Position numbers and translations under genes: made by a program | Shown here: positions 1 through 64,000 of the stretch, in pieces | Layout of the letters: each line of letters starts with the position of its first letter | How positions within the stretch are numbered: the first letter of the stretch is position 1 | The notes under the pieces: generated by a model | The model's database searches: none | What the model was told of the DNA's origin: nothing | What the model saw: the letters and a program-made list of their open reading frames with translations, nothing else | From: Methylotenera sp. RIFCSPLOWO2_02_FULL_45_14 | GTDB taxonomy: Bacteria; Pseudomonadota; Gammaproteobacteria; Burkholderiales; Methylophilaceae | Reading direction: 5' to 3' | NCBI GenBank assembly: GCA_001803395.1 | Contig: MHBU01000007.1 | Coordinates: 32,026 to 96,025, forward strand | Length of the DNA stretch: 64,000 nt

Positions 1-894
1 CGTAATTTAGGCACATATTCTGAGGATGAATTAGCTGAATTGAAACCCTTGTTTGTATCTCGAGCGCCACAGCGACGCAATAGCGGCGCTGCCCATAAGG
101 AAACTATTTATGGGCAGCCCGAAAGCTTAAAAGCTCAAGGTGGCGTGACGCAAAAAATCGCAGTCACGAGTTTAACCATTAAAGACATGGAAAAACTCAT
201 AGAGCCGCATCGTAATGAGAAGCTCTACGTTGCCATTGCGGAATGGTTGACGGGCAAAGATGCACGTGAGAAACGTGCCAAAGAGATTGAAGCTAGCGCG
301 GGGCGCGGTAAAGATAAACGCGCTTTAACGGTTAGTGAAAAAACTGAAATTGAACGTTTACGTGAGTTGCCGCGCAAACCCACTAATGACGGATCTCCAG
401 GGCCAATTGTACGCACGGTAACGATGGTGATCGATAAGCTATCAGGTATTTCTATTCGTGGAGGTGTGGCGAAAAATGACACTATGCTGCGGGTGGACGT
501 GTTTACCAAGGCAGGTAAGTTTCACTTGGTGCCAGTGTATGTGCATCATACGGTTGTTAAAGAATTGCCTAATCAGGCGATTGTGCAAGCTAAAGATGAG
601 GCTGAGTGGACGCTGATAGATGATAGTTTTGCGTTTTGTTTTTCACTGCATCCAAATGATTTGGTGCGGGTGGTGCAAAAGGGTAAAGAGTCGATATTAG
701 GTTACTACAGCAGTTGTCATCGAGGCACTGGTAACCTTAATATCTGGGCGCATGACCGCAATAAATTAGTAGGTAAAGAAGGCATTATTGAAGGCATAGG
801 AGTTAAAACCGCACTCTCATTAGAAAAATTCAATGTCGATGTGTTAGGCAACATCTATCTTGCACAAAAAGAAGAGCGGCGTGGTTTGGCGTAG
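1..894 (+). CDS. cas9: Cas9, type II-C (3' part; 5' end outside window)
   Basis: RNA-guided DNA endonuclease of a type II-C CRISPR system. The frame is open from base 1, and 297 residues are visible. From memory of the family, they match the C-terminal part of Neisseria meningitidis Cas9: VSRAPQRR and GAAHKET after the RuvC-III region, then the PAM-interacting domain with DDSFAFCFSLHPNDLV, SCHRGTGNLNI and EGIGVKTALS. The nuclease motifs (RuvC I-III, HNH) would lie outside the window. The segment after LYVAIAEWL carries a lysine/arginine-rich stretch that looks longer than in the Neisseria protein. The end overlaps cas1 by about 14 bp, so cas9-cas1-cas2 are probably one transcript. No frameshift is seen. 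Confidence 0.95.
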   Translation, partial: RNLGTYSEDELAELKPLFVSRAPQRRNSGAAHKETIYGQPESLKAQGGVTQKIAVTSLTIKDMEKLIEPHRNEKLYVAIAEWLTGKDAREKRAKEIEASAGRGKDKRALTVSEKTEIERLRELPRKPTNDGSPGPIVRTVTMVIDKLSGISIRGGVAKNDTMLRVDVFTKAGKFHLVPVYVHHTVVKELPNQAIVQAKDEAEWTLIDDSFAFCFSLHPNDLVRVVQKGKESILGYYSSCHRGTGNLNIWAHDRNKLVGKEGIIEGIGVKTALSLEKFNVDVLGNIYLAQKEERRGLA

Positions 895-1795
895 CGTTGT
901 TATCTCGCAACCTGCCAAGCTCAAGCGCGAGCATTTTTCGCTCGTGATTGAGCAGGCGCAATCGGCGCGCGTGCCGTTTGAAGACATTGCTGTCATCGTG
1001 CTGAATAGCCGCGAAATCACGCTCACCCACCCAGTGCTTTCTGCTTGTGCTGAGTATGGTATTGGGCTTTATTCCACAGGTGATAACCATCAGCCCAATG
1101 GTGTGTTTTTGCCGTTTTTAAGTCATAGTCGCGCCACGCGCATGATGCGCTTGCAACTAGATATTGATAAACCGCAAACCAAGCGTGCTTGGGCAGAGGT
1201 GGTGAAAGTAAAAATTAGCAATCAATCTAGATGCTTACATTTAACCCAACGTGGCGATATGGCGCGGTTAGCTTCTTACGCCAGTCGTGTGCGTTCAGGA
1301 GATAGCGAGAATATGGAGGCGCAAGCCAGCAGTTATTATTTTCCGCAGCTGTTTGGCAAAGGCTTTCATCGCGCCAAAGATTGCTGGGTCAATGCCGCGT
1401 TGGATTATGGTTACGCCATCACACGAGGGGCAATTACGCGTGCGTTGGTGGCGCATGGCTTCCAGCCCAACATCGGTTTGTTTCATCGTAGCGAGCAAAA
1501 CGCATTTAACTTGGCGGATGACTTGATAGAGCCTTATCGTGCTTTAATTGATTTGCATGTGTTTCAAAATATCAATCCTCATGCCTCGACAGAGGCAGAG
1601 CTTACTCCAGCCGACAAAGTGGCTTTAGTAGCTTTGCTCAATGTAGACATGCAAATGCCTCGTGGCATGATGAGTGTGTTATCTAGCATCGAGCAAGCCA
1701 CGGAATCTTTAGTGCGCCTGTATGAAGGCGGTAATGAAGCGGTGCTTGAGCTACCTGTTTTAACAGGGCTAGGTCAGCACTTGTTTGAGATGTAG
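881..1795 (+). CDS. cas1: CRISPR-associated endonuclease Cas1 (type II-C)
   Basis: Integrase subunit that, with Cas2, inserts new spacers into the array. The start chosen is the GTG at 881 (VWRSVVIS), because II-C Cas1 proteins begin with a short (T)WRS strand; a TTG at 860 would add seven residues. This gives 304 aa, the usual length. Visible family signatures are the N-terminal beta-sandwich with EDIAVIVLNSREITLTHP, the RSGDSENMEAQASSYYF helix with the metal-binding Glu, and LFHRSEQNAFNLADDLIEPYR with the conserved His and Asp. It overlaps the end of cas9 and ends 5 bp before cas2, as expected for a co-transcribed adaptation module. All catalytic regions look intact. Confidence 0.95.
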   Translation: MVWRSVVISQPAKLKREHFSLVIEQAQSARVPFEDIAVIVLNSREITLTHPVLSACAEYGIGLYSTGDNHQPNGVFLPFLSHSRATRMMRLQLDIDKPQTKRAWAEVVKVKISNQSRCLHLTQRGDMARLASYASRVRSGDSENMEAQASSYYFPQLFGKGFHRAKDCWVNAALDYGYAITRGAITRALVAHGFQPNIGLFHRSEQNAFNLADDLIEPYRALIDLHVFQNINPHASTEAELTPADKVALVALLNVDMQMPRGMMSVLSSIEQATESLVRLYEGGNEAVLELPVLTGLGQHLFEM

Positions 1796-1800
1796 CTGAT

Positions 1801-2133
1801 ATGGGTGCGGAGACACGACGATATATGCGTCTACTCGTGTTATTTGATTTACCCACAGTCACCAAATCCGAGCGCAGAGCTTATACGGTGTTTCGCCGTT
1901 TTTTATTGAATGATGGTTACGACATGATTCAATTTTCAGTGTATGGGCGCATTGTTAATGGGCGTGATGCAGAACAAAAACATATGCAACGGTTAATTGC
2001 TAGCTTGCCATCTGATGGTTCAATACGCGTGTTGAGTGTGACAGAAAAACAATATGTCAGTATGAAGTTGTTAGTGGGTTTGCCGCTCTTTCAGGAAAAA
2101 GCCATTAAAGCCAACCAAATGCTACTGTTTTAA
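1801..2133 (+). CDS. cas2: CRISPR-associated protein Cas2
   Basis: Small ferredoxin-fold protein that bridges two Cas1 dimers during spacer integration. The ATG at 1801 gives 110 aa (MGAETRRYMRLLVLFDLP). A second ATG at 1825 (MRLLVLFDLP) is also possible, so the first eight residues are uncertain. The first beta strand with its conserved Asp (LLVLFDLP) and the motif QFSVYGRIV are typical of type II Cas2. It follows cas1 after 5 bp. Downstream, the array is read from the opposite strand, so cas2 transcription and crRNA transcription converge on the hairpin at 2152-2182. Confidence 0.93.
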   Translation: MGAETRRYMRLLVLFDLPTVTKSERRAYTVFRRFLLNDGYDMIQFSVYGRIVNGRDAEQKHMQRLIASLPSDGSIRVLSVTEKQYVSMKLLVGLPLFQEKAIKANQMLLF

Positions 2134-2151
2134 TAGCTTATTTTAAAAACA

Positions 2152-2182
2152 AACCCGCGCTAAGCTAAGCTTGGCGCGGGTT
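2152..2182 (-). terminator. Probable intrinsic terminator of the leftward pre-crRNA
   Basis: A perfect 9-bp arm pair (AACCCGCGC / GCGCGGGTT) extends inward through a G-T pair and AAGC/GCTT to a TAA loop, about 14 bp in all. Read on the minus strand, the hairpin is followed by TGTTTTTAAAA. Read on the plus strand, it is followed by CTGTGAGA, which has no T-run. The orientation therefore suits transcripts coming from the array toward cas2, although it could also weakly stop cas transcripts. Confidence 0.75.
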
Positions 2183-2194
2183 CTGTGAGAGCCT

Positions 2195-2566
2195 ATTATA
2201 AGCCATCCGGGGTGAGAGAGGGAGCTACAACGGGCTCTTAACCGATATTGCGGCCTTAACGATTATAAGCCATCCGGGGTGAGAGAGGGAGCTACAACAT
2301 AAGATGAACTGGTAGTGTAAGCTTCATTATTATAAGCCATCCGGGGTGAGAGAGGGAGCTACAACTAAATCCATGTTAGTGATGGAATCAGGATTATTAT
2401 AAGCCATCCGGGGTGAGAGAGGGAGCTACAACTTTAACATCGTCATTAATCGGCTTCTTTGAATTATAAGCCATCCGGGGTGAGAGAGGGAGCTACAACT
2501 TGAATATCACCAGTAACAGGCATAAAACTATTATAAGCCATCCGGGGTGAGAGAGGGAGCTACAAC
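2195..2566 (-). CRISPR. Type II-C CRISPR array, 6 repeats, 5 spacers
   Basis: Six identical 37-bp repeats start at 2195, 2262, 2329, 2396, 2463 and 2530, with an exact 67-bp period and five different 30-nt spacers. In crRNA sense (minus strand) the repeat begins GTTGTAGCTCCC, like the Neisseria II-C repeat, and ends GGCTTATAAT. That last hexamer is a perfect -10 box, so each repeat may carry its own crRNA promoter, as is known in N. meningitidis. Only about 22 bp separate the array from the hairpin at the end of mobA, so there is no room for a long leader. No anti-repeat (tracrRNA) is seen in the window; it probably lies beyond the left edge near cas9. Confidence 0.98.
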
Positions 2567-2588
2567 CGTTTGTGCTTAGTTGATACAA

Positions 2589-2632
2589 GCGCCCATTATT
2601 TTTTGAGATTTATCTCGAAAAATAATGGGCGC
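2589..2632 (-). terminator. Long hairpin overlapping the mobA stop codon
   Basis: An inverted repeat with 15-bp perfect arms (GCGCCCATTATTTTT and its complement), then a G-T pair, GAGA/TCTC and a TTTA loop. The mobA stop codon (2596-2598) lies inside the stem, so the last codons of mobA double as terminator stem. It probably ends mobA transcription and insulates the array, which starts 22 bp further on the minus strand. The long A/T part of each arm gives a U-tract inside the stem rather than after it. Confidence 0.6.
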
Positions 2633-3240
2633 TCATTTTGAGTGTTGCTTAGTTTTAGGTCTAAAGCTGATAAATCTTCAAATGTATTGAGGTTGATAAA
2701 AGCATCAACGGCATCACTAAAATCAACTTCTGTGTAGCATTGGCTTTTTTGCCAAGCGCTTACGCGACGCTCTCCGCTTGCTAAATATTTGGTTAGGCTA
2801 GGCAGCACGCTCTTTTTGCATAAACAAAATACCGGGTGTGCATTGCCTTCACTTGTGGCTACGGCAATATCTGCGTTTTTTTTAATTAAACCTGTCATTA
2901 AACGTTGCGCTAAATCTGGCGGTAGTAAAGGTGAATCACATGGTACGGTGAGTAGGTAGTCATGTTTGGCGTGTTTTAAGCCTAAATTAAAACCTGCTAA
3001 CGGCCCTAAAAAGTCTGGGGATCCATTTTGAGCGTGTTCGTCTTGTAGTACAGGGTAGCCCAAGGCTTGGTATTGACTAATTTCACGGTTGGCGTTGATG
3101 ATAATTTCATCCACTTGCGGTTTTAATCGTTTGATCACATGTTGGATCAGTGGCTTTTGTTGCAACTGTACCAGGCCTTTATCTGCGCCGCCCATGCGGG
3201 TGGCGCGTCCGCCTGCAAGTATGATGGCTGAAATAGCCAC
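2596..3240 (-). CDS. mobA: Molybdenum cofactor guanylyltransferase MobA
   Basis: Transfers GMP from GTP to Mo-molybdopterin to make the guanine dinucleotide form (MGD) used by formate dehydrogenases; cytosolic. The 214-aa protein opens with the nucleotidyltransferase signature LAGGRATRMGGADKGL (residues about 8-23), followed by PLIQHVIKRL and the metal-binding region TVPCDSPLLP. It starts 2 bp after the moaA stop, so the two cofactor genes form an operon. MGD is the cofactor needed by FdsA, encoded divergently about 3 kb away, which makes the neighbourhood functionally coherent. The 3' end lies within a hairpin. Confidence 0.93.
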   Translation of the reverse strand: MAISAIILAGGRATRMGGADKGLVQLQQKPLIQHVIKRLKPQVDEIIINANREISQYQALGYPVLQDEHAQNGSPDFLGPLAGFNLGLKHAKHDYLLTVPCDSPLLPPDLAQRLMTGLIKKNADIAVATSEGNAHPVFCLCKKSVLPSLTKYLASGERRVSAWQKSQCYTEVDFSDAVDAFINLNTFEDLSALDLKLSNTQNERPLFFEINLKK

Positions 3241-3242
3241 GG

Positions 3243-4280
3243 TTAGCCGCCTGTATGCGACATGAAGCGAATGACTGCCGGTTCATTACGGCGTATATCG
3301 AAATCGTGACCTTTGGGTTTAATTGCCATGCTCGCTAGAATTGCCTCAACTAAAGGCGCGTCATCATTGGGATGACTTCTTAATATTGGCATTAAATCAA
3401 TTTTATCTTCTTGCCCTAAACACAAATAAAGCTCACCTTTGCAGGTGATGCGTACGCGGTTGCAGCTTTCACAAAAGTTGTGTGAGTGCGGGGAAATAAA
3501 GCCGATTTTGGTGTTGGATTTACCTTCAGCATCGGCCACACGCCAGTAACGTGCAGGGCCGCCGGTGGTTTCGACGCTGGCGATAAGTGGGTACTTACTT
3601 TGCAACAATTTTAAGGTGTCTATATTGCTCATAAAGGTTGATTCACGCGTGTGGTTTACATCGCCTAAAGGCATTTCTTCAATAAACGAAATATCAATGG
3701 CTTGCCCAATGGCAAAGTCAACTAATGACAGGACTTCGTCGTCATTAAAGCCACGCATCAATATGGTGTTGAGTTTTATGCTGTCAAAGTCTGCAAGTTT
3801 GGCGGCTTGTATGCCGCGCAATACTTTATCTAGCTCGCCGGTGCGGGTGATGGTTTTGAAGCGGGTTGCATCCAGGCTGTCTAAACTGATGTTAATGCGT
3901 TTAACGCCAGCGTTTTTTAAATTCTGAGCTTGTTTTTCTAATTGGCTGCCGTTGGTAGTAAGCACTAACTCATTTAAGTTTTTGAGTTTGCCAATTTCTT
4001 CAAATAACCATAATGCATTTTTACGTACTAAAGGCTCACCACCTGTGATACGTACTTTACTTACGCCTAATCTAACAAATACTTTTACTAATCGTGCGCA
4101 TTCTTCTAAGCTTAACACTTCGTCGCGTGGCAAAAAGGTCATATCCTCAGACATGCAGTAAACGCAGCGAAAATCGCAGCGGTCTGTAATGGATAGGCGA
4201 ATGTAGTCAACTTGCCGACCAAATTGATCGACGAGTTTATGGGGGAGGGCTTGCGCAGAATTAGGCACTTTTTCAATCAT
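3243..4280 (-). CDS. moaA: GTP 3',8-cyclase MoaA
   Basis: Radical SAM enzyme for the first step of molybdopterin synthesis (GTP to 3',8-cyclo-GTP). The 345-aa protein has the SAM-cluster motif CDFRCVYC (C35, C39, C42). A C-terminal cluster region CESCNRVRITC with a further Cys follows, and the protein ends in HTGG, the conserved Gly-Gly tail. Family landmarks RLSITDRC, RITGGEPLVR and ISLDSLD are present. It is the first gene of moaA-mobA and is divergent from fdsG. The 84-bp gap between the two starts is AT-rich and must hold both promoters. Confidence 0.95.
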   Translation of the reverse strand: MIEKVPNSAQALPHKLVDQFGRQVDYIRLSITDRCDFRCVYCMSEDMTFLPRDEVLSLEECARLVKVFVRLGVSKVRITGGEPLVRKNALWLFEEIGKLKNLNELVLTTNGSQLEKQAQNLKNAGVKRINISLDSLDATRFKTITRTGELDKVLRGIQAAKLADFDSIKLNTILMRGFNDDEVLSLVDFAIGQAIDISFIEEMPLGDVNHTRESTFMSNIDTLKLLQSKYPLIASVETTGGPARYWRVADAEGKSNTKIGFISPHSHNFCESCNRVRITCKGELYLCLGQEDKIDLMPILRSHPNDDAPLVEAILASMAIKPKGHDFDIRRNEPAVIRFMSHTGG

Positions 4281-4364
4281 TACTGGTCAGATTAAATAGC
4301 AATTAGCAACTGTATTATAGTAGCATTATAAAATCGTAATAATAGTCGTTTTGGAGAGAATAGC

Positions 4365-4859
4365 TTGCTAGATTCACATTCAACACAAGAGATCAACGCA
4401 ACCATCCATGCGTTAATCGCCGAGCATCAACATCGGCCGGGGGCTTTGTTGCCTTTGCTGCACGCTATTCAAGATAGCATAGGCTTTATACCAGAGGCGG
4501 TTTATACGCCAATATCTAAAGCCTTAGCGCTATCTGTGGCAGAGGTGCATGGCGTGGTAACATTTTATCATCATTTCCGTACACACAAGGCCGGTCAGCA
4601 TGTTATGCAGATTTGCCGCGCAGAATCTTGCCAAGCCATGGGTTCAGAAGCTTTGGAAGCGCACGCCAAAAAATGTTTGAATGTTGATTATCACCAAACC
4701 ACCACAGATGATGCGATTACTTTAGAGCCTGTTTACTGTTTGGGTAACTGTGCGCTGTCCCCATCGGTGATGATGGATGATGAAATTTATGGGCGTGTAT
4801 CTGCAGCAGATTTAGATGCGCTGATTTTAGAAGCACGACGTGCGGAGGCTAAGGTTTAA
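4365..4859 (+). CDS. fdsG: NAD-dependent formate dehydrogenase, gamma subunit
   Basis: NuoE-like subunit carrying a [2Fe-2S] cluster in the soluble FdsABG complex, which oxidises formate to CO2 and reduces NAD+. It has 164 aa. The cluster cysteines are in CRAESCQ and CLGNCALSP, and the thioredoxin-like fold is marked by [12 protein letters not shown]. No ATG fits: the start is a TTG preceded by GGAGAG at good spacing, with in-frame stops upstream. The stop overlaps the fdsB start by one base (TAATG), implying translational coupling. It is the first gene of fdsG-fdsB-fdsA-fdhD-fdsD. Confidence 0.93.
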
Positions 4860-6403
4860 TGGTTACTAAAATATATATCCCCCGCGATTCAAGTGCCTTG
4901 GCAATGGGTGCCGAAAAAGTGGCGGTTGCAGTGGCGGCTGAGGCGAAAAACCGTGGTTTAGCGGTTGAAATAATTCGCAATGGTTCTCGTGGTCTTTATT
5001 GGCTAGAAACAATGGTGGAAGTTGCAACCTCAAGCGGTCGTACTGCTTATGGCCCAGTAAAAGTAAAAGATGTGCCTTCACTGTTTGATGCGGACTTTAT
5101 CAATGGTAAGCCGCATGCTTTGAGTTTGGGTGTAACTGATGAGATCGATTGGCTTAAAAAGCAACAGCGCTTAACTTTTGCAAGGGTTGGCGTTACAGAT
5201 CCAGTTTCGCTGGAGGATTATTTGGCGCACGATGGTTACAATGGCCTGAAAAACGCCCTTAAATTATCAGGTGCGGATATTGTAAAAATCGTCACTGACT
5301 CAGGTTTGCGTGGTCGCGGCGGCGCGGCTTTTCCAACCGGAATTAAATGGAATACCGTACTCGGCTGTGAAGCTGAGCAAAAATACATCGTATGTAATGC
5401 CGATGAAGGTGATTCAGGCACCTATTCAGATCGCATGATTATGGAAGGTGACCCGTTTGTACTGATAGAGGGCATGACGATTGCAGGTGTGGCCGTTGGT
5501 GCCACACGAGGTTACATTTATCTGCGTAGTGAATATCCGCATGCTTTGGCTGTGCTGAATGAGGCGATAGCAGTTGCTAATAAAGCAGGTTATTTGGGTG
5601 ACAATGTTTTAGGCAGTGGCAAAGCCTTTTACTTGGAAGTGCGCCGTGCCGCGGGTGCTTATGTCTGTGGCGAAGAAACCTCATTGTTAGAAAGCCTGGA
5701 AGGCAAGCGCGGTTTGGTGCGGTTTAAACCACCACTGCCAGCCATTGAAGGGTTATTTGGCAAGCCAACGGTGGTGAATAATGTGATTTCGCTCGCGACG
5801 ATACCGATTGTTTTAGATAAAGGTGCGCAATATTACGCCGACTACGGCATGGGGCGTTCACGCGGGACTTTGCCAATTCAGTTGGCTGGTAATATCAAGC
5901 ACGGCGGCTTGGTGGAGTTGGCGTTTGGTGCAACCTTGCGTGAGTTGTTGTATGATTTTGGCGGCGGTTCTTTCACTGGTAAGCCGATTCGTGCGGTGCA
6001 AGTGGGCGGTCCGCTGGGCGCATATTTGCCAGAAAGCCAATTTGATACGCCGCTGGATTATGAAGAATTCATCAAAATCTGGGCGGTGCTAGGTCATGGC
6101 GGTATTGTGGCGTTTGACGATAGTGTGGATATGGCAAAAATGGCGCGTTATGCGTTTGAGTTTTGCGCAATTGAATCATGTGGAAAATGTACCCCGTGCC
6201 GCATAGGTTCTACACGTGGCGTAGAAGTGATTGATAAAATCACCAGTGGCAAAGACCATGCGAAGAACATTGCACTAGTGCGCGATTTAAGTGACACTAT
6301 GCTTAATGGCTCGCTATGTGCGCTGGGTGGCATGACGCCTTATCCCGTGTTAAGTGCGCTCAATCACTTCCCTGAAGACTTTGGTCTTTCTCAAAAAAAT
6401 TAA
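4859..6403 (+). CDS. fdsB: NAD-dependent formate dehydrogenase, beta subunit
   Basis: Flavoprotein subunit (NuoF-like) that takes electrons from the Fe-S chain and reduces NAD+. The 514-aa protein has an N-terminal thioredoxin-like extension (about 1-110). The FMN/NADH-binding module follows with GRGGAAFPTGIKW and AGAYVCGEETSLLESLEG, and the [4Fe-4S] motif ESCGKCTPCRIG with a later Cys in LCALGG is near the C-terminus. Length and order are as in other FdsB proteins. It is coupled to fdsG by a TAATG overlap and lies 31 bp before the preferred fdsA start. Confidence 0.95.
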   Translation: MVTKIYIPRDSSALAMGAEKVAVAVAAEAKNRGLAVEIIRNGSRGLYWLETMVEVATSSGRTAYGPVKVKDVPSLFDADFINGKPHALSLGVTDEIDWLKKQQRLTFARVGVTDPVSLEDYLAHDGYNGLKNALKLSGADIVKIVTDSGLRGRGGAAFPTGIKWNTVLGCEAEQKYIVCNADEGDSGTYSDRMIMEGDPFVLIEGMTIAGVAVGATRGYIYLRSEYPHALAVLNEAIAVANKAGYLGDNVLGSGKAFYLEVRRAAGAYVCGEETSLLESLEGKRGLVRFKPPLPAIEGLFGKPTVVNNVISLATIPIVLDKGAQYYADYGMGRSRGTLPIQLAGNIKHGGLVELAFGATLRELLYDFGGGSFTGKPIRAVQVGGPLGAYLPESQFDTPLDYEEFIKIWAVLGHGGIVAFDDSVDMAKMARYAFEFCAIESCGKCTPCRIGSTRGVEVIDKITSGKDHAKNIALVRDLSDTMLNGSLCALGGMTPYPVLSALNHFPEDFGLSQKN

Positions 6404-6434
6404 AGCGGGTTAGTTGCAAGATAAGGATAACATC

Positions 6435-9299
6435 ATGGACGAAATTAAATACAACCCAAATGTAGATTACGGCACACCAGGCAGCCAATCAACAAAACAA
6501 ATCACGCTGATGGTTGATGATAGGCAAGTGACGGTACCTGATGGCGTATCTATTATGCACGCGGCTGCGGTGGCAGGTGTCATGGTGCCAAAACTTTGCG
6601 CAACCGATAGCCTGGAGCCATTTGGCTCGTGCCGCTTGTGTTTGGTGGAGATTGAAGGCCGCCGTGGTTATCCAGCGTCATGCACCACGCCCGTGGCTGA
6701 AGGTTTAATAGTGCATACGCAAACGCCAAAATTGGCAGATATTCGTCGTGGCACGATGGAGCTGTATATTTCTGACCATCCGCTGGATTGCCTGACCTGC
6801 GCCACTAATGGTGATTGCGAGTTGCAAGACATGGCAGGGGCAGTGGGCTTGCGTGAAGTGCGTTACGGCTATGATGGTGAAAATCATCTGAAAGCAGCGA
6901 AAGATGAAAGTAACCCTTATTTTACGTTTGACCCTAGCAAATGTATTGTTTGCTCACGTTGCGTACGCGCGTGTGAAGAAACGCAAGGTACGTTTGCTTT
7001 AACTATTTCCGGGCGCGGTTTTGACTCAAAAGTATCCGCAGGTAATAAAGATTTTATGGATTCTGAATGTGTATCTTGCGGTGCGTGCGTACAAGCTTGC
7101 CCAACAGCCACATTGATAGAAAAAACAGTGATTGCAGCTGGCACGCCTGAACATAGCGTGACCACGACCTGCGCTTATTGTGGCGTGGGTTGTAGTTTTG
7201 ATGCGGAAATGAAAGGCGAAGAAGTGGTGCGCATGACGCCAAGCAAGCACGGCGGCGCCAATCATGGCCACTCTTGCGTGAAAGGCCGCTTTGCTTGGGG
7301 ATATGCCACGCATAAAGACCGTATTACTACACCAATGATACGTAAGAGCATTAAAGACCCATGGCAACAAGTGGGTTGGGATGAAGCCATTAACTACGCG
7401 GCGAGTGAGCTTAACCGAATCAACACCACTTATGGTAAGGATGCAATAGGCGGCATCACTTCATCACGTTGTACCAATGAAGAAGTCTATGTCACCCAAA
7501 AATTGATTCGCGCAGTGTTCGGTGTAAACCATGTGGATACCTGTGCACGCGTCTGTCATAGCCCGACAGGTTATGGTCTAAAACAAACTTTGGGCGAGTC
7601 TGCTGGCACGCAAACCTTTGATTCTGTCATGCAATCAGACGTGATTTTCATTATCGGCGCCAATCCAACAGATGGTCACCCCGTGTTTGCTTCACAAATG
7701 AAGCGCCGTCTGCGTGAAGGCGCAAAATTGATTATTGCCGACCCGCGTGAAATTGATTTAGTCGCTAATTCGCCACATATCCGCGCTGATCATCACTTAA
7801 AACTGCGCCCAGGCACCAATGTGGCGTTAATTTCTGCTTTGGCACACGTCATCGTGACCGAAGGTTTGGTGCAAGAGGCGTTTGTTAAAGCCCGTTGCGA
7901 GTGGGATTCTTTTGTTGCATGGCGTGATTTTGCGGCATTGCCAGAAAATTCACCTGAAGCTTTATCTAGCGAGCTAGGCATTAAAGCTGAAGATGTTCGT
8001 GCAGCAGCAAGGCTGTATGCAACAGGTGGCAATGCGGCGATTTACTACGGGTTAGGTGTGACTGAGCATAGTCAAGGCTCTACCATGGTAATGGGGATTG
8101 CAAACTTGGCGATGGCAACCGCCAATATTGGCCGTGAAGGCGTGGGAGTAAACCCATTGCGTGGTCAAAACAATGTGCAGGGTTCATGCGACATGGGCTC
8201 TATGCCACATGAGTTTCCAGGCTATCGCCACGTGGCAGATGATGCAACACGTGCCTTGTTTGAATCAGCTTGGGGCAGGCCGTTAAGCGCCGAGCCAGGC
8301 TTGCGCATCCCTAACATGTTAGATCAAGCCAGTGAAGGTAGCTTTAAGGCCTTGTATTGCGTGGGTGAAGACATTGTACAATCTGACCCCAATACCCAGC
8401 ACGTGACCCACGCACTTGAGCAAATGGAATGCGTGATTGTGCAAGATTTATTCTTGAACGAAACCGCCATGTTTGCGCACGTGTTTTTCCCTGGAGCGTC
8501 ATTCTTGGAAAAAAATGGCACCTTTACCAATGCTGAGCGCCGTATTTCACCGGTACGTCGTGTGATGGCGCCAAAAAATGGCATGGAAGATTGGCAGGTG
8601 ACTACTAAGTTGTCTGAGGCGCTGGGCTACCCAATGAATTACAGCCACGCTTCTGAAATTATGGATGAAATTGCGCGTTTAACGCCTACCTTTCAAGGGG
8701 TTAGCTTTAAAAAATTAGATGAGCTGGGCAGTGTGCAATGGCCATGTAACGATGAGCATCCAGCAGGTACGCCTGTGATGCACATTGATGAATTTGTGCG
8801 CGGTAAAGGTAAGTTCTTTATTACCCAATATGTACCAACGACTGAAAAAGTAAATGCAAAATTTCCGCTGATATTGACTACTGGACGTATCTTGTCGCAA
8901 TACAATGTGGGGGCACAAACGCGTAGAACACAAAATACGGCTTGGCATCCAGAGGATATATTAGAAATTCATCCACATGATGCAGAAGACCGTGGTATTA
9001 AAGCAGATGACTGGGTAGGTATTGTTAGCCGTGCGGGCGAAACCGTGTTGCGCGCTAAAATTACAGAGCGCGTACAAGTGGGTGTGGTTTACACCACGTT
9101 CCACCACCCAGAATCAGGCGCTAATGTCATCACAACAGATAACTCTGACTGGGCGACTAATTGTCCTGAATTTAAAGTGACTGCGGTACAGGTGGCGCGT
9201 GTGAGCCAGTTATCCGATTGGCAAAAACATTACAAAACTTTTAGCGAGGCGCAAATTGCCTTTGCAGGCAAAAAAGCTGAAGCCGCAAAAGTTGGCTAG
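6435..9299 (+). CDS. fdsA: NAD-dependent formate dehydrogenase, catalytic alpha subunit
   Basis: Molybdenum/bis-MGD subunit that oxidises formate. The ATG at 6435 is chosen because AAGGA sits about 7 bp upstream; a TTG at 6414 would add seven residues. This gives 954 aa. In order: an N-terminal [2Fe-2S] domain (CATDSLEPFGSCRLC), a His-Cys cluster (HPLDCLTCATNGDC), two ferredoxin [4Fe-4S] motifs (CIVCSRCVRAC and CVSCGACVQAC), then the molybdopterin domain with its proximal cluster (CAYCGVGC). The Mo ligand position reads CARVCHSPTGYGL, so this is a cysteine, not a selenocysteine, enzyme. The C-terminal dinucleotide-binding domain has TGRILSQYNVG. Confidence 0.95.
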   Translation: MDEIKYNPNVDYGTPGSQSTKQITLMVDDRQVTVPDGVSIMHAAAVAGVMVPKLCATDSLEPFGSCRLCLVEIEGRRGYPASCTTPVAEGLIVHTQTPKLADIRRGTMELYISDHPLDCLTCATNGDCELQDMAGAVGLREVRYGYDGENHLKAAKDESNPYFTFDPSKCIVCSRCVRACEETQGTFALTISGRGFDSKVSAGNKDFMDSECVSCGACVQACPTATLIEKTVIAAGTPEHSVTTTCAYCGVGCSFDAEMKGEEVVRMTPSKHGGANHGHSCVKGRFAWGYATHKDRITTPMIRKSIKDPWQQVGWDEAINYAASELNRINTTYGKDAIGGITSSRCTNEEVYVTQKLIRAVFGVNHVDTCARVCHSPTGYGLKQTLGESAGTQTFDSVMQSDVIFIIGANPTDGHPVFASQMKRRLREGAKLIIADPREIDLVANSPHIRADHHLKLRPGTNVALISALAHVIVTEGLVQEAFVKARCEWDSFVAWRDFAALPENSPEALSSELGIKAEDVRAAARLYATGGNAAIYYGLGVTEHSQGSTMVMGIANLAMATANIGREGVGVNPLRGQNNVQGSCDMGSMPHEFPGYRHVADDATRALFESAWGRPLSAEPGLRIPNMLDQASEGSFKALYCVGEDIVQSDPNTQHVTHALEQMECVIVQDLFLNETAMFAHVFFPGASFLEKNGTFTNAERRISPVRRVMAPKNGMEDWQVTTKLSEALGYPMNYSHASEIMDEIARLTPTFQGVSFKKLDELGSVQWPCNDEHPAGTPVMHIDEFVRGKGKFFITQYVPTTEKVNAKFPLILTTGRILSQYNVGAQTRRTQNTAWHPEDILEIHPHDAEDRGIKADDWVGIVSRAGETVLRAKITERVQVGVVYTTFHHPESGANVITTDNSDWATNCPEFKVTAVQVARVSQLSDWQKHYKTFSEAQIAFAGKKAEAAKVG

Positions 9300-10107
9300 T
9301 GTACAAGTTTTAGAGGTGCCGTTAAGTACATTTACCGTGATGCAATGGCATGACGGTGAGTTAAAACAAACGCAAGATTGTTTAGCAGAAGAAACGCCTG
9401 TTGCATTAATTTACAATGGTGTTTCACACGCGGTAATGCTCGCCACCGCGCAAGATTTAGAAGATTTTGCATTGGGATTTTCACTGAGTGAAGGTATTGT
9501 GCAGAATATCAATGAGCTTTATGGCATTGAAGTGCAAGTGCAAAGCAATGGCGTAGAGTTACACTGCGACATCGCCAGTGAACGTTTTGCGCAACTAAAA
9601 CAACGCCGCCGCACGCTGGCGGGAAAAACGGGTTGCGGTTTATGTGGGGCAGAAAATTTAGCGCAAGCGATGCGTTATCCAGAGCCGTTGCCAATGCAAG
9701 ATAGGTTTGAGGTAAACAGTATCATTCAAGGTTTGCAGGCGATACAGTCGTGGCAAACCTTGCAACAAAAAACAGGCGCAACGCATGCTAGTGCTTATGT
9801 ACTGGCGGATGGAACGGTAAGCTTGGTGCGCGAAGACGTTGGGCGGCATAATGCACTAGATAAGCTAGTTGGTGCATTAGCTAAAATCAAACAGCGTGAA
9901 GCTGGCTTCATTATCACCACCAGTCGCGCCAGCTTTGAAATGGTGCAAAAAACGGCTAGTGCAGGCGTGGGCTTACTGGTGGCAGTTTCTGCACCTACTG
10001 GTTTGGCAGTGCGCGTGGCAGAGCAGTGCGGGCTAACCTTAGTGGGCTTTGCTAGAGGCGATAGATATGTGGTGTATAGCCACAGTGAAAGAATTCTGTA
10101 TCAATAA
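9256..10107 (+). CDS. fdhD: Formate dehydrogenase accessory sulfurtransferase FdhD
   Basis: Transfers sulfur to the molybdenum cofactor so that FdsA becomes active; cytosolic. The 283-aa reading starts at a TTG inside the end of fdsA with GAGG about 6 bp upstream. A TTG at 9292 is an alternative that would remove 12 residues; no ATG is available. Family marks are the reactive-cysteine motif GCGLCGAENL, EDFALGFSLSEGI near the N-terminus, and VREDVGRHNALDKLVG followed by TTSRASFEMVQK. It overlaps fdsA by up to 44 bp, so it is in the same operon. Confidence 0.93.
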   Translation: MPLQAKKLKPQKLASVQVLEVPLSTFTVMQWHDGELKQTQDCLAEETPVALIYNGVSHAVMLATAQDLEDFALGFSLSEGIVQNINELYGIEVQVQSNGVELHCDIASERFAQLKQRRRTLAGKTGCGLCGAENLAQAMRYPEPLPMQDRFEVNSIIQGLQAIQSWQTLQQKTGATHASAYVLADGTVSLVREDVGRHNALDKLVGALAKIKQREAGFIITTSRASFEMVQKTASAGVGLLVAVSAPTGLAVRVAEQCGLTLVGFARGDRYVVYSHSERILYQ

Positions 10108-10148
10108 ATTGATGTAAAATTAAAAGTGATAGAAAAACTAGGGAACAA

Positions 10149-10367
10149 ATGGATATTCAACGCTTAATTTCAATGGCCAACCAGATTGGCGATTTTTATG
10201 AATCATACCCAGACCAAAGTCATGCTCAAAAAGACATTGCCGATCATCTTAATAAGTTTTGGGCCTTGCCAATGCGTAAGCAGATTGCGCAATATGTAGC
10301 TGAGCAGGCGGGCACTGGGTTACATGCGCAAGTGCAAAGTGCTATTAAAGGCTATTTGAAAGTGTAA
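10149..10367 (+). CDS. fdsD: Formate dehydrogenase delta subunit
   Basis: A 72-aa protein of the FdsD family, a small subunit or assembly factor found at the end of fds operons; its exact role is unclear. The sequence (MDIQRLISMANQIGDFY near the start, DIADHLNKFWALPMRKQI in the middle) matches the family as remembered, with the typical NQI-xF and HxxxFW-PxMR elements. The ATG is preceded by AGGGAACAA. It follows fdhD by 41 bp and is the last gene of the operon, just before a weak terminator. Confidence 0.88.
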   Translation: MDIQRLISMANQIGDFYESYPDQSHAQKDIADHLNKFWALPMRKQIAQYVAEQAGTGLHAQVQSAIKGYLKV

Positions 10368-10373
10368 CAGGCG

Positions 10374-10401
10374 ATGTTATTTTAATAGCATGAGTTTTTT
10401 T
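10374..10401 (+). terminator. Probable terminator of the fds operon
   Basis: A short AU-rich hairpin (ATGTTATT and AATAGCAT arms with one G-T pair) is followed by GAG and seven T residues. It sits 6 bp after the fdsD stop and before the convergent membrane protein gene. Confidence 0.5.
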
Positions 10402-10418
10402 AGAGAATCACTACTGCA

Positions 10419-12071
10419 CTACTGCTGGCGCTGAAATAACCTAAAATTTTCTTTTCTATCCGCAATCCGCTTCCCTTGCCAGATGAGCTTCCACTCATCG
10501 CTCGGTAGCATCTTCCCTACACCTCTAGCATCTTGTATCAGGTAAAGGTTGCAGTTGAGCTGTTGTGTAGTTTCAAATGGCCGCAAGTTAATATCCGTGT
10601 AATAGTGCAATAACAAACGTTGAGATTGTCCAACATTTAAGCTGCTCATACAGTCAAAATGGGCGGGGAGTACTTTTTGCATTCCCGTGAAAACTGGCTG
10701 ATAGCTTTTAACAGCATTAATCCATGGTAGCCAAAGCGTCATCAGCAAGCCCCAGCCAAACGTCATGCCGACAGCCCAGTTGGTGACTGTTGACCTGTTG
10801 CTTTGTTTTGCACGCAAGCAAGTAAAAATCCAAATCATGGTAATGATGAACGCGATAGCGAATGCAATCCAGCTGAAATGTGTCGCATTTGATCCAGATA
10901 AAAATTGCATCCGTTCTTTGATTTTAGCTGGATAGCCAGTCAGCATGGCTATCCAGCCTAGCCAAACTAAAAAACCAATTAAACCAAACAATGTAATACC
11001 AAACCAATTTAAAGCAGCTGCCGCACCTCTTTTGAGGTGTTCTACACTGCCTGCCCCAAGGGCTACCAGTGGTAGCAGCAATGGTAGGGCACTGATATCT
11101 TTAGAGCTTGCGCCAAAACCTAGCAACAATAGACTGCAAATAAAGAACGTAAGTATTAGTTGAAATTTCGGCTTCAATGCGAGTTGATGGCGGTTACGCC
11201 ACAAGCCCCAAAGCGCTAAAGGTAACGCAGGCCACGCATACCAAATTAAAATACGCACAAAATATAAATGATTTTGCTGATTAAATCCGTTTAAGTTGGC
11301 TTGCAGCCATGGTTTAAATAAAGCTGGTTCTTGCAGATAAAGTAGGATTAACCAGCCTGCAATTAACGGGCTGGCGATGATCATTGCCGTGCCAACAGTA
11401 GTGGCAAAACTTTTGGTACGCCATGCTTTAAAGAGTATAGGCAGCAATAGTGCTGTTGCTAGTAAAATTAGCGGAGGAATCAAACCGTTAGATAAAAATC
11501 CTGCGCCTATGGCAAGCCCAAGTAAGCCGCTGGCGCGCCAAGGCCGCCGTTTTGAAAGTGCTAATGCATAAAAGCCAGTGGCCGCGCTGGCAAGGCTTGC
11601 GACCTCTGCGTTTAAGCTGTGAGCGTTCATGATAAGGCCGATAGTGCCCATCATAATGAAAGTTGCATGGCGTCCTACGCCTCGCGCCCACAGTTCTCGC
11701 CCCGTCATACCAACCATCAGCAATACAATGGTCATCCAGATGACATTGATCAGCCTGGCACCGTCGTGCATGTCAAATAATGGGCTAAGTAGCTTGGCAC
11801 TCGCTGCTGCAGTTAAATAATAAAGCGGTGGTGAGGTGAGTGTTGACTCGCCAGCGGCTAATGGTGCAATTAAACTACCGCCTTGTACAATGCCTTTAAC
11901 GATGCTGATGCTGGGTGCTTCTAGTGGTTTCCAGGGCGCGTGCCCAGTTAACCCTAAAATTATCCATATTGCACATAGAATAAGTAGCAGTTGTGTTTTC
12001 GCACTTTCACCCACGCGTGCACGTGGTGTTGCCATGTTGCCTTGCCAATCGTGATCAAGTTGAAAGCGCAT
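10419..12071 (-). CDS. ArnT/PMT-like polytopic glycosyltransferase-type membrane protein
   Basis: A 550-aa inner-membrane protein with about eleven or twelve hydrophobic segments from residue 27 on and a soluble C-terminal part (about 455-550). The layout (short cytoplasmic N-terminus, first membrane helix LLLILCAIWIILGL, then a periplasmic loop with APWKPLEAPSISIVKGI and SPPLYYL) resembles the GT39/ArnT lipid-linked sugar transferases, which act on lipid A, proteins or glycolipids. The acidic residue expected in the first periplasmic loop may be the Glu of KPLEAP. The substrate cannot be told. It stands alone, convergent with fdsD, and is followed on its upstream side by the rpmE2 terminator. 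Confidence 0.6.
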   Translation of the reverse strand: MRFQLDHDWQGNMATPRARVGESAKTQLLLILCAIWIILGLTGHAPWKPLEAPSISIVKGIVQGGSLIAPLAAGESTLTSPPLYYLTAAASAKLLSPLFDMHDGARLINVIWMTIVLLMVGMTGRELWARGVGRHATFIMMGTIGLIMNAHSLNAEVASLASAATGFYALALSKRRPWRASGLLGLAIGAGFLSNGLIPPLILLATALLLPILFKAWRTKSFATTVGTAMIIASPLIAGWLILLYLQEPALFKPWLQANLNGFNQQNHLYFVRILIWYAWPALPLALWGLWRNRHQLALKPKFQLILTFFICSLLLLGFGASSKDISALPLLLPLVALGAGSVEHLKRGAAAALNWFGITLFGLIGFLVWLGWIAMLTGYPAKIKERMQFLSGSNATHFSWIAFAIAFIITMIWIFTCLRAKQSNRSTVTNWAVGMTFGWGLLMTLWLPWINAVKSYQPVFTGMQKVLPAHFDCMSSLNVGQSQRLLLHYYTDINLRPFETTQQLNCNLYLIQDARGVGKMLPSDEWKLIWQGKRIADRKENFRLFQRQQ

Positions 12072-12141
12072 TTTTTTTGGAGTGAGTTATAACTATTTAG
12101 TTTAAGTATCTATTTTATACGAGACTAATCAATATCAAAAT

Positions 12142-12166
12142 AAAAAGGCAGCCTAAGCTGCCTTTT
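12142..12166 (-). terminator. Terminator after rpmE2
   Basis: A perfect hairpin GGCAGC-CTAA-GCTGCC with A5 on one side and TTTT on the other, so it can work in both directions. It lies 38 bp beyond the rpmE2 stop and upstream of the ArnT-like gene. Confidence 0.85.
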
Positions 12167-12203
12167 GTAGGTGACTAATTGCAAGCAAGCTCGCAATTTA
12201 TGA

Positions 12204-12446
12204 TTACATACCGTATTTTTTACGGAATTTATCAACACGGCCAGCCGTGTCTAAAATCATTTGTTTACCTGTATAAAATGGGTGTGACTTTGATGACACC
12301 TCAATTTTAACTAATGGGTATTCTTTACCATCAGTCCATTTAATGGTGGCACGAGCCGCGATAGTAGAGCGTGTTAAAAAACTAAAGTCAGCGCCGACGT
12401 CTTGAAACACGACATCGCGGTATTCTGGATGAATTCCATCTTTCAT
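12204..12446 (-). CDS. rpmE2: 50S ribosomal protein L31 type B
   Basis: Ribosomal protein of the large subunit. The 80-aa reading from [14 protein letters not shown] is chosen because this is the conserved L31 N-terminus; an upstream in-frame ATG would add 13 unrelated residues. It lacks the zinc-binding cysteines of type A L31, so it is the zinc-independent type B form, marked by [13 protein letters not shown]-like sequence (here [15 protein letters not shown]) and the C-terminal VDKFRKKYG. It lies next to rho, a conserved order in betaproteobacteria. Carrying only a zinc-free L31 here would fit life with variable zinc, but another copy may exist elsewhere. Confidence 0.95.
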
Positions 12447-12572
12447 AATAATAGCCTCAATATTGATTGCCGAATGATACGGCAAAAATTAGATTACGCA
12501 TTTTCGCGGTAACTCGGCATTATATTTATAATTAACGAGTGGCGCAAGTTTAAAATGCTAGGGGAAAAACTG

Positions 12573-13832
12573 TTAGCCTCTGCGCATACTGTCAAAAAAG
12601 TCCGCATTGTTTTTGGTGGACTTGATTTTGTCTAGCAAGAACTCCATCGCCTCCATGTCATCCATCGGGTAAAGCAATTTACGTAATACCCATATTTTTT
12701 GCAGTACATCTTTTTCAATCAGTAATTCTTCACGGCGGGTGCCGGATTTATTGACGTTGATGGCAGGGTATTGGCGTTTTTCAGCCATCTTGCGATCAAG
12801 ATGAATTTCCATATTGCCCGTACCTTTGAACTCTTCATAGATGACGTCATCCATACGTGAGCCAGTATCGACAAGGGCTGTAGCAATAATGGTAAGTGAG
12901 CCTCCCTCTTCAATATTACGCGCTGCACCAAAAAAACGCTTAGGGCGTTGTAAGGCATTTGCATCTACACCACCCGTGAGCACCTTGCCGGATGACGGAA
13001 TCACCGTATTGTAAGCGCGAGCTAGGCGAGTGATTGAATCAAGTAAAATCACCACATCTTTTTTGTGCTCAACTAGACGTTTGGCTTTTTCGAGTACCAT
13101 TTCGGCAACTTGTACATGGCGCGTAGCTGGCTCGTCAAAGGTGGAAGCAACAACCTCACCTTTTACTGAGCGCGTCATTTCAGTCACTTCTTCTGGGCGT
13201 TCATCAATTAAAAGTACAATAAGAATGACATCAGGATGGTTGGCGGTAATGGCATGTGCAATGTTCTGCATCATCACCGTTTTACCACTTTTAGGGCTAG
13301 CTACCAGCAAGCCACGCTGACCACGACCAATCGGTGCAATCATATCAATTACGCGGCTGGTGATATTTTCTGCACCCTTAATGTCACGCTCTAACGTGAG
13401 TGGTATGGTGGGAAATAGTGGCGTTAGGTTTTCAAACAATATTTTGTGTTTGGTGTTTTCTGGCGCTTCATCATTCACCATATCTACTTTAACTAGAGCA
13501 AAGTAGCGCTCACCATCTTTTGGAATGCGAATTTCACCTTGAATACTGTCACCCGTATGCAGGTTAAAACGTCTAATCTGGGAGGGTGAAACATAAATAT
13601 CATCAGGCCCGGCTAGGTACGAGGTATCTGGAGAGCGTAGAAAGCCAAAGCCATCTTGTAGCACTTCAAGTGTGCCATCACCGAAAATACTTTCGCCTTT
13701 TTTGGCTTTGTTTTTCAAAATAGCAAAAATTAAGTCTTGCTTGCGCATGCGGCTGGCATTGTCAATTTCATTGGCTATTGCCATTTCAACTAGCTCGGTA
13801 ACGGGTAGGTGCTTAAGGTCTGATAAATGCAT
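12573..13832 (-). CDS. rho: Transcription termination factor Rho
   Basis: Hexameric RNA-dependent ATPase that ends transcription. At 419 aa it has normal length. It has the N-terminal RNA-binding OSB domain (about 50-120, with [23 protein letters not shown] in overlapping parts), the Walker A loop [13 protein letters not shown], Walker B region [15 protein letters not shown], the Q-loop around [27 protein letters not shown], and the R-loop region [21 protein letters not shown]. It lies between trxA and rpmE2 on the same strand, the usual betaproteobacterial order. Confidence 0.98.
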
Positions 13833-13987
13833 GAGGTCTCGCTAAAACAAGATTTGTGTGAGGATGGTTAAAACCAAGAGTTTAGTTACTAGGAGTTATT
13901 TAAATGGCTGACGAGAAAATGCTTGGTTTTGTATAATGCTAATTTGGAACAACCAAGCATTTAAATATAACGCTAAGCGTAATGGGT

Positions 13988-14314
13988 TTAGATGTTGCTG
14001 TCAATAAATGCAGTTAATTGAGATTTAGATAATGCGCCTACTTTAGTCGCTTCTACGTTACCGTTTTTAAAAAGCATGAGTGTAGGGATGCCGCGAATGC
14101 CATACTTGGGAGGCGTTTGTTGATTGTCATCAATATTCAGCTTACCCACTTTGAGGCGGCCAGCATACTCTTTTGAAATTTCATCTAAAATGGGTGCAAT
14201 CATTTTGCATGGACCGCACCATTCTGCCCAGTAGTCTACCAAGACTGGTAGTTGCGATTGTAAAACATCTTGTTCAAAACTTGCATCGCTAAGGTGTGTG
14301 ATGTGTTCGCTCAT
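13988..14314 (-). CDS. trxA: Thioredoxin 1
   Basis: Cytosolic disulfide reductase. The 108-aa protein has the active site WAEWCGPCK (C33, C36), the cis-proline loop [12 protein letters not shown] and the buried Asp of LVDYWAEW. Length and motif are canonical. It lies upstream of rho on the same strand with a 155-bp gap that probably holds the rho promoter or leader. Confidence 0.97.
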
Positions 14315-14459
14315 AGGAAAAACCTCAAATTGAATAATACTTTGTAAATAAATGTGTATCGTAACGAAAAAAAACAGTTTAGTGAAGTATCAAATGCTAG
14401 AAGCGCGTTTTAAAATTGAATTGTTGGGGATTTGTTCAATTTAGCTAGCAAAAATTGTC

Positions 14460-16067
14460 TTAACCTATGATGCTGTATTGCATGCGCTCAATGTAGTGGG
14501 AGCGTTCTACTAGTTTCGTCAGTATGATTTGTTTGCTTTGGTTATTGTACGTTAAAGTTAATTGGCGTGCAGGTTCGTATGTACCCCTTGGCGCTATGAT
14601 GGTGGCGACTTGTTTAATTGCGGTGATTTCTGACAATAGCAATACGAGTTCACTTTTGTTACTGACCTTGATATTTGCTACGGCACTTTGTGCTTGAGGT
14701 GCAATAAGTTGCACACCTATATCTAATCTATCCCTGGTTCCGCAGTTGGCCCACCGTACTATACCAATAGACCAGTGAGGCTCATCTTTAGTTTTAATGC
14801 TAATTAAACCACCAACTTGGATCTTTTTTTCAGCAGTATGATGGCGCCTAAGTAGTAGGCCAGTTGCGCTGATATTAAGTGTTTTCCAGCGTGAAGGTAT
14901 GGCTGGTGTGATTTGTCGTGTGCTTAATTCTGAAGTTAGATCGTTATTTAGGCTGTTGATACTTTTGAGATTTTGGCCAGAAACGCGGTGAACTGCAGCA
15001 ATGCCAGCAACTAATTCAATTTCACTATTGTTAATAAAGCGGCTAAAAATACGTTTTGGGTTAATGCCCCAATTTCTAATGAGATAGGTGAGCAACTCAA
15101 TGTAGTCGTCGCGATTTGCCTCATTTGGAATGCTGCCGTTTTTAGGCAGTTGATGGTTTTGTAACTGGCTTAAATCTCGGTGCATAGTGCGCACTAAATC
15201 AATGGTACGAAATAAAGTATCAGTCAGTGGGTTAGGTATTTTTGTTTGTTTGTTATAAGGGATTGGCGGCTTGTTTGAGTCAAGACTGATGATAAATGTG
15301 CCAGAGGTGCTATCCAGTGCAGTCACTGCCGTAATTTGCGTATGGCTAATATGATGTGTTAAGTACTCAGCAATAAGCCTAATGTCTTGTTGCGTAAGGT
15401 GCTGTGGCTCAGCCAGTGATATCAGTAATGCGTGCTTATAGGTGTTTTCGATTGAAGCTACTAGGCATGCTGACGTCAAGTTCGGGTCAATATTTTTTTC
15501 TGTTGCCATATAAGCATGTTGAACACTTATATTTTGTATGCCGAGTTGTACCGCGCAAAAATAGAGCTGATGTAGATCGCTCCAGATATGGTCAGGGGGA
15601 ATGCTGTAAGTTTGATAATATACTAAGGCATGTTCTGCAATCGCGTGCATGGCATATTGTATTGCATGCGCGGATCTTTTATCTGTGCCTAGTTTGATGA
15701 GTTGATTTTGCAAATCCACCAATGCCAGTTTGTAACCGTATCCTAACTCAAGCCATAATGATTCCGCAGTGGTTGCGGCTAGCTTGGCCTCGTCATGTAA
15801 GGGTAATGCTGAATTGCTGTAATCTTCGGCAAGTGCTTGTGCCGTTCTGATTAGGGCAGGCCGATAGCAATCTAAAGCTTGTAGCCTGTGACTGGCAGAA
15901 ATTTTTTGACGATTTAAAGTTTCTAGCTCGGTATATAAATGTGATGCAATATCAATGGGGTTTTTAGTTTTTAGGTCTGTTAGCGCTTGGTTGATTTTTT
16001 GTGGACGCGTCTCAGCAATAAAAACTGGATTGTCTTGTAAGTCTGGAATGTTGAGGTTTAGCGCCAT
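14460..16067 (-). CDS. Uncharacterised protein with C-terminal PilZ-like domain
   Basis: A 535-aa soluble protein that I do not recognise as a named family. Residues 1-370 look helical with no membrane segment or signal peptide. About 385-460 read WKTLNISATGLLLRR, then VGGLISIKTK and WSIGIVRWA, which fits the second half of a PilZ domain: the NxSxxG motif and following beta strands. The RxxxR half of the c-di-GMP motif is not clear, so ligand binding is uncertain. It stands between trxA and a divergent thioredoxin-like gene and appears to be monocistronic. A role as a c-di-GMP effector is inference only. Confidence 0.5.
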   Translation of the reverse strand: MALNLNIPDLQDNPVFIAETRPQKINQALTDLKTKNPIDIASHLYTELETLNRQKISASHRLQALDCYRPALIRTAQALAEDYSNSALPLHDEAKLAATTAESLWLELGYGYKLALVDLQNQLIKLGTDKRSAHAIQYAMHAIAEHALVYYQTYSIPPDHIWSDLHQLYFCAVQLGIQNISVQHAYMATEKNIDPNLTSACLVASIENTYKHALLISLAEPQHLTQQDIRLIAEYLTHHISHTQITAVTALDSTSGTFIISLDSNKPPIPYNKQTKIPNPLTDTLFRTIDLVRTMHRDLSQLQNHQLPKNGSIPNEANRDDYIELLTYLIRNWGINPKRIFSRFINNSEIELVAGIAAVHRVSGQNLKSINSLNNDLTSELSTRQITPAIPSRWKTLNISATGLLLRRHHTAEKKIQVGGLISIKTKDEPHWSIGIVRWANCGTRDRLDIGVQLIAPQAQSAVANIKVSNKSELVLLLSEITAIKQVATIIAPRGTYEPARQLTLTYNNQSKQIILTKLVERSHYIERMQYSIIG

Positions 16068-16221
16068 TTTTTAATTTTTTTTACCAAATCAATCAAAGCA
16101 TTCGCACGATTGTATGATATAGCGCTTATTTACACTAGTAAAAAGACAACGATTTGCAATTTTGCTGCGTTATTTGTGCTAGTTTAAGATGCTGGCATGT
16201 TTAATTGCGGAAGGGATATCG

Positions 16222-16695
16222 ATGAAAAATTTTATATTGGGCTTATTATTCTTAATATTTAGCCAGTTATCAATGGCTGAGACTAAAATTAGCTCCAACT
16301 TTTTGTTACAAGATATGGCAGGGATTAAGCATCAGTTATCACAGTATAAAGGTAAGTGGGTATTGGTCAATTACTGGGCGACTTGGTGTCCGCCGTGTTT
16401 AGAGGAAGTGCCGGATTTGGTGAATTTATACGACCATCGTAAAAGGAAAGATCTGATGGTTTTTGGCGTAGTGTTTGATTATAAAGATGCGAAAGAAGTC
16501 ACCGAATACGTGGATGATATGTTGATGTCATACCCGATTATATTAGGTGATGATGCGGTTACCGCGCAAATCGGCGCTGCAGAAGTGCTGCCAACGACTT
16601 TTATTTATAACCCGCAAGGTGAGTTGGTTAAAATTAAACGCGGCTTAATTACTAAGCAATACGTTGAAAAAATGATTGGCGCTGTTAAAAATTAA
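16222..16695 (+). CDS. TlpA-like periplasmic thioredoxin-family protein
   Basis: A 157-aa protein with a signal peptide (MKNFILGLLFLIFSQLSMA, cleavage likely before ETK) and a thioredoxin fold with active site WATWCPPCLEEVP (C56, C59). The ATG at 16222 is chosen for its signal sequence and the upstream GGAAGGGA; an ATG at 16189 would bury the signal peptide. The cis-proline region is LPTTFIYNPQG. It probably works as a periplasmic thiol-disulfide reductase (TlpA/ResA type), for example in cytochrome maturation. No partner gene adjoins it. A hairpin terminator follows directly. Confidence 0.85.
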   Translation: MKNFILGLLFLIFSQLSMAETKISSNFLLQDMAGIKHQLSQYKGKWVLVNYWATWCPPCLEEVPDLVNLYDHRKRKDLMVFGVVFDYKDAKEVTEYVDDMLMSYPIILGDDAVTAQIGAAEVLPTTFIYNPQGELVKIKRGLITKQYVEKMIGAVKN

Positions 16696-16728
16696 ATGGC
16701 CCATGCAAGTTTTAGCATGAGCCATTTA
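16693..16728 (+). terminator. Hairpin at the end of the tlpA-like gene
   Basis: TAAATGGC and CATGC pair with GCATG and GCCATTTA around an 8-base loop with a single C/A mismatch. It begins at the stop codon of the thioredoxin-like gene and separates it from the convergent DUF3579 gene. There is no long T-run. Confidence 0.6.
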
Positions 16729-16755
16729 TAGGATTCTCAAATTTTGGTTTGAAGC

Positions 16756-17073
16756 TTAGTGAGGTACTGGAATGCTGTTGCCAACGCTATCTATAATATT
16801 CAGTTGATTTTCATCTGCAAAGTGCATGAGTTGTGCATAACCTTCAGGGTTTACGACTTTTAGTTTCAAATCTACTGCTAAACAACGCACACCATTTACA
16901 ACCCTAGGTTTAAGGTAGGGGGAGTACCTGAGCTTGCGGTCTTCACCAAAGGTGGCGTAGGTGCTGCACATGCGGTCAACCCAGTCGCTAGGACGAAAAG
17001 GCTTGCCCGCGCGCGTATTGCCTTCAATAATAATTTCGTTAATTGTCTGTGTTGACGTTGGATCTGCACTCAT
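16756..17073 (-). CDS. DUF3579 family protein
   Basis: A 105-aa protein that fits the DUF3579 family, common in betaproteobacteria and of unknown function. The marks remembered for this family are present: EIIIEGNTRAGKPFRPSDWVDRMCS near the N-terminus (shown in overlapping parts), RYSPYLKPRVVNGVRCLAVD, and a C-terminal region ending IPVPH. There is no signal peptide or membrane segment, so it is cytosolic. It is on the same strand as dolP but separated from it by a strong hairpin, so it is probably its own unit. Confidence 0.8.
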   Translation of the reverse strand: MSADPTSTQTINEIIIEGNTRAGKPFRPSDWVDRMCSTYATFGEDRKLRYSPYLKPRVVNGVRCLAVDLKLKVVNPEGYAQLMHFADENQLNIIDSVGNSIPVPH

Positions 17074-17165
17074 TTATTTTTTACCAGTAATTACGCTGCT
17101 TGCAGCTTTTAAAATTTGCATGATTATAGCATTACTAAGAGAATCCTAGATTCATCGCCGAGTGG

Positions 17166-17199
17166 ATTATTCCTTCCACTAGCAGGGGGAAGGAATAAT
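17166..17199 (-). terminator. Strong hairpin after dolP
   Basis: Twelve-bp perfect arms (ATTATTCCTTCC and GGAAGGAATAAT) around a 10-base loop, 17 bp beyond the dolP stop. No T-run follows on either strand. It may protect the mRNA 3' end or end the lpoA-yraN-dolP transcript. Confidence 0.5.
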
Positions 17200-17216
17200 A
17201 ATTAACCCGCAATGGT

Positions 17217-17786
17217 TTATGGTAAATATTCAAAAACTTTCACCACTTTAGTCACGCCACTGGTATTGCGTGCAATTTCAACTGCGTCTTCTGCTTCTTT
17301 TTGTGACACAGAGCCCATGAGGTAAACCACGCTATTTTCTGTGACGACTTTTACGTAATTTGCCTGAAAGCGATTTTCCGTTACAAACTGTGCTTTCACT
17401 TTTGAGGTTAAATAAGCGTCATTAGTGCGTGAGTTGATAGAGGTTTTAGGCCCAATAGTCAGTTCGTTAGTGACACTACGCACGCTTTCTGTGGCGGTAA
17501 CAATATTGCCCGCTTTGGTTTTAGCGTTTTCGTCAGGGACTTCACCTGTTAACAACACATTGCCTTTGAAGCTGGTAATGTTGACGTGTGCAGCTTCATC
17601 CAGCGTGTCGTGTATGCTTTTTGTAGATTTAAGCTCAATATTTTCATCTTCCACATAAACGCCAGAAGTGCGTCTATCTGCTGCCATAACGCCACCTGCC
17701 GCAGCACCTCCTACAATCACAGGCACACAAGCGGTGATTTGTGAGGCAAGTGCGAGTGCTGCTAATAGTTTGAAGGTTAATTTCAT
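17217..17786 (-). CDS. dolP: BON-domain outer-membrane lipoprotein, DolP (YraP)-like
   Basis: Periplasmic lipoprotein with two BON domains that supports outer-membrane integrity. The start is MKLTFKLLAALALAS, with AAGGA 8 bp upstream; an upstream in-frame start would add 28 residues that hide the signal. The lipobox is ITAC with C20 as the lipid-modified cysteine. The first BON domain spans about 50-115 and the second about 120-188 (VYLMGSVSQKEAEDAVEIA). 189 aa is the normal length. It is downstream of yraN and lpoA, as in enterobacteria, where diaA lies between yraN and dolP; diaA is missing here. Confidence 0.9.
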   Translation of the reverse strand: MKLTFKLLAALALASQITACVPVIVGGAAAGGVMAADRRTSGVYVEDENIELKSTKSIHDTLDEAAHVNITSFKGNVLLTGEVPDENAKTKAGNIVTATESVRSVTNELTIGPKTSINSRTNDAYLTSKVKAQFVTENRFQANYVKVVTENSVVYLMGSVSQKEAEDAVEIARNTSGVTKVVKVFEYLP

Positions 17787-17848
17787 ATTAAATATCCTTT
17801 GTGTGTAAATTTTGATTGATGGGTTTTTGACAAAACTAAAGGGAGGCT

Positions 17849-18208
17849 CTAAAAAGCATTTTGTATCCATTCTACTGCGTTTAGATTAGTTGATTGCATT
17901 AAAACAACATCAAAGCGGCAGGCTGTGTTGCCATGAATTTGTAAATATCGCTCTGCTGTGCGTGTAAGTTTTTGTTGTTTGGACGGGGTAATGCTCATCG
18001 CCGCACCGCCAAAATTGGCACTGCTGCGCAAACGCACTTCAATAAAAACCAGCGTTTTTCCATCTTGCATGATCAAATCAATTTCACCATGTAGGCAACG
18101 AAAATTTTTCTCTATGAGTTTGAGTCCCTTTTGTTGTAAAAAAGTTGCAGCCAATTGCTCGGCGGCATTGCCTTCTACAAGGTGTTTTGCCTGCTGTTTT
18201 AATATCAT
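17849..18208 (-). CDS. yraN: YraN/UPF0102 nuclease-fold protein
   Basis: A 119-aa protein of the UPF0102 family, which has a PD-(D/E)XK nuclease fold and no settled function. Visible motif elements are GEIDLIMQDG and FIEVRLRSS, where the usual EVK is EVR. AEQLAATFLQQKGLKLIEKNFR at the N-terminus is typical (given in part: AAEQLAATFLQQKG). Its start overlaps the lpoA stop by 4 bp, so the two are translationally coupled. The downstream dolP probably shares the transcript. Confidence 0.9.
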   Translation of the reverse strand: MILKQQAKHLVEGNAAEQLAATFLQQKGLKLIEKNFRCLHGEIDLIMQDGKTLVFIEVRLRSSANFGGAAMSITPSKQQKLTRTAERYLQIHGNTACRFDVVLMQSTNLNAVEWIQNAF

Positions 18209-19860
18209 TTTTCTAGTTCGATGCCATCAAAAGTAAATCTGGCAACGGATAGCTGACGATTGACATGACCTGCTTGATCAAGCGTAAGTTCACCAGTTAA
18301 GCCATTGATGATAACTTCACTGTTATTAGCCTGTGTGCTGGCGGCAAGCAATTGTAAAGCATCGACGCCTAATGCAAACCAACGTAATAATTCATTTGAA
18401 TTTAGATTGGCACTGGCGGCCCCATACGCTGCAAATGAATCATTGTTTGCCGGCAGCAAGAACGGAATATCGACAAAACGTAGCGCGTTGAGAGATGGGT
18501 CTGAAGGTAGCGTGTCATTGGCGCCAGAAAATGCCAACATCGGCGTACTGATGTTGAGATGCGGTCTTACTGTGCGCACGTCATTGGCTGACATTGCCAG
18601 CAATATCATGTCGTGACTTTTTGCAGCAACTTGAGCTTTAAGGTCGAATAGACTGGCCTCATTTGAGGCCATGCCATCTGGCAATGTAATCACGGTTATT
18701 TGGTCATCCTGTTCGTTAACACTTAACTCAGCCCGCCAAGCAGCCCGAAAGCTGTTGGTCATTGTCTGTGCGGCTACGCTATCAGTGTTAATAATCACAA
18801 GGTGCTGTATTGCGTGGCTCGCAGCAAATTTCGCCATACGCTCTGCTTCATCTTTAAGCAGTAAGCCAATGCTTAAAATGTTGTGAGTATTTAGATCTGT
18901 TGCGATGTTGGTGTCACTAGTATTTTCAAACAGCTGGGGCACGATAAAATAAGTAGCGCCTTCGCTTTTTGCCTGAGCATATTGCTCGATGATGGCCTCT
19001 AAGCTATTTGCACTTGGATAGATTTTAATTTCATTGTTTAGACCATGTTTGGTTAATGCGGCTTGTAATCCTTGCTGAAAAGCATCGGCTTGCGTGACGT
19101 TAGTTTCATCTGTCATGGGTAAAATTAAGGCAATGCTACCTACTGTAAGTTGGCTCATTTCGGAAGCGCTTGCGTTTGATTGAAGGGTGAGTTCTTTTGC
19201 AAAGGCACTGGCGCTGTGGTCAGGGTAATAAGTCAGCCAGTTTGCAATGCTAGCGGTTACATCTTGATTTTTAGCGGCTAAACCTAAGTCTATCCAGCCT
19301 TGAAATTCGTTGTCAGTATTGTCCCCACGCATGGTAATGAGCTGGCTTTGCGCTTGCTTGCTTAATAAAGCCCATATTTCCTGGTGTGTTTGTTCAATGT
19401 GGTTTGTTTTAACTTCTGCAGCAGCGTTGACCATAGCGGCTTCAGACCGCATTAAGTGCCAAATTGCCTGTTGTGTATCGTTCAGGTTTTCAAAGGCTTT
19501 GGCCAAGTGCTGATGTAAGCTAATTTTAGCCTCTACCATGAGACTTTTTTCAGATTGAAGGGGTAGTAATAAAAGCAACGACTCATCAACGCGGTTCTCG
19601 ATCCAAGCGATGCCACCTTTAAGCAGTTTTGCATAAGGCGATAAGCTTGAAATGTTGGCCAATGCCAATGTTGCACATGCCTTGTTAGATTGTTGCAGGC
19701 AAGTATTGCCCTCTAAAAAATAAGCTTCGGCAGATTTTTTAACGGGGTGTTTAATTTCTGCGGGCGGGGCTTTGTTTGCCTCGGCGGCAAATGCGGATAA
19801 ATATAAACTGCCAAAAAGCAGGCATGTTGCTAAAATGGCGTTAACTAATTTTTGGGTCAT
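18205..19860 (-). CDS. lpoA: Penicillin-binding protein activator LpoA-like
   Basis: Periplasmic regulator that in gammaproteobacteria stimulates PBP1A. It has an N-terminal TPR-like part (about 35-220) and a periplasmic-binding-like C-terminal domain (GSIALILPMTDETNVTQADAF onward, given in part). The signal peptide is MTQKLVNAILATCLLFGSLY with likely cleavage after AFAA. No lipobox cysteine is seen at that site, although E. coli LpoA is a lipoprotein, so this homologue may be a soluble periplasmic protein. The start is the ATG at 19860; another ATG at 19872 adds four residues. It is head-to-head with rsmI, with overlapping start regions. Confidence 0.82.
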   Translation of the reverse strand: MTQKLVNAILATCLLFGSLYLSAFAAEANKAPPAEIKHPVKKSAEAYFLEGNTCLQQSNKACATLALANISSLSPYAKLLKGGIAWIENRVDESLLLLLPLQSEKSLMVEAKISLHQHLAKAFENLNDTQQAIWHLMRSEAAMVNAAAEVKTNHIEQTHQEIWALLSKQAQSQLITMRGDNTDNEFQGWIDLGLAAKNQDVTASIANWLTYYPDHSASAFAKELTLQSNASASEMSQLTVGSIALILPMTDETNVTQADAFQQGLQAALTKHGLNNEIKIYPSANSLEAIIEQYAQAKSEGATYFIVPQLFENTSDTNIATDLNTHNILSIGLLLKDEAERMAKFAASHAIQHLVIINTDSVAAQTMTNSFRAAWRAELSVNEQDDQITVITLPDGMASNEASLFDLKAQVAAKSHDMILLAMSANDVRTVRPHLNISTPMLAFSGANDTLPSDPSLNALRFVDIPFLLPANNDSFAAYGAASANLNSNELLRWFALGVDALQLLAASTQANNSEVIINGLTGELTLDQAGHVNRQLSVARFTFDGIELEK

Positions 19861-19866
19861 CAAATT

Positions 19867-20718
19867 TTGCATCCTATAGGCACATTATATGTTGTTGCCA
19901 CGCCAATTGGAAATCTGCAAGATATTACCTTGCGCGCATTGGATATCTTAAAAACCGTAGATGCTATCGCGGCGGAGGACACGCGGCACACTTCTGGATT
20001 GCTGTCGCACTTTGGTATCAGTAAAAAACTCATTGCCGTGCATGAGCATAATGAGCACCAATCCGCCGAGAAATTATTAGCTCAATTAAACGCGGGGCAA
20101 AGTATTGCGCTGGTCACCGACGCCGGCACCCCAGGCATTAGCGACCCAGGCGCCGTGGTGGTTGACTTGGTGCGAAAAGCTGGCGTTAAAGTGGTGCCCA
20201 TCCCAGGCGCTAGTGCGGTGATTGCCGCATTGTCAGCCTCTGGCATTGCGCAAAATGGCTTTCTATTCCATGGTTTTTTACCCGCCAGTGGCGCGGCACG
20301 ACGCAAAGTGCTTGAGGCGCTAAAACCTCAAACGGTGACGTTGGTATTTTATGAAGCACCGCATCGCATTATTGATAGCATTGTGGATATGTCCGCTGTG
20401 TTGGGCGGCGAGCGCCGCATCACATTTGCACGTGAACTCACCAAAACTTTTGAGACAATTTATAGTTGTAGTTTGGGCGAGGCTGAAGCTTGGCTGCAAG
20501 CGGATACCAACCAACAGCGTGGCGAGTTTGTGCTATTGGTAGAAGCGGCAGCCATTAAAGAGGCTGCGGAGATTCCCGAAGAGGCAGTAAGAATTTTGAA
20601 ATTGCTACTTGCTGATTTGCCGCTAAAACAGGCGGTGAAACTGGCAACTGAAATCACTCATGAAAAGAAAAATGTTTTGTACGAGTTTGCATTACAGTTA
20701 AAACAACAACCTGAATAA
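19867..20718 (+). CDS. rsmI: 16S rRNA (cytidine-2'-O)-methyltransferase RsmI
   Basis: Methylates the ribose of C1402 in 16S rRNA using SAM. Motifs: LYVVATPIGNLQDITLRAL at the N-terminus, ITAEDTRHT-like sequence (here AIAAEDTRHTSGLL) and the SAM loop VTDAGTPGISDPG. There is no ATG. A TTG at 19867 (MHPIGTLYVV) or at 19852 must be used. The first is preferred because it begins close to the conserved strand, but it is not proven. Length is about 284-288 aa, as expected. It is divergent from lpoA with overlapping 5' ends. yraL(rsmI)-yraM(lpoA) divergence is also the enterobacterial order. Confidence 0.93.
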   Translation: MHPIGTLYVVATPIGNLQDITLRALDILKTVDAIAAEDTRHTSGLLSHFGISKKLIAVHEHNEHQSAEKLLAQLNAGQSIALVTDAGTPGISDPGAVVVDLVRKAGVKVVPIPGASAVIAALSASGIAQNGFLFHGFLPASGAARRKVLEALKPQTVTLVFYEAPHRIIDSIVDMSAVLGGERRITFARELTKTFETIYSCSLGEAEAWLQADTNQQRGEFVLLVEAAAIKEAAEIPEEAVRILKLLLADLPLKQAVKLATEITHEKKNVLYEFALQLKQQPE

Positions 20719-20736
20719 CTACAAGTGCTATCTACT

Positions 20737-21786
20737 ATGAATAAAATTATTAACTCACTCACCATTACGCGTCCAGACGACTGGCATTTACATTTAAGAG
20801 ACGGCGCTGCACTTAAAGCAGTGCTGCCAGATACGGCTAGGCAATTTGCACGTGCCATTGTCATGCCTAACTTGCGCCCACCTGTCACCACAACAGAATT
20901 GGCCATTGCGTATCGCCAGCGAATTTTAGAGGCTCTACCAGCTGGTATGCAGTTTGAGCCGCTGATGACTTTGTATCTCACCGACAATACCAGTGCGGAA
21001 GAAATTGCAACAGCAAAGGCGAGTGGTCTTGTACATGGCGTTAAGCTTTACCCTGCGGGCGCAACAACCAATAGTGATTCTGGCGTGACGAGTCTAGATA
21101 AATGTACAAAAGCATTTGAAGCGATGGAAAAGTTAGGTGTGCCATTGTTGGTACATGCAGAAGTGACTGATAGCGATGTTGATGTGTTTGATCGTGAGCG
21201 CGTGTTTATTGAGCGCAATATGATCCCGCTGTTAAAAAAATTCCCGGCTTTAAAAATCGTGTTTGAACATATCACGACTCAACAAGCGGCTGATTTCGTA
21301 TTGGATGCGCCAAGTAACGTGGCTGCGACTGTTACCGCGCATCATTTATTGATGAACCGCAATGATATGTTTAAAGGCGGTATCCAGCCACATCACTATT
21401 GTTTGCCCATTTTAAAACGCGAAGAACATCGGGTGGCTTTGGTTAAGGCTGCTGTTTCGGGTAACCCTAAATTTTTCTTAGGCACTGATAGCGCACCGCA
21501 TGCCAAACATACTAAAGAGGCCGCATGTGGTTGCGCGGGCATGTACACGGCGCGCACTGCTATGGAGCTATATGCGGAGGCATTTGAAGCGGCTAATGCG
21601 CTGGATAAATTAGAAGGCTTTGCCAGTTTTTATGGGGCTGATTTTTATGGTTTGCCACGTAATACAGAGCGAGTTACCTTGGTTAAGGAAAGCTGGAAAG
21701 TGCCGGGAAGTTTGCCGTATGACGGGGATGTGTTGGTGCCATTGAGGGCTGGGCAGGCTGTGCAGTGGAAATTGTTAACCCAATAA
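20737..21786 (+). CDS. pyrC: Dihydroorotase (PyrC)
   Basis: Zinc enzyme of pyrimidine synthesis that cyclises carbamoyl-aspartate to dihydroorotate. The ATG at 20737 ([19 protein letters not shown]) gives 349 aa; an in-frame GTG at 20725 adds four residues. Metal and catalytic marks: DWHLHLRDG, the lysine in [18 protein letters not shown] that becomes carbamylated, VHAEVTD, FEHITT and [13 protein letters not shown]. It is of the short type II (E. coli PyrC) form and complete. It follows rsmI by 18 bp. Confidence 0.95.
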
Positions 21787-21842
21787 AAGATTTAATTTTT
21801 ATTGGGTTTTATTTTACTTGGAAATCAAGAAGGGTTCGGTAC

Positions 21843-22547
21843 ATGAAAGATAAGATTGAACAAATCAAAGAGTTACTTGACCAGCTTGAAAGCAATTCCG
21901 GCGACGCCGAAGCTCTTCAATTTTCAAAAAATTACAATGCCTTAGAGCTGCCGAGCATTGTTACTGCAATTGTAGAGTTCCTCCATCCAATATTGGTCCC
22001 GTATGAAATTGCAATTTATTGGTATCTATTTAACAACTCAATTGTCAAGACAGGGGAACAATATGTCAGGGCAAGCACTAGAGGCTTAAGTTCTATTGCC
22101 AAGTCGAGTAGTGGGCAAGCCGAAGAACTTGGCTATGCGGTTGTACAGAAAAGTCTCAATTCATTAAAAGACAAAGGTGTTATTTCTATAGCTGGTGATA
22201 CAAATAGGGGTGGTACGCTCTATAAGGTATCAATCCCAGATGAAATTCCAGGCTGCAAGGCGTTAATGGAGAAGCACTTGTCCACTGATGCGGAGCAAGT
22301 CAATCTTCATAAAGAGTTGGATTTTTATAACGTTTCAGAGAATCGCCATAAGGTCTTTGAAAGGGATGGGTATAAATGCCATTATTGCGAAAAACAACTG
22401 ACAAGGTTCAGCGCAACCCTAGATCATATTCAGCCCGTCTCGAAAGGTGGAGATAATTCATTTGAAAACCTTGTCACTGCCTGCTTGCATTGTAATGCGG
22501 AGCGGGGAAACAAGCCGGTCATGGATTTTTTAACAAAGCAAGCTTAA
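21843..22547 (+). CDS. HNH endonuclease-like protein with winged-helix N-terminal half
   Basis: A 234-aa cytosolic protein that I do not recognise as a named family. The C-terminal third is a clear HNH/McrA-like domain: CHYC (C179, C182), LDHIQPVSKGG (H195 as catalytic His), and ACLHCN (C214, C217) with the zinc-binding CxxC pairs. Residues about 52-132 (PYEIAIYWYLFNN, TRGLSSIAKSSSG, VVQKSLNSLKDKGVIS) look like a winged helix of the kind seen in replication or transcription proteins of mobile elements. The ATG at 21843 has AAGGG upstream. It sits between pyrC and a palindrome cluster, without an obvious partner. It could be a defence or mobile nuclease; function unproven. Confidence 0.65.
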   Translation: MKDKIEQIKELLDQLESNSGDAEALQFSKNYNALELPSIVTAIVEFLHPILVPYEIAIYWYLFNNSIVKTGEQYVRASTRGLSSIAKSSSGQAEELGYAVVQKSLNSLKDKGVISIAGDTNRGGTLYKVSIPDEIPGCKALMEKHLSTDAEQVNLHKELDFYNVSENRHKVFERDGYKCHYCEKQLTRFSATLDHIQPVSKGGDNSFENLVTACLHCNAERGNKPVMDFLTKQA

Positions 22548-22575
22548 CGTGCGTAACCCGTAATAGCCTGAGTAG

Positions 22576-22602
22576 GGCGCAATAACTGAAAGGCATTGCG
22601 CC
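22576..22602. repeat. Palindromic repeat module (GGCGCAAT type)
   Basis: GGCGCAAT and ATTGCGCC arms around an 11-base spacer. This motif type recurs between genes in many proteobacteria, as remembered. It opens a cluster of palindromes that fills 22576-22960. Confidence 0.55.
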
Positions 22603-22635
22603 GTAAGTAAGTGGTCGCTGTCGCGCGACGTGCGA

Positions 22636-22669
22636 GTTTCTTTCTTTTGCTTAGCCAAAAGAAAGAAAC
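22636..22669. repeat. Perfect 14-bp inverted repeat, T/A-strand-biased
   Basis: Arms GTTTCTTTCTTTTG and CAAAAGAAAGAAAC around CTTAGC. One arm is almost pure pyrimidine and the other almost pure purine. The motif resembles a dispersed intergenic repeat seen in many beta- and gammaproteobacteria. Confidence 0.6.
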
Positions 22670-22680
22670 CAAAGAAAAGG

Positions 22681-22812
22681 CTACCCCCTACCGCTTGTTT
22701 CCTGCGCTGCTCAGCTTCATGGGCGTCAATCGGAAACTCGCTACGCTCAAACAGCCGCTTGCCGAAAACTCCCATGAGGCTGAGCAGCGCAGGCGCGGTA
22801 GCAGGGGGGTAG
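22681..22812. repeat. Nested long palindromic element
   Basis: Two nested arm pairs. The inner arms 22701-22723 and 22771-22793 match at 22 of 23 positions. The outer arms CTACCCCCTACCGC (22681-22694) and 22795-22812 match with small differences. The 47-base centre reads as no gene. As single-stranded DNA or RNA it would form a very stable long hairpin. It looks like a non-autonomous palindromic element (MITE or REP-like). No transposase reading frame or target duplication was identified. Confidence 0.6.
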
Positions 22813-22875
22813 GGCAAGGGCTGTGAGGTTTAGCGTTTGCTTGTTACTTGGATGCGGTAAAAGTTTTTCAAAGCC

Positions 22876-22960
22876 CGTCATTCCGACGAAAGTCGGAATC
22901 TAGTGGCTTTAAGCGTTGCGAAATTAAGTCGCTGGATTCCGTGTCGAACACGGAATGACG
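22876..22960. repeat. dRS3-like repeat pair (ATTCC...GGAAT)
   Basis: Outer arms CGTCATTCC and GGAATGACG enclose two small hairpins: 22880-22899 (ATTCCGAC-GAAA-GTCGGAAT) and 22936-22956 (ATTCCGTGT-CGA-ACACGGAAT). The plan recalls the Neisseria dRS3 repeats (ATTCCC-N8-GGGAAT) but with longer centres. It ends 46 bp before rnpB. Confidence 0.6.
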
Positions 22961-23005
22961 TAAATGAAGCTGTTGCTGAATGGTTGGCGTGCTAAAATTC
23001 GTTTT

Positions 23006-23317
23006 GAAGCTGGCTAGACAGTCGCCGCCTAGTAATAGGGGGAGGAAAGTCCGGGCTGCATAGAGCGGGATGACGGTTAACGGCCGTCCGCCGAAAGCCG
23101 CAAGGTATAAGGCGAGGAATAGGGCCACAGAGACGAGCGTATTAAGTTACGGTGAAACGCGGTAACCTCCATTCGCAGCAAGACCAAATAGGCTGGTAAT
23201 GGCGTGGCTCGCGCTGCCAGCGGGTAGGTTGCTTGAGCGCATGAGTAATTATGCGCCTAGATGAATGACTGTTACGTGCAGTAATGCACGACAGAACCCG
23301 GCTTATCGGCCAGCTTC
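23006..23317 (+). ncRNA. rnpB: RNase P RNA (bacterial class A)
   Basis: Catalytic RNA that cuts the 5' leader from pre-tRNAs. The conserved core is readable: GAGGAAAGTCCGGGCT near the 5' end (after AGTAATAGGGG), CCGCAAGGTATAAGG-like sequence in the middle, GGTGAAACGCGGTAACC, and ACAGAACCCGGCTTATCGGCC near the 3' end. Helix P1 forms between GAAGCTGGC at 23006 and GCCAGCTTC ending at 23317. A C/T-rich run with five Ts follows and can serve as terminator. A length of about 312 nt is normal for the class. It faces the dcw cluster. The ends are set from P1 and may be off by a few bases. Confidence 0.95.
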
Positions 23318-23492
23318 AACCCTCTTTTTCTGCTTTAAAATAACCCTGCAATTACAATTCAAACGCTTTCGCAACTGTTCTAATAATCTACATTCACACA
23401 AGTTCGTATGTGCTTAATTTATAACGAATTTATTTTTAGCATGAAAATGCGCTAAGTCATTGACCTATAAAGAAAAAATAGCAAAAAAGCAC

Positions 23493-23521
23493 TTGCATTG
23501 CGCTATTTTTTTATCTATAGT
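23493..23521 (+). promoter_or_regulatory. Probable sigma-70 promoter of the dcw cluster
   Basis: TTGCAT (23493-23498), then exactly 17 bp, then TATAGT (23516-23521). Transcription would start near 23528, right before the MraZ boxes. The upstream stretch has a small A/T-rich inverted repeat (AAAAAATAGC and GCTATTTTTT). Confidence 0.7.
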
Positions 23522-23529
23522 GCATATTA

Positions 23530-23556
23530 GTGGGGAAAAGTGGGGTTTTGTGGGGA
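23530..23556 (+). promoter_or_regulatory. MraZ operator, three TGGGG boxes
   Basis: Three TGGGG boxes at 23531, 23541 and 23551 with 5-bp spacers and an exact 10-bp period. This is the known MraZ binding pattern (TGGGN repeats with 5-nt spacing). They overlap the predicted transcription start, so MraZ would repress its own cluster. The leader from here to mraZ is about 190 bp with no other gene. Confidence 0.9.
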
Positions 23557-23744
23557 ATTGCTCATTTTTGTAATGTTGGGGGAGGTAATCCCTGGGTACA
23601 TTTTTGCTGCAGTTTGATAACTACTAAGGGTCTGTTAAAGGCGTTAGGCAGTTCCCCTGTTTTTTATTTGAGGTTTTTTGAAGATGTTTGATTGAGGCTC
23701 ATGTAGCACGGCAGTATGGGTCTTTAAGGAAAATAACATAACGT

Positions 23745-24191
23745 ATGTTTCGCGGCGCTACACATTTAAGTTTGGATGCAAAAAGCAGGCTTGCTGTGCC
23801 AACCAAGCACAGGGAAGCATTGCAGCTTGAGTGCGCCGGTAACTTGGTGTTGACGGCGCATCCGCATCGTTGTTTGTTGTTGTATCCGCAACCAGCTTGG
23901 GAGCCGATTCAGGCGAAGATGATGGCGCTATCGTCATTTGATAAACAATCCAGCGCGTTGCAGCGTTTGTTGGTGGGTTTTGCTGAAGATATTTCGCTTG
24001 ATAGTGCAGGCCGTATGTTGGTGTCGCCTGTGTTGCGTGATTTTGCAGGTTTAGACAAAGAAGTTATGTTGGTAGGTCAAGGTAGCCATTTCGAGTTATG
24101 GAATATGGAAGCTTGGCGTGCTCAACTGGAACAAGTGATGCAGAATGAAAACTTTACCATGCCTGCAGAATTAGAGGGCTTCTCGCTGTGA
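23745..24191 (+). CDS. mraZ: Transcriptional regulator MraZ
   Basis: DNA-binding ring-forming protein that regulates the dcw cluster. The 148-aa protein has two SpoVT/AbrB-like halves, each with the DxxxR motif: DAKSRLAVP near the N-terminus and DSAGRMLVS in the second half. The ATG is preceded by TAAGGAAA. It is the first gene of the cluster, and its expected operator with three TGGGG boxes lies about 200 bp upstream. Its stop overlaps the rsmH start (GTGA). Confidence 0.96.
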
Positions 24192-25267
24192 CTAAGGGCG
24201 TGAACAGCGCGCCCACCAAAGCATCATTGTCTTCAAAAAAAGCGTCTCTCAAAGGCGCTGATAAGTTAGAAAAGTATCCACTAGAAGTGTCAGTATTAAA
24301 TCCAAATCAGAATTCAAACGCAGATGAAACGTCATCCATAGGCGCGCACATTACGGTGTTGCTGGATGAGGCCGTGTACGCTTTGGCCATTAAGCCTAAT
24401 GGTATCTATGTGGATGGCACCTTTGGTCGTGGTGGACATTCAAGAAAAATTCTAGCGCAATTAGGTGACGGTGGACGTTTGATCGCGTTTGACCGTGATT
24501 TGAGTGCGATTGAGTCTGGTCGGGCAATTAATGATTCTCGTTTTAGCCTTGTGCATAGTCACTTTGCAGCTATGCAGGCTAAGTTGGCTGAACTGGGTAT
24601 TGACAAAGTGGATGGGATTTTGCTGGATTTGGGTATTTCATCACCGCAAATTGATGAGGCAAATCGTGGATTTAGTTTTAGGTACGATGCGCCGCTGGAT
24701 ATGCGTATGGATCAAAGTAGTGGGAAAACAGCGGCGGAATTTATCGCCAATACAACAGAGCAGCAATTAGCGGAGGTTATAAAAAATTATGGTGAAGAAC
24801 GGTTTGCTAAGTCGATTGCAAGGGCGATTATTGCGGAGCGCAATGACGGGCGCGCCATCACCACTACAGGGCAACTTGCCCAGGTCGTGGCAAGCGCAGT
24901 CACGCGGTTTGAGCCAGGGCAGAATCCCGCAACGCGTACATTTCAAGCTTTACGGATTTTTGTCAATCAGGAGCTTGAGGAGCTATCGCTAACCCTGCCG
25001 CAATGTTTGGCATTGTTGGCGCCACAAGGTCGATTGGCCGTAATCAGCTTTCATTCACTTGAGGATCGCATCGTAAAGCAGTTTATTCGCGATCAAGAAA
25101 ATCGTGATGATCTGCCGGCTAATTTTCCGGTGCGTGCCGCAGACTTGCCGCAGCCTAAATTGAAAAGTGTAGGTAAGGCGATTCGGTCTAGCGCAAAAGA
25201 GGTGAAGGCTAATCCTCGCTCACGTAGCGCGGTATTGCGTGTGGCAGAAAGAACGTTAGTAGCATGA
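24188..25267 (+). CDS. rsmH: 16S rRNA (cytosine-N4)-methyltransferase RsmH
   Basis: Methylates N4 of C1402 in 16S rRNA. Motifs: [10 protein letters not shown], the SAM-binding [29 protein letters not shown] and [16 protein letters not shown]. The 359-aa reading from the GTG at 24188 includes about 50 residues, rich in Ser, Lys and Asn, before the conserved HITVLL start. Most homologues begin only a few residues ahead of it, so either this is a true extension or translation begins further in. The GTGA overlap with mraZ supports the long form. Confidence 0.95.
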
Positions 25268-25623
25268 CGCGCCTTAACCTCATTTTATTTTTTGCGTTGA
25301 TATTCTCTGCATTGGGTTTGGTGAACGCACAACATAAGGCACGCAAGCTTTATATTGAACTTGAGCATATGAGCGAAGCGGAAAAACAATTTAAGCAAGA
25401 GTACGGGCAATTGCAGCTTGAGCAAAGCACATGGGCGATGCATTCGCGTATCGAGCAAGTAGCAACACAGCAGTTGCAAATGCAGGTGCCTGATGCAAAG
25501 CGCATTCAAGTGGTCACTATTGCAGATGCTGCGCCGCCGCTACAGCCGAATGTAAGTGCGGCCAAGGCGCTGGAGTCACCGCTTAAAGTACCAGGCAAAG
25601 TATCAAGCGAGGTGGCGGAATAA
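25264..25623 (+). CDS. ftsL: Cell division protein FtsL
   Basis: Bitopic divisome protein that works with FtsB and FtsQ. The 119 aa start with a short cytoplasmic tail, a membrane helix ([19 protein letters not shown], about 3-22) and a periplasmic coiled coil ([19 protein letters not shown]). The tail after residue 85 is Ala/Pro-rich and not conserved. It overlaps rsmH by 4 bp (ATGA) and meets ftsI in TAATG. Sequence conservation of FtsL is low in general; size, topology and position make the call. Confidence 0.92.
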
Positions 25624-27347
25624 TGGCGATGCATACACCGCTTGTGGTTGTGAAATTGCCCGCATGGCGCCGTCGCCTTTTGTTGGTGTTGGTGTTATTG
25701 GGGTTTGCTGCTTTATTAGGACGTGGTGTGTATTTGCAAAGTTTTCATAAGCGATTTTTGCAAGAAAAAGGTGATGCACGTTATAACCGTACACTGACTT
25801 TGCCGTCACAACGCGGAAAAATTACCGATAGATACGGTGAGTTGTTGGCAATTAGTTCACCGGTTGAATCAGTGTGGGCAAATCCATCTGATGTGAAAAT
25901 TAGCGCTAGCCAAAGCAAAAAGATTGCTGATTTATTAGGTTTGAAAGTTACAGTGGTTGATAAAAAGCTTGTGAACAGTGAGCGTGAGTTTGTGTATTTA
26001 AAGCGTCGCGTTTCACCTGAATTGGCTGGTGAAGTGATGCGGCTTGAAATTCCAGGTGTTTATTTGCAGCGTGAATACAAGCGTTATTACCCAGCGGGTG
26101 ATGTAACCGCGCACTTGGTTGGCTTTACGGGAATCGATGATAAAGGCCAAGAAGGCTTTGAGTTGACGATGAACGATACACTTTCAGGTAAAAGTGGCAG
26201 TCGCCGTGTGATTAAAGATAGGGCGGGTCATATTATTGAGGATTTAGAAGCCGTTAAAGTACCGCAAGATGGTCATGATGTCACGCTGTCCATTGATAGA
26301 AGAATTCAATATTTAGCGCATCGAGAATTATCGAAAGCTGTTGAAAAATATAAAGCCACGGCAGGTGCCGCGATTGTATTGGATGCCAAAACTGGTGAAG
26401 TGCTGGCGATGGTGAATGTGCCCACCTACAACCCGAATAATCCTGTGAATATTGCTGGTAAAACACGTAACCGCGCCATTACCGATACGTTTGAACCAGG
26501 CTCAACCATGAAAACGGTAACAGTTGCGGCGGCTTTGGAGTCAGGTAAGTATCAGTCTGATACCCAAATTCAAACAGCACCAGGCTATATGAGTATTGGT
26601 TCTGCAACGATTCATGATGCCCATGCACATGGCGTGCTGACGGTATCTGAGGTGATACAGAAGTCATCCAACGTTGGTGCGGCCAAAATGGCATTGTCAT
26701 TGGATCGTCAGTATTTGTGGAATATATACAATCAAATAGGCTTTGGTGCAAAAACACGTATTGGGTTTCCAGGTGAGGCAACAGGGCGGGTGCGTGATTA
26801 CAAAACATGGCGTCCAATTGAGCAGGCGACGATGTCTTATGGTCACGGTATTAGCGTCACATTGTTGCAGCTAGCCAGGGCTTATACCGTATTTGCCAAT
26901 GATGGCGAATTAAAGCCAGTATCACTACTTAAGTTAAAAGACGTGCCAGTGGGCACACAAGTATTTTCTGCAAAAACTGCGCATGAAGTCAAAGATATGC
27001 TGGAGTTGGTTGTATTGCCTGGCGGTACTGCGCTTAAGGCGCAAGTGCTGGGATACCGTGTGGCGGGTAAAACAGGTACCACCCATAAATTGGGTGATCG
27101 CGGTTACGAAAAAGACAAATATGTAGGTTCGTTTGTTGGCATGGCACCTGCGTCTAATCCGCGCTTGATTATGGCGGTGATGATCGATGACCCAAGCAGT
27201 GGTGAATATTACGGCGGTACAGTTGCCGCGCCAGTATTCAGCACAGTGATGGCAGATGCTTTGCGTATGCTAGCTGTGCCACAAGATGCCCCTAATAATA
27301 ATGTGGTGATTTCTAGTGACGTTGAAGATGTGAAGGAGAGTATATGA
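25623..27347 (+). CDS. ftsI: Septal peptidoglycan transpeptidase FtsI (PBP3)
   Basis: Membrane-anchored class B penicillin-binding protein that crosslinks septal peptidoglycan. The 574 aa contain a membrane helix (about 18-38), the pedestal domain with RGKITDRYGE, and a transpeptidase domain with the active-site S294TMK, S348SN and K483TG motifs, all intact and well spaced. It is in the usual place between ftsL and murE and overlaps murE by 4 bp. Confidence 0.97.
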   Translation: MAMHTPLVVVKLPAWRRRLLLVLVLLGFAALLGRGVYLQSFHKRFLQEKGDARYNRTLTLPSQRGKITDRYGELLAISSPVESVWANPSDVKISASQSKKIADLLGLKVTVVDKKLVNSEREFVYLKRRVSPELAGEVMRLEIPGVYLQREYKRYYPAGDVTAHLVGFTGIDDKGQEGFELTMNDTLSGKSGSRRVIKDRAGHIIEDLEAVKVPQDGHDVTLSIDRRIQYLAHRELSKAVEKYKATAGAAIVLDAKTGEVLAMVNVPTYNPNNPVNIAGKTRNRAITDTFEPGSTMKTVTVAAALESGKYQSDTQIQTAPGYMSIGSATIHDAHAHGVLTVSEVIQKSSNVGAAKMALSLDRQYLWNIYNQIGFGAKTRIGFPGEATGRVRDYKTWRPIEQATMSYGHGISVTLLQLARAYTVFANDGELKPVSLLKLKDVPVGTQVFSAKTAHEVKDMLELVVLPGGTALKAQVLGYRVAGKTGTTHKLGDRGYEKDKYVGSFVGMAPASNPRLIMAVMIDDPSSGEYYGGTVAAPVFSTVMADALRMLAVPQDAPNNNVVISSDVEDVKESI

Positions 27348-28846
27348 CCTTACTCACATCATTGAAGCAGTCATTTACCGCTATTACCTCGGATAGCCGA
27401 CAAGTAAAAGCAGGTGCGCTGTTTTTGGCCTACCCAGGTAGCCATAGTGATGGACGTGATTATATTGCACAGGCAATACAAGCGGGTGCCGCCGGCGTGG
27501 CGTGGGAGAGTAAAGGTTTTGTTTGGAACCCAAGCTGGCAAATCAGTAATGTGGCTGTGGATGATTTAAAAACTAAAGTGGGTGAAATCGCCGCAGAGTT
27601 TTATCATTACCCGTCACGTGAGTTGAGCATGATCGGTGTGACTGGAACCAATGGCAAAACTTCAGTGAGCCAATGGATTGCGCAAGCGTTAACGGCTTTG
27701 GGCCAGAAAGCGGCGGTCATTGGTACTATTGGCAATGGCTTTGTTGGTGATGAAAGTTTGACAGAGGCGAGTAACACTACGCCTGATGCCATTTTGTTAC
27801 AGGCAATGCTAGCGGATTATGCAAAGCACGGGGCAGATGCGGTGGCGATGGAGGTTTCCTCACATGGTTTGCATCAAGGACGTGTTAATGGCGTGGAGTT
27901 TGATTTGGCCGTACTCACCAATTTGAGTCGTGACCATCTGGATTATCACGAAACCATGCAAGATTACGCGGCCGCCAAGCAGGAGTTATTTACCTGGCAT
28001 AGTCTAGGGTTGGCGGTACTCAATGCAGACGACGAGTTTGGGCAAAGTATCGCCACATTACTTACAGCACAGAATAAGCCTTTGATGACTTACGGCTTAA
28101 CACAAGGGAATGTGCGCGGCACGGCTTTGCGCTTGCATCAACAAGGCTTAACCATGCAAGTGACCACGCCCAAAGGTGATGCACTCATCAATGCGCCAGT
28201 ATTAGGGCGTTTTAATGCCTATAACGTGTTAGCGGTGTTGGCAACGTTATTAGCACTTGAAGTCAGCTTGCAAGATGCCGTGAGTGCGATTGCCAAAATT
28301 AAGCCAGTACTAGGCCGCATGCAGCAATTTGGCGGGAATGATAAGCCTTTGGTGGTAGTGGATTACGCACATACCCCAGATGCCTTAGAGAAGGTATTGT
28401 TAACTTTGCGCGAGCAGGCGCAGGGTAAATTGATTTGCGTATTCGGGTGCGGTGGTGAGCGTGACTTGGGTAAGCGCCCACTGATGGGTGCGGTGGCTGA
28501 TCAATTAGCCGATACGGTGATTGTGACCTCAGATAACCCACGCAGTGAAAACCCCGCGCATATTATTCAACAAGTGTTGAGTGGTTTTACTAAGACGCCA
28601 TTAACTGAGCCAGACCGTGCGCGTGCAATTCGGCAGGCCGTGCAATTGGCGCAAGTGGGTGACATTGTACTGGTGGCAGGTAAAGGCCATGAAAACTATC
28701 AAGAAGTGGCTGGAATCAAACTGCCATTTAGTGACGCTGAGGTGGTGCAGCTTGCGCTAAATATGGGCGCGCATAACCTGCAAGCTGAAGATAAAGCCGA
28801 ACTTAATGCTCAAACTGCCACAGGCGAAACGGCGGTGAAATCATGA
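27344..28846 (+). CDS. murE: UDP-MurNAc-tripeptide synthetase MurE
   Basis: Cytosolic ligase that adds meso-diaminopimelate to UDP-MurNAc-L-Ala-D-Glu. The 500-aa protein has the ATP loop GVTGTNGKTSVSQW, the N-terminal SDSRQVKAGALFLA-like start (here SDSRQVKAG) and the DAP-specific motif TSDNPRSENP, so DAP rather than lysine is the third residue. A C-terminal tail after about residue 475 is Ala/Glu-rich. It overlaps ftsI and murF by 4 bp on each side. Confidence 0.97.
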   Translation: MTLLTSLKQSFTAITSDSRQVKAGALFLAYPGSHSDGRDYIAQAIQAGAAGVAWESKGFVWNPSWQISNVAVDDLKTKVGEIAAEFYHYPSRELSMIGVTGTNGKTSVSQWIAQALTALGQKAAVIGTIGNGFVGDESLTEASNTTPDAILLQAMLADYAKHGADAVAMEVSSHGLHQGRVNGVEFDLAVLTNLSRDHLDYHETMQDYAAAKQELFTWHSLGLAVLNADDEFGQSIATLLTAQNKPLMTYGLTQGNVRGTALRLHQQGLTMQVTTPKGDALINAPVLGRFNAYNVLAVLATLLALEVSLQDAVSAIAKIKPVLGRMQQFGGNDKPLVVVDYAHTPDALEKVLLTLREQAQGKLICVFGCGGERDLGKRPLMGAVADQLADTVIVTSDNPRSENPAHIIQQVLSGFTKTPLTEPDRARAIRQAVQLAQVGDIVLVAGKGHENYQEVAGIKLPFSDAEVVQLALNMGAHNLQAEDKAELNAQTATGETAVKS

Positions 28847-30195
28847 TGTATTTGTCAGAAGCTGCTCAAGCGCTCAATGCCAAGCACGTAGGTGCTGATG
28901 TTCAGTTTAATGCTGTAGGCAGTGATAGCCGTAATATCAAAGCGGGTCAATTGTTCGTGGCACTTAAAGGCGAAAATTTTGATGGCAATACGTTTGCGGG
29001 TGAAGCCATTAAAAAAGGTGCGGCAGCGGTGATGTTGTCTGATGCATCGGTCGAAGTTCAGCCTGCATTGTTAGTACAAGACACACGCTTGGCATTAGGG
29101 GAATTAGCCAAATATTGGCGTAGCAAGTTTGATGCACCTGTAGTCGCCATCACAGGCAGTAACGGTAAAACCACCACTAAAGAAATGCTCACTGCAATTC
29201 TGATTGTCGCTAGCAAAGATAAAGAGAAGGTGCATGCCACTTATGGCAACTTAAATAACGATATTGGTGTGCCGCTGACGCTGCTCAAAATGAACGTAAG
29301 CCACAAATACATGGTGGTTGAAATGGGCATGAATCATTTAGGTGAAATTGATTATTTAACGCATATTGCCAAGCCCAATGTGGCGGTGATTAACAACGTA
29401 GGGTCGGCGCATATTGGTGAACTAGGCTCACGTGCAAACATTGCCAAAGCCAAAGGCGAGATTTTTTCAGGCTTGCAGGATGATGGCGTGGCGGTAATTA
29501 ACGCTGATAGTGAGTATGCAGCGGATTGGTTGTCGCTTAATACAAACAGGAAAGTGGTCACTTTTGGCTTAAATCAGCAGGCAGATCTGACCGCAAAATA
29601 TCAAGAGTTAAATGGTTATAGTTTAGTGAATTTAAGCACGCCTAATGGTCGCGTGGGGTTCAAGTTAAAAGTACAAGGTGCGCATAACATCAGTAATGCA
29701 TTGGCTGCGAGTGCCGCCGCTTTTGCATTGGGGATTTCAAACTTGGACATTGCTAAAGGTTTAGAAGGTTTTGGCGGCGTATCTGGGCGCTTAGAGCTTA
29801 AGGCTGCATTCAATGATGCGGTGTTGATTGATGACACCTATAACGCAAATCCAGACTCAATGCGCGCCGCGATAGATGTGCTGGCGAAATATGCTGGAGA
29901 GAAAATCCTGGTATTAGGTGACATGGCTGAATTAGGCATAAATGCTAAAAATATGCACGCGGAAATTGGCGCCTATGCCAAGGCGGCAGGGCTAACAATA
30001 CTCTATTGCTTGGGTGAGTTAAGTACCGAAATGGTGAAAAGCTTTGGTGTTGGTGCACAGCACTTTAGCTCGCCAGAGGCAATAGCTGATGCGGTGTTGC
30101 CGCAACTCACAAGCAGCACAACGGTACTGGTAAAAGGTTCACGTTGTATGCAAATGGAGCGTGTGGTGAATTTGTTAGTAGCAAACAATAAATAA
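28843..30195 (+). CDS. murF: UDP-MurNAc-pentapeptide synthetase MurF
   Basis: Adds D-Ala-D-Ala to the UDP-MurNAc-tripeptide. The 450-aa Mur ligase has [22 protein letters not shown] at the start (given in part: [17 protein letters not shown]), the ATP loop [13 protein letters not shown] and the C-terminal motif [14 protein letters not shown]. Complete and of standard length. It overlaps murE by 4 bp and is followed by mraY after 22 bp. Confidence 0.97.
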
Positions 30196-30217
30196 GCGTA
30201 TTGGGAGAAATTTAAAA

Positions 30218-31321
30218 ATGTTACTCGAATTAGCGCAATGGCTGGCAAAAGACATCCGTGGCTTTCATGTGTTTGACTACATCACATTGCGCGCCGTGCT
30301 GGCCACGCTCACCGCATTAACCATTTCATTTGTGGTGGGACCCACTTTAATTCGTAAGCTTACTTACTACAAAGTAGGTCAATCAGTGCGTGATGATGGC
30401 CCACAAACACATTTAATCAAAGCCGGTACACCTACCATGGGCGGTGCTTTGATATTGGTGGCCATTGCAATATCGACATTGCTATGGGCAGATTTAAGTA
30501 ACAGGTTTGTGTGGGTGGTGTTATTCACCACATTGGGTTTTGGCATTATTGGCTGGGTGGACGATTGGCGCAAAGTCGTACATCGCAACCCTAAAGGTTT
30601 ATCTGCTAAAGAAAAATATTTTTGGCAGTCGGTGGTGGGTTTTAGTGTGGCGATATTTTTACAGCAAACAGCTACTGTGCCTGCCGAAACTACTTTGTTA
30701 ATTCCGTTCTTTAAAAGTTTGGTCATTCCAATGAGTGGGCTGGCGTTTATCGTGCTGACCTATTTGGTGGTAGTCGGGAGCAGTAATGCGGTAAATCTGA
30801 CAGATGGTCTTGATGGTTTGGCGATTATGCCTACCGTGATGGTGGCGGGTGCTTTAGCCATATTTGCTTATGTAACGGGCCACTTTTATTTTTCTAAGTA
30901 TTTAAGCATTCCTTATGTACCAGGTGCGGGCGAGTTGGCAGTGTTCTGTGCAGCAATGGTTGGCGCTGGCTTAGGGTTTTTATGGTTTAACGCCTACCCG
31001 GCAGAAGTATTCATGGGTGACGTAGGCGCATTGGCATTGGGGGCGGCGCTAGGCATTGTGGCTGTCATTGTGCGACAAGAAATCATCTTGTTCATTATGG
31101 GTGGTGTTTTTGTGATTGAGACTATTTCAGTGGCGATGCAGGTGCTGTATTTCAAATACACCAAACACAAAACGGGGACAGGTCAACGCATCTTTTTAAT
31201 GGCACCTTTGCATCATCACTATGAACAAAAAGGTTGGAAAGAAACGCAAGTAGTGGTGCGCTTTTGGATTATCAGCATGATGCTGGTGTTGATTGGTTTG
31301 GCTAGTTTGAAAATTAGGTAA
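30218..31321 (+). CDS. mraY: Phospho-MurNAc-pentapeptide translocase MraY
   Basis: Polytopic inner-membrane enzyme that makes lipid I from UDP-MurNAc-pentapeptide and undecaprenyl phosphate. The 367 aa have about ten membrane segments and the family motifs [28 protein letters not shown] and [11 protein letters not shown], plus the C-terminal loop [13 protein letters not shown]. All catalytic Asp residues are present. The start ATG has GGGAGAAA upstream. Confidence 0.97.
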
Positions 31322-31335
31322 AAAGTAAACTGAAC

Positions 31336-32694
31336 ATGCAAATCGCGTTAAAAGATAAAAAAGTATTAGTGCTAGGCCTTGGCGACACAGGGCTATCAGC
31401 GTTGCGTTGGTTGCAACGCCAAGGCGCACGTTTGTCTGTTGCTGATACACGCGATAACCCACCAGGTGTTGATGTAGTTAAAGCAGAGTTGCCAGAGGTG
31501 AGCATTGTTACAGGCGCATTTACCGCAGCAATTTTTAGTGATGTTGATTTGGTGGTAGCAAGCCCGGGTGTGTCATTAAGTGAGCCTACGATTCAAGCTG
31601 CGATTAAGCGCGGCGTTGCAGTGGTAGGTGATGTTGAGCTATTTGCGCAATATCGCCCAAGCAGTGCAAAAGTGATTGCGATTACTGGCGTAAACGGCAA
31701 AACCACAGTGACGACTTTAGTCGGTGAAATGTGCAAAACGGCGGGCTTGAAAACCATAGTCGCTGGCAATATTGGTTTGCCAGTGCTGGATGCGCTAAGC
31801 ATGGAAACACCGGATGTTTACGTATTAGAGCTTTCAAGCTTTCAATTAGAAACTACCAGCAGCTTGCAAGTTGACGCAGCCACCATGTTGAACTTATCTG
31901 AAGATCACATGGATAGATACGCCAGTATGCAGGATTATGCGATTGCAAAGGCACGTATCTTCTACAACGCAAAGCTGCAAGTGCTTAATCGTGATGACGC
32001 TTGGAGCATGATGATGGCGCGCTCGAAGTTAGCGCAAGTGACGTTTGGTTTAGATGCAGGTGTGGATGAACACAGTTACGGTTTAAGAAATGTGCAAGGT
32101 GAAACTTGGTTGAGTTGCGGCGAACATGATTTGATGAATGTACAAGATTTGAAAATTGCGGGCTTACACAATGCGGCGAATGCGTTAGCGGCAATCGCAC
32201 TTTGCCGAGGCATAGGCTTGGATTACGCGCCAATTATTCAAACGCTTTACAACTTTAAAGGCTTGCCACACCGTGTGGAGTGGGTTGCTAACATTGATGA
32301 CGTGGATTATTACGATGATTCAAAAGGTACTAATGTCGGTGCCACTTGCGCGGCATTGTCAGGTTTGCCACAAAAAGTGGTGTTGATTGCGGGCGGTGAT
32401 GGCAAAGGTCAAGACTTTTCACCGCTAACAGATATTGTTGCGGAGAATGCGCGCGCTGTGGTGTTGATTGGTCGTGATGCATCATTGATTGAAGCCGAAT
32501 TGCTAAAAACAGGGGTGCCTTTATATCAAGCAATAGATTTGCCAGAAGCGGTCAATATCGCAAAAAAACTAGCACAAAAAGATGATGCAGTTTTGCTATC
32601 CCCTGCCTGCGCCAGCTTTGATATGTTCAAAAATTATGTGCATCGTGCAGAAGTGTTTGTAAGTGCGGTGCAGCGTTTGAAGGAGGCCGCATGA
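31336..32694 (+). CDS. murD: UDP-MurNAc-L-alanine:D-glutamate ligase MurD
   Basis: Adds D-glutamate to UDP-MurNAc-L-Ala. The 452-aa protein starts with a Rossmann-like UDP-binding domain ([17 protein letters not shown]) and has the ATP loop [24 protein letters not shown] and the C-terminal [15 protein letters not shown], which is typical of MurD. It follows mraY by 14 bp and overlaps ftsW by 4 bp. Confidence 0.97.
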
Positions 32695-33854
32695 TCGCCA
32701 CCATGCTCAATCGCGAGCGTATCAACTCACCCAACTACGACCAGGGCTTGCTTTGGGTCACCCTAATTTTATTGGGCTTAGGCTTGGTGATGGTGTATTC
32801 ATCTTCTATTGCAATTGCTGAGGCAGATAGAGCGGTTGGGCATAACAGTAGCTATTACTTAGTGCGCCAAGCCATATTTTTGGTTATTAGTTTAAGTGCG
32901 GCTTTCGTGGCATTTAACATTCCCGTGGCGTGGTGGCAAAAAATGGCACCCTATTTATTTTTACTAGGTTTGGCGTTGTTGGTATTGGTGCTGATTCCAG
33001 GCATCGGGCGTGTTGTCGGTGGTAGTCGCCGTTGGCTATCTTTGTTTGTTATTAACTTACAGCCATCTGAACTGATGAAGTTGTTTGCAGCGATGTACGT
33101 GGCTGATTACACCGTGCGTAAAGCAGCAGTCATGGATAGTTTTACTAAAGGCTTCATGCCAATGCTGATGGTGATGTTGCTGGTAGGCGGCTTGCTGCTA
33201 CGCGAACCGGATTTTGGTGCATTTGCCGTGATTGCCGCGATTTCGATTTCCATCCTTTGGTTGGGCGGCATCAACGCGCGCATATTTGTTGGCCTCATCA
33301 TATTGCTTATAGTGGGTTTCGTGTTTTTGATTTGGAGTTCACCCTACCGCCTGGAGCGTGTGATTGGTTTTATGGACCCTTGGGCTGACCCGTATGGTAA
33401 AGGCTATCAGTTATCACATGCGCTGATTGCCTTTGGGCGTGGCGAGTGGTTTGGTGTTGGCTTGGGCGCGAGTGTAGAAAAACTGCTGTATTTGCCTGAA
33501 GCACATACTGACTTTTTATTGGCAGTGATTGCAGAAGAGCTTGGCTTTGTGGGTGTAGCTACGGTGGTGGGCTTGTTTACATGGATTGTGATTCGCGCCT
33601 TTGGTATAGGCAAAGAAGCTATTGCCAATGAACGCTATTTTGGTGCGTTGTTGGCACAAGGCCTAGGCGTATGGATAGGCGTGCAAGGCATTATCAATAT
33701 GGGAGTGAATATGGGGCTGTTACCGACCAAGGGCTTGACACTGCCATTGCTCTCATTTGGCGGTAGTGGCATTTTGGCAAACTGCATTGCAATGGCAATT
33801 TTGCTGCGTATTGATTTTGAGAATAGACGTTTGCAAAAGGGGTTGCCAGTATGA
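32691..33854 (+). CDS. ftsW: Septal peptidoglycan glycosyltransferase FtsW
   Basis: SEDS-family membrane glycosyltransferase that polymerises lipid II at the septum with FtsI. The 387 aa have about ten membrane helices. Conserved SEDS parts are visible: [30 protein letters not shown] (in part), the loop with [35 protein letters not shown] and the C-terminal [19 protein letters not shown] (in part). It overlaps murD and murG by 4 bp. Confidence 0.97.
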
Positions 33855-34927
33855 GCCAAGCGCTGACAAAAACTTTGATGATCATGGCGGGCGGCACAGG
33901 CGGCCATGTTTATCCTGCAATGGCCGTGGCTGATCACTTATTGGCGCAAGGATGGCACATTGTTTGGTTATGCACACAAGGCGGCATGGAAAACCGCTTG
34001 ATAGAGGGTAAAGGTTACGACAAAGCCACAATCAACATGCAAGGTGTGCGCGGTAAAGGTTGGTTAGGTTGGTTGTTATTGCCAGTGAAATTGGTAAAAG
34101 CGTTTAGCCAAAGTATTAAAGCACTAAAACAGTATCAACCAAACGTGGTGTTGGGCATGGGTGGTTTTGCGGCATTTCCAGGCGGGTTGATGGCAAGGCT
34201 ATTAGGTAAACCACTGGTGATACATGAACAAAATTCGGTGGCAGGTTTAACTAATAAGGTATTAGCTAAATTTGCCACGCGTGTATTAGCCGCATTTCCT
34301 GCGGCATTTGGCAATCGCGCGACGTTGGTGGGTAACCCTGTGCGGGCTGATATTGCAAATTTAGCAACACCTGAGCAACGTTTTGCAGGGCGCGAGGGTG
34401 CGTTACGTTTGTTGGTGGTCGGTGGCAGTTTGGGCGCACAGGCTTTGAATGAGGTTATTCCTCAAGCGTTGGCAAAATTACCAGTGGAAAAACGTCCGCA
34501 GGTAGTGCATCAGGCAGGTGTAAAACATATTGAGTCGCTTAAAAGTAATTATGCAAAAGCCGGTGTAACTGTTGATGCACGCGCTTTTATTGATGATATG
34601 GCAGGGTTGTACGCATGGGCAGACTTTGTGATTTGTCGTTCAGGTGCGCTCACTGTGGCTGAAGTTTCCGCCGTGGGTTTAGGCTCGCTGATGGTACCGT
34701 TTCCGTTTGCGGTAGATGACCACCAAACGACCAATGCCGCTTATTTAGCGGATGCAGATGCAGCCATAGTGCTGCAACAAAGTGAATTGAGTGTAAATAA
34801 ATTGGCGAAAATTTTGAGTAAATTAAACCGTGAACAATGCCTAGCCATGGCGAAAAATGCACGCATTTTAGGCAAGTCAGAGGCAACAGCTGATGTAGCA
34901 GCCATTTGCATAGAGGTAGCGCGATGA
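33851..34927 (+). CDS. murG: Lipid II synthase MurG
   Basis: Peripheral membrane GT28 enzyme that transfers GlcNAc to lipid I. The 358-aa protein has the N-terminal glycine loop [32 protein letters not shown], the second loop [15 protein letters not shown] and the UDP-GlcNAc site [15 protein letters not shown]. Complete. It overlaps ftsW and murC by 4 bp. Confidence 0.97.
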
Positions 34928-36351
34928 AACATAAAGTTAAAAATATACATTTTGTTGGTATTGGCGGCTCTGGTATGAGCGGCATCGCTGAAGTGTTAAT
35001 TAACCTGGACTTTAACGTAAGCGGTTCAGATTTAGCCGCTAACGCCACCACCAAGCGTCTGGTAGCGTTTGGTGCAACCGTGTATCAGGGCCACGCAGCA
35101 GAAAACGTACAAGAAGCAGACGTGGTGGTGGTGTCATCCGCGGTGAATGAAGACAACCCGGAAGTGAAAGCAGCACGTGCCAAAAGCATTCCGGTGGTGC
35201 CACGTGCGCTCATGCTGGCAGAGCTGATGCGTTTTAGACAAGGGATTGCTGTTGCAGGTACGCATGGCAAAACCACCACCACGAGCTTAATCGCCAGTAT
35301 TTTGGCTGAAGCGGGTATGGACCCTACGTTTGTGATTGGTGGCAAGCTAGAGGCCGCCAATGCTAATGCCAAGCTAGGTACGGGTGAATACATCGTGGCA
35401 GAGGCGGATGAGTCTGACGCTTCATTCTTGCATTTAACCCCAGTGATGGCCGTGGTGACGAACATTGACCAAGACCACATGGATACTTATGAACACAGTT
35501 TTGAAAAGCTTAAAAGTGCGTTTGTAGAATTTTTACAACAATTGCCGTTTTGGGGTATGGCGGTGGTGTGCATTGATGACGCCAATATTCGCGAGATTTT
35601 GCCGCGCGTGACTAAGCCGGTGATGACTTACGGCTTGAGTGAAGATGCGCGTGTGCGTGCTAAAAATATACGTGCTGATGACGGAAAAATGCACTTCACT
35701 GTGCAACGCATTAACGGCGTTACCACTGAATTTGATGTAACGCTGAATTTACCTGGCAACCATTATGTGTTGAATGCCTTAGCTGCTATTGCCATTGCCA
35801 GTGAGCTCAATGTGCCTGATGCGGCAATCATTAAAGCGTTAAAGGAATTTAAGGGCGTGGGCAGACGCTTTGAGCGATACGGTGAAATTCAAGCCACGCC
35901 ACGCAGCAGCAATACAGAGGGCACGTTCACGCTGATCGATGATTATGGTCATCACCCAGTGGAAGTACAGGCGGTGATTGCCGCTGCGCGCGGTGCTTTC
36001 CCTAACCGGCGCTTGGTGATGGCATTTCAACCCCATCGTTACACCCGTACGCGTGATTGTTTTGAAGATTTTGTAAAAGTGTTTTCAAGTGCAGATGTGG
36101 TGTTGCTGACTGAAGTCTATTCCGCAGGTGAAGCGCCCATTGTGGCCGCCGATACACGCTCGTTAATTCGTGCGATTCGTGTGGCAGGAAAAGTTGAGCC
36201 TTTATTTGTAGAAACAACGGATGAACTACCACAGGCGATTTTAGATGTGGCACAAGCTAATGACGTGGTGATTGTGATGGGGGCAGGTTCTATTGGGCAC
36301 GTGGCGCTAAAGACTAAAGAATTGCAACTGAGAGGATTGGCGACAGCATGA
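34924..36351 (+). CDS. murC: UDP-MurNAc:L-alanine ligase MurC
   Basis: First Mur ligase, adding L-Ala to UDP-MurNAc. The ATG at 34924 ([19 protein letters not shown]) is chosen because it overlaps the murG stop in ATGA; a further upstream start would add six residues. 475 aa. Motifs: [14 protein letters not shown], the ATP loop [23 protein letters not shown] and [10 protein letters not shown]. It overlaps murB by 4 bp. Confidence 0.97.
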
Positions 36352-37253
36352 GTCCAACTACGCCAAAATTGTTATTGAACGAACCCTTGGCGCGCTATAC
36401 CAGCTGGCGTGTGGGCGGCCGTGCCGACCAGCTGTATATCCCAGCAGGGCTGGATGATTTGAGCGTATTTTTGCAGAACCTTGATGCAGCAGAACCGATA
36501 AACTTTATCGGGTTAGGTTCAAATTTGTTGGTTCGTGATGGCGGCGTACGCGGTACGGTGGTGTTGATGCATAACGTACTTACAGCATTGAAAATGGATG
36601 GTGAGTTTGTGTATGCCGAGGCAGGCGTGACATGTGCTAAATTAGCAAAGTTTTGCGCTAAAGAAGCTTTACGCGGCGGAGAGTTTTTTGCGGGGATTCC
36701 AGGCACAGTAGGCGGTGCACTTGCCATGAATGCAGGTTGCTACGGCAGCGAAACCTGGAACGTGGTGAAGCGCGTGACTACCATTAACAGAAGTGGTGAA
36801 CTAAATACGCGTGATGCTGCAGCATTTATTCCAAGTTATCGCCATGTTGAAATGCCGGTAGCCGATGAGTGGTTTGTCGCCGCTTGGCTTGGTTTGGCTA
36901 AGGGTGATGCATATGAATCTGCACAAAAAATTAAAGAATTATTAGCCAAACGCTTAGCGTCTCAACCGCTAAATTTGCCAAGTGCCGGTTCAACTTTTAG
37001 AAACCCGGCAGGTGATTATGCTGCAAGGTTGATAGAGGCGAGTGGATTAAAAGGCTACATCATTGGTGGTGCCCAAGTGTCAGAAAGACATGCCAATTTC
37101 ATTGTGAACGTAGGTGGTGCAACTGCGCTGGATATTGAGCTGTTAATTAAGCACATGCGTGACACCGTGCTTGAGCAGCAAGGCGTTTTGTTGCAACAGG
37201 AAGTAAAAGTATTGGGCGAGCTTTCATTAGGAGAGCTGGAGGTTAGAGAATGA
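36348..37253 (+). CDS. murB: UDP-N-acetylenolpyruvoylglucosamine reductase MurB
   Basis: FAD enzyme that reduces enolpyruvyl-UDP-GlcNAc to UDP-MurNAc. The 301-aa protein has the FAD-binding elements [45 protein letters not shown] and the C-terminal [19 protein letters not shown] (shown in part). The compact length suggests the short (type II) form. It overlaps murC and ddlB by 4 bp. Confidence 0.96.
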
Positions 37254-38158
37254 TGCGTGATTTTGGAAAAGTAGCGGTGCTGTTTGGAGGCAAGTCTGGC
37301 GAGCGTGAAGTGTCACTTAAAAGCGGCGCGGCTGTACTTGCGGCCTTACAACGGCAAGGTGTCGATGCGCACGCTTTCGATCCTGCCACACGCCCGCTAC
37401 ATGATTTGGAAAATTTCGATATTGCGATGATTTCCTTGCATGGACATTTTGGTGAAGATGGTGCCATGCAAGGTGCGTTGGAATTATTAGGCATTCCTTA
37501 TACAGGCAGCGGTGTGATGGCATCGGCGATTGGCATGGATAAATGGCGTACCAAGATGATTTGGTCTGCCGCGGGCATCAGCACCCCAGCCTTTGAGTTG
37601 GTGAAAGCTGACTCAGATTTTGTAGCGATAGAGCAAAAGCTAGGGCTGCCATTGTTTGTAAAACCTGCTAATGAAGGTTCGAGCATCGGTATCAGCAAAG
37701 TAAAACAAGCGGGTGATTTGAAAGCGGCTTATGAATTAGCGGCTAAATCTGACCCATTGGTCATTGCAGAGCAGTTTGTAGGTGGTGGTGAATACACTGT
37801 AGGTATTTTGGGCGATAAAGCATTGCCGATTGTGCGTATTGTGCCGAAAAATGAATTTTATGATTTTGAAGCCAAATACTTACGTGATGATACTGAGTAT
37901 CTGTGCCCGTGTGGTTTGAGTAGCGACAAAGAAGCGCAGATTCAGCAAGAAGCTTTGCAGGCGTTTAACGCGATTGGTTGCAGTGGCTGGGGGCGTGTAG
38001 ATTTCCTAATGGATGCCCAAGGCAATCATTACTTTTTAGAAGTGAATACCAGCCCAGGTATGACAGATCATAGCCTAGTGCCAATGGCAGCGAAGGCGGC
38101 AGGGATTAGTTTTGATGCATTGGTGATACGCATTTTGGAGTTGGCACATGTGGGATAA
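37250..38158 (+). CDS. ddlB: D-alanine-D-alanine ligase DdlB
   Basis: ATP-grasp ligase that makes D-Ala-D-Ala. The 302 aa include [34 protein letters not shown], the phosphate loop [15 protein letters not shown] and the metal-binding [17 protein letters not shown]. The first two codons are both ATG, so the start may be 37250 or 37253. It overlaps murB by 4 bp and ftsQ by 11 bp. Confidence 0.96.
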
Positions 38159-38909
38159 ACCCGCCTTACTTAACTGGATAGCTAACCTCTTGTTTGCGAT
38201 GAGTGTGGTGGTGATGCTATACACCGTGCTGTATGTGGTGGTGCATTTGCCAATTTTTCCGCTACGCGAGGTGAAAGTTGACGGCCAGTTAACGCATGTG
38301 ACACATGAGCAAGTAAAGTTAATTGCAGCAAAACATTTGAAAGGTAATTTTTTTACCTTAGATTTAATTACGGCACGTGATGCTTTTGAAAAGCTGCCTT
38401 GGGCGCGCAACGTGAGTGTGCGTAGGCGCTGGCCAGATAAATTAGACGTCATGATTGAAGAGCATCAAGCGTTTGCACGTTGGGGCAATGTGGCATTGGT
38501 GAATACGCATGGTGAATTATTTCACGCGGCTTCAAGCAGTGATTTACCCGTGTTTTATGGCCCCGATGACGGCGTGGTAGAAGTGGCATCGCAATATGAT
38601 GCATTTAATAAAGTGTTAAAAACGGCTAAGTTAGACATTGCGACATTGGCGTTAACCCCTAGGCGTGCATGGCAAATTACGACAACAAGTGGCATGGTCG
38701 TTGAGTTAGGTAGAACTGATATGCAGCCGCGTTTAGAAAAATTTACCAATGTATATGGCCGCACGATTGCGGGGTTGAATAAAAAGATTACTTATGCAGA
38801 TTTACGTTACCCCAATGGCTTTGCCTTGCGCCGGCCTATTGAGGCGATTAAATCTAACGACATTAAGTCAAAAGACACCGTTAAAAAACAGACAGGAGCC
38901 GTGACCTAG
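38148..38909 (+). CDS. ftsQ: Cell division protein FtsQ
   Basis: Bitopic divisome protein that recruits FtsB and FtsL. The 253 aa have a membrane helix (about 9-33), a POTRA domain beginning [18 protein letters not shown] and the beta domain through about residue 235. The last residues are Lys/Ser-rich. It overlaps ddlB by 11 bp and ends 19 bp before ftsA. Confidence 0.95.
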
Positions 38910-38928
38910 TTCACGGAAGGGGTAAATA

Positions 38929-40167
38929 ATGAGCAGAATCAAAGAAGATAAAAATTTAATTGTAGGGTTGGATATAGGCACATCAAAAATTGTGGCTATT
39001 GTTGCTGAGCTGCAACCTGAAGGCACACTCAAAGTGATTGGGCTGGGGCAGCATATTTCGCGCGGCTTAAAAAAAGGCGTGGTGGTGAATATAGAGTCAA
39101 CCATGCAATCAATTCAGCGTGCGTTAGAAGAAGCCGAGTTGATGGCTGATTGTAAAATCAATAATGTTTATACCGGCATTGCTGGCAGCCACATTAAGAG
39201 CATTAACTCTCACGGCATGGTGAAGATTAAAGATGCTGAAGTTTCACAAATGGATGTAGATCGTGTGATTGAAACAGCACGCGCCATTGCATTGCCAGCG
39301 GACCAGCAGATTCTGCATATCTTGACGCAAGAATTCATTATTGACGGCCAAGAAGACGTGCGCGAACCGCTAGGCATGAGTGGCATGAAGTTAGAAGTAA
39401 AAGTGCATATCGTCACGGGCGCAGTGGCGGCCGCACAAAATATTGTGAAGTGCATCAAGCGCTGCGGTATTGAAGTGAGCGATTTAATTTTGCAGCCATT
39501 GGCATCAAGCTTGGCCGTGCTGACTGAAGATGAAAAAGAATTAGGTGTTTGCTTAGTTGATATTGGTGGCGGTACCACTGATATTGCAGTGTTCAAGCAA
39601 GGCGCGATACGTCATACCGCCGTGGTGCCGATTGCCGGTGACCAAATGACCAATGATGTGGCCGTTGCATTTCGTACCCCGACGCAATCAGCAGAAGACA
39701 TCAAAATCAAGCATGGTTGCGCATTACGCCAACTGGCTGACCCACGTGAAGTGGTTGAAGTGCCTGGTGTGGATGGCCGTGATCCGCGTCAGTTATCAGT
39801 ACAAACCCTGGCTGAGGTGCTAGAGCCGCGAGTGGTTGAGCTTTATGAGTTAGTGCTAAATGAACTGCGCCGTAGCGGGATGGAAGAAATGATTGCATCC
39901 GGCATTGTGGTTACCGGTGGTTCAGCCATGATGCGCGGCATGGTGGAGCTAGGCGAAGAGATTTTTCACATGCCAGTGCGTTTAGGTATGCCACGTTATG
40001 TGGGCGGTTTGTCAGAGGTAGTGAGCAACCCAAGATACGCCACAGGCGTGGGCTTGGTGTTGATGGGTAAACAGCAGCTGGAAAGACACATCAATGGGCA
40101 AATGGAATCTAGCTCGTTTGGCAGAATTTTAGAAAGAATGAAGAGTTGGTTTCAGGGCAATTTTTGA
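38929..40167 (+). CDS. ftsA: Cell division protein FtsA
   Basis: Actin-like ATPase that tethers FtsZ to the membrane. The 412-aa protein has phosphate-binding strands GLDIGTSKIVAIVAE and VDIGGGTTDIAVF, the 1C domain in between, VTGGSAMMRGM, and a C-terminal amphipathic helix (RILERMKSWFQGNF) for membrane attachment. ATG preceded by GGAAGGGGTAAATA. It is followed by a 170-bp spacer with odd low-complexity sequence before ftsZ. Confidence 0.97.
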   Translation: MSRIKEDKNLIVGLDIGTSKIVAIVAELQPEGTLKVIGLGQHISRGLKKGVVVNIESTMQSIQRALEEAELMADCKINNVYTGIAGSHIKSINSHGMVKIKDAEVSQMDVDRVIETARAIALPADQQILHILTQEFIIDGQEDVREPLGMSGMKLEVKVHIVTGAVAAAQNIVKCIKRCGIEVSDLILQPLASSLAVLTEDEKELGVCLVDIGGGTTDIAVFKQGAIRHTAVVPIAGDQMTNDVAVAFRTPTQSAEDIKIKHGCALRQLADPREVVEVPGVDGRDPRQLSVQTLAEVLEPRVVELYELVLNELRRSGMEEMIASGIVVTGGSAMMRGMVELGEEIFHMPVRLGMPRYVGGLSEVVSNPRYATGVGLVLMGKQQLERHINGQMESSSFGRILERMKSWFQGNF

Positions 40168-40320
40168 GTAGTTAGTTAGTCGTTAGTGGGTAGTTGTTAG
40201 TTTGTGGTTTAAGGCAGTTAGTGATTGTGGTTGTTAGCTGGTGTAGTCCTTATTTGTTAGTTGCGAGCATCAACTAATGACTAAATACTATTCACTATCA
40301 ACTGTTTACGGAAAGTTAAA
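40168..40320. repeat. Low-complexity GTTAGT-rich spacer between ftsA and ftsZ
   Basis: The first two thirds are nearly free of C on the plus strand and built of degenerate GTTAGT/TAGTTGT words. The last third holds the complementary words (CAACTAATGACTAA, CTATCAACTG). A small hairpin lies at 40257-40277 (TTAGTTG and CAACTAA arms). No reading frame or terminator T-run is seen. It lies where the promoter of ftsZ often lies. Confidence 0.6.
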
Positions 40321-40336
40321 AAGAGGAGGCAGTAAA

Positions 40337-41527
40337 ATGTTTGAAATTATGGAAAAAAATTCACAAGAGGCCGTGATTAAAGTCATTGGTGTTGGCGGTT
40401 GCGGCGGCAACGCGGTTGCACACATGATTGAAAAAAACGTTGGTGGCGTTGAATTTATTTGCGCTAATACCGATATGCAGGCTTTGAAAAAAAGCCAAGC
40501 TAAAACTGTATTGCAAATGGGCGAGGCAATGACAAGGGGTTTAGGTGCTGGTGCTAAACCTGAAGTGGGGCGCGAAGCCGCACTGGAAGACCGCGATGCG
40601 ATTGCTGAGCTGATTGATGGTGCAGATATGCTGTTTATCACGGCAGGGATGGGTGGCGGCACGGGTACTGGTGCGGCACCTGTGATTGCGAAAATCGCGA
40701 AAGAGATGGGTATTTTGACGGTAGCTGTCGTAACAAAACCGTTTTCATTCGAAGGAAAACGCACTAAAGTCGCATCTGATGGTCTAGAAGAATTATCTAA
40801 GTACGTTGATTCTTTAATCGTGATTCCTAACGAAAAGTTGATGGAAGTATTGGGCGAAGACGTACCATTCCTGGAAGCGTTCAGAGCTGCCAATGATGTA
40901 TTGCACAATGCGGTTTCAGGCATTGCTGAAATCATCAATTGCGCGGGTATGGTGAACGTTGACTTTGCCGACGTACGCACAGTAATGAGTGAGATGGGCA
41001 TGGCGATGATGGGCTCTGCGTTAGCAACAGGTCCTGATCGCGCGCGTATTGCAGCTGAGCAAGCGGTGGCAAGCCCGTTGTTAGAAGATGTCAATTTGGC
41101 GAATGCGCGTGGCGTTTTAGTGAATATTACCACTTCAAGCGCTTTCAAAATGAAAGAGTACTATGACGTGATGAATACCATCAAAGCCTTTACTGCGGAA
41201 GACGCAACCGTGATTGTAGGTAACGTGTTTGATGAATCTATGGGTGATAGTTTACGTGTGACGATGGTGGCCACTGGTTTAACTGGCGCACAACGCCGCC
41301 AGCAAAAACCAGAACTACGTGTGATGACACAAGAAGTAGTACGCAACGGCACAACTGGTCAACCAATATACATTGGTGGCGCTATGGCTGGTAATGGCAT
41401 GATGGTTGAGGATGAAGCACCAGCAGTGTTTGGTTCAAACAGTCGTCGTGCGCAGGTAGATGCGATGAAAAATTCAGGGATGGAAGAATATGATATTCCT
41501 GCATTTTTACGTAAACAAGCTGACTAA
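40337..41527 (+). CDS. ftsZ: Cell division protein FtsZ
   Basis: Tubulin-like GTPase that forms the Z ring. The ATG at 40337 (MFEIMEKNSQEAVIKVIGVG) is chosen for the strong AAGAGGAGG upstream; an in-frame upstream start would add 20 unconserved residues. 396 aa. Motifs: GVGGCGGNAV, the tubulin signature MGGGTGTGAAP, the T7 loop region VDFADVRTVM and the C-terminal peptide EEYDIPAFLRKQAD for binding FtsA and other partners. Confidence 0.98.
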   Translation: MFEIMEKNSQEAVIKVIGVGGCGGNAVAHMIEKNVGGVEFICANTDMQALKKSQAKTVLQMGEAMTRGLGAGAKPEVGREAALEDRDAIAELIDGADMLFITAGMGGGTGTGAAPVIAKIAKEMGILTVAVVTKPFSFEGKRTKVASDGLEELSKYVDSLIVIPNEKLMEVLGEDVPFLEAFRAANDVLHNAVSGIAEIINCAGMVNVDFADVRTVMSEMGMAMMGSALATGPDRARIAAEQAVASPLLEDVNLANARGVLVNITTSSAFKMKEYYDVMNTIKAFTAEDATVIVGNVFDESMGDSLRVTMVATGLTGAQRRQQKPELRVMTQEVVRNGTTGQPIYIGGAMAGNGMMVEDEAPAVFGSNSRRAQVDAMKNSGMEEYDIPAFLRKQAD

Positions 41528-41674
41528 ATAGTTAAGGTTCGCTGTTGATAAGGCGATGAAGCCGGCTTGAGGCTGTTGCAATGAATTATGTTATTATTTG
41601 CTTGATTCATAAGGCAAATATACAGGTCATTATCAAGTGGCTAACACGTTTTAGAACAGGAAAATAGAGAGTAC

Positions 41675-42604
41675 ATGTTAAAGCAACGCACATTAAAACA
41701 AGCGATTAGCGCCACAGGCGTTGGATTGCACAACGGCGAGAAGGTTACTCTTACCCTGCGCCCGGCTGCGCCCGACACTGGCATTGTTTTCAAACGGGTT
41801 GATCTGCCTCAACCCAATGAAATCTTGGCTACTCCAAGCGCAGTGCACGACACACGCATGTGTTCTGCGCTAGAAGCCAATGGCGCCCGCGTTGCGACGG
41901 TTGAACATATCATGTCAGCATTGGCTGGCTTAGGTATCGATAACGTGTATGTGGATGTAGATGCTTCTGAAATACCCATTATGGATGGAAGCTCGGGACC
42001 TTTTGTATTTTTATTGCAGCAAGCGGGTATTGTTGAGCAAGCTGCACCTAAAAAATTTATACGGGTTAAAAAAGTCGTTGAAGTCAAAGAGGCTGATAAA
42101 TGGGTGCGTTTTGAGCCTTATCACGGTTTTAAAATAGACTTTACCATTGATTTCAATCACCCGGTATTTGAGCATTCCGGCAATAATGTCAAAATTGATT
42201 TTGCTGCTGATTCTTACATTAAAGAAATTAGTCGTGCACGTACCTTTGGTTTTATGCACGAGGTTGAGTATTTACGCTCCAATGGTTTAGCACGTGGCGG
42301 TAGTTTAGATAACGCCATTGTGTTGGATGAATACCGTGTATTAAATACTGACGGTTTGCGCTACGACGATGAGTTCGTGAAGCATAAAGTATTGGATGCG
42401 ATTGGTGATTTATATATGCTGGGTCATCCGATACTCGGTGCTTTTTATGCCTATAAATCTGGGCATGCACTCAATAACCAGTTGTTGCGTGCGCTGCTGC
42501 AAGATGAAGCCGCTTGGGAATATACAACGTTTGAAAAAACCGATGACGCACCGGCTGCATTTTTGTCACAATCTAAGCAATTAAAGCCAGAACCTATTTA
42601 CTAA
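41675..42604 (+). CDS. lpxC: UDP-3-O-acyl-N-acetylglucosamine deacetylase LpxC
   Basis: Zinc deacetylase, committed step of lipid A synthesis. The 309 aa include [31 protein letters not shown] with the zinc-binding His, [13 protein letters not shown], and the [14 protein letters not shown] motif with the other zinc ligands and [12 protein letters not shown]. Its place at the end of the dcw cluster is usual and shows a Gram-negative envelope with lipopolysaccharide. Confidence 0.97.
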
Positions 42605-42657
42605 ATAGAGGCAGCCTTAATAGTTTGAAAATGTAATATTCAAGAAAGGGGCGTGCC

Positions 42658-42840
42658 GTGTTAATGATTCGCCTGATATTGGTGTTGCTAGGCATTACCG
42701 CAATGGTACTGCTTGGCTTATACTTGCTGCTGGATGATAAGAAATACCTGCATTATTTCAAACAAACACTCAAATACACCCTGTTTTTAGTGATTGTTGT
42801 GGTGGTTCTGTTTGTATTGCGCCGAATACTCTATGTTTAA
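42658..42840 (+). CDS. Small two-helix membrane protein, unknown
   Basis: A 60-aa protein made almost only of two hydrophobic helices (about 4-26 and 39-57) joined by a charged turn (DDKKYLHYFKQT). The start is the GTG at 42658 or the ATG at 42664, with AAAGGGGCG upstream. It overlaps the start of slt by 8 bp, so the two are probably co-expressed. I do not recognise a family. Confidence 0.6.
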   Translation: MLMIRLILVLLGITAMVLLGLYLLLDDKKYLHYFKQTLKYTLFLVIVVVVLFVLRRILYV

Positions 42841-44866
42841 TGTAATAAAAAAATTAAAAAAGAACCGCGTGACTTTTACAAGTTACTGTATTTTCTTAAC
42901 CACATTTCTAAGTGCACTGTGTTTATCCAGCCAGGCATTGGCATTGTCTGATCAGGCATTACTTCAACAGGCACGCGAATCTTATGCCGCTAAAAATGAA
43001 ATAGCGTTAGCGGAAGATGCAAGCCAACTTAAAACACAGCAATACATATTAGCGCCGTATGCGGATTATTGGCTGATGTTGCTTAAATTAGAACAAGCAC
43101 GTGATGAAGAGGTGCAGAATTTTTTAGCCCAATATGGGGATATGCCGTTTGCTGATCGTCTGCGCGGTGAATGGTTAAAAAAATTAGCCAAGCAACAGAA
43201 TTGGGTCGCATTTTTTGATGAATATACCTATTTCAAGCGCGAAGATACCGCACTGCAGTGTTACGCCTTGTTTGGGCAAATGCAGATGGCAGAAGTTGAT
43301 GTAGGCGCTGATGCTAGAAATTTATGGCTCACGACTGCTGACTTACCAAGCAACTGCAATCAACTATTTGATTTAATGCAACAAACAGGCATGCTAAGCG
43401 CCGAGGATATTTGGGCAAGATTTAGATTGGCATTGCAAGAGGGGAAGTTGGGTCTTGCCAAAAGCATTGCGAAACGCTTACCTGATTTTGATGAAAAAAA
43501 TCTTAAGCTGTTAGATGTTGCGAACCTAACGCCACAAGCTTTGCTAGAAAATAAACCAAGCACCGTTAAGTCTGGCAGTAAAAAAACGAATGTGACGATG
43601 ACAGCTTCATTTAAAACTCGTGAAGGTATTGAGATCAATCTTTATGCGCTGGATCGTTTAGCGCGCAACAATATAGAGAACGCAATTACAGTATTTGATC
43701 GACTGCAAACTAACTTTTCGGCAGAAAATCGCACTTTTGGCTGGGGGCGTATTGCTTACCACGCGGCACGTAGTCATCACCCCAACGCGCTTCAATACTA
43801 CGCTTTAGCAAATGGCGTAGCTTTGGATAAAGAGCAACTCGCTTGGCAGGTGCGGGCAGCGTTGCGTGCAGAAGATTGGGCGGTGGTGAAAAGTGCAATA
43901 TCAGCAATGCAACCCAAGCAAGCTGAAGAGGGGGCTTGGCGTTACTGGAAAGCACGTGCTTTAAAAGCAATGAATTCGCAGGTTGAAGCAAATGCCATAT
44001 TGGGTCCGCTTTCTAAAGAACGCCATTATTATGGTTGGCTAGCCGCTGAAGAGTTAGAAAGTGTGATGGGAAATCCACAAATACAGTACACCGCTACTGA
44101 ATTGGAAGTGACCGCGATTGCCAGTCATCCCGCGATTAAGCGTGCAGTTGAGCTACAGCGCCTGGATATGCGCTGGGAGGCTAAAGCCGAATGGGTGTGG
44201 GCAACGCGAGGTTTTGATGACAAGCAGTTACTTGCAGCAGCTGAATATGCAGTGCGACAAAAATGGTATGACATTGCCATTAGTACAGCAGATAACACTA
44301 GGCAGATACATGATTTTAATTTGCGTTATCCAACACCCTATCGTGATTTAATGCGTTTTTCGGCAAGTCAGCAAAATGTAGATGAAGCCTGGGTGTATGG
44401 CTTAACGCGTCAAGAAAGCCGTTTTATGCACTTTGCAAAATCAGGAGTGGGCGCCTCTGGCTTAATGCAGGTGATGCCGGCGACGGCTAAGTGGGCAGCT
44501 AAGCGGATGGGTTTAGATGGCTACAGCAATGACATGATTCATGATTTACCCACTAATATTGGTATTGGCACTTACTACATGCGCTACACCTTAGAGTTAA
44601 TGAATGGTCAAGCGGTGATGGCAACCGCTGCTTACAATGCAGGTCCTAGCCGAGCAAGACGTTGGGTGGCAACCAAACCATTAGAGGCGGCAATTTACAT
44701 AGAAACGATTCCATATAGTGAAACAAGAGGCTATGTACAGAAAGTGATGGTCAATGCCCAAATGTATGCCCCTCGCTTAGGCACTAGCATACAAAGCTTG
44801 AAATCTCGCATGGGTATTGTGCCTGGCAGTGGTAAGCCTGAAACGATATTGGCGGATAGTGAATGA
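42833..44866 (+). CDS. slt: Soluble lytic transglycosylase Slt-like
   Basis: Periplasmic enzyme that cleaves peptidoglycan to 1,6-anhydro products. The ATG at 42833 (MFNVIKKLKKNRVTF) gives 677 aa with a positively charged start and a signal helix (SYCIFLTTFLSALCLSSQALA, given in part; cleavage likely after ALA). A long superhelical U/L domain (about 40-480) precedes the SLT domain, with the catalytic Glu in LTRQESRFM, then SGASGLMQVMPATA-like sequence (here GASGLMQVMPATAKWAAK) and TAAYNAGPSRARRW. It overlaps the small membrane protein gene. Confidence 0.93.
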   Translation: MFNVIKKLKKNRVTFTSYCIFLTTFLSALCLSSQALALSDQALLQQARESYAAKNEIALAEDASQLKTQQYILAPYADYWLMLLKLEQARDEEVQNFLAQYGDMPFADRLRGEWLKKLAKQQNWVAFFDEYTYFKREDTALQCYALFGQMQMAEVDVGADARNLWLTTADLPSNCNQLFDLMQQTGMLSAEDIWARFRLALQEGKLGLAKSIAKRLPDFDEKNLKLLDVANLTPQALLENKPSTVKSGSKKTNVTMTASFKTREGIEINLYALDRLARNNIENAITVFDRLQTNFSAENRTFGWGRIAYHAARSHHPNALQYYALANGVALDKEQLAWQVRAALRAEDWAVVKSAISAMQPKQAEEGAWRYWKARALKAMNSQVEANAILGPLSKERHYYGWLAAEELESVMGNPQIQYTATELEVTAIASHPAIKRAVELQRLDMRWEAKAEWVWATRGFDDKQLLAAAEYAVRQKWYDIAISTADNTRQIHDFNLRYPTPYRDLMRFSASQQNVDEAWVYGLTRQESRFMHFAKSGVGASGLMQVMPATAKWAAKRMGLDGYSNDMIHDLPTNIGIGTYYMRYTLELMNGQAVMATAAYNAGPSRARRWVATKPLEAAIYIETIPYSETRGYVQKVMVNAQMYAPRLGTSIQSLKSRMGIVPGSGKPETILADSE

Positions 44867-44941
44867 TTTACTGTGAAAATTAAAACTTAAATCAGCCCAC
44901 GAAGCCACAAAAAACACCAAATGAGCCATTTACCCAGCATA

Positions 44942-44967
44942 GGCGTATTAGCGAAACGTAATACGCC
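44942..44967. repeat. Small palindrome GGCGTATTA/TAATACGCC
   Basis: Nine-bp perfect arms around an 8-base loop, 76 bp after slt. Similar GCGTATTACGC palindromes are common intergenic repeats in proteobacteria, as remembered. It could also act as a 3' end structure for slt; no T-run follows directly. Confidence 0.45.
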
Positions 44968-45028
44968 GTATAGCGACTTTTGTGTAAAGGTCTCTTTCTA
45001 AAGTTAAACAAAAAAACAAAGGTTAAAC

Positions 45029-45976
45029 ATGCAAATAAAAAAAGTAGCGATATTAGGCGGTTCAGGTTTTGTAGGTAGTGCGGTAGTGGCTAAATTAGCG
45101 GTGGCAGGTTATTTGGTAACCGTATTAACGCGTCGTTACGAGTCAGCAAAACATCTAATCTTATTGCCCAATGTCAATGTGGTGGAATGCAATATATTGG
45201 ATTATCACGCGTTAAATTCAGCTTTAAGAGGGATGGATGCGGTCATCAATTTGGTCGGAATTTTGCATCAAAGCCGGCGTGTAAGTTTTAACACCATGCA
45301 CCACCAATTGCCTGCGCAACTCGCAAGAATTTGTGCAGACTTAGGCATTAAACGCCTATTGCATATGAGCAGCTTGCAGGCCGCCAGCACCGCACCTAGC
45401 CAGTATTTACGCTCTAAAGCGGCGGGGGAGTCGGCGCTGTTGGCATTAAAAAATCAACTTAACATAACCATTTTTAAACCATCCATTATTTTTGGACGAG
45501 GTGATCGTTTTATCAATCTTTTTGCCACGCTCATTAAGTTTTTACCCGTCATTTTGCTCGCTAAGTCAAATGCAAAATTTCAACCAATCTGGGTAGAAGA
45601 TGTCGCCAGTTGTTTTGTTAACAGCCTGGAACATACGGCTACCTATGGTCAAAGCTACGAGCTGGCAGGACCTACGGTATATACCTTCCGTGAATTGGTG
45701 CAAAAAGTGATGCACACATTAGGCTTGCAGCGTCCAATTATAGGTTTAAACGATACGCTCTCATACGCGCAAGCTTATATGATGGAGCTATTACCTATCA
45801 AGCTCATGTCGCGTGACAATGTGTGCTCAATGGAAATAGACAGCATTAGTCAGCAACCGATACCGGCAATATTGGGTATAGAGCCCACCGCGTTAGAAGC
45901 GGTTATTCCTGATTACCTGGTGGACAAAACGCCACGCGGTGCATACGACCGTTTTCGCAGTGCTGCTGCTCGGTAG
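45029..45976 (+). CDS. NAD(P)-binding epimerase/reductase, complex I NDUFA9-like family
   Basis: A 315-aa atypical short-chain dehydrogenase. The N-terminal Rossmann loop VAILGGSGFVGSAVVAKLA is clear, followed by DAVINLVGIL and, near 110, LLHMSSLQAAS. The usual YxxxK is replaced by SQYLRSKAAGE, which keeps Tyr and Lys (Y-x3-K) in register. The closest remembered group is the NDUFA9-like subfamily found next to cca in betaproteobacteria; substrate unknown. No membrane anchor is evident. It is followed by cca after 6 bp. Confidence 0.82.
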   Translation: MQIKKVAILGGSGFVGSAVVAKLAVAGYLVTVLTRRYESAKHLILLPNVNVVECNILDYHALNSALRGMDAVINLVGILHQSRRVSFNTMHHQLPAQLARICADLGIKRLLHMSSLQAASTAPSQYLRSKAAGESALLALKNQLNITIFKPSIIFGRGDRFINLFATLIKFLPVILLAKSNAKFQPIWVEDVASCFVNSLEHTATYGQSYELAGPTVYTFRELVQKVMHTLGLQRPIIGLNDTLSYAQAYMMELLPIKLMSRDNVCSMEIDSISQQPIPAILGIEPTALEAVIPDYLVDKTPRGAYDRFRSAAAR

Positions 45977-45982
45977 TCTTAA

Positions 45983-47227
45983 GTGAGCGCCATGCCAGCT
46001 CATATCGCTAAGCAGGCTTACCTAGTCGGCGGTGCTGTGCGTGATGAGTTGCTTGGCTTTGCCGTAAAAGACAAAGATTATGTGGTGGTTGGTAGCACCC
46101 CAGAGGCGATGGTGGCTGCTGGCTTTAGGCCGGTGGGCAAAGATTTCCCTGTTTTTTTACATCCCCAAACGCATGATGAATATGCGTTAGCACGCACCGA
46201 ACGTAAAATCGCAAAGGGTTATAAAGGGTTTAGCGTACATGCCTCAATTGACGTTACCTTGGAACAAGACTTGGCACGCCGAGATTTAACCATTAACGCG
46301 ATTGCTAAAGGGGATGACGGCCGATTGATTGATCCATTTAACGGCTTAGCTGATATTAAAGCTAAAATGCTACGCCACGTGAGCAACGCTTTTGCAGAAG
46401 ACCCCGTGCGTATCTTACGTGCAGCTCGCTTTTCAGCGCGACTGACAGATTTTAGCATAGCACCAGAAACCATGACATTAATGCGGCAAATGGTGGCTGC
46501 GGGTGAAGTGGATGCGCTAGTGGCAGAGCGTGTTTGGCAGGAGTTCGCTAAAGGTTTAATGGAAGAAAAGCCCTCGCGCATGTTTGAAGTGTTGCGTGCG
46601 TGTGGTGCTTTACAGAAACTACTGCCAGAGCTGGATAAACTATGGGGCGTTCCGCAACCAGCGCACCATCATCCAGAAGTCGATACCGGCGTGCATGTGA
46701 TGATGGTGATTGATTACGCGGCACAGCAAAACTTTAGCCTGGCAATACGCTTTGCAGCGCTGATGCATGATCTAGGCAAAGGCGTTACACTCCAAGAAAT
46801 GCTGCCGCGCCATATTGGGCACGAGGAGCGCGGTGTTCATTTACTCAAAGAAATATGCAAACGCTTACGTGTTCCTAACGATTGTAAAGAGCTTGCTGTG
46901 ATGGTTGCCAAGTATCATGGAAAATTATATGCCGCACCACAAATGCGCGCCAGCACTCTGCTAGAGTTTCTAATTCAGCTGGATGCTATTCGTCAGCCTG
47001 AGCGGTTTAAGGATTTTTTAAAAGCCTGTGAAGCAGATACACGCGGCAGAACAGGGTTGGAACATTGCCCAACGCCAGCTGCAGATTTTCTGTTAAAAGT
47101 ATTGGCTGCAGCATCAAGCGTGGATGCTGGCGCTGTAGCCAAAGCACAAAGTGACGTTGAAGAAATTAAAGCGGCTGTGTGTGAAGCACGATTATCGGCA
47201 ATTAAAAAAGCGCTAAATGCCAAGTGA
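45983..47227 (+). CDS. cca: CCA-adding tRNA nucleotidyltransferase with HD domain
   Basis: Adds or repairs the 3' CCA of tRNAs. Motifs: AYLVGGAVRDELLGF, the metal-binding DKDYVVVG, ARRDLTINAIAKG and EDPVRILRAARFSARL. A C-terminal HD phosphohydrolase domain begins TGVHVMMVIDYA with ALMHDLGKG, so this is the long, multifunctional type (414 aa). The GTG at 45983 and ATG at 45992 are both possible starts. Confidence 0.95.
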   Translation: MSAMPAHIAKQAYLVGGAVRDELLGFAVKDKDYVVVGSTPEAMVAAGFRPVGKDFPVFLHPQTHDEYALARTERKIAKGYKGFSVHASIDVTLEQDLARRDLTINAIAKGDDGRLIDPFNGLADIKAKMLRHVSNAFAEDPVRILRAARFSARLTDFSIAPETMTLMRQMVAAGEVDALVAERVWQEFAKGLMEEKPSRMFEVLRACGALQKLLPELDKLWGVPQPAHHHPEVDTGVHVMMVIDYAAQQNFSLAIRFAALMHDLGKGVTLQEMLPRHIGHEERGVHLLKEICKRLRVPNDCKELAVMVAKYHGKLYAAPQMRASTLLEFLIQLDAIRQPERFKDFLKACEADTRGRTGLEHCPTPAADFLLKVLAAASSVDAGAVAKAQSDVEEIKAAVCEARLSAIKKALNAK

Positions 47228-47434
47228 GTTTTGAATAAAGTATTTGGCTACAAAGCCCACCAAACCAAAGGTTAAACCTAAAAATAGAATAAATGTACCA
47301 AACTTTCCTACCTTTGCTTCCCAAGCCAAGTGTCCGACAATAAAAATCATTAACAGCATCAAGCCGCCAACGCCATAAGTCATGCCAAAGTCAGTAATTT
47401 GCGCTTCAGTAAATCCGAAAATGGTGCCTCCCAA
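47213..47434 (-). CDS. DUF2788 family small membrane protein
   Basis: A 73-aa protein with two hydrophobic helices (about 20-35 and 47-65), MTYGVGGLMLLMIFIVGHLAW (in part) and WEAKVGKFGTFILFLGLTFG (in part). This matches DUF2788, a family of unknown function in beta- and gammaproteobacteria. It is convergent with cca and their last 15 bp overlap. Confidence 0.75.
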   Translation of the reverse strand: MGGTIFGFTEAQITDFGMTYGVGGLMLLMIFIVGHLAWEAKVGKFGTFILFLGLTFGLVGFVAKYFIQNSLGI

Positions 47435-47507
47435 GTTGTTCTCCTGTGCAATAAGGGGAGTAAATAATAAAAATCTGTCTTATCTACTTTTTTAAGTTCT
47501 GTTTTTT

Positions 47508-47990
47508 TTAAGTTTTGGTTGATTGAATAAATGGGTCGTCAAAAGCGCGGTCATGTTCTTCAAACATGTCTGAAAGTTTTTTGTAGAACTGGCGGTAAGT
47601 TTCAGCGGGGTTACTTTTGTTATCTAATGAAAAACACTCATCTGCCAGTGCGTTCAGTTTTTCCATAATATCCTGATGTGCTTGATGATGAAGACGAAAA
47701 TACTCGTACTCCTCCGTCACGTGTGGCCTGCTCAACATGATTTGCTCTTCATGTTCAAAATGCCTGGCTGCGAGGTCGGATATATAAAATAAGTAGGAGG
47801 GCAGCCGACCTTGGCAGGATGTCATTTTTTCACGCTCGCAGACATGGCAATCGGGGAGCTGATTTAAGTTGCTGCAAGCACAGGTATTACGCAGGTCGGT
47901 TAAGAACTTATCAAATAGCAGATGCTCTTTTTCAATGATGAGATAATCGGCGGGAGTTAAGGTTTTTATTGCTTGATTATGAGTGATCAT
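47508..47990 (-). CDS. Hemerythrin-like protein with cysteine-rich insert
   Basis: A 160-aa four-helix protein. Diiron ligands typical of hemerythrins are visible: H23, H77 with E81 (RHFEHEEQIM), H101 and H105 (HHQAHQD) and H146-x4-D151 (EEHDRAFDD). Between the first two helices, residues 37-59 hold five cysteines (C37, C39, C48, C51, C59), not part of the standard fold. The insert may bind a metal or form disulfides. There is no signal peptide. It may sense or bind O2, NO or iron; function inferred from fold only. It is on its own between DUF2788 and slmA. Confidence 0.78.
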   Translation of the reverse strand: MITHNQAIKTLTPADYLIIEKEHLLFDKFLTDLRNTCACSNLNQLPDCHVCEREKMTSCQGRLPSYLFYISDLAARHFEHEEQIMLSRPHVTEEYEYFRLHHQAHQDIMEKLNALADECFSLDNKSNPAETYRQFYKKLSDMFEEHDRAFDDPFIQSTKT

Positions 47991-48065
47991 TGCAGCCGCC
48001 TTTTTTAACGAAATTCACTTACTAAGTATGAAATTGTAATGCTAGATGCACAAAAATTTACGCCA

Positions 48066-48638
48066 TTAGCTCAATAAACTTAATTGTTCCTGAACAAACT
48101 CTGTCGGTTTGCGTTTGAATCCACTTTTGGCGAACTGTTGCCAGCGACCCAGTACAAAGCATACTATCAAATTGGCGCGTGCTTCAGCAACACTTTTGCT
48201 ACCAGTCGGCAAGTTAGCATGTTGAGTGTCAGCAATGCGCAGACTTTGCTTGAGTGTCGCTTCTATGCGGTCATAGAGTTGGTTGATGCGTAGTTGCAAT
48301 TTTTCATCTTCATTCACAAGCGCGTCGCCAATTAGCACACGTGTCATGCCAGGGTTTTTTTCTGCAAATACTAACAGCATGGTAATAATGCGCTGCACTT
48401 GTCTTAAGCCATCAGTTTCTTCGGTGCTAATTTTGTTGATTAAGCCAAAAACTGTTTCTTCAATAAATGCAATCAGACCTTCAAACATTTGCGCTTTATT
48501 GGCAAAGTGGCGGTAAAGTGCAGCCTCACTTACTTCTAGCTTTGCGGCTAATGAAGCGGTGGTGATTTTTTCCCGTTTGGGAGACTCCAGCATCTTGGCT
48601 AAAGCTTCTAAAATTTGTTGTTTGCGTTCGCCTGCCAC
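48066..48638 (-). CDS. slmA: Nucleoid occlusion factor SlmA (TetR family)
   Basis: DNA-binding protein that blocks FtsZ assembly over the chromosome. The 190 aa begin with MAGERKQQILEALAKMLE, then the TetR helix-turn-helix ITTASLAAKLEVSEAALYRHF with NKAQMFEGLIAFIEE (both in overlapping parts), which is typical of SlmA. The gene order slmA-pyrimidine nucleotidase-argB on one strand is common in betaproteobacteria. The GC-skewed binding sites for SlmA were not searched. Confidence 0.92.
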   Translation of the reverse strand: MAGERKQQILEALAKMLESPKREKITTASLAAKLEVSEAALYRHFANKAQMFEGLIAFIEETVFGLINKISTEETDGLRQVQRIITMLLVFAEKNPGMTRVLIGDALVNEDEKLQLRINQLYDRIEATLKQSLRIADTQHANLPTGSKSVAEARANLIVCFVLGRWQQFAKSGFKRKPTEFVQEQLSLLS

Positions 48639-48702
48639 TTATATCCCCTTATTCCTGATAATCATTATTTTAAGGGCTGTAGTAGATTAGCCCACTGTTT
48701 TA

Positions 48703-49335
48703 TTATAGCTTAAGGTGAGTGAGTGCTAACACTGTGGATATTCGATAATCGACAAAATCAGGTTTTTTTAACTTTTTGTTTACCCAGATTGTTTTCATGC
48801 CAAGGCGTTTTGCAGTCATGAGTGCAGGCAAGCTATCTTCTAGCATAATGCAGTCGCTCGCTTTGGCTTTAATGGTTTTAAGCAGTTTTTGAAAACCACG
48901 CGCTGAAGGTTTTGCATGAAATTGGGTAGATTCCACACTAAATATCAACTCAAAAATATCATCAATACCTAATAGTTCTAACACGCGCATGGCATAGTGA
49001 CGCGGGGCGTTAGTAAATACTAACTTACGCCCAGTTAAGCCTTGTAGCATGTGCCGAAGGCGTTTTACTTGAATGACTAACTCGGGTAAATTCTCGAACC
49101 TATGAGTTTCATTTAGAAAATGATGCGGGTCAATATCGTGGTGGCGCATGAGCCCTTTTAGGGTGGCACCGTAGATGCGCCAATAATGTTGACGCATACT
49201 GTGCGCGGCAGGTTCGTCTAAATCTAACGCCTCCATCATGTAGCGGGTCATGGCACGATTCATCACTGGAAATATGTGCACGGAGGCGTTGTGGAGCGTG
49301 TCGTCTAAATCGAAAATCCAGATTTTAGCGGTCAT
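48703..49335 (-). CDS. Pyrimidine 5'-nucleotidase, HAD family
   Basis: A 210-aa HAD-superfamily hydrolase. Motif I is WIFDLDDTLHNAS, motif II VFTNAPRHYAMRVL, the motif III lysine is in FHAKPSARGFQ, and motif IV is CIMLEDSLPALMTAK. Members with this sequence and neighbours (slmA, argB) are annotated as pyrimidine 5'-nucleotidases (SDT1/PPM1-like). It likely dephosphorylates UMP/CMP-type or damaged nucleotides. Complete. Confidence 0.87.
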   Translation of the reverse strand: MTAKIWIFDLDDTLHNASVHIFPVMNRAMTRYMMEALDLDEPAAHSMRQHYWRIYGATLKGLMRHHDIDPHHFLNETHRFENLPELVIQVKRLRHMLQGLTGRKLVFTNAPRHYAMRVLELLGIDDIFELIFSVESTQFHAKPSARGFQKLLKTIKAKASDCIMLEDSLPALMTAKRLGMKTIWVNKKLKKPDFVDYRISTVLALTHLKL

Positions 49336-49347
49336 GTAAAACCTAAA

Positions 49348-49427
49348 TTAGGTGCAGATGAACACAGATAAACATGGATTAAACCAAACTATTTTCACGT
49401 GACGTTATTTGTGTTCATCTGCACCTA
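49348..49427. repeat. Inverted repeat between argB and the nucleotidase gene
   Basis: Two perfect 19-bp arms at 49348-49366 and 49409-49427 (TTAGGTGCAGATGAACACA and its complement) around a 42-bp centre. The GATGAACACAGAT word is a widely dispersed intergenic motif in bacteria. It lies 3 bp after the argB stop and may act as a 3' end hairpin. Confidence 0.75.
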
Positions 49428-49430
49428 AAA

Positions 49431-50330
<900 letters not shown>

Positions 50331-50376
50331 TTAAATTCTGGCAAGTTTAGTTTGCGTAATTGTAACTAAAATTTGC

Positions 50377-51987
50377 TCACAGTGTTTTGCTAAACACTTT
50401 AGATTTACGCTGAAAATTGTAAAGTTTTTGTTTTTCAGCGGGTAATTTTTCTATATTTTGTTCAATAAAGCCGCGCTCTAAAAACCAGTGCTCAGTACGA
50501 GTAGTTAAGCAGAATAAGCTTTTAAGTCCCTGTTCTTTAGCCAAGCTGGCACAAAAATAGAATAACTTATCGCCCCGCCCGCCGCCTCTGTAGGCAGGGT
50601 CTATCGCCAGGCATGCAAACTCTGCGGTTTTTTCAGCTATAAACGGATACAGCGCCGCGCAACCGATAATGCGGTTATCGTGTTCCATCACATAAAAATG
50701 GTTAATTTCCATCTCAATGCGCTCACGTCCGCGCCGCACTAAAATACCCTCAGTTTCAAGCGGCTCAATCAGTTTTATTATGCCGCCAACATCCTCAATG
50801 TTGGCTTGGCGCATGCTTTCTAAGCTTAGCTCCGTCACCATGGTGCCAATGCCCTCAAGCGTGAATAGCTCTTGAATAATCGCACCGTCAATGTGCCTGG
50901 AAATGAGATGCGTGCGTGCCACGCCATGCTCGCAAGCGCGTACAGCGGCAGGAAGGTAGTAATTAACATCTTCTGAAACATTAATTGCTTGCTCATTTTC
51001 TCGCACGTTGCGCAGAAAATTCTTCGCTTTTTCGGCAGTCATTTCACGCAATAATTCACCACGTAAATTATGCACACCTTCAGAATCCATCAAAAAAATG
51101 AGCTTGTCAGCATCCAGCGCAATCGCAGCACTGACGGCTACATCTTCTAAACTTAAATTGAATGCTTCGCCTGTAGGCGAATAGCCAAGCGGTGATAGCA
51201 TCACTAATTCGCCATCGTCCAAGCGTTTTTGAATACCAATCGCATCCACTCTACGCACTTCACCCGTATGTTGTAAATCTACGCCATCACGTACACCTAG
51301 CGGTTTGGCCGTTACAAAGTTGCCACTAGCAACACGAATGTCGGAGCCAGCCATAGGTGAGTTGGTAATCCCCATTGAAAGCAATGCTTCAATTTCTACT
51401 CTAACTGCGCCGTTGGCTTCTTTAACCGCTTCCATGGCTTTATCATCGGTTGCGCGTAAACCGTTATGAAATATGGGCGTGAGTTTGTCGCGTTTTAAGC
51501 GCTGCTCAATTTGCGGTCGCGCACCATGCACCAGCACTAGCCTGACCTCAAGGCTGGCAAGTAAATTAAGGTCGTGCGATAGCGCGATGAACTGTTGCTC
51601 ATCAACCACCTCACCACCAAATGCAATCACAAACGTACGCCCGCCAAACGCATGAATGTAAGGCGCGGCAGAGCGAAACCAATGTACAAAATCTTTAGCA
51701 TTGGTATTGTTGATTTTGTACGAAGCTTGTGTATGTGCGGTCAGGTAAGTGGGTTGCTGCTCTTTTACGCCAAATTGCGTTTCTGTGGCATCACTCTCAG
51801 CGTAAAGGTTAGCTGGCGTTGTATTTAGCGCAGTTGCAATTTTGCGTAGCAAAGCCTCAGAAACGCCTAATTCACCACGCTCAATGCGTGATAAATTGCC
51901 TGCGTCAGCCTCTATTTTAGAGGCGAGCTGTTGTAGTGTCAGGTTGAGTGATTTGCGCTTAGTGCGGATGAAATTACCAAGAGACAT
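50377..51987 (-). CDS. argA: N-acetylglutamate synthase with N-terminal XRE-type DNA-binding domain
   Basis: First enzyme of arginine synthesis (acetyl-CoA + glutamate). The 536-aa frame is uninterrupted and longer than the ~440 aa of a standard ArgA. Residues 1-62 are an XRE/Cro helix-turn-helix: LNLTLQQLASKIEADAGNLSRIERGELGVS (in overlapping parts), ending NTTPANLY. A linker (63-98) follows. The amino acid kinase-like domain (about 99-385) has FVIAFGGEVVDEQQ, LVHGARPQIEQRL and LSPLGYSPTGEAFNL. The GNAT domain (about 390-530) has IEDVGGIIKLIEPLE, CLAIDPAYRGGGRG and LTTRTEHWFLERGF. The ATG follows an AT-rich promoter region with two TGTA-N5-TACA palindromes. The fusion suggests a synthase that may also bind DNA; this is inference. 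Confidence 0.93.
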   Translation of the reverse strand: MSLGNFIRTKRKSLNLTLQQLASKIEADAGNLSRIERGELGVSEALLRKIATALNTTPANLYAESDATETQFGVKEQQPTYLTAHTQASYKINNTNAKDFVHWFRSAAPYIHAFGGRTFVIAFGGEVVDEQQFIALSHDLNLLASLEVRLVLVHGARPQIEQRLKRDKLTPIFHNGLRATDDKAMEAVKEANGAVRVEIEALLSMGITNSPMAGSDIRVASGNFVTAKPLGVRDGVDLQHTGEVRRVDAIGIQKRLDDGELVMLSPLGYSPTGEAFNLSLEDVAVSAAIALDADKLIFLMDSEGVHNLRGELLREMTAEKAKNFLRNVRENEQAINVSEDVNYYLPAAVRACEHGVARTHLISRHIDGAIIQELFTLEGIGTMVTELSLESMRQANIEDVGGIIKLIEPLETEGILVRRGRERIEMEINHFYVMEHDNRIIGCAALYPFIAEKTAEFACLAIDPAYRGGGRGDKLFYFCASLAKEQGLKSLFCLTTRTEHWFLERGFIEQNIEKLPAEKQKLYNFQRKSKVFSKTL

Positions 51988-52006
51988 TATTAAGCACCTA
52001 CGTATT

Positions 52007-52019
52007 TGTAATGTTTACA
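52007..52019. promoter_or_regulatory. Palindrome 1 upstream of argA (TGTA-N5-TACA)
   Basis: TGTAATGTTTACA, a 13-bp dyad 20 bp upstream of the argA start. It has the same layout as a second site centred 30 bp away. It is a candidate operator for the XRE domain fused to ArgA; binding is not shown. Confidence 0.45.
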
Positions 52020-52036
52020 TAAATATATAATAAAAA

Positions 52037-52049
52037 TGTAAAAAATACA
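52037..52049. promoter_or_regulatory. Palindrome 2 upstream of argA (TGTA-N5-TACA)
   Basis: TGTAAAAAATACA, with the same TGTA-N5-TACA arms as the site at 52007. Between the two lies TATATTTA/TATTAT-like sequence on the minus strand, which could be the -10 region of argA. Two dyads flanking a promoter would suit autorepression. Confidence 0.4.
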
Positions 52050-52520
52050 AATTTTATTTAAATGGTAGTTTTTTAAAATCGTACGATTAGGATGGATTTT
52101 ATTATCTGAGATGCCGTTAACGGCCCAGAGTGTGTTAAAACGTTTTTCAAGTTTTACAGGTGGGATTAGCAGCTAACATTAAGATGTAAATTATGAATTT
52201 TGTGGTGTTAGACGGCAATATTAAGCCTGGATATTTAATATTGGTGGGGAATTTATCGCTAACTACGATTTATTTGTGTTTTTACACGGCCTCTGCCAAA
52301 AACCATCATTAGTCCTAACTTGATTCAAGCCTGGATTGATGAGTCAAATCTAGATCTCACTACCCCCCTTTTTTTCATCATTGATAGGAAAAACCGGTCA
52401 CAGCTTAATTAGAGTAGGCCAAAAGTTCAAGTTAAGATACGACTAAATGATAAAGCTTGATAATTACATGCAAATGAATATCCGTTAATGGCACATATTA
52501 ATCTAAGAAGATTTCTCTTT

Positions 52521-53933
52521 TCATATTGCTTTTACTAAATCTTCAACAATCTTTTTAGCATCACCAAATACCATCATGGTTTTTTCTAAATAAAATAATT
52601 CATTGTCTAAACCCGCATACCCTGATGCCATGGACCGTTTATTGACGATAATTGTTTTTGCTTTGTAGGCTTCTAAAATAGGCATACCATAAATTGAGGT
52701 ACCAGGTATTTTTGCTGCAGGATTCACTACATCGTTAGCACCAATTACAAATACCACGTCAGTTTGGCCAAACTCACTATTAACATCATCCATTTCGAAC
52801 ACTTGCTCATAAGGTACATCAGCCTCGGCTAGTAGCACATTCATGTGCCCTGGCATTCGACCGGCAACAGGATGGATTGCATATTTCACACGCACCCCTT
52901 TGCGAATTAATTTGCTGGTAAGTTCTTGCAACGCATGTTGCGCGCGTGATACCGCTAACCCATATCCTGGAACAATAATCACAGTGTCTGCATTTGACAT
53001 TAAAAAAGCAACGTCATCAGCGGAGCCGGATTTCACTGCTTTTTGTGCGCCGTCCGCAGAATAATCTGTTACGCTCGAATCCGCACCAAAGCCGCCTAAC
53101 ATCACTGCGATAATGGATCGATTCATCGCTTTGCACATGATGTACGACAATATCGCGCCTGATGAACCTACGCATGCGCCAGCAATAATTAACACAGAGT
53201 TATTCATAGTAAACCCAATGCCCGCAGCGGCCCAGCCTGAATAGCTATTGAGCATAGAAACCACTACTGGCATATCGGCGCCACCAATCGGAATAATCAG
53301 CGTTATTCCCAATATTAAAGCGAACCCACACATCACTAAAAAGGCAAGTTGGTTGCCTTGGTTATAAAAAACCATGCCACTGGAAAAAACAATGCCACAG
53401 CCAAGCATGAGTATTGCGAGTGCTAAATTTAATAGATGCTGATTTTTGAAATGGATTGGTTTTGCGCTAAACTTTCCTGAAAGTTTTCCAAATGCAATCA
53501 TTGATGCAGAAAAGGTAATTGCGCCGATAAAAGCGCCTATAAACAATTCGATACGTTGAGCTAAGGTATTTGTTTCAGTAAGGGCGTGTATTTCGGCAGT
53601 GTTATAAACGGCGGCAATGGCGATAAGGGTGGCTGACAAGCCCACAAAAGAATGCATCAAAGCGACTAATTCTGGCATTTTGGTCATTTGCACTCGTTTT
53701 GCAGCAAAAATACCCACCACCGCGCCTAGAACAATTGCAATGCCAATCAATGAATAGATAAGATGATGACCTACAAACAAAGTGGTGATAATGGCAAGCG
53801 CCATGCCTGCCATGCCTAGTGTGTTACCTAATCTTGCACTGTTGGGTGATGCCAGGCCCTTGAGCGAAAAAATAAATAACACCGCAGAAATTAAATAGGC
53901 CGCTGATGTGAAATTAGCATTGGCAGCAATCAT
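52521..53933 (-). CDS. pntB: NAD(P) transhydrogenase beta subunit PntB
   Basis: Membrane subunit of the proton-translocating transhydrogenase (NADH + NADP+ to NAD+ + NADPH). The 470 aa have about nine membrane helices (to about residue 265) and a C-terminal NADP-binding domain III with [37 protein letters not shown] (in part), [10 protein letters not shown] and [16 protein letters not shown] (in part). It overlaps pntAb by 4 bp and is the last gene of the leftward cbb-pnt run. One 60-base line of it counted by hand (53401-53460) is only 35% G+C. Confidence 0.96.
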
Positions 53934-54250
53934 TTTTTAGGCTCCATAAGCTTATTTTCTTTCTTTTTAAACATTTCAAGCATTCTTCGCGTTACCATAA
54001 AGCCGCCAAAAATATTAATCGAAGTTAAAAAAACAGCTATCGCACCCAAAATACTGGTTAAATTAAAAGCCTCTGTATCAATAGCTACGGTTTGCAGCAT
54101 CGCACCCACAATCACAATGCCAGAAATCGCGTTGGTCACTGACATCAACGGCGTATGCAGCGCGGGGGTCACGTTCCATACGACGTGATAGCCCACAAAA
54201 ATGGCTAATACAAAAATCGTGATATTTTGCATCGTTAATAACTCATTCAT
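53930..54250 (-). CDS. pntAb: NAD(P) transhydrogenase alpha subunit part 2 (membrane)
   Basis: A 106-aa membrane protein with three helices, equal to the C-terminal domain II segment of PntA. Marks: [32 protein letters not shown] (in overlapping parts), typical of PntAB. The split alpha subunit (PntAA + PntAB + PntB) is the three-gene arrangement known from Rhodospirillum rubrum. It overlaps both neighbours by 4 bp, so the trio is translationally coupled. Confidence 0.93.
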
Positions 54251-55380
54251 GCGCGATTCCCCATTACTTTATGATCTTTACAAACCAAACAAGCGGCCAC
54301 TAATTCGTCATCCTCAGGTATATGAAAATTGCCTTCGCTCGTAACAATAAGCTTCAGAAACTCCAAAATATTCCGTGCATAAAACGCTGAAGCATCTCCA
54401 CTCACAAGGCTCGGTAGGTTGGTATAGCCAACGATAGTTACGCCATGTTTAACGACCACCTGATTTGCTTCGGTTAACGGGCAATTGCCTGCTCCATTTT
54501 CACCTAACCCCGCCGCCATATCGATTATCACAGAACCAGGTTTCATTTTTGCTACCGTTTCGGCATGCAGCAAGGTAGGGGGCTCTTTTCCGGGAATCAG
54601 TGCAGAGGCAATCACAATATCGGCTTCGCTTGCGCGTTCAGCCACTAAAGTCGCTTGACGCTGCATCCATGCCTCTGGCATCGGGCGCGCATAGCCAGAT
54701 GCGCCTGCGGCAATTTTTGCTTCTTCCTCTGTCTCAAAGGGAACGTCTAAAAACTTAGCCCCTAACGATTCAATTTGCTCTTTAACCGCAGGTCGAACAT
54801 CGGAAACTTCTACCACCGCGCCTAAACGCCTTGCCGTTGCTATGCTTTGCAAGCCCGCAACTCCTGCTCCTAAAATAAGCACACGTGCTGCTTTTACTGT
54901 TCCCGCTGAAGTCATCAACATTGGCATAAATCGTTGGTAATAATGGCTAGCGAGTAAAGCCGCCTTATAGCCTGCCACATTTGCTTGTGATGAAAGTACA
55001 TCCATACTCTGCGCTCGAGTATTTCTGGGTAGTGCTTCTAAAGCAAAAGCAATAATGCCCTGGTTCGCCATCATGCTTAGCTGCGCCTGATTGTAAGGGT
55101 CCAGCATGCCAATTAAAACCGTACCTGAGTTCATGGCTTTTATTTCAATTGGTTCTGGCGCGCGAACCTTAAGAATGATTGCGGCTTCAAATACTTCCTG
55201 TGCTAAAACCAACTCGGCACCTGCTACTTGGTAGGCCTCATCTGAAATGTTTGCACGTTCACCAGCGCCTTTTTGAATAACAACCTGCAAGCCTAAACTC
55301 AACATTTTTTTAACGGTTTCTGGTGTCGCGGCTACACGGCGTTCTTCATTTTTAACTTCGGTTGGTATGCCTATTTTCAT
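54247..55380 (-). CDS. pntAa: NAD(P) transhydrogenase alpha subunit part 1
   Basis: Soluble NAD(H)-binding domain I of the transhydrogenase, related to alanine dehydrogenase. The 377-aa protein begins [20 protein letters not shown] and has the Rossmann loop [21 protein letters not shown] (in part), followed by [13 protein letters not shown] and the mobile-loop region. There are no membrane helices, as expected for the split form. It follows tpiA by 16 bp and overlaps pntAb by 4 bp, so it belongs to the cbb-pnt run. Confidence 0.95.
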
Positions 55381-55396
55381 TTTTGCTATCTTTGAA

Positions 55397-56167
55397 TCAA
55401 GCTGTCATTGGATGCTGGCAAGCAGCCTTACAAATATCTACAAATGCTTTAGCGTCTAATGAGCAGCGGCCCACTAGGCCGCCATCAATGTCTGGCATTG
55501 CAAATAGTGCTGATGCATTAGCCGGTTGTACGCTACCCCCATAGAGAATACGTACATTTTCCGCAACTTCTGCATTACATCTCGCGATGCGCCCACGGAT
55601 GAAGCTATGCACCTCTTGCGCCTGCTCAGGCGTAGCTGGCTTGCCGGTACCAACTGCCCACAATGGCTCGTAGGCGAGTACGGCCTTGGCTAGAAAATCC
55701 GCGCCGAAACGCCTGATGATGGAGTCTAGTTGCCGCCCAACTACATACTCTGTCCAGTCTGATTCACGTTCTTCTCTCGACTCACCCATGCAAAATATCG
55801 GGGTTAACCCAGCCTTGAGCGCTACATTGAATCTGGTGGCAGCAGTGTCGTCGGTTTCATGAAACTGGATGCGCCGTTCGGAGTGCCCGATAATGACGTG
55901 AGTACAGCCATAATCCACCAGCATGTCTGGAGAGACTGCACCGGTGAGTGCGCCGTCCTCGGTTGCGCAAAGATTCTGCGCTCCCCATGCGACATTCGTA
56001 CCCTGCAGTAAAGACTGCGCCTGACCAAGGTAAGGATAGGGAACACATACCACGTAATCAGCATTATGCAAGTCACGCACACCAGCAACCACATCCTCCA
56101 GCAGCGATTTATTCTTCGTTTTGCTGCCGTTCATTTTCCAGTTGCCTACTACTAGCTTGCGTCTCAT
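55397..56167 (-). CDS. tpiA: Triosephosphate isomerase
   Basis: Interconverts dihydroxyacetone phosphate and glyceraldehyde 3-phosphate, needed in the CBB cycle and glycolysis. The 256-aa TIM barrel has VGNWKMNGSK, the catalytic His in HVIIGHSERR, the catalytic Glu in VLAYEPLWAVGTGKPATP and the phosphate loop YGGSVQPANA. Placement in a cbb cluster rather than next to secG is notable. There may be a second housekeeping copy elsewhere. It follows fba by 34 bp. Confidence 0.96.
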   Translation of the reverse strand: MRRKLVVGNWKMNGSKTKNKSLLEDVVAGVRDLHNADYVVCVPYPYLGQAQSLLQGTNVAWGAQNLCATEDGALTGAVSPDMLVDYGCTHVIIGHSERRIQFHETDDTAATRFNVALKAGLTPIFCMGESREERESDWTEYVVGRQLDSIIRRFGADFLAKAVLAYEPLWAVGTGKPATPEQAQEVHSFIRGRIARCNAEVAENVRILYGGSVQPANASALFAMPDIDGGLVGRCSLDAKAFVDICKAACQHPMTA

Positions 56168-56201
56168 TTTTTGCCTTGATATGGAGGTTTAGAAAGCCGG
56201 C

Positions 56202-57266
56202 TCATCTAATGACTGCTGCCAATTCGCCTTTGGCATAGCGGATCGCCATAGCATCCAAGGAGATAACCTTAATTTTTGACGCTTGACCTGCACTGCCAAA
56301 TGCTTCAAAGCGTTCTTTACAAACACCTCTTGCGGCAACAGTGGCAGCCTTTAAGATCGCGCGAGGGTCAAACTCTTCAGGGCTTTCGTACATTTTTTTA
56401 CGCATGGCAGCGGTCATGGCTAATCGAATATCTGTATCAATGTTGACCTTGCGCACGCCGTTTTTGATGCCTTCAATAATTTCTGATACTGGCACGCCAT
56501 AAGTTTCTTTAATCTGTCCGCCGTATTTGCGAATCATCTCCAGCCACTCCTGCGAAACGCTTGAAGAGCCGTGCATGACCAGATGTGTATTCGGAATTCG
56601 CTGGTGTATCGCTTTGATTCTGTTAATGGCTAAAATATCGCCTGTAGGGGGGCGGCTAAACTTGTAAGCGCCGTGACTGGTGCCAATCGCAATTGCCAGC
56701 GCATCTACTTGTGTTGCCTTTACAAAGGCGGCTGCTTCATCCGGGTCGGTGAGTAATTGCGATTCATTTAAAACGCCCTCTGCTCCGCTGCCGTCCTCTT
56801 CTCCGGCCTGGCCGGTTTCCAGAGAACCCAAACAGCCAAGTTCGCCCTCCACGGAGACACCTACAGCATGTGCAACTTCGACCACGCGACGCGTCACGTC
56901 TACATTGTAATCATAAGAGGCGGGTGTTTTGGCATCGCTCTCCAGCGAGCCATCCATCATTACACTGGAAAATCCGCTGCGAATTGCTACCTGACACACG
57001 GCTGGTGATGCACCATGATCCTGATGCATACACAGAGGTATGTGTGGATACTGCTCAATGGCGGCTTCAACCAGCTTGCGCATAAAAGGTTCTCCGGCAT
57101 AACCTCTTGCGCCAGCTGAAGCCTGCAAAATAACTGGGCTATCCACCTCATTAGCCGCTTGCAAGATTGCATGAATCTGCTCCATGTTGTTGACGTTAAA
57201 CGCGGGTAAGCCGTACTGATGTTCAGCAGCATGATCTAATAGCTGCCTAAGCGAAATTAAAGCCAT
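56202..57266 (-). CDS. cbbA: Fructose/sedoheptulose-bisphosphate aldolase, class II (CBB type)
   Basis: Zinc aldolase that condenses triose phosphates to fructose 1,6-bisphosphate and, in the CBB cycle, makes sedoheptulose bisphosphate. The 354-aa protein has [13 protein letters not shown], the catalytic and zinc motif [21 protein letters not shown] with an adjacent acidic loop, and [12 protein letters not shown]. This is the CBB/plastid-like class IIB group (CbbA). It is the seventh gene of the cluster. Confidence 0.94.
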
Positions 57267-57305
57267 TTTTTATATCCTATCATTCATATATAATTTGCAA
57301 AAAAC

Positions 57306-57971
57306 TCAAATTGCCATAATTTTTATAAGAAAATCAGGCACCTCGCGAATATCTTCAATCAGGCGATCCGGGTTGGCTAACCTGATGTCATGCCCAGCGT
57401 TATAACCATAAGGTACAGCCCAACACAGCACTCCAGCACTTTTGGCGGTAGCAACATCAATCTCAGAGTCACCCACAAAAAGACTGCTATCGGAAGATTC
57501 ACGCAAAGTGTTTAAGCAATAATGAATCACTTGCGGATTGGGCTTTTTGACGGCCAGTGTGTCGCCACTGATGATCAAATTGAAAAAATCAGCCAGGCCA
57601 TGTTGCTTCAACAAGGGTTCGGTAAACTGCTGCTCCTTATTGGTAATGACTGCCTGTTTGATGCCTTTTTTCTTCACCTTATGCAAGGTTTCCCTGACAA
57701 ATGGGTAAAGCTGACTCGTAGTCCCTACGGTTTCTATATAGTGTCGGGTGAAGTGATTCATGACCTCATCCCACGCAGGCGCAGGAATACGTTCTGTTGT
57801 ATGCCATGCCTGTTTCATTAACCATGCTGTACCGTGACCTATCCATGTTCTGACTTGTGCTTCGTCAACGGCCGGTTGATCATATAGTGTCAAGGTGCGG
57901 TTTACTGCATCTGTAATCTCACCCGCTGTATCCAACAAAGTGCCATCAAGGTCATACATCACTAAAGCCAT
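57306..57971 (-). CDS. cbbZ: Phosphoglycolate phosphatase
   Basis: HAD hydrolase that removes phosphoglycolate formed by RuBisCO oxygenation. The 221 aa have motif I MYDLDGTLLDTAGEI, motif II VITNKEQQF, the lysine in VKKPNPQVIHYC and motif IV FVGDSEIDVATAKSAG. The location between prk and fba in a cbb cluster supports the CbbZ role over a general Gph. Complete. Confidence 0.92.
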   Translation of the reverse strand: MALVMYDLDGTLLDTAGEITDAVNRTLTLYDQPAVDEAQVRTWIGHGTAWLMKQAWHTTERIPAPAWDEVMNHFTRHYIETVGTTSQLYPFVRETLHKVKKKGIKQAVITNKEQQFTEPLLKQHGLADFFNLIISGDTLAVKKPNPQVIHYCLNTLRESSDSSLFVGDSEIDVATAKSAGVLCWAVPYGYNAGHDIRLANPDRLIEDIREVPDFLIKIMAI

Positions 57972-58019
57972 AATGGTTCCAACGTCAGGATGAGCAACTG
58001 ATTAAGAATATGCATGCCA

Positions 58020-58886
58020 TCAATCCCTCATACTCATTAAACGTAGAATCATAGGCGTAAAAATAAGTTGCATCGCCAGCCCCATTTTACCTCCGGGAAC
58101 AACCAAGGTATTAGGTCTGGTCATCATGGAGCCATGCAACATGTTGAGTAAATATGGGAAATCAATGCCCTTGGGCTGGGCAAAACGAATAACCACCATG
58201 CTCTCATCAGCGCTCGGAATATCCTTGGCAATAAAAGGATTAGAAGTGTCTACCGTGGGTACACGCTGAAAATTCACATGTGTCCGTGAAAACTGCGGGC
58301 AAATATGATGAACATAGTCAGGCATGCGGCGCAAAATGGTATCGACTACAGCCTCTTGAGAATATCCGCGCACCTTTTGGTCCCGGTGCATTTTCTGTAT
58401 CCATTCTAGATTGATAATGGGCACAACGCCTACGAGCAAATCGACATGTTTTGCCACATCGGCATCTGGGCCGACATACCCGCCATGCAACCCTTCATAG
58501 AACAGCACATCAGCATCCTCAGCGCTATCCCGCCAGGGCGTCAGTGTGCCGGCAGACTGGTTATAGGGAGCCCCCTCAACATCGGTGTGGATATATTTGC
58601 GGACTTTGCATCGTCCCGTTTCACTAAATTTTTTGAAGGTATCAGCAAGTTCAGGCAAAAGATTGGCTTCCGGGCTAAAGTGACTAAAATGACTTCCCGG
58701 AATCTTGCTGTATTTTTCCAGCTCAGCATCCATCTCTTTACGCTCATAGCGGTGCATGGAATCACCTTCTATCGCTTGGGCCTTGATGCCTTCGCGCCTG
58801 AAGATATATTCAAAACTATTCATCACGGAAGTGGTTCCGGCACCTGATGAACCGGTTATCGCAATCACTGGATTTTTTCTGGACAT
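58020..58886 (-). CDS. cbbP: Phosphoribulokinase
   Basis: Makes ribulose 1,5-bisphosphate from ribulose 5-phosphate and ATP; with RuBisCO it defines the CBB cycle. The 288-aa bacterial-type (octameric class) enzyme has the P-loop TGSSGAGTTSVMNSF (about 11-25), EGDSMHRYER, SHFSPEANLLPEL, FYEGLHGGYV and the C-terminal GGKMGLAMQLIF. Complete. It follows fbp by 20 bp. Confidence 0.96.
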   Translation of the reverse strand: MSRKNPVIAITGSSGAGTTSVMNSFEYIFRREGIKAQAIEGDSMHRYERKEMDAELEKYSKIPGSHFSHFSPEANLLPELADTFKKFSETGRCKVRKYIHTDVEGAPYNQSAGTLTPWRDSAEDADVLFYEGLHGGYVGPDADVAKHVDLLVGVVPIINLEWIQKMHRDQKVRGYSQEAVVDTILRRMPDYVHHICPQFSRTHVNFQRVPTVDTSNPFIAKDIPSADESMVVIRFAQPKGIDFPYLLNMLHGSMMTRPNTLVVPGGKMGLAMQLIFTPMILRLMSMRD

Positions 58887-58906
58887 GGCTGTTTCTTCCC
58901 AATGGT

Positions 58907-59971
58907 TTATCTATAAAAGGAGCGGTCATTGAACAGGGGCAATGCATCATCTGTCCCCATGTCGTGCGCATTGTGATAGCGCTCCACCCGTAAGACTTCA
59001 TTCCGTGAGCCCATGACGACAGGTATACGCTGATGAATCATTTCAGGCTGTACTGCTAAAATGCGGATCCTGCCGGTGGAAGCCAATCCACCCGCCTGCT
59101 CCACCAGCATCGCCATCGGGTTAGCCTCGTACATCAGCCGTAACCGGCCTGGCTTCGTTGCGTCCTTATTGTCTTTAGGGTAGAGATAAATTCCGCCGCG
59201 CATCAGGATGCGGTGAATATCTGCCACCATGCTTGCTACCCAGCGCATGTTGAAATCTTTCTCCCTCCGGTTGGTTGTTCCCGCCTTGCATTCATTGACA
59301 TAGCGTTTGACAGGAGGCTCCCAGAAACGCTCATTACTGGCGTTAATGGCATATTCAGCCGTGTCTTCAGGAATCTGGATGTTCGCATGCGTCAGTACAA
59401 ACTCACCCGCATCACGATCCAGCGTAAAGCCATGCGTCCCTTTACCGACTGTCAGCACCAGCATGGTGCAAGGCCCATAAAGCGCATAACCTGCAGCAAT
59501 TTGCTGGTTGCCAGCCTGCAGGTAGTCACTGTCCTGCGGTAGCGCGTGTGCAGGGGCATGCAATACTGAAAAGATAGAGCCGACCGATACATTGACCGCC
59601 ACGTTCGATGAACCGTCCAGCGGGTCAAAAATTACCAAAAAAGCACCTGTGCCTGGATCATCGGCAATCAGTACCGGCATATCCATCTCTTCTGAGGCTA
59701 AACCTGCCACCAGGCCGCTCCGCGTCAGGTGGTCGATAAAAATCTGATTACTCACCACATCCAGCTTCATTTGCGTCTCGCCCTGAATGTTCTGGCTTTC
59801 CAACTTGCCATACATGTCAGCCAAAGCGCCTTGTTCGGTTAACCTGGAGATGGCCTTTACCGTATCTGCAATATTCAAAATCAAGGCGGTCAATTGGCTG
59901 TCTGGGGGCAGGCCTTGTGACGCCTCAACCAGAAAGCTGGCTAACGTGGTGTGATGTGTATTCATATGCAA
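58907..59971 (-). CDS. cbbF: Fructose-1,6-bisphosphatase class I (CBB)
   Basis: Hydrolyses fructose 1,6-bisphosphate and probably sedoheptulose 1,7-bisphosphate in the cycle. The 354 aa include the metal site FDPLDGSSNVAVNVSVG, GLASEEMD upstream, and C-terminal RGGIYLYPKDNKDATKPGRLRL (in part) and EQAGGLASTGRIRIL for substrate binding. It follows cbbX by 16 bp. One 60-base line counted by hand (59041-59100) is 57% G+C. Confidence 0.95.
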   Translation of the reverse strand: MHMNTHHTTLASFLVEASQGLPPDSQLTALILNIADTVKAISRLTEQGALADMYGKLESQNIQGETQMKLDVVSNQIFIDHLTRSGLVAGLASEEMDMPVLIADDPGTGAFLVIFDPLDGSSNVAVNVSVGSIFSVLHAPAHALPQDSDYLQAGNQQIAAGYALYGPCTMLVLTVGKGTHGFTLDRDAGEFVLTHANIQIPEDTAEYAINASNERFWEPPVKRYVNECKAGTTNRREKDFNMRWVASMVADIHRILMRGGIYLYPKDNKDATKPGRLRLMYEANPMAMLVEQAGGLASTGRIRILAVQPEMIHQRIPVVMGSRNEVLRVERYHNAHDMGTDDALPLFNDRSFYR

Positions 59972-59987
59972 TGCGCTTTTCCTAATC

Positions 59988-60893
59988 TCATTGGCCCGAT
60001 GCCGATTTGCTTTCTAAACTTTCAGTAAACACGCGAGAGGCACGGATATCGGCCTCGGTAATCGTGGATAAATCCTCAATCGTGGCGTTTGTCCTGGCGC
60101 CTGACGCTATTTCAAAAATACGGTTAGCGTGACGCAAGCGTATTCTGTCCAGTGCATTTCTAATGGAGCGTGCATTCGCGAAATGCGGCTGTGTTTTGCG
60201 CTGTTCGATATATTCACTCATCGCCGCCAGTGCTTTTTCATCAAACTGATAATGCATTGCGGCTACCATTTTTTGCGCAATTTCCAGGAGTTCATGCTGA
60301 CTGTAATCCGGAAAATCAATATGATGCGCAATCCGTGATGACATGCCCGGGTTGGATTGAAAAAACGTATCCATCCTGTCCTTATACCCGGCCAAAATCA
60401 CGACCAAATCATCCCGGTTGTTTTCCATCACTTGCAGCAGTATTTCGATGGCTTCTTGCCCGTAATCTCTTTCATTTTCAGGGCGATACAAGTAGTAGGC
60501 TTCATCAATAAACAACACGCCGCCCATCGCTTTTTTCAGCACGTCTTTAGTCTTGGGCGCGGTGTGACCAATGTATTGTCCTACTAAATCATCCCGCGTC
60601 ACACTCACCACATGGCCTTTGCGCACATAGCCCAACCGATGCAGCATTTCGGCCATACGCAAGGCCACCGTGGTTTTGCCGGTGCCAGGATTGCCGGTAA
60701 AACACATATGCAGATTAGGCTGCGCACTTTCGATTCCCAGCTGGAGGCGCGCACGTGATACCACCAGAAATGCGGCGATCTCACGGATTCTTTGCTTGAC
60801 CGGGGCCAAGCCGACGAGGTCGTGGTCCAGTTTTGCCAACACCTCTGCGATATTGGCATCTGCCAGAATCTGCTGTAAATCTATGCTGGTCAT
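59988..60893 (-). CDS. cbbX: Red-type RuBisCO activase CbbX
   Basis: AAA+ protein that removes inhibitory sugar phosphates from red-type RuBisCO by pulling on the large-subunit tail. The 301 aa have the Walker A loop [15 protein letters not shown] (about 66-80), the pore-loop region [14 protein letters not shown], Walker [13 protein letters not shown] and arginine-rich sensor region [15 protein letters not shown]. CbbX, rather than CbbQ/CbbO, marks the red (form IC/ID) lineage, in line with the CbbS C-terminal extension. It overlaps cbbS by 4 bp. Confidence 0.96.
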
Positions 60894-61303
60894 ACACTGC
60901 CTGGTGGCATTTCGGTACTGTAAGCGCGTGTAGTGTATCGAATGGTTCTACCTTCGCCCTCTTGCCGGATGAGGCCGAAGCCCGGTTCCATCGCAGGGCG
61001 ACTGACAATGAAGCTCATCACCATTGATTCAACCCCACGCGTGCTATTAAACGCATTGACTTTGATGTAGGCATTCGGGCAGGCCTTGCGACAAGCCTCC
61101 AAATCATAAATGACCGCTGCACCGTCTTTAATTTCAAACATGGGCTGTTCCCACATGTTCCAGTAAACATTACGTGGGTGCGGGTCATCTGTCCACTCAA
61201 TTGAAACTGCCCATCCATTGCTGATGGCGTAGTCCACCTGCGCTCTGATTTCCTCATCGTTAAGCGGAGGTAAAAAAGAGAATTGTCCTTGTGTTATGTG
61301 CAT
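60890..61303 (-). CDS. cbbS: RuBisCO small subunit (red type)
   Basis: Small subunit of form I RuBisCO (L8S8). The 137 aa contain [41 protein letters not shown] (in part) and [20 protein letters not shown]. After SFIVSRP there is a C-terminal extension of about 30 residues ([20 protein letters not shown]) that forms the central-channel hairpin known in red-type enzymes. It is 38 bp after cbbL. Confidence 0.96.
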
Positions 61304-61341
61304 ATTGGTTTCCTTTGCTTAAAACTTAATTTGCTAAAAAG

Positions 61342-62847
<1,506 letters not shown>

Positions 62848-62899
62848 TCAAAAATACTTGCAATTGATAATGATGTAGTACTGTATAAAATATTAGAGT

Positions 62900-62912
62900 T
62901 AAGTTAAAGTAA
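62900..62912 (-). promoter_or_regulatory. Candidate CbbR-type site upstream of cbbL
   Basis: On the minus strand TTACTTTAACTTA fits TNA-N7-TNA, the loose motif known for the LysR regulator CbbR, about 75 bp before the cbbL start. The region is very AT-rich, so a chance match is likely. No cbbR gene is present in the window. Confidence 0.25.
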
Positions 62913-62956
62913 TAAATAATTCACTCACAGTTAAGTTTTACTTATGCGAAATCAGT

Positions 62957-62967
62957 AGTGTCCGGAG
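62957..62967. mobile_element. Possible terminal inverted repeat of the IS4-type element
   Basis: AGTGTCCGGAG lies 3-13 bp beyond the transposase stop codon. It resembles the GTGTCCGGA-type ends of several IS4-family elements as remembered. The other end is outside the window, so the pair cannot be checked. Confidence 0.35.
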
Positions 62968-62969
62968 AT

Positions 62970-64000
62970 TTAATTGAATAAATTCAGTTGGTTATCATTT
63001 TCAGTCGAATTCATTTGTAACTCCATATTTTTAAGTAGTTGATCGAGCTGTGTTTTTTCGAAAAGAGTCAGACTCAGAATCTGTAATATTGTGTAGAGCG
63101 AAGCCTCGATCTTGAAACGTTTCTTGACGATAGTGACCAGGATATAGACGGTAATCGCAATCCAGATCTGCGTCTTCACCGCATTTTCTGTAGTGCCATA
63201 GAAGGCCTTGATACGAAGGTGTTGTTTGATCCATTTAAAGAATAGTTCGACCTGCCAGCGGCAACGGTAAAGCTGAGCGATAGTTAGTGCCGGTAAGTCG
63301 AAGTTGTTGGTCAGGAAGATCAGTTCCCTGTCGTGCTCTGCATCGTGAAACTTGATACGTCGCAGATGCTGCGGATAGTCTTTACTGGCCTTGACGCTGG
63401 TTAAGGCGATGGTCTGGTCGTAACGCAGTCCGGTGGATTTATCCACGGCACGCGAGTAAACACGGCGACAGGCTAAATTGGCTTTGCCTCGGATAACAAA
63501 GAACGATTGCCCCAGATGCATGCGGTATAAACGGGTGAAATCGGTGAAGCCCCGATCCATGATGTAAAAGCTACCAGCTTCTAGAATTAGGATGTCGAGT
63601 ACATTGACTTCGTGCATCTTGCCATCGCTGATGTGAATAAAGGTGGGAGTGTTGCCGCGCAAATCAAGTAGCGTATGCATCTTGACTGCCGCCTTGGCTT
63701 TGCGAAACTGCGCCCAAGGGAATACGCTCAAGCACAGATCGATGGTAGTCGTGTCGCGTGCATAAACTGTCTGATCCAACTCCACAGAAAAACTGTCGTT
63801 GGCGTAGAGTTTGCGAGCGGTCTGGATCAAGCTCATGGCGAAGTCTGCGTAAATTCTGCAATCGCGGGATTCGTTGGCATTGGCTAGTGTGCTGCGTGCG
63901 ATGTTGCCACGAATGCCTAGGTGATAGAGCTTGGTCTGGTGAGCACGCAGACAGGTTTCGATGTCACGCAGACTCTCGCGATAAGTCAGTTGCGCGAAGG
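62970..64000 (-). mobile_element. IS4-family transposase (5' end outside window)
   Basis: DDE transposase reading frame, open from the right window edge. The first visible residues (FAQLTYRESLRDIETCLRAH) are the N-terminal part of an IS4-type transposase, followed by KLYHLGIRGNIARSTLANAN. DDE residues: Asp in LDQTVYARDTTTIDL, Asp in FYIMDRGFTDF, and Glu in the signature YRCRWQVELFFKWIKQHL (Y-(2)-R-(3)-E-(6)-K). About 343 residues are visible with no stop or frameshift, so the copy may be active. A start at 63836 is internal and not the true one. It lies 143 bp upstream of cbbL in the same direction. Confidence 0.92.

Follow-up and report, generated by a model that had tools for sequence, protein, structure and literature searches.

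An XRE-type helix-turn-helix fused to N-acetylglutamate synthase in Methylophilaceae and a candidate operator pair at its own promoter

In the family Methylophilaceae, N-acetylglutamate synthase (NAGS, ArgA) was found to carry an XRE/Cro helix-turn-helix (HTH) domain at its N-terminus, and a conserved pair of dyads that may serve as operators lies just upstream of the gene. Judging from sequence comparisons, we consider that the fusion protein probably represses its own argA(B) promoter; it would then be a two-function protein, acting both as N-acetylglutamate synthase and as repressor of its own promoter. The gene studied here is located in a stretch of 64,000 nucleotides (the window) of contig MHBU01000007.1 from Methylotenera sp. 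RIFCSPLOWO2_02_FULL_45_14, whose genome (the own genome below) comprises 2.13 Mb in 35 contigs.

The argA gene (50377..51987, minus strand; ORF call, Pfam, and NCBIfam) runs from an ATG at 51987 to a stop codon at 50377-50379 and encodes 536 amino acids within an open frame of 545 codons. The original prediction had described a single unbroken 536-residue frame in which an HTH is followed by a linker of about 35 residues and a complete ArgA; the coordinates, the length, and the linker size given there were right, and the domain order was confirmed by Pfam and NCBIfam. The HTH domain (residues 3-62; 51802..51981, minus strand) exceeds the cut-off of two Pfam families, HTH_31 (residues 3-60; 33.3 bits, cut-off 27) and HTH_3 (residues 7-59; 31.2 bits, cut-off 23), and is also found in a structure model, which contains five helices in this part (residues 3-13, 18-25, 29-36, 44-53, and 58-72). 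The model, with block-mean pLDDT values of 77-88 for residues 1-60 and a mean of 49.6 over its whole length, can be relied on in the HTH and in part of the GNAT domain only. Based on this model and on conservation, residues 29-36 (AGNLSRIE; 51880..51903, minus strand) are the predicted recognition helix. A solved relative of the HTH part is ClgR (3f51, 24.4 bits). Pfam gave no match of the fusion protein to the ArgR DNA-binding domain (PF01316).

A linker recognized by its variable sequence and length (residues 63-99; 51691..51801, minus strand) leads to the NAGS N-helix and amino-acid-kinase domain (residues 100-387; 50827..51690, minus strand) and then to the GNAT acetyltransferase domain (residues 391-536; 50380..50817, minus strand), both of which were assigned using Pfam (AA_kinase at 118-363, 103 bits; GNAT at 429-508), NCBIfam, and a solved relative. 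In NCBIfam, residues 94-536 correspond to the amino-acid N-acetyltransferase PRK05279 (689 bits, cut-off 344) and residues 100-536 to TIGR01890 (573 bits, cut-off 202.85). The best solved relative is the classical hexameric NAGS of Neisseria gonorrhoeae (2R8V, 294.7 bits), the match to which starts at fusion residue 95. The two proteins share the kinase-like and GNAT domains as well as the lysine, the glutamate, and the loop of the arginine site, but the gonococcal enzyme has no HTH.

Chance, a frameshift, or an assembly join was rejected as the source of the fusion, given that the same domain order is present in 132 of 132 extracted family genes. The original prediction had named a protein start inside the frame, past residue ~90, as evidence that would speak against it; the window gene contains no ATG, GTG, or TTG between codon 46 and codon 120, which rules out a complete HTH-free ArgA made from an internal start in this gene. 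Among relatives, 33 of 132 do have an in-frame ATG or GTG within the 40 codons that precede residue 100, at varying positions.

We then analyzed the distribution of the fusion. A protein search matched 180 of 187 Methylophilaceae genomes, and nearly all full-length matches among those listed include the HTH, starting at residue 1-3. Genes whose N-terminus could be read were extracted from 132 genomes, in which each of the 24 genera sampled from the family is represented, and each of the 132 genes encodes the fusion, including those from genomes of 1.2-1.4 Mb. The 48 matching genomes left out of this set include some contig fragments and also G181, in which a run of N between the HTH (residues 1-64 there) and ArgA puts the two parts in different frames. 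Named relatives carrying the fusion are Methylotenera, Methylophilus, and Novimethylophilus, with Methylotenera mobilis 13, M. versatilis 7, and Novimethylophilus kurashikiensis La2-4 as cultured or named hosts. The most divergent ArgA proteins are those of genus g2, whose near-complete genomes of ~1.2-1.4 Mb have kept the HTH; in part of this lineage it is joined via a very short linker.

Beyond the family, matches listed for the order sample (399 genomes, 390 matching) start at residue 76 or later with one exception. This exception, a match in family f50 (G501) that starts at residue 28 and runs through two stops, was considered as a remnant of the fusion and rejected, as we read no HTH frame in its DNA. 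Matches listed for the class sample (274 genomes, 229 matching) start at residue 70 or later with three exceptions (G790, G722, and G750), which start at residues 54, 62, and 63, respectively, and run through stops. In the phylum sample (200 genomes, 191 matching, many of them through argB), no HTH in an open frame was present among the matches listed. All these searches cover this particular HTH, and an ArgA with a quite different HTH would escape them. The fusion thus appears to be a trait of the family Methylophilaceae, with none seen outside it among the matches listed, which answers for the order sample the question of its spread that the original prediction had left open. A metagenome-assembled genome titled Sulfuritalea sp. 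(L252) has a Methylotenera-like argA fusion (83% identity); the name of this record may be wrong.

Multiple alignment of the 132 family proteins revealed that HTH residues 17-54 are free of gaps in all of them. In the recognition helix, L32, S33, and E36 are invariant, and N31 (131 of 132), I35 (130), R34 (127), and G30 (122) are nearly so; past this helix, G38 and R37 are present in 128 and 126 genes, respectively. Pooled dN/dS was calculated from 38 within-genus pairs of seven genera (dS 0.1-0.9), which are not independent of each other. The kinase-like domain has the lowest value (0.017), followed by the GNAT domain (0.035), the HTH (0.056), and the linker (0.180). These values indicate that the HTH is under purifying selection in the family. 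The suspicion that it might be a degenerate remnant in the relatives, raised with the original prediction, does not survive the near-invariant core and the low dN/dS. It could still be a passenger, or a pure oligomerization module that binds no DNA, and its faster evolution compared with the catalytic domains (0.056 vs. 0.017-0.035) would fit such a role. However, the near-invariance of the recognition helix, the retention of the HTH in genomes of ~1.2-1.4 Mb, and the existence of conserved candidate operators make this highly improbable.

Two candidate operators, both dyads of the form TGYA-N5-TRCA, were identified upstream of argA in the window. O2 (TGTAAACATTACA, arms TGTAA/TTACA) occupies 52007..52019 and O1 (TGTATTTTTTACA) 52037..52049, neither being assigned to a strand; in the own genome they correspond to G000:C7:84032-84044 and G000:C7:84062-84074, respectively. 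They are 30 bp apart, centre to centre. Between them is a -10-like hexamer, TATATT (52022..52027, minus strand), and inside O1 we read, from the sequence and the two-box alignment described below, a weak -35-like TTGTAT (52045..52050, minus strand) at 17 bp from the hexamer. The -10-like element is conserved as TAnnnT directly before O2, with T/A/T at 0.80/0.83/0.78 in 110 family upstreams. By consensus the embedded promoter is weak: TTGTAT agrees at 3 of 6 positions of the -35 consensus, and a consensus scan reported neither this element nor the -10-like hexamer. Since the -10-like element immediately precedes O2, O1 would lie over the -35 region and O2 over the expected transcription start, a layout typical of a repressor. 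If self-regulation is direct, it is very likely to be repression rather than activation.

A crude count of inverted arms gave a weak signal (at least 13 matching positions in 48% of upstreams vs. 15% of shuffles) and was replaced by a motif model, in which a motif and its reverse complement are placed at a free spacing (offset 20-45). After three upstreams that were shorter than 95 nt or contained N had been dropped from the 132, this model was applied to 129 upstreams and chose one and the same spacing, offset 24-26 or 30 +/- 1 bp, in 110 of them. A held-out test was also carried out, with a motif trained on the 46 upstreams of g1, the genus of the window, and applied to 83 upstreams from the 23 other genera. 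Of the 83, 51 had the pair at a spacing of 30 +/- 1 bp; when the near genus g19, which contributes 13 of these, is left out, the count is 38 of 70. The five shuffles gave 3, 11, 7, 9, and 12 of 83, and the control region -200..-105 gave 14 of 83. Scores of at least 8 were reached by 46 of the 83 held-out upstreams vs. 2 of 415 shuffled sequences and none of 83 control regions. When the family-wide model was used, scores of at least 12 at the same spacing came from 103 of 129 upstreams, which are also the set used for fitting, and from none of 387 shuffled sequences, 128 control regions, and 18 outgroup argA upstreams.

Some lineages depart from this arrangement. In g2, seven of ten pairs are found at offsets 36-38, that is, ~42 bp apart (L163-L172), and in several of these ~42-bp pairs O2 touches the start codon. 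Another spacing was chosen in three of six genes of g16, several g15 upstreams have low scores and some depart in spacing, and the single g23 sequence scored -7.5.

A palindrome conserved upstream of the own gene is what is seen for regulators with an XRE/Cro HTH. The paired dyads, the held-out test, and the absence of the pair in outgroups independently support regulation of the own promoter, which the original prediction had offered as an example. On this sequence evidence, direct self-regulation at O1 and O2 seems likely.

Whether the fused HTH itself reads these sites was approached through covariation in the 110 upstreams with the 30-bp pair, the 19 of 129 without that spacing being left out. 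Half-sites are mostly TGT in 67 upstreams and mostly TGC in 33; the 10 ties were dropped. Leucine occupies residue 40 in 65 of the 67 TGT-type sequences, whereas the 33 TGC-type sequences have mostly glutamine there (28, with four Ile and one Leu), as do eight of the ten ties. Residue 29 is Ala in 65 of 67 TGT-type and Ser in 22 of 33 TGC-type sequences. Residue 40 ranks first among 66 columns but was picked after the fact, and columns 51 and 50, which lie away from the recognition helix, are also in the top four, so that shared descent explains part of the covariation. When corrected with a tree of the catalytic part, the data were reduced to four independent pairs on well-supported branches, of which, on average, 2.4 changed in the expected way, none against it, and 1.6 showed no difference (sign test, p 0.25-1); restricting the count to the left half of O2 gave 1.9 for and 0.5 against. 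The covariation between HTH and operator is not significant after tree correction, and we regard it as suggestive. Three loci filed under g1 (L093-L095), which have the Q40/S29 HTH and mixed or TGC operators, group with the g15-filed L119 on the ArgA tree, away from the genera under which they are filed; L092, which is outside this tree, resembles them.

Genome-wide searches were made with two models. The two-box alignment was built from 28 of 48 different g1/g19 sequences, the more canonical ones being kept, and its invariant columns therefore flatter the motif; the one-box alignment contains 20 of 97 sequences. With the two-box model, the best match in the own genome is the argA pair (E 3e-9). 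Of the 20 genomes searched, 17 have their best match (E < 1e-5) just upstream of argA, many of these sequences having built the model. With the one-box model, the matches are weak; in the own genome, the top two are O2 and O1 (E 0.04 and 0.10). Sites matching TGTAANNNTTACA with at most one mismatch are not in excess in the own genome (91 sites vs. 129 in the reversed control).

These results bear on a different explanation, namely that another regulator binds O1 and O2 while the fused HTH acts elsewhere or just helps assembly. The own genome has three HTH_3 matches in a whole-genome scan, the fusion protein (35.8 bits) and two others which could supply such a regulator, and the lack of significance on the tree also speaks for it. 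On the other hand, the pair is absent before argA in the fusion-less outgroups (0 of 18), the argA pair is the best two-box site of the own genome, and the half-site base tracks HTH residues 40 and 29. Palindromes before the own gene are, moreover, described as commonly bound by XRE proteins in the available part of a study of such regulators (PMC12565409). Overall, another regulator at O1 and O2 is quite improbable, and we retain the fusion protein as the predicted ligand of the pair.

In the window, argA is followed after 61 bp by argB (acetylglutamate kinase; 49431..50315, minus strand) on the same strand, and downstream of argB are a pyrimidine 5'-nucleotidase gene and then a SlmA homologue. 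Within the fetched flank, argB was found on the strand of argA in 45 of 53 family argA loci vs. 0 of 19 outgroup loci. The adjacency is thus a family trait, and the fusion and the argA-argB operon arrangement may have arisen together. Since argB follows argA on one strand in most family loci, we take argA as the main predicted target and argB as a target by co-transcription. In several genera, argA comes after a gene ending in ...LWGDF, presumably the C-terminus of RsmE (L036, L053, L132, L137, and others). Additional dyad-like pieces, TTTTGCATAAAACGCAAAA and similar ones, occur at the end of this gene in g16 and g17.

What the protein might respond to is suggested by its arginine site. According to the portion of the structural work available (PMC4490483), gonococcal NAGS is a ring of six subunits formed via the kinase-like domains, in which each N-terminal helix is interlaced with that of a neighbour across a two-fold interface; arginine, bound next to this helix, moves it, the hexamer contracting by ~20 A along the three-fold axis and the ring widening by ~10 A. 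The arginine-site motif given in the same source is E-(L/I)-(F/M)-(T/S)-X-X-G-X-G-T, together with K201 and E270 of the gonococcal enzyme, which align with K295 and E373 of the fusion (counted by hand from the alignment). The corresponding loop, ELFTLEGIGT, spans residues 373-382 (50842..50871, minus strand). K295, E373, T376, G379, G381, and T382 are present in 132 of 132 family genes, and the only departures from E-L-F-T-X-X-G-X-G-T over all these genes are one Ile and one Tyr.

A search for ArgR (PF01316) found no match over cut-off in 60 family genomes, two weak ones being below it, and the E. coli positive control was matched; in the order sample, none of 100 genomes had a match. Arginine regulation in these 100 genomes must then rest on something else. 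As ArgR is lacking order-wide, its lack cannot by itself explain the fusion.

Considering that the HTH is attached just ahead of the N-helix, HTH pairs on the ring and their arginine-dependent movement would follow. As in the gonococcal enzyme, a NAGS hexamer would form via the kinase-like domains with interlaced N-terminal helices of neighbours, and the HTH domains on these helices would come in two-fold pairs. With O1 and O2 occupied by such pairs, RNA polymerase would be kept from argA and, wherever both genes share a transcript, from argB as well. Arginine, bound next to the N-terminal helix, would move it and most likely alter operator binding besides inhibiting catalysis, so that one ring would exert both kinds of feedback, on catalysis and on transcription. 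Taken as a whole, this picture of the Methylophilaceae NAGS ring as an arginine-gated repressor, in which one allosteric ring stops both catalysis and argAB transcription, much as ArgR would, in a lineage without ArgR, is tentative, its chances being somewhat below even. For arginine as the physiological signal the chances are evenly balanced; this link is based on the conserved arginine-site residues and on the gonococcal structure as described in the available portion of its report (PMC4490483).

Self-regulation could also be real with a signal other than arginine, such as acetyl-CoA, glutamate, N-acetylglutamate, or the amount of the protein itself (plain autogenous homeostasis). Most XRE regulators are said, in the accessible part of the study cited above (PMC12565409), to bind upstream of their own frames; such binding would call for no metabolite, and the arginine-site residues may be invariant solely through feedback on catalysis. 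Against this, the HTH is placed just ahead of the very helix that arginine moves in NAGS (PMC4490483, in part), and the part of g2 that keeps the HTH on a very short linker favours mechanical coupling. A signal other than arginine is rather unlikely, albeit to be taken seriously.

No account of an HTH-NAGS fusion was found in the open literature (titles and abstract openings, among the matches listed). ArgH(A) is another arginine-pathway fusion involving the NAGS step; to our knowledge, both ArgH(A) and NAGS/K are enzyme-enzyme fusions with no DNA-binding domain. The argA fusion resembles NadR of enterobacteria, in which an XRE-type HTH precedes pathway enzymes (NMN adenylyltransferase and ribosylnicotinamide kinase) and which represses pathway genes; however, NadR has an unrelated enzyme, pathway, and regulon. 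BirA and PutA use DNA-binding folds other than XRE. ArgR/AhrC, a hexameric protein that mediates arginine-responsive control of arg genes, is a functional analogue of the argA fusion. Unlike the fusion, it is a separate protein without enzyme activity and has a large regulon, and the available part of a comparative study reports its reconstruction in 62 genomes of 6 taxa as well as control of nadA-pnuC by NadR (PMC5343134). NAGS/K of Maricaulis and Xanthomonas is mentioned as a fusion at the NAGS step in the portion of the NAGS paper at hand (PMC4490483). BirA and PutA are presented, in the part of a review that was accessible, as trigger enzymes, that is, metabolic enzymes directly repressing the operon of their own pathway (PMC6978683), but they belong to other pathways and neither is an arginine enzyme. 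The proposed logic of the argA fusion is the same as that of trigger enzymes; as far as the open literature shows, the enzyme, the pathway, the whole-family distribution, and the defined candidate operator pair are new. For an entire family of methylotrophs (methanol and methylamine users), the fusion suggests, in a form open to testing, how arginine synthesis may be regulated in betaproteobacteria that lack ArgR. It would provide an example from nature of one ligand that could govern the activity of an enzyme together with the expression of its gene.

The fusion protein might also be a wider regulator with targets beyond argAB. Two exact extra copies of TGTAANNNTTACA were found in the own genome, one at what we take to be the metX/metW junction and one inside an ABC-transporter ATPase gene, presumably pstB. 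An exact TGTA-N5-TACA core is present in the first metW codons in 17 of 20 Methylotenera-like (g1/g19) genomes, with one mismatch in two of the others and one not read. G062, of another genus, has TGCA-N5-TACA at the metW start, and exact TGYA-N5-TRCA occurs in 25 of 880 random 60-nt pieces of metW loci. In three of the seven genomes with one-box matches, the metW dyad ranks above that of argA. In addition, all 13 metW loci read by pattern (out of 15, one of the other two being read later) share the same spelling of five codons (NN-V-.-I-T), compared with 9% for other conserved metW codons. On the other hand, the dyad is coding and lies partly within the metX stop overlap, and most copies were picked by DNA match. 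Outside g1 and g19, 14 of 15 genomes lack the dyad, and G135 has a broken one. With 150 candidates scored per genome, the matches whose neighbours were examined include no site at other arginine genes. A wider regulon is thus improbable, and the metW dyad, whether a coding coincidence or a second target, is best taken as a lead. In the own genome it is located at G000:C22:18884-18904 (L234), and other metW starts are found in L229-L243 and L291-L299.
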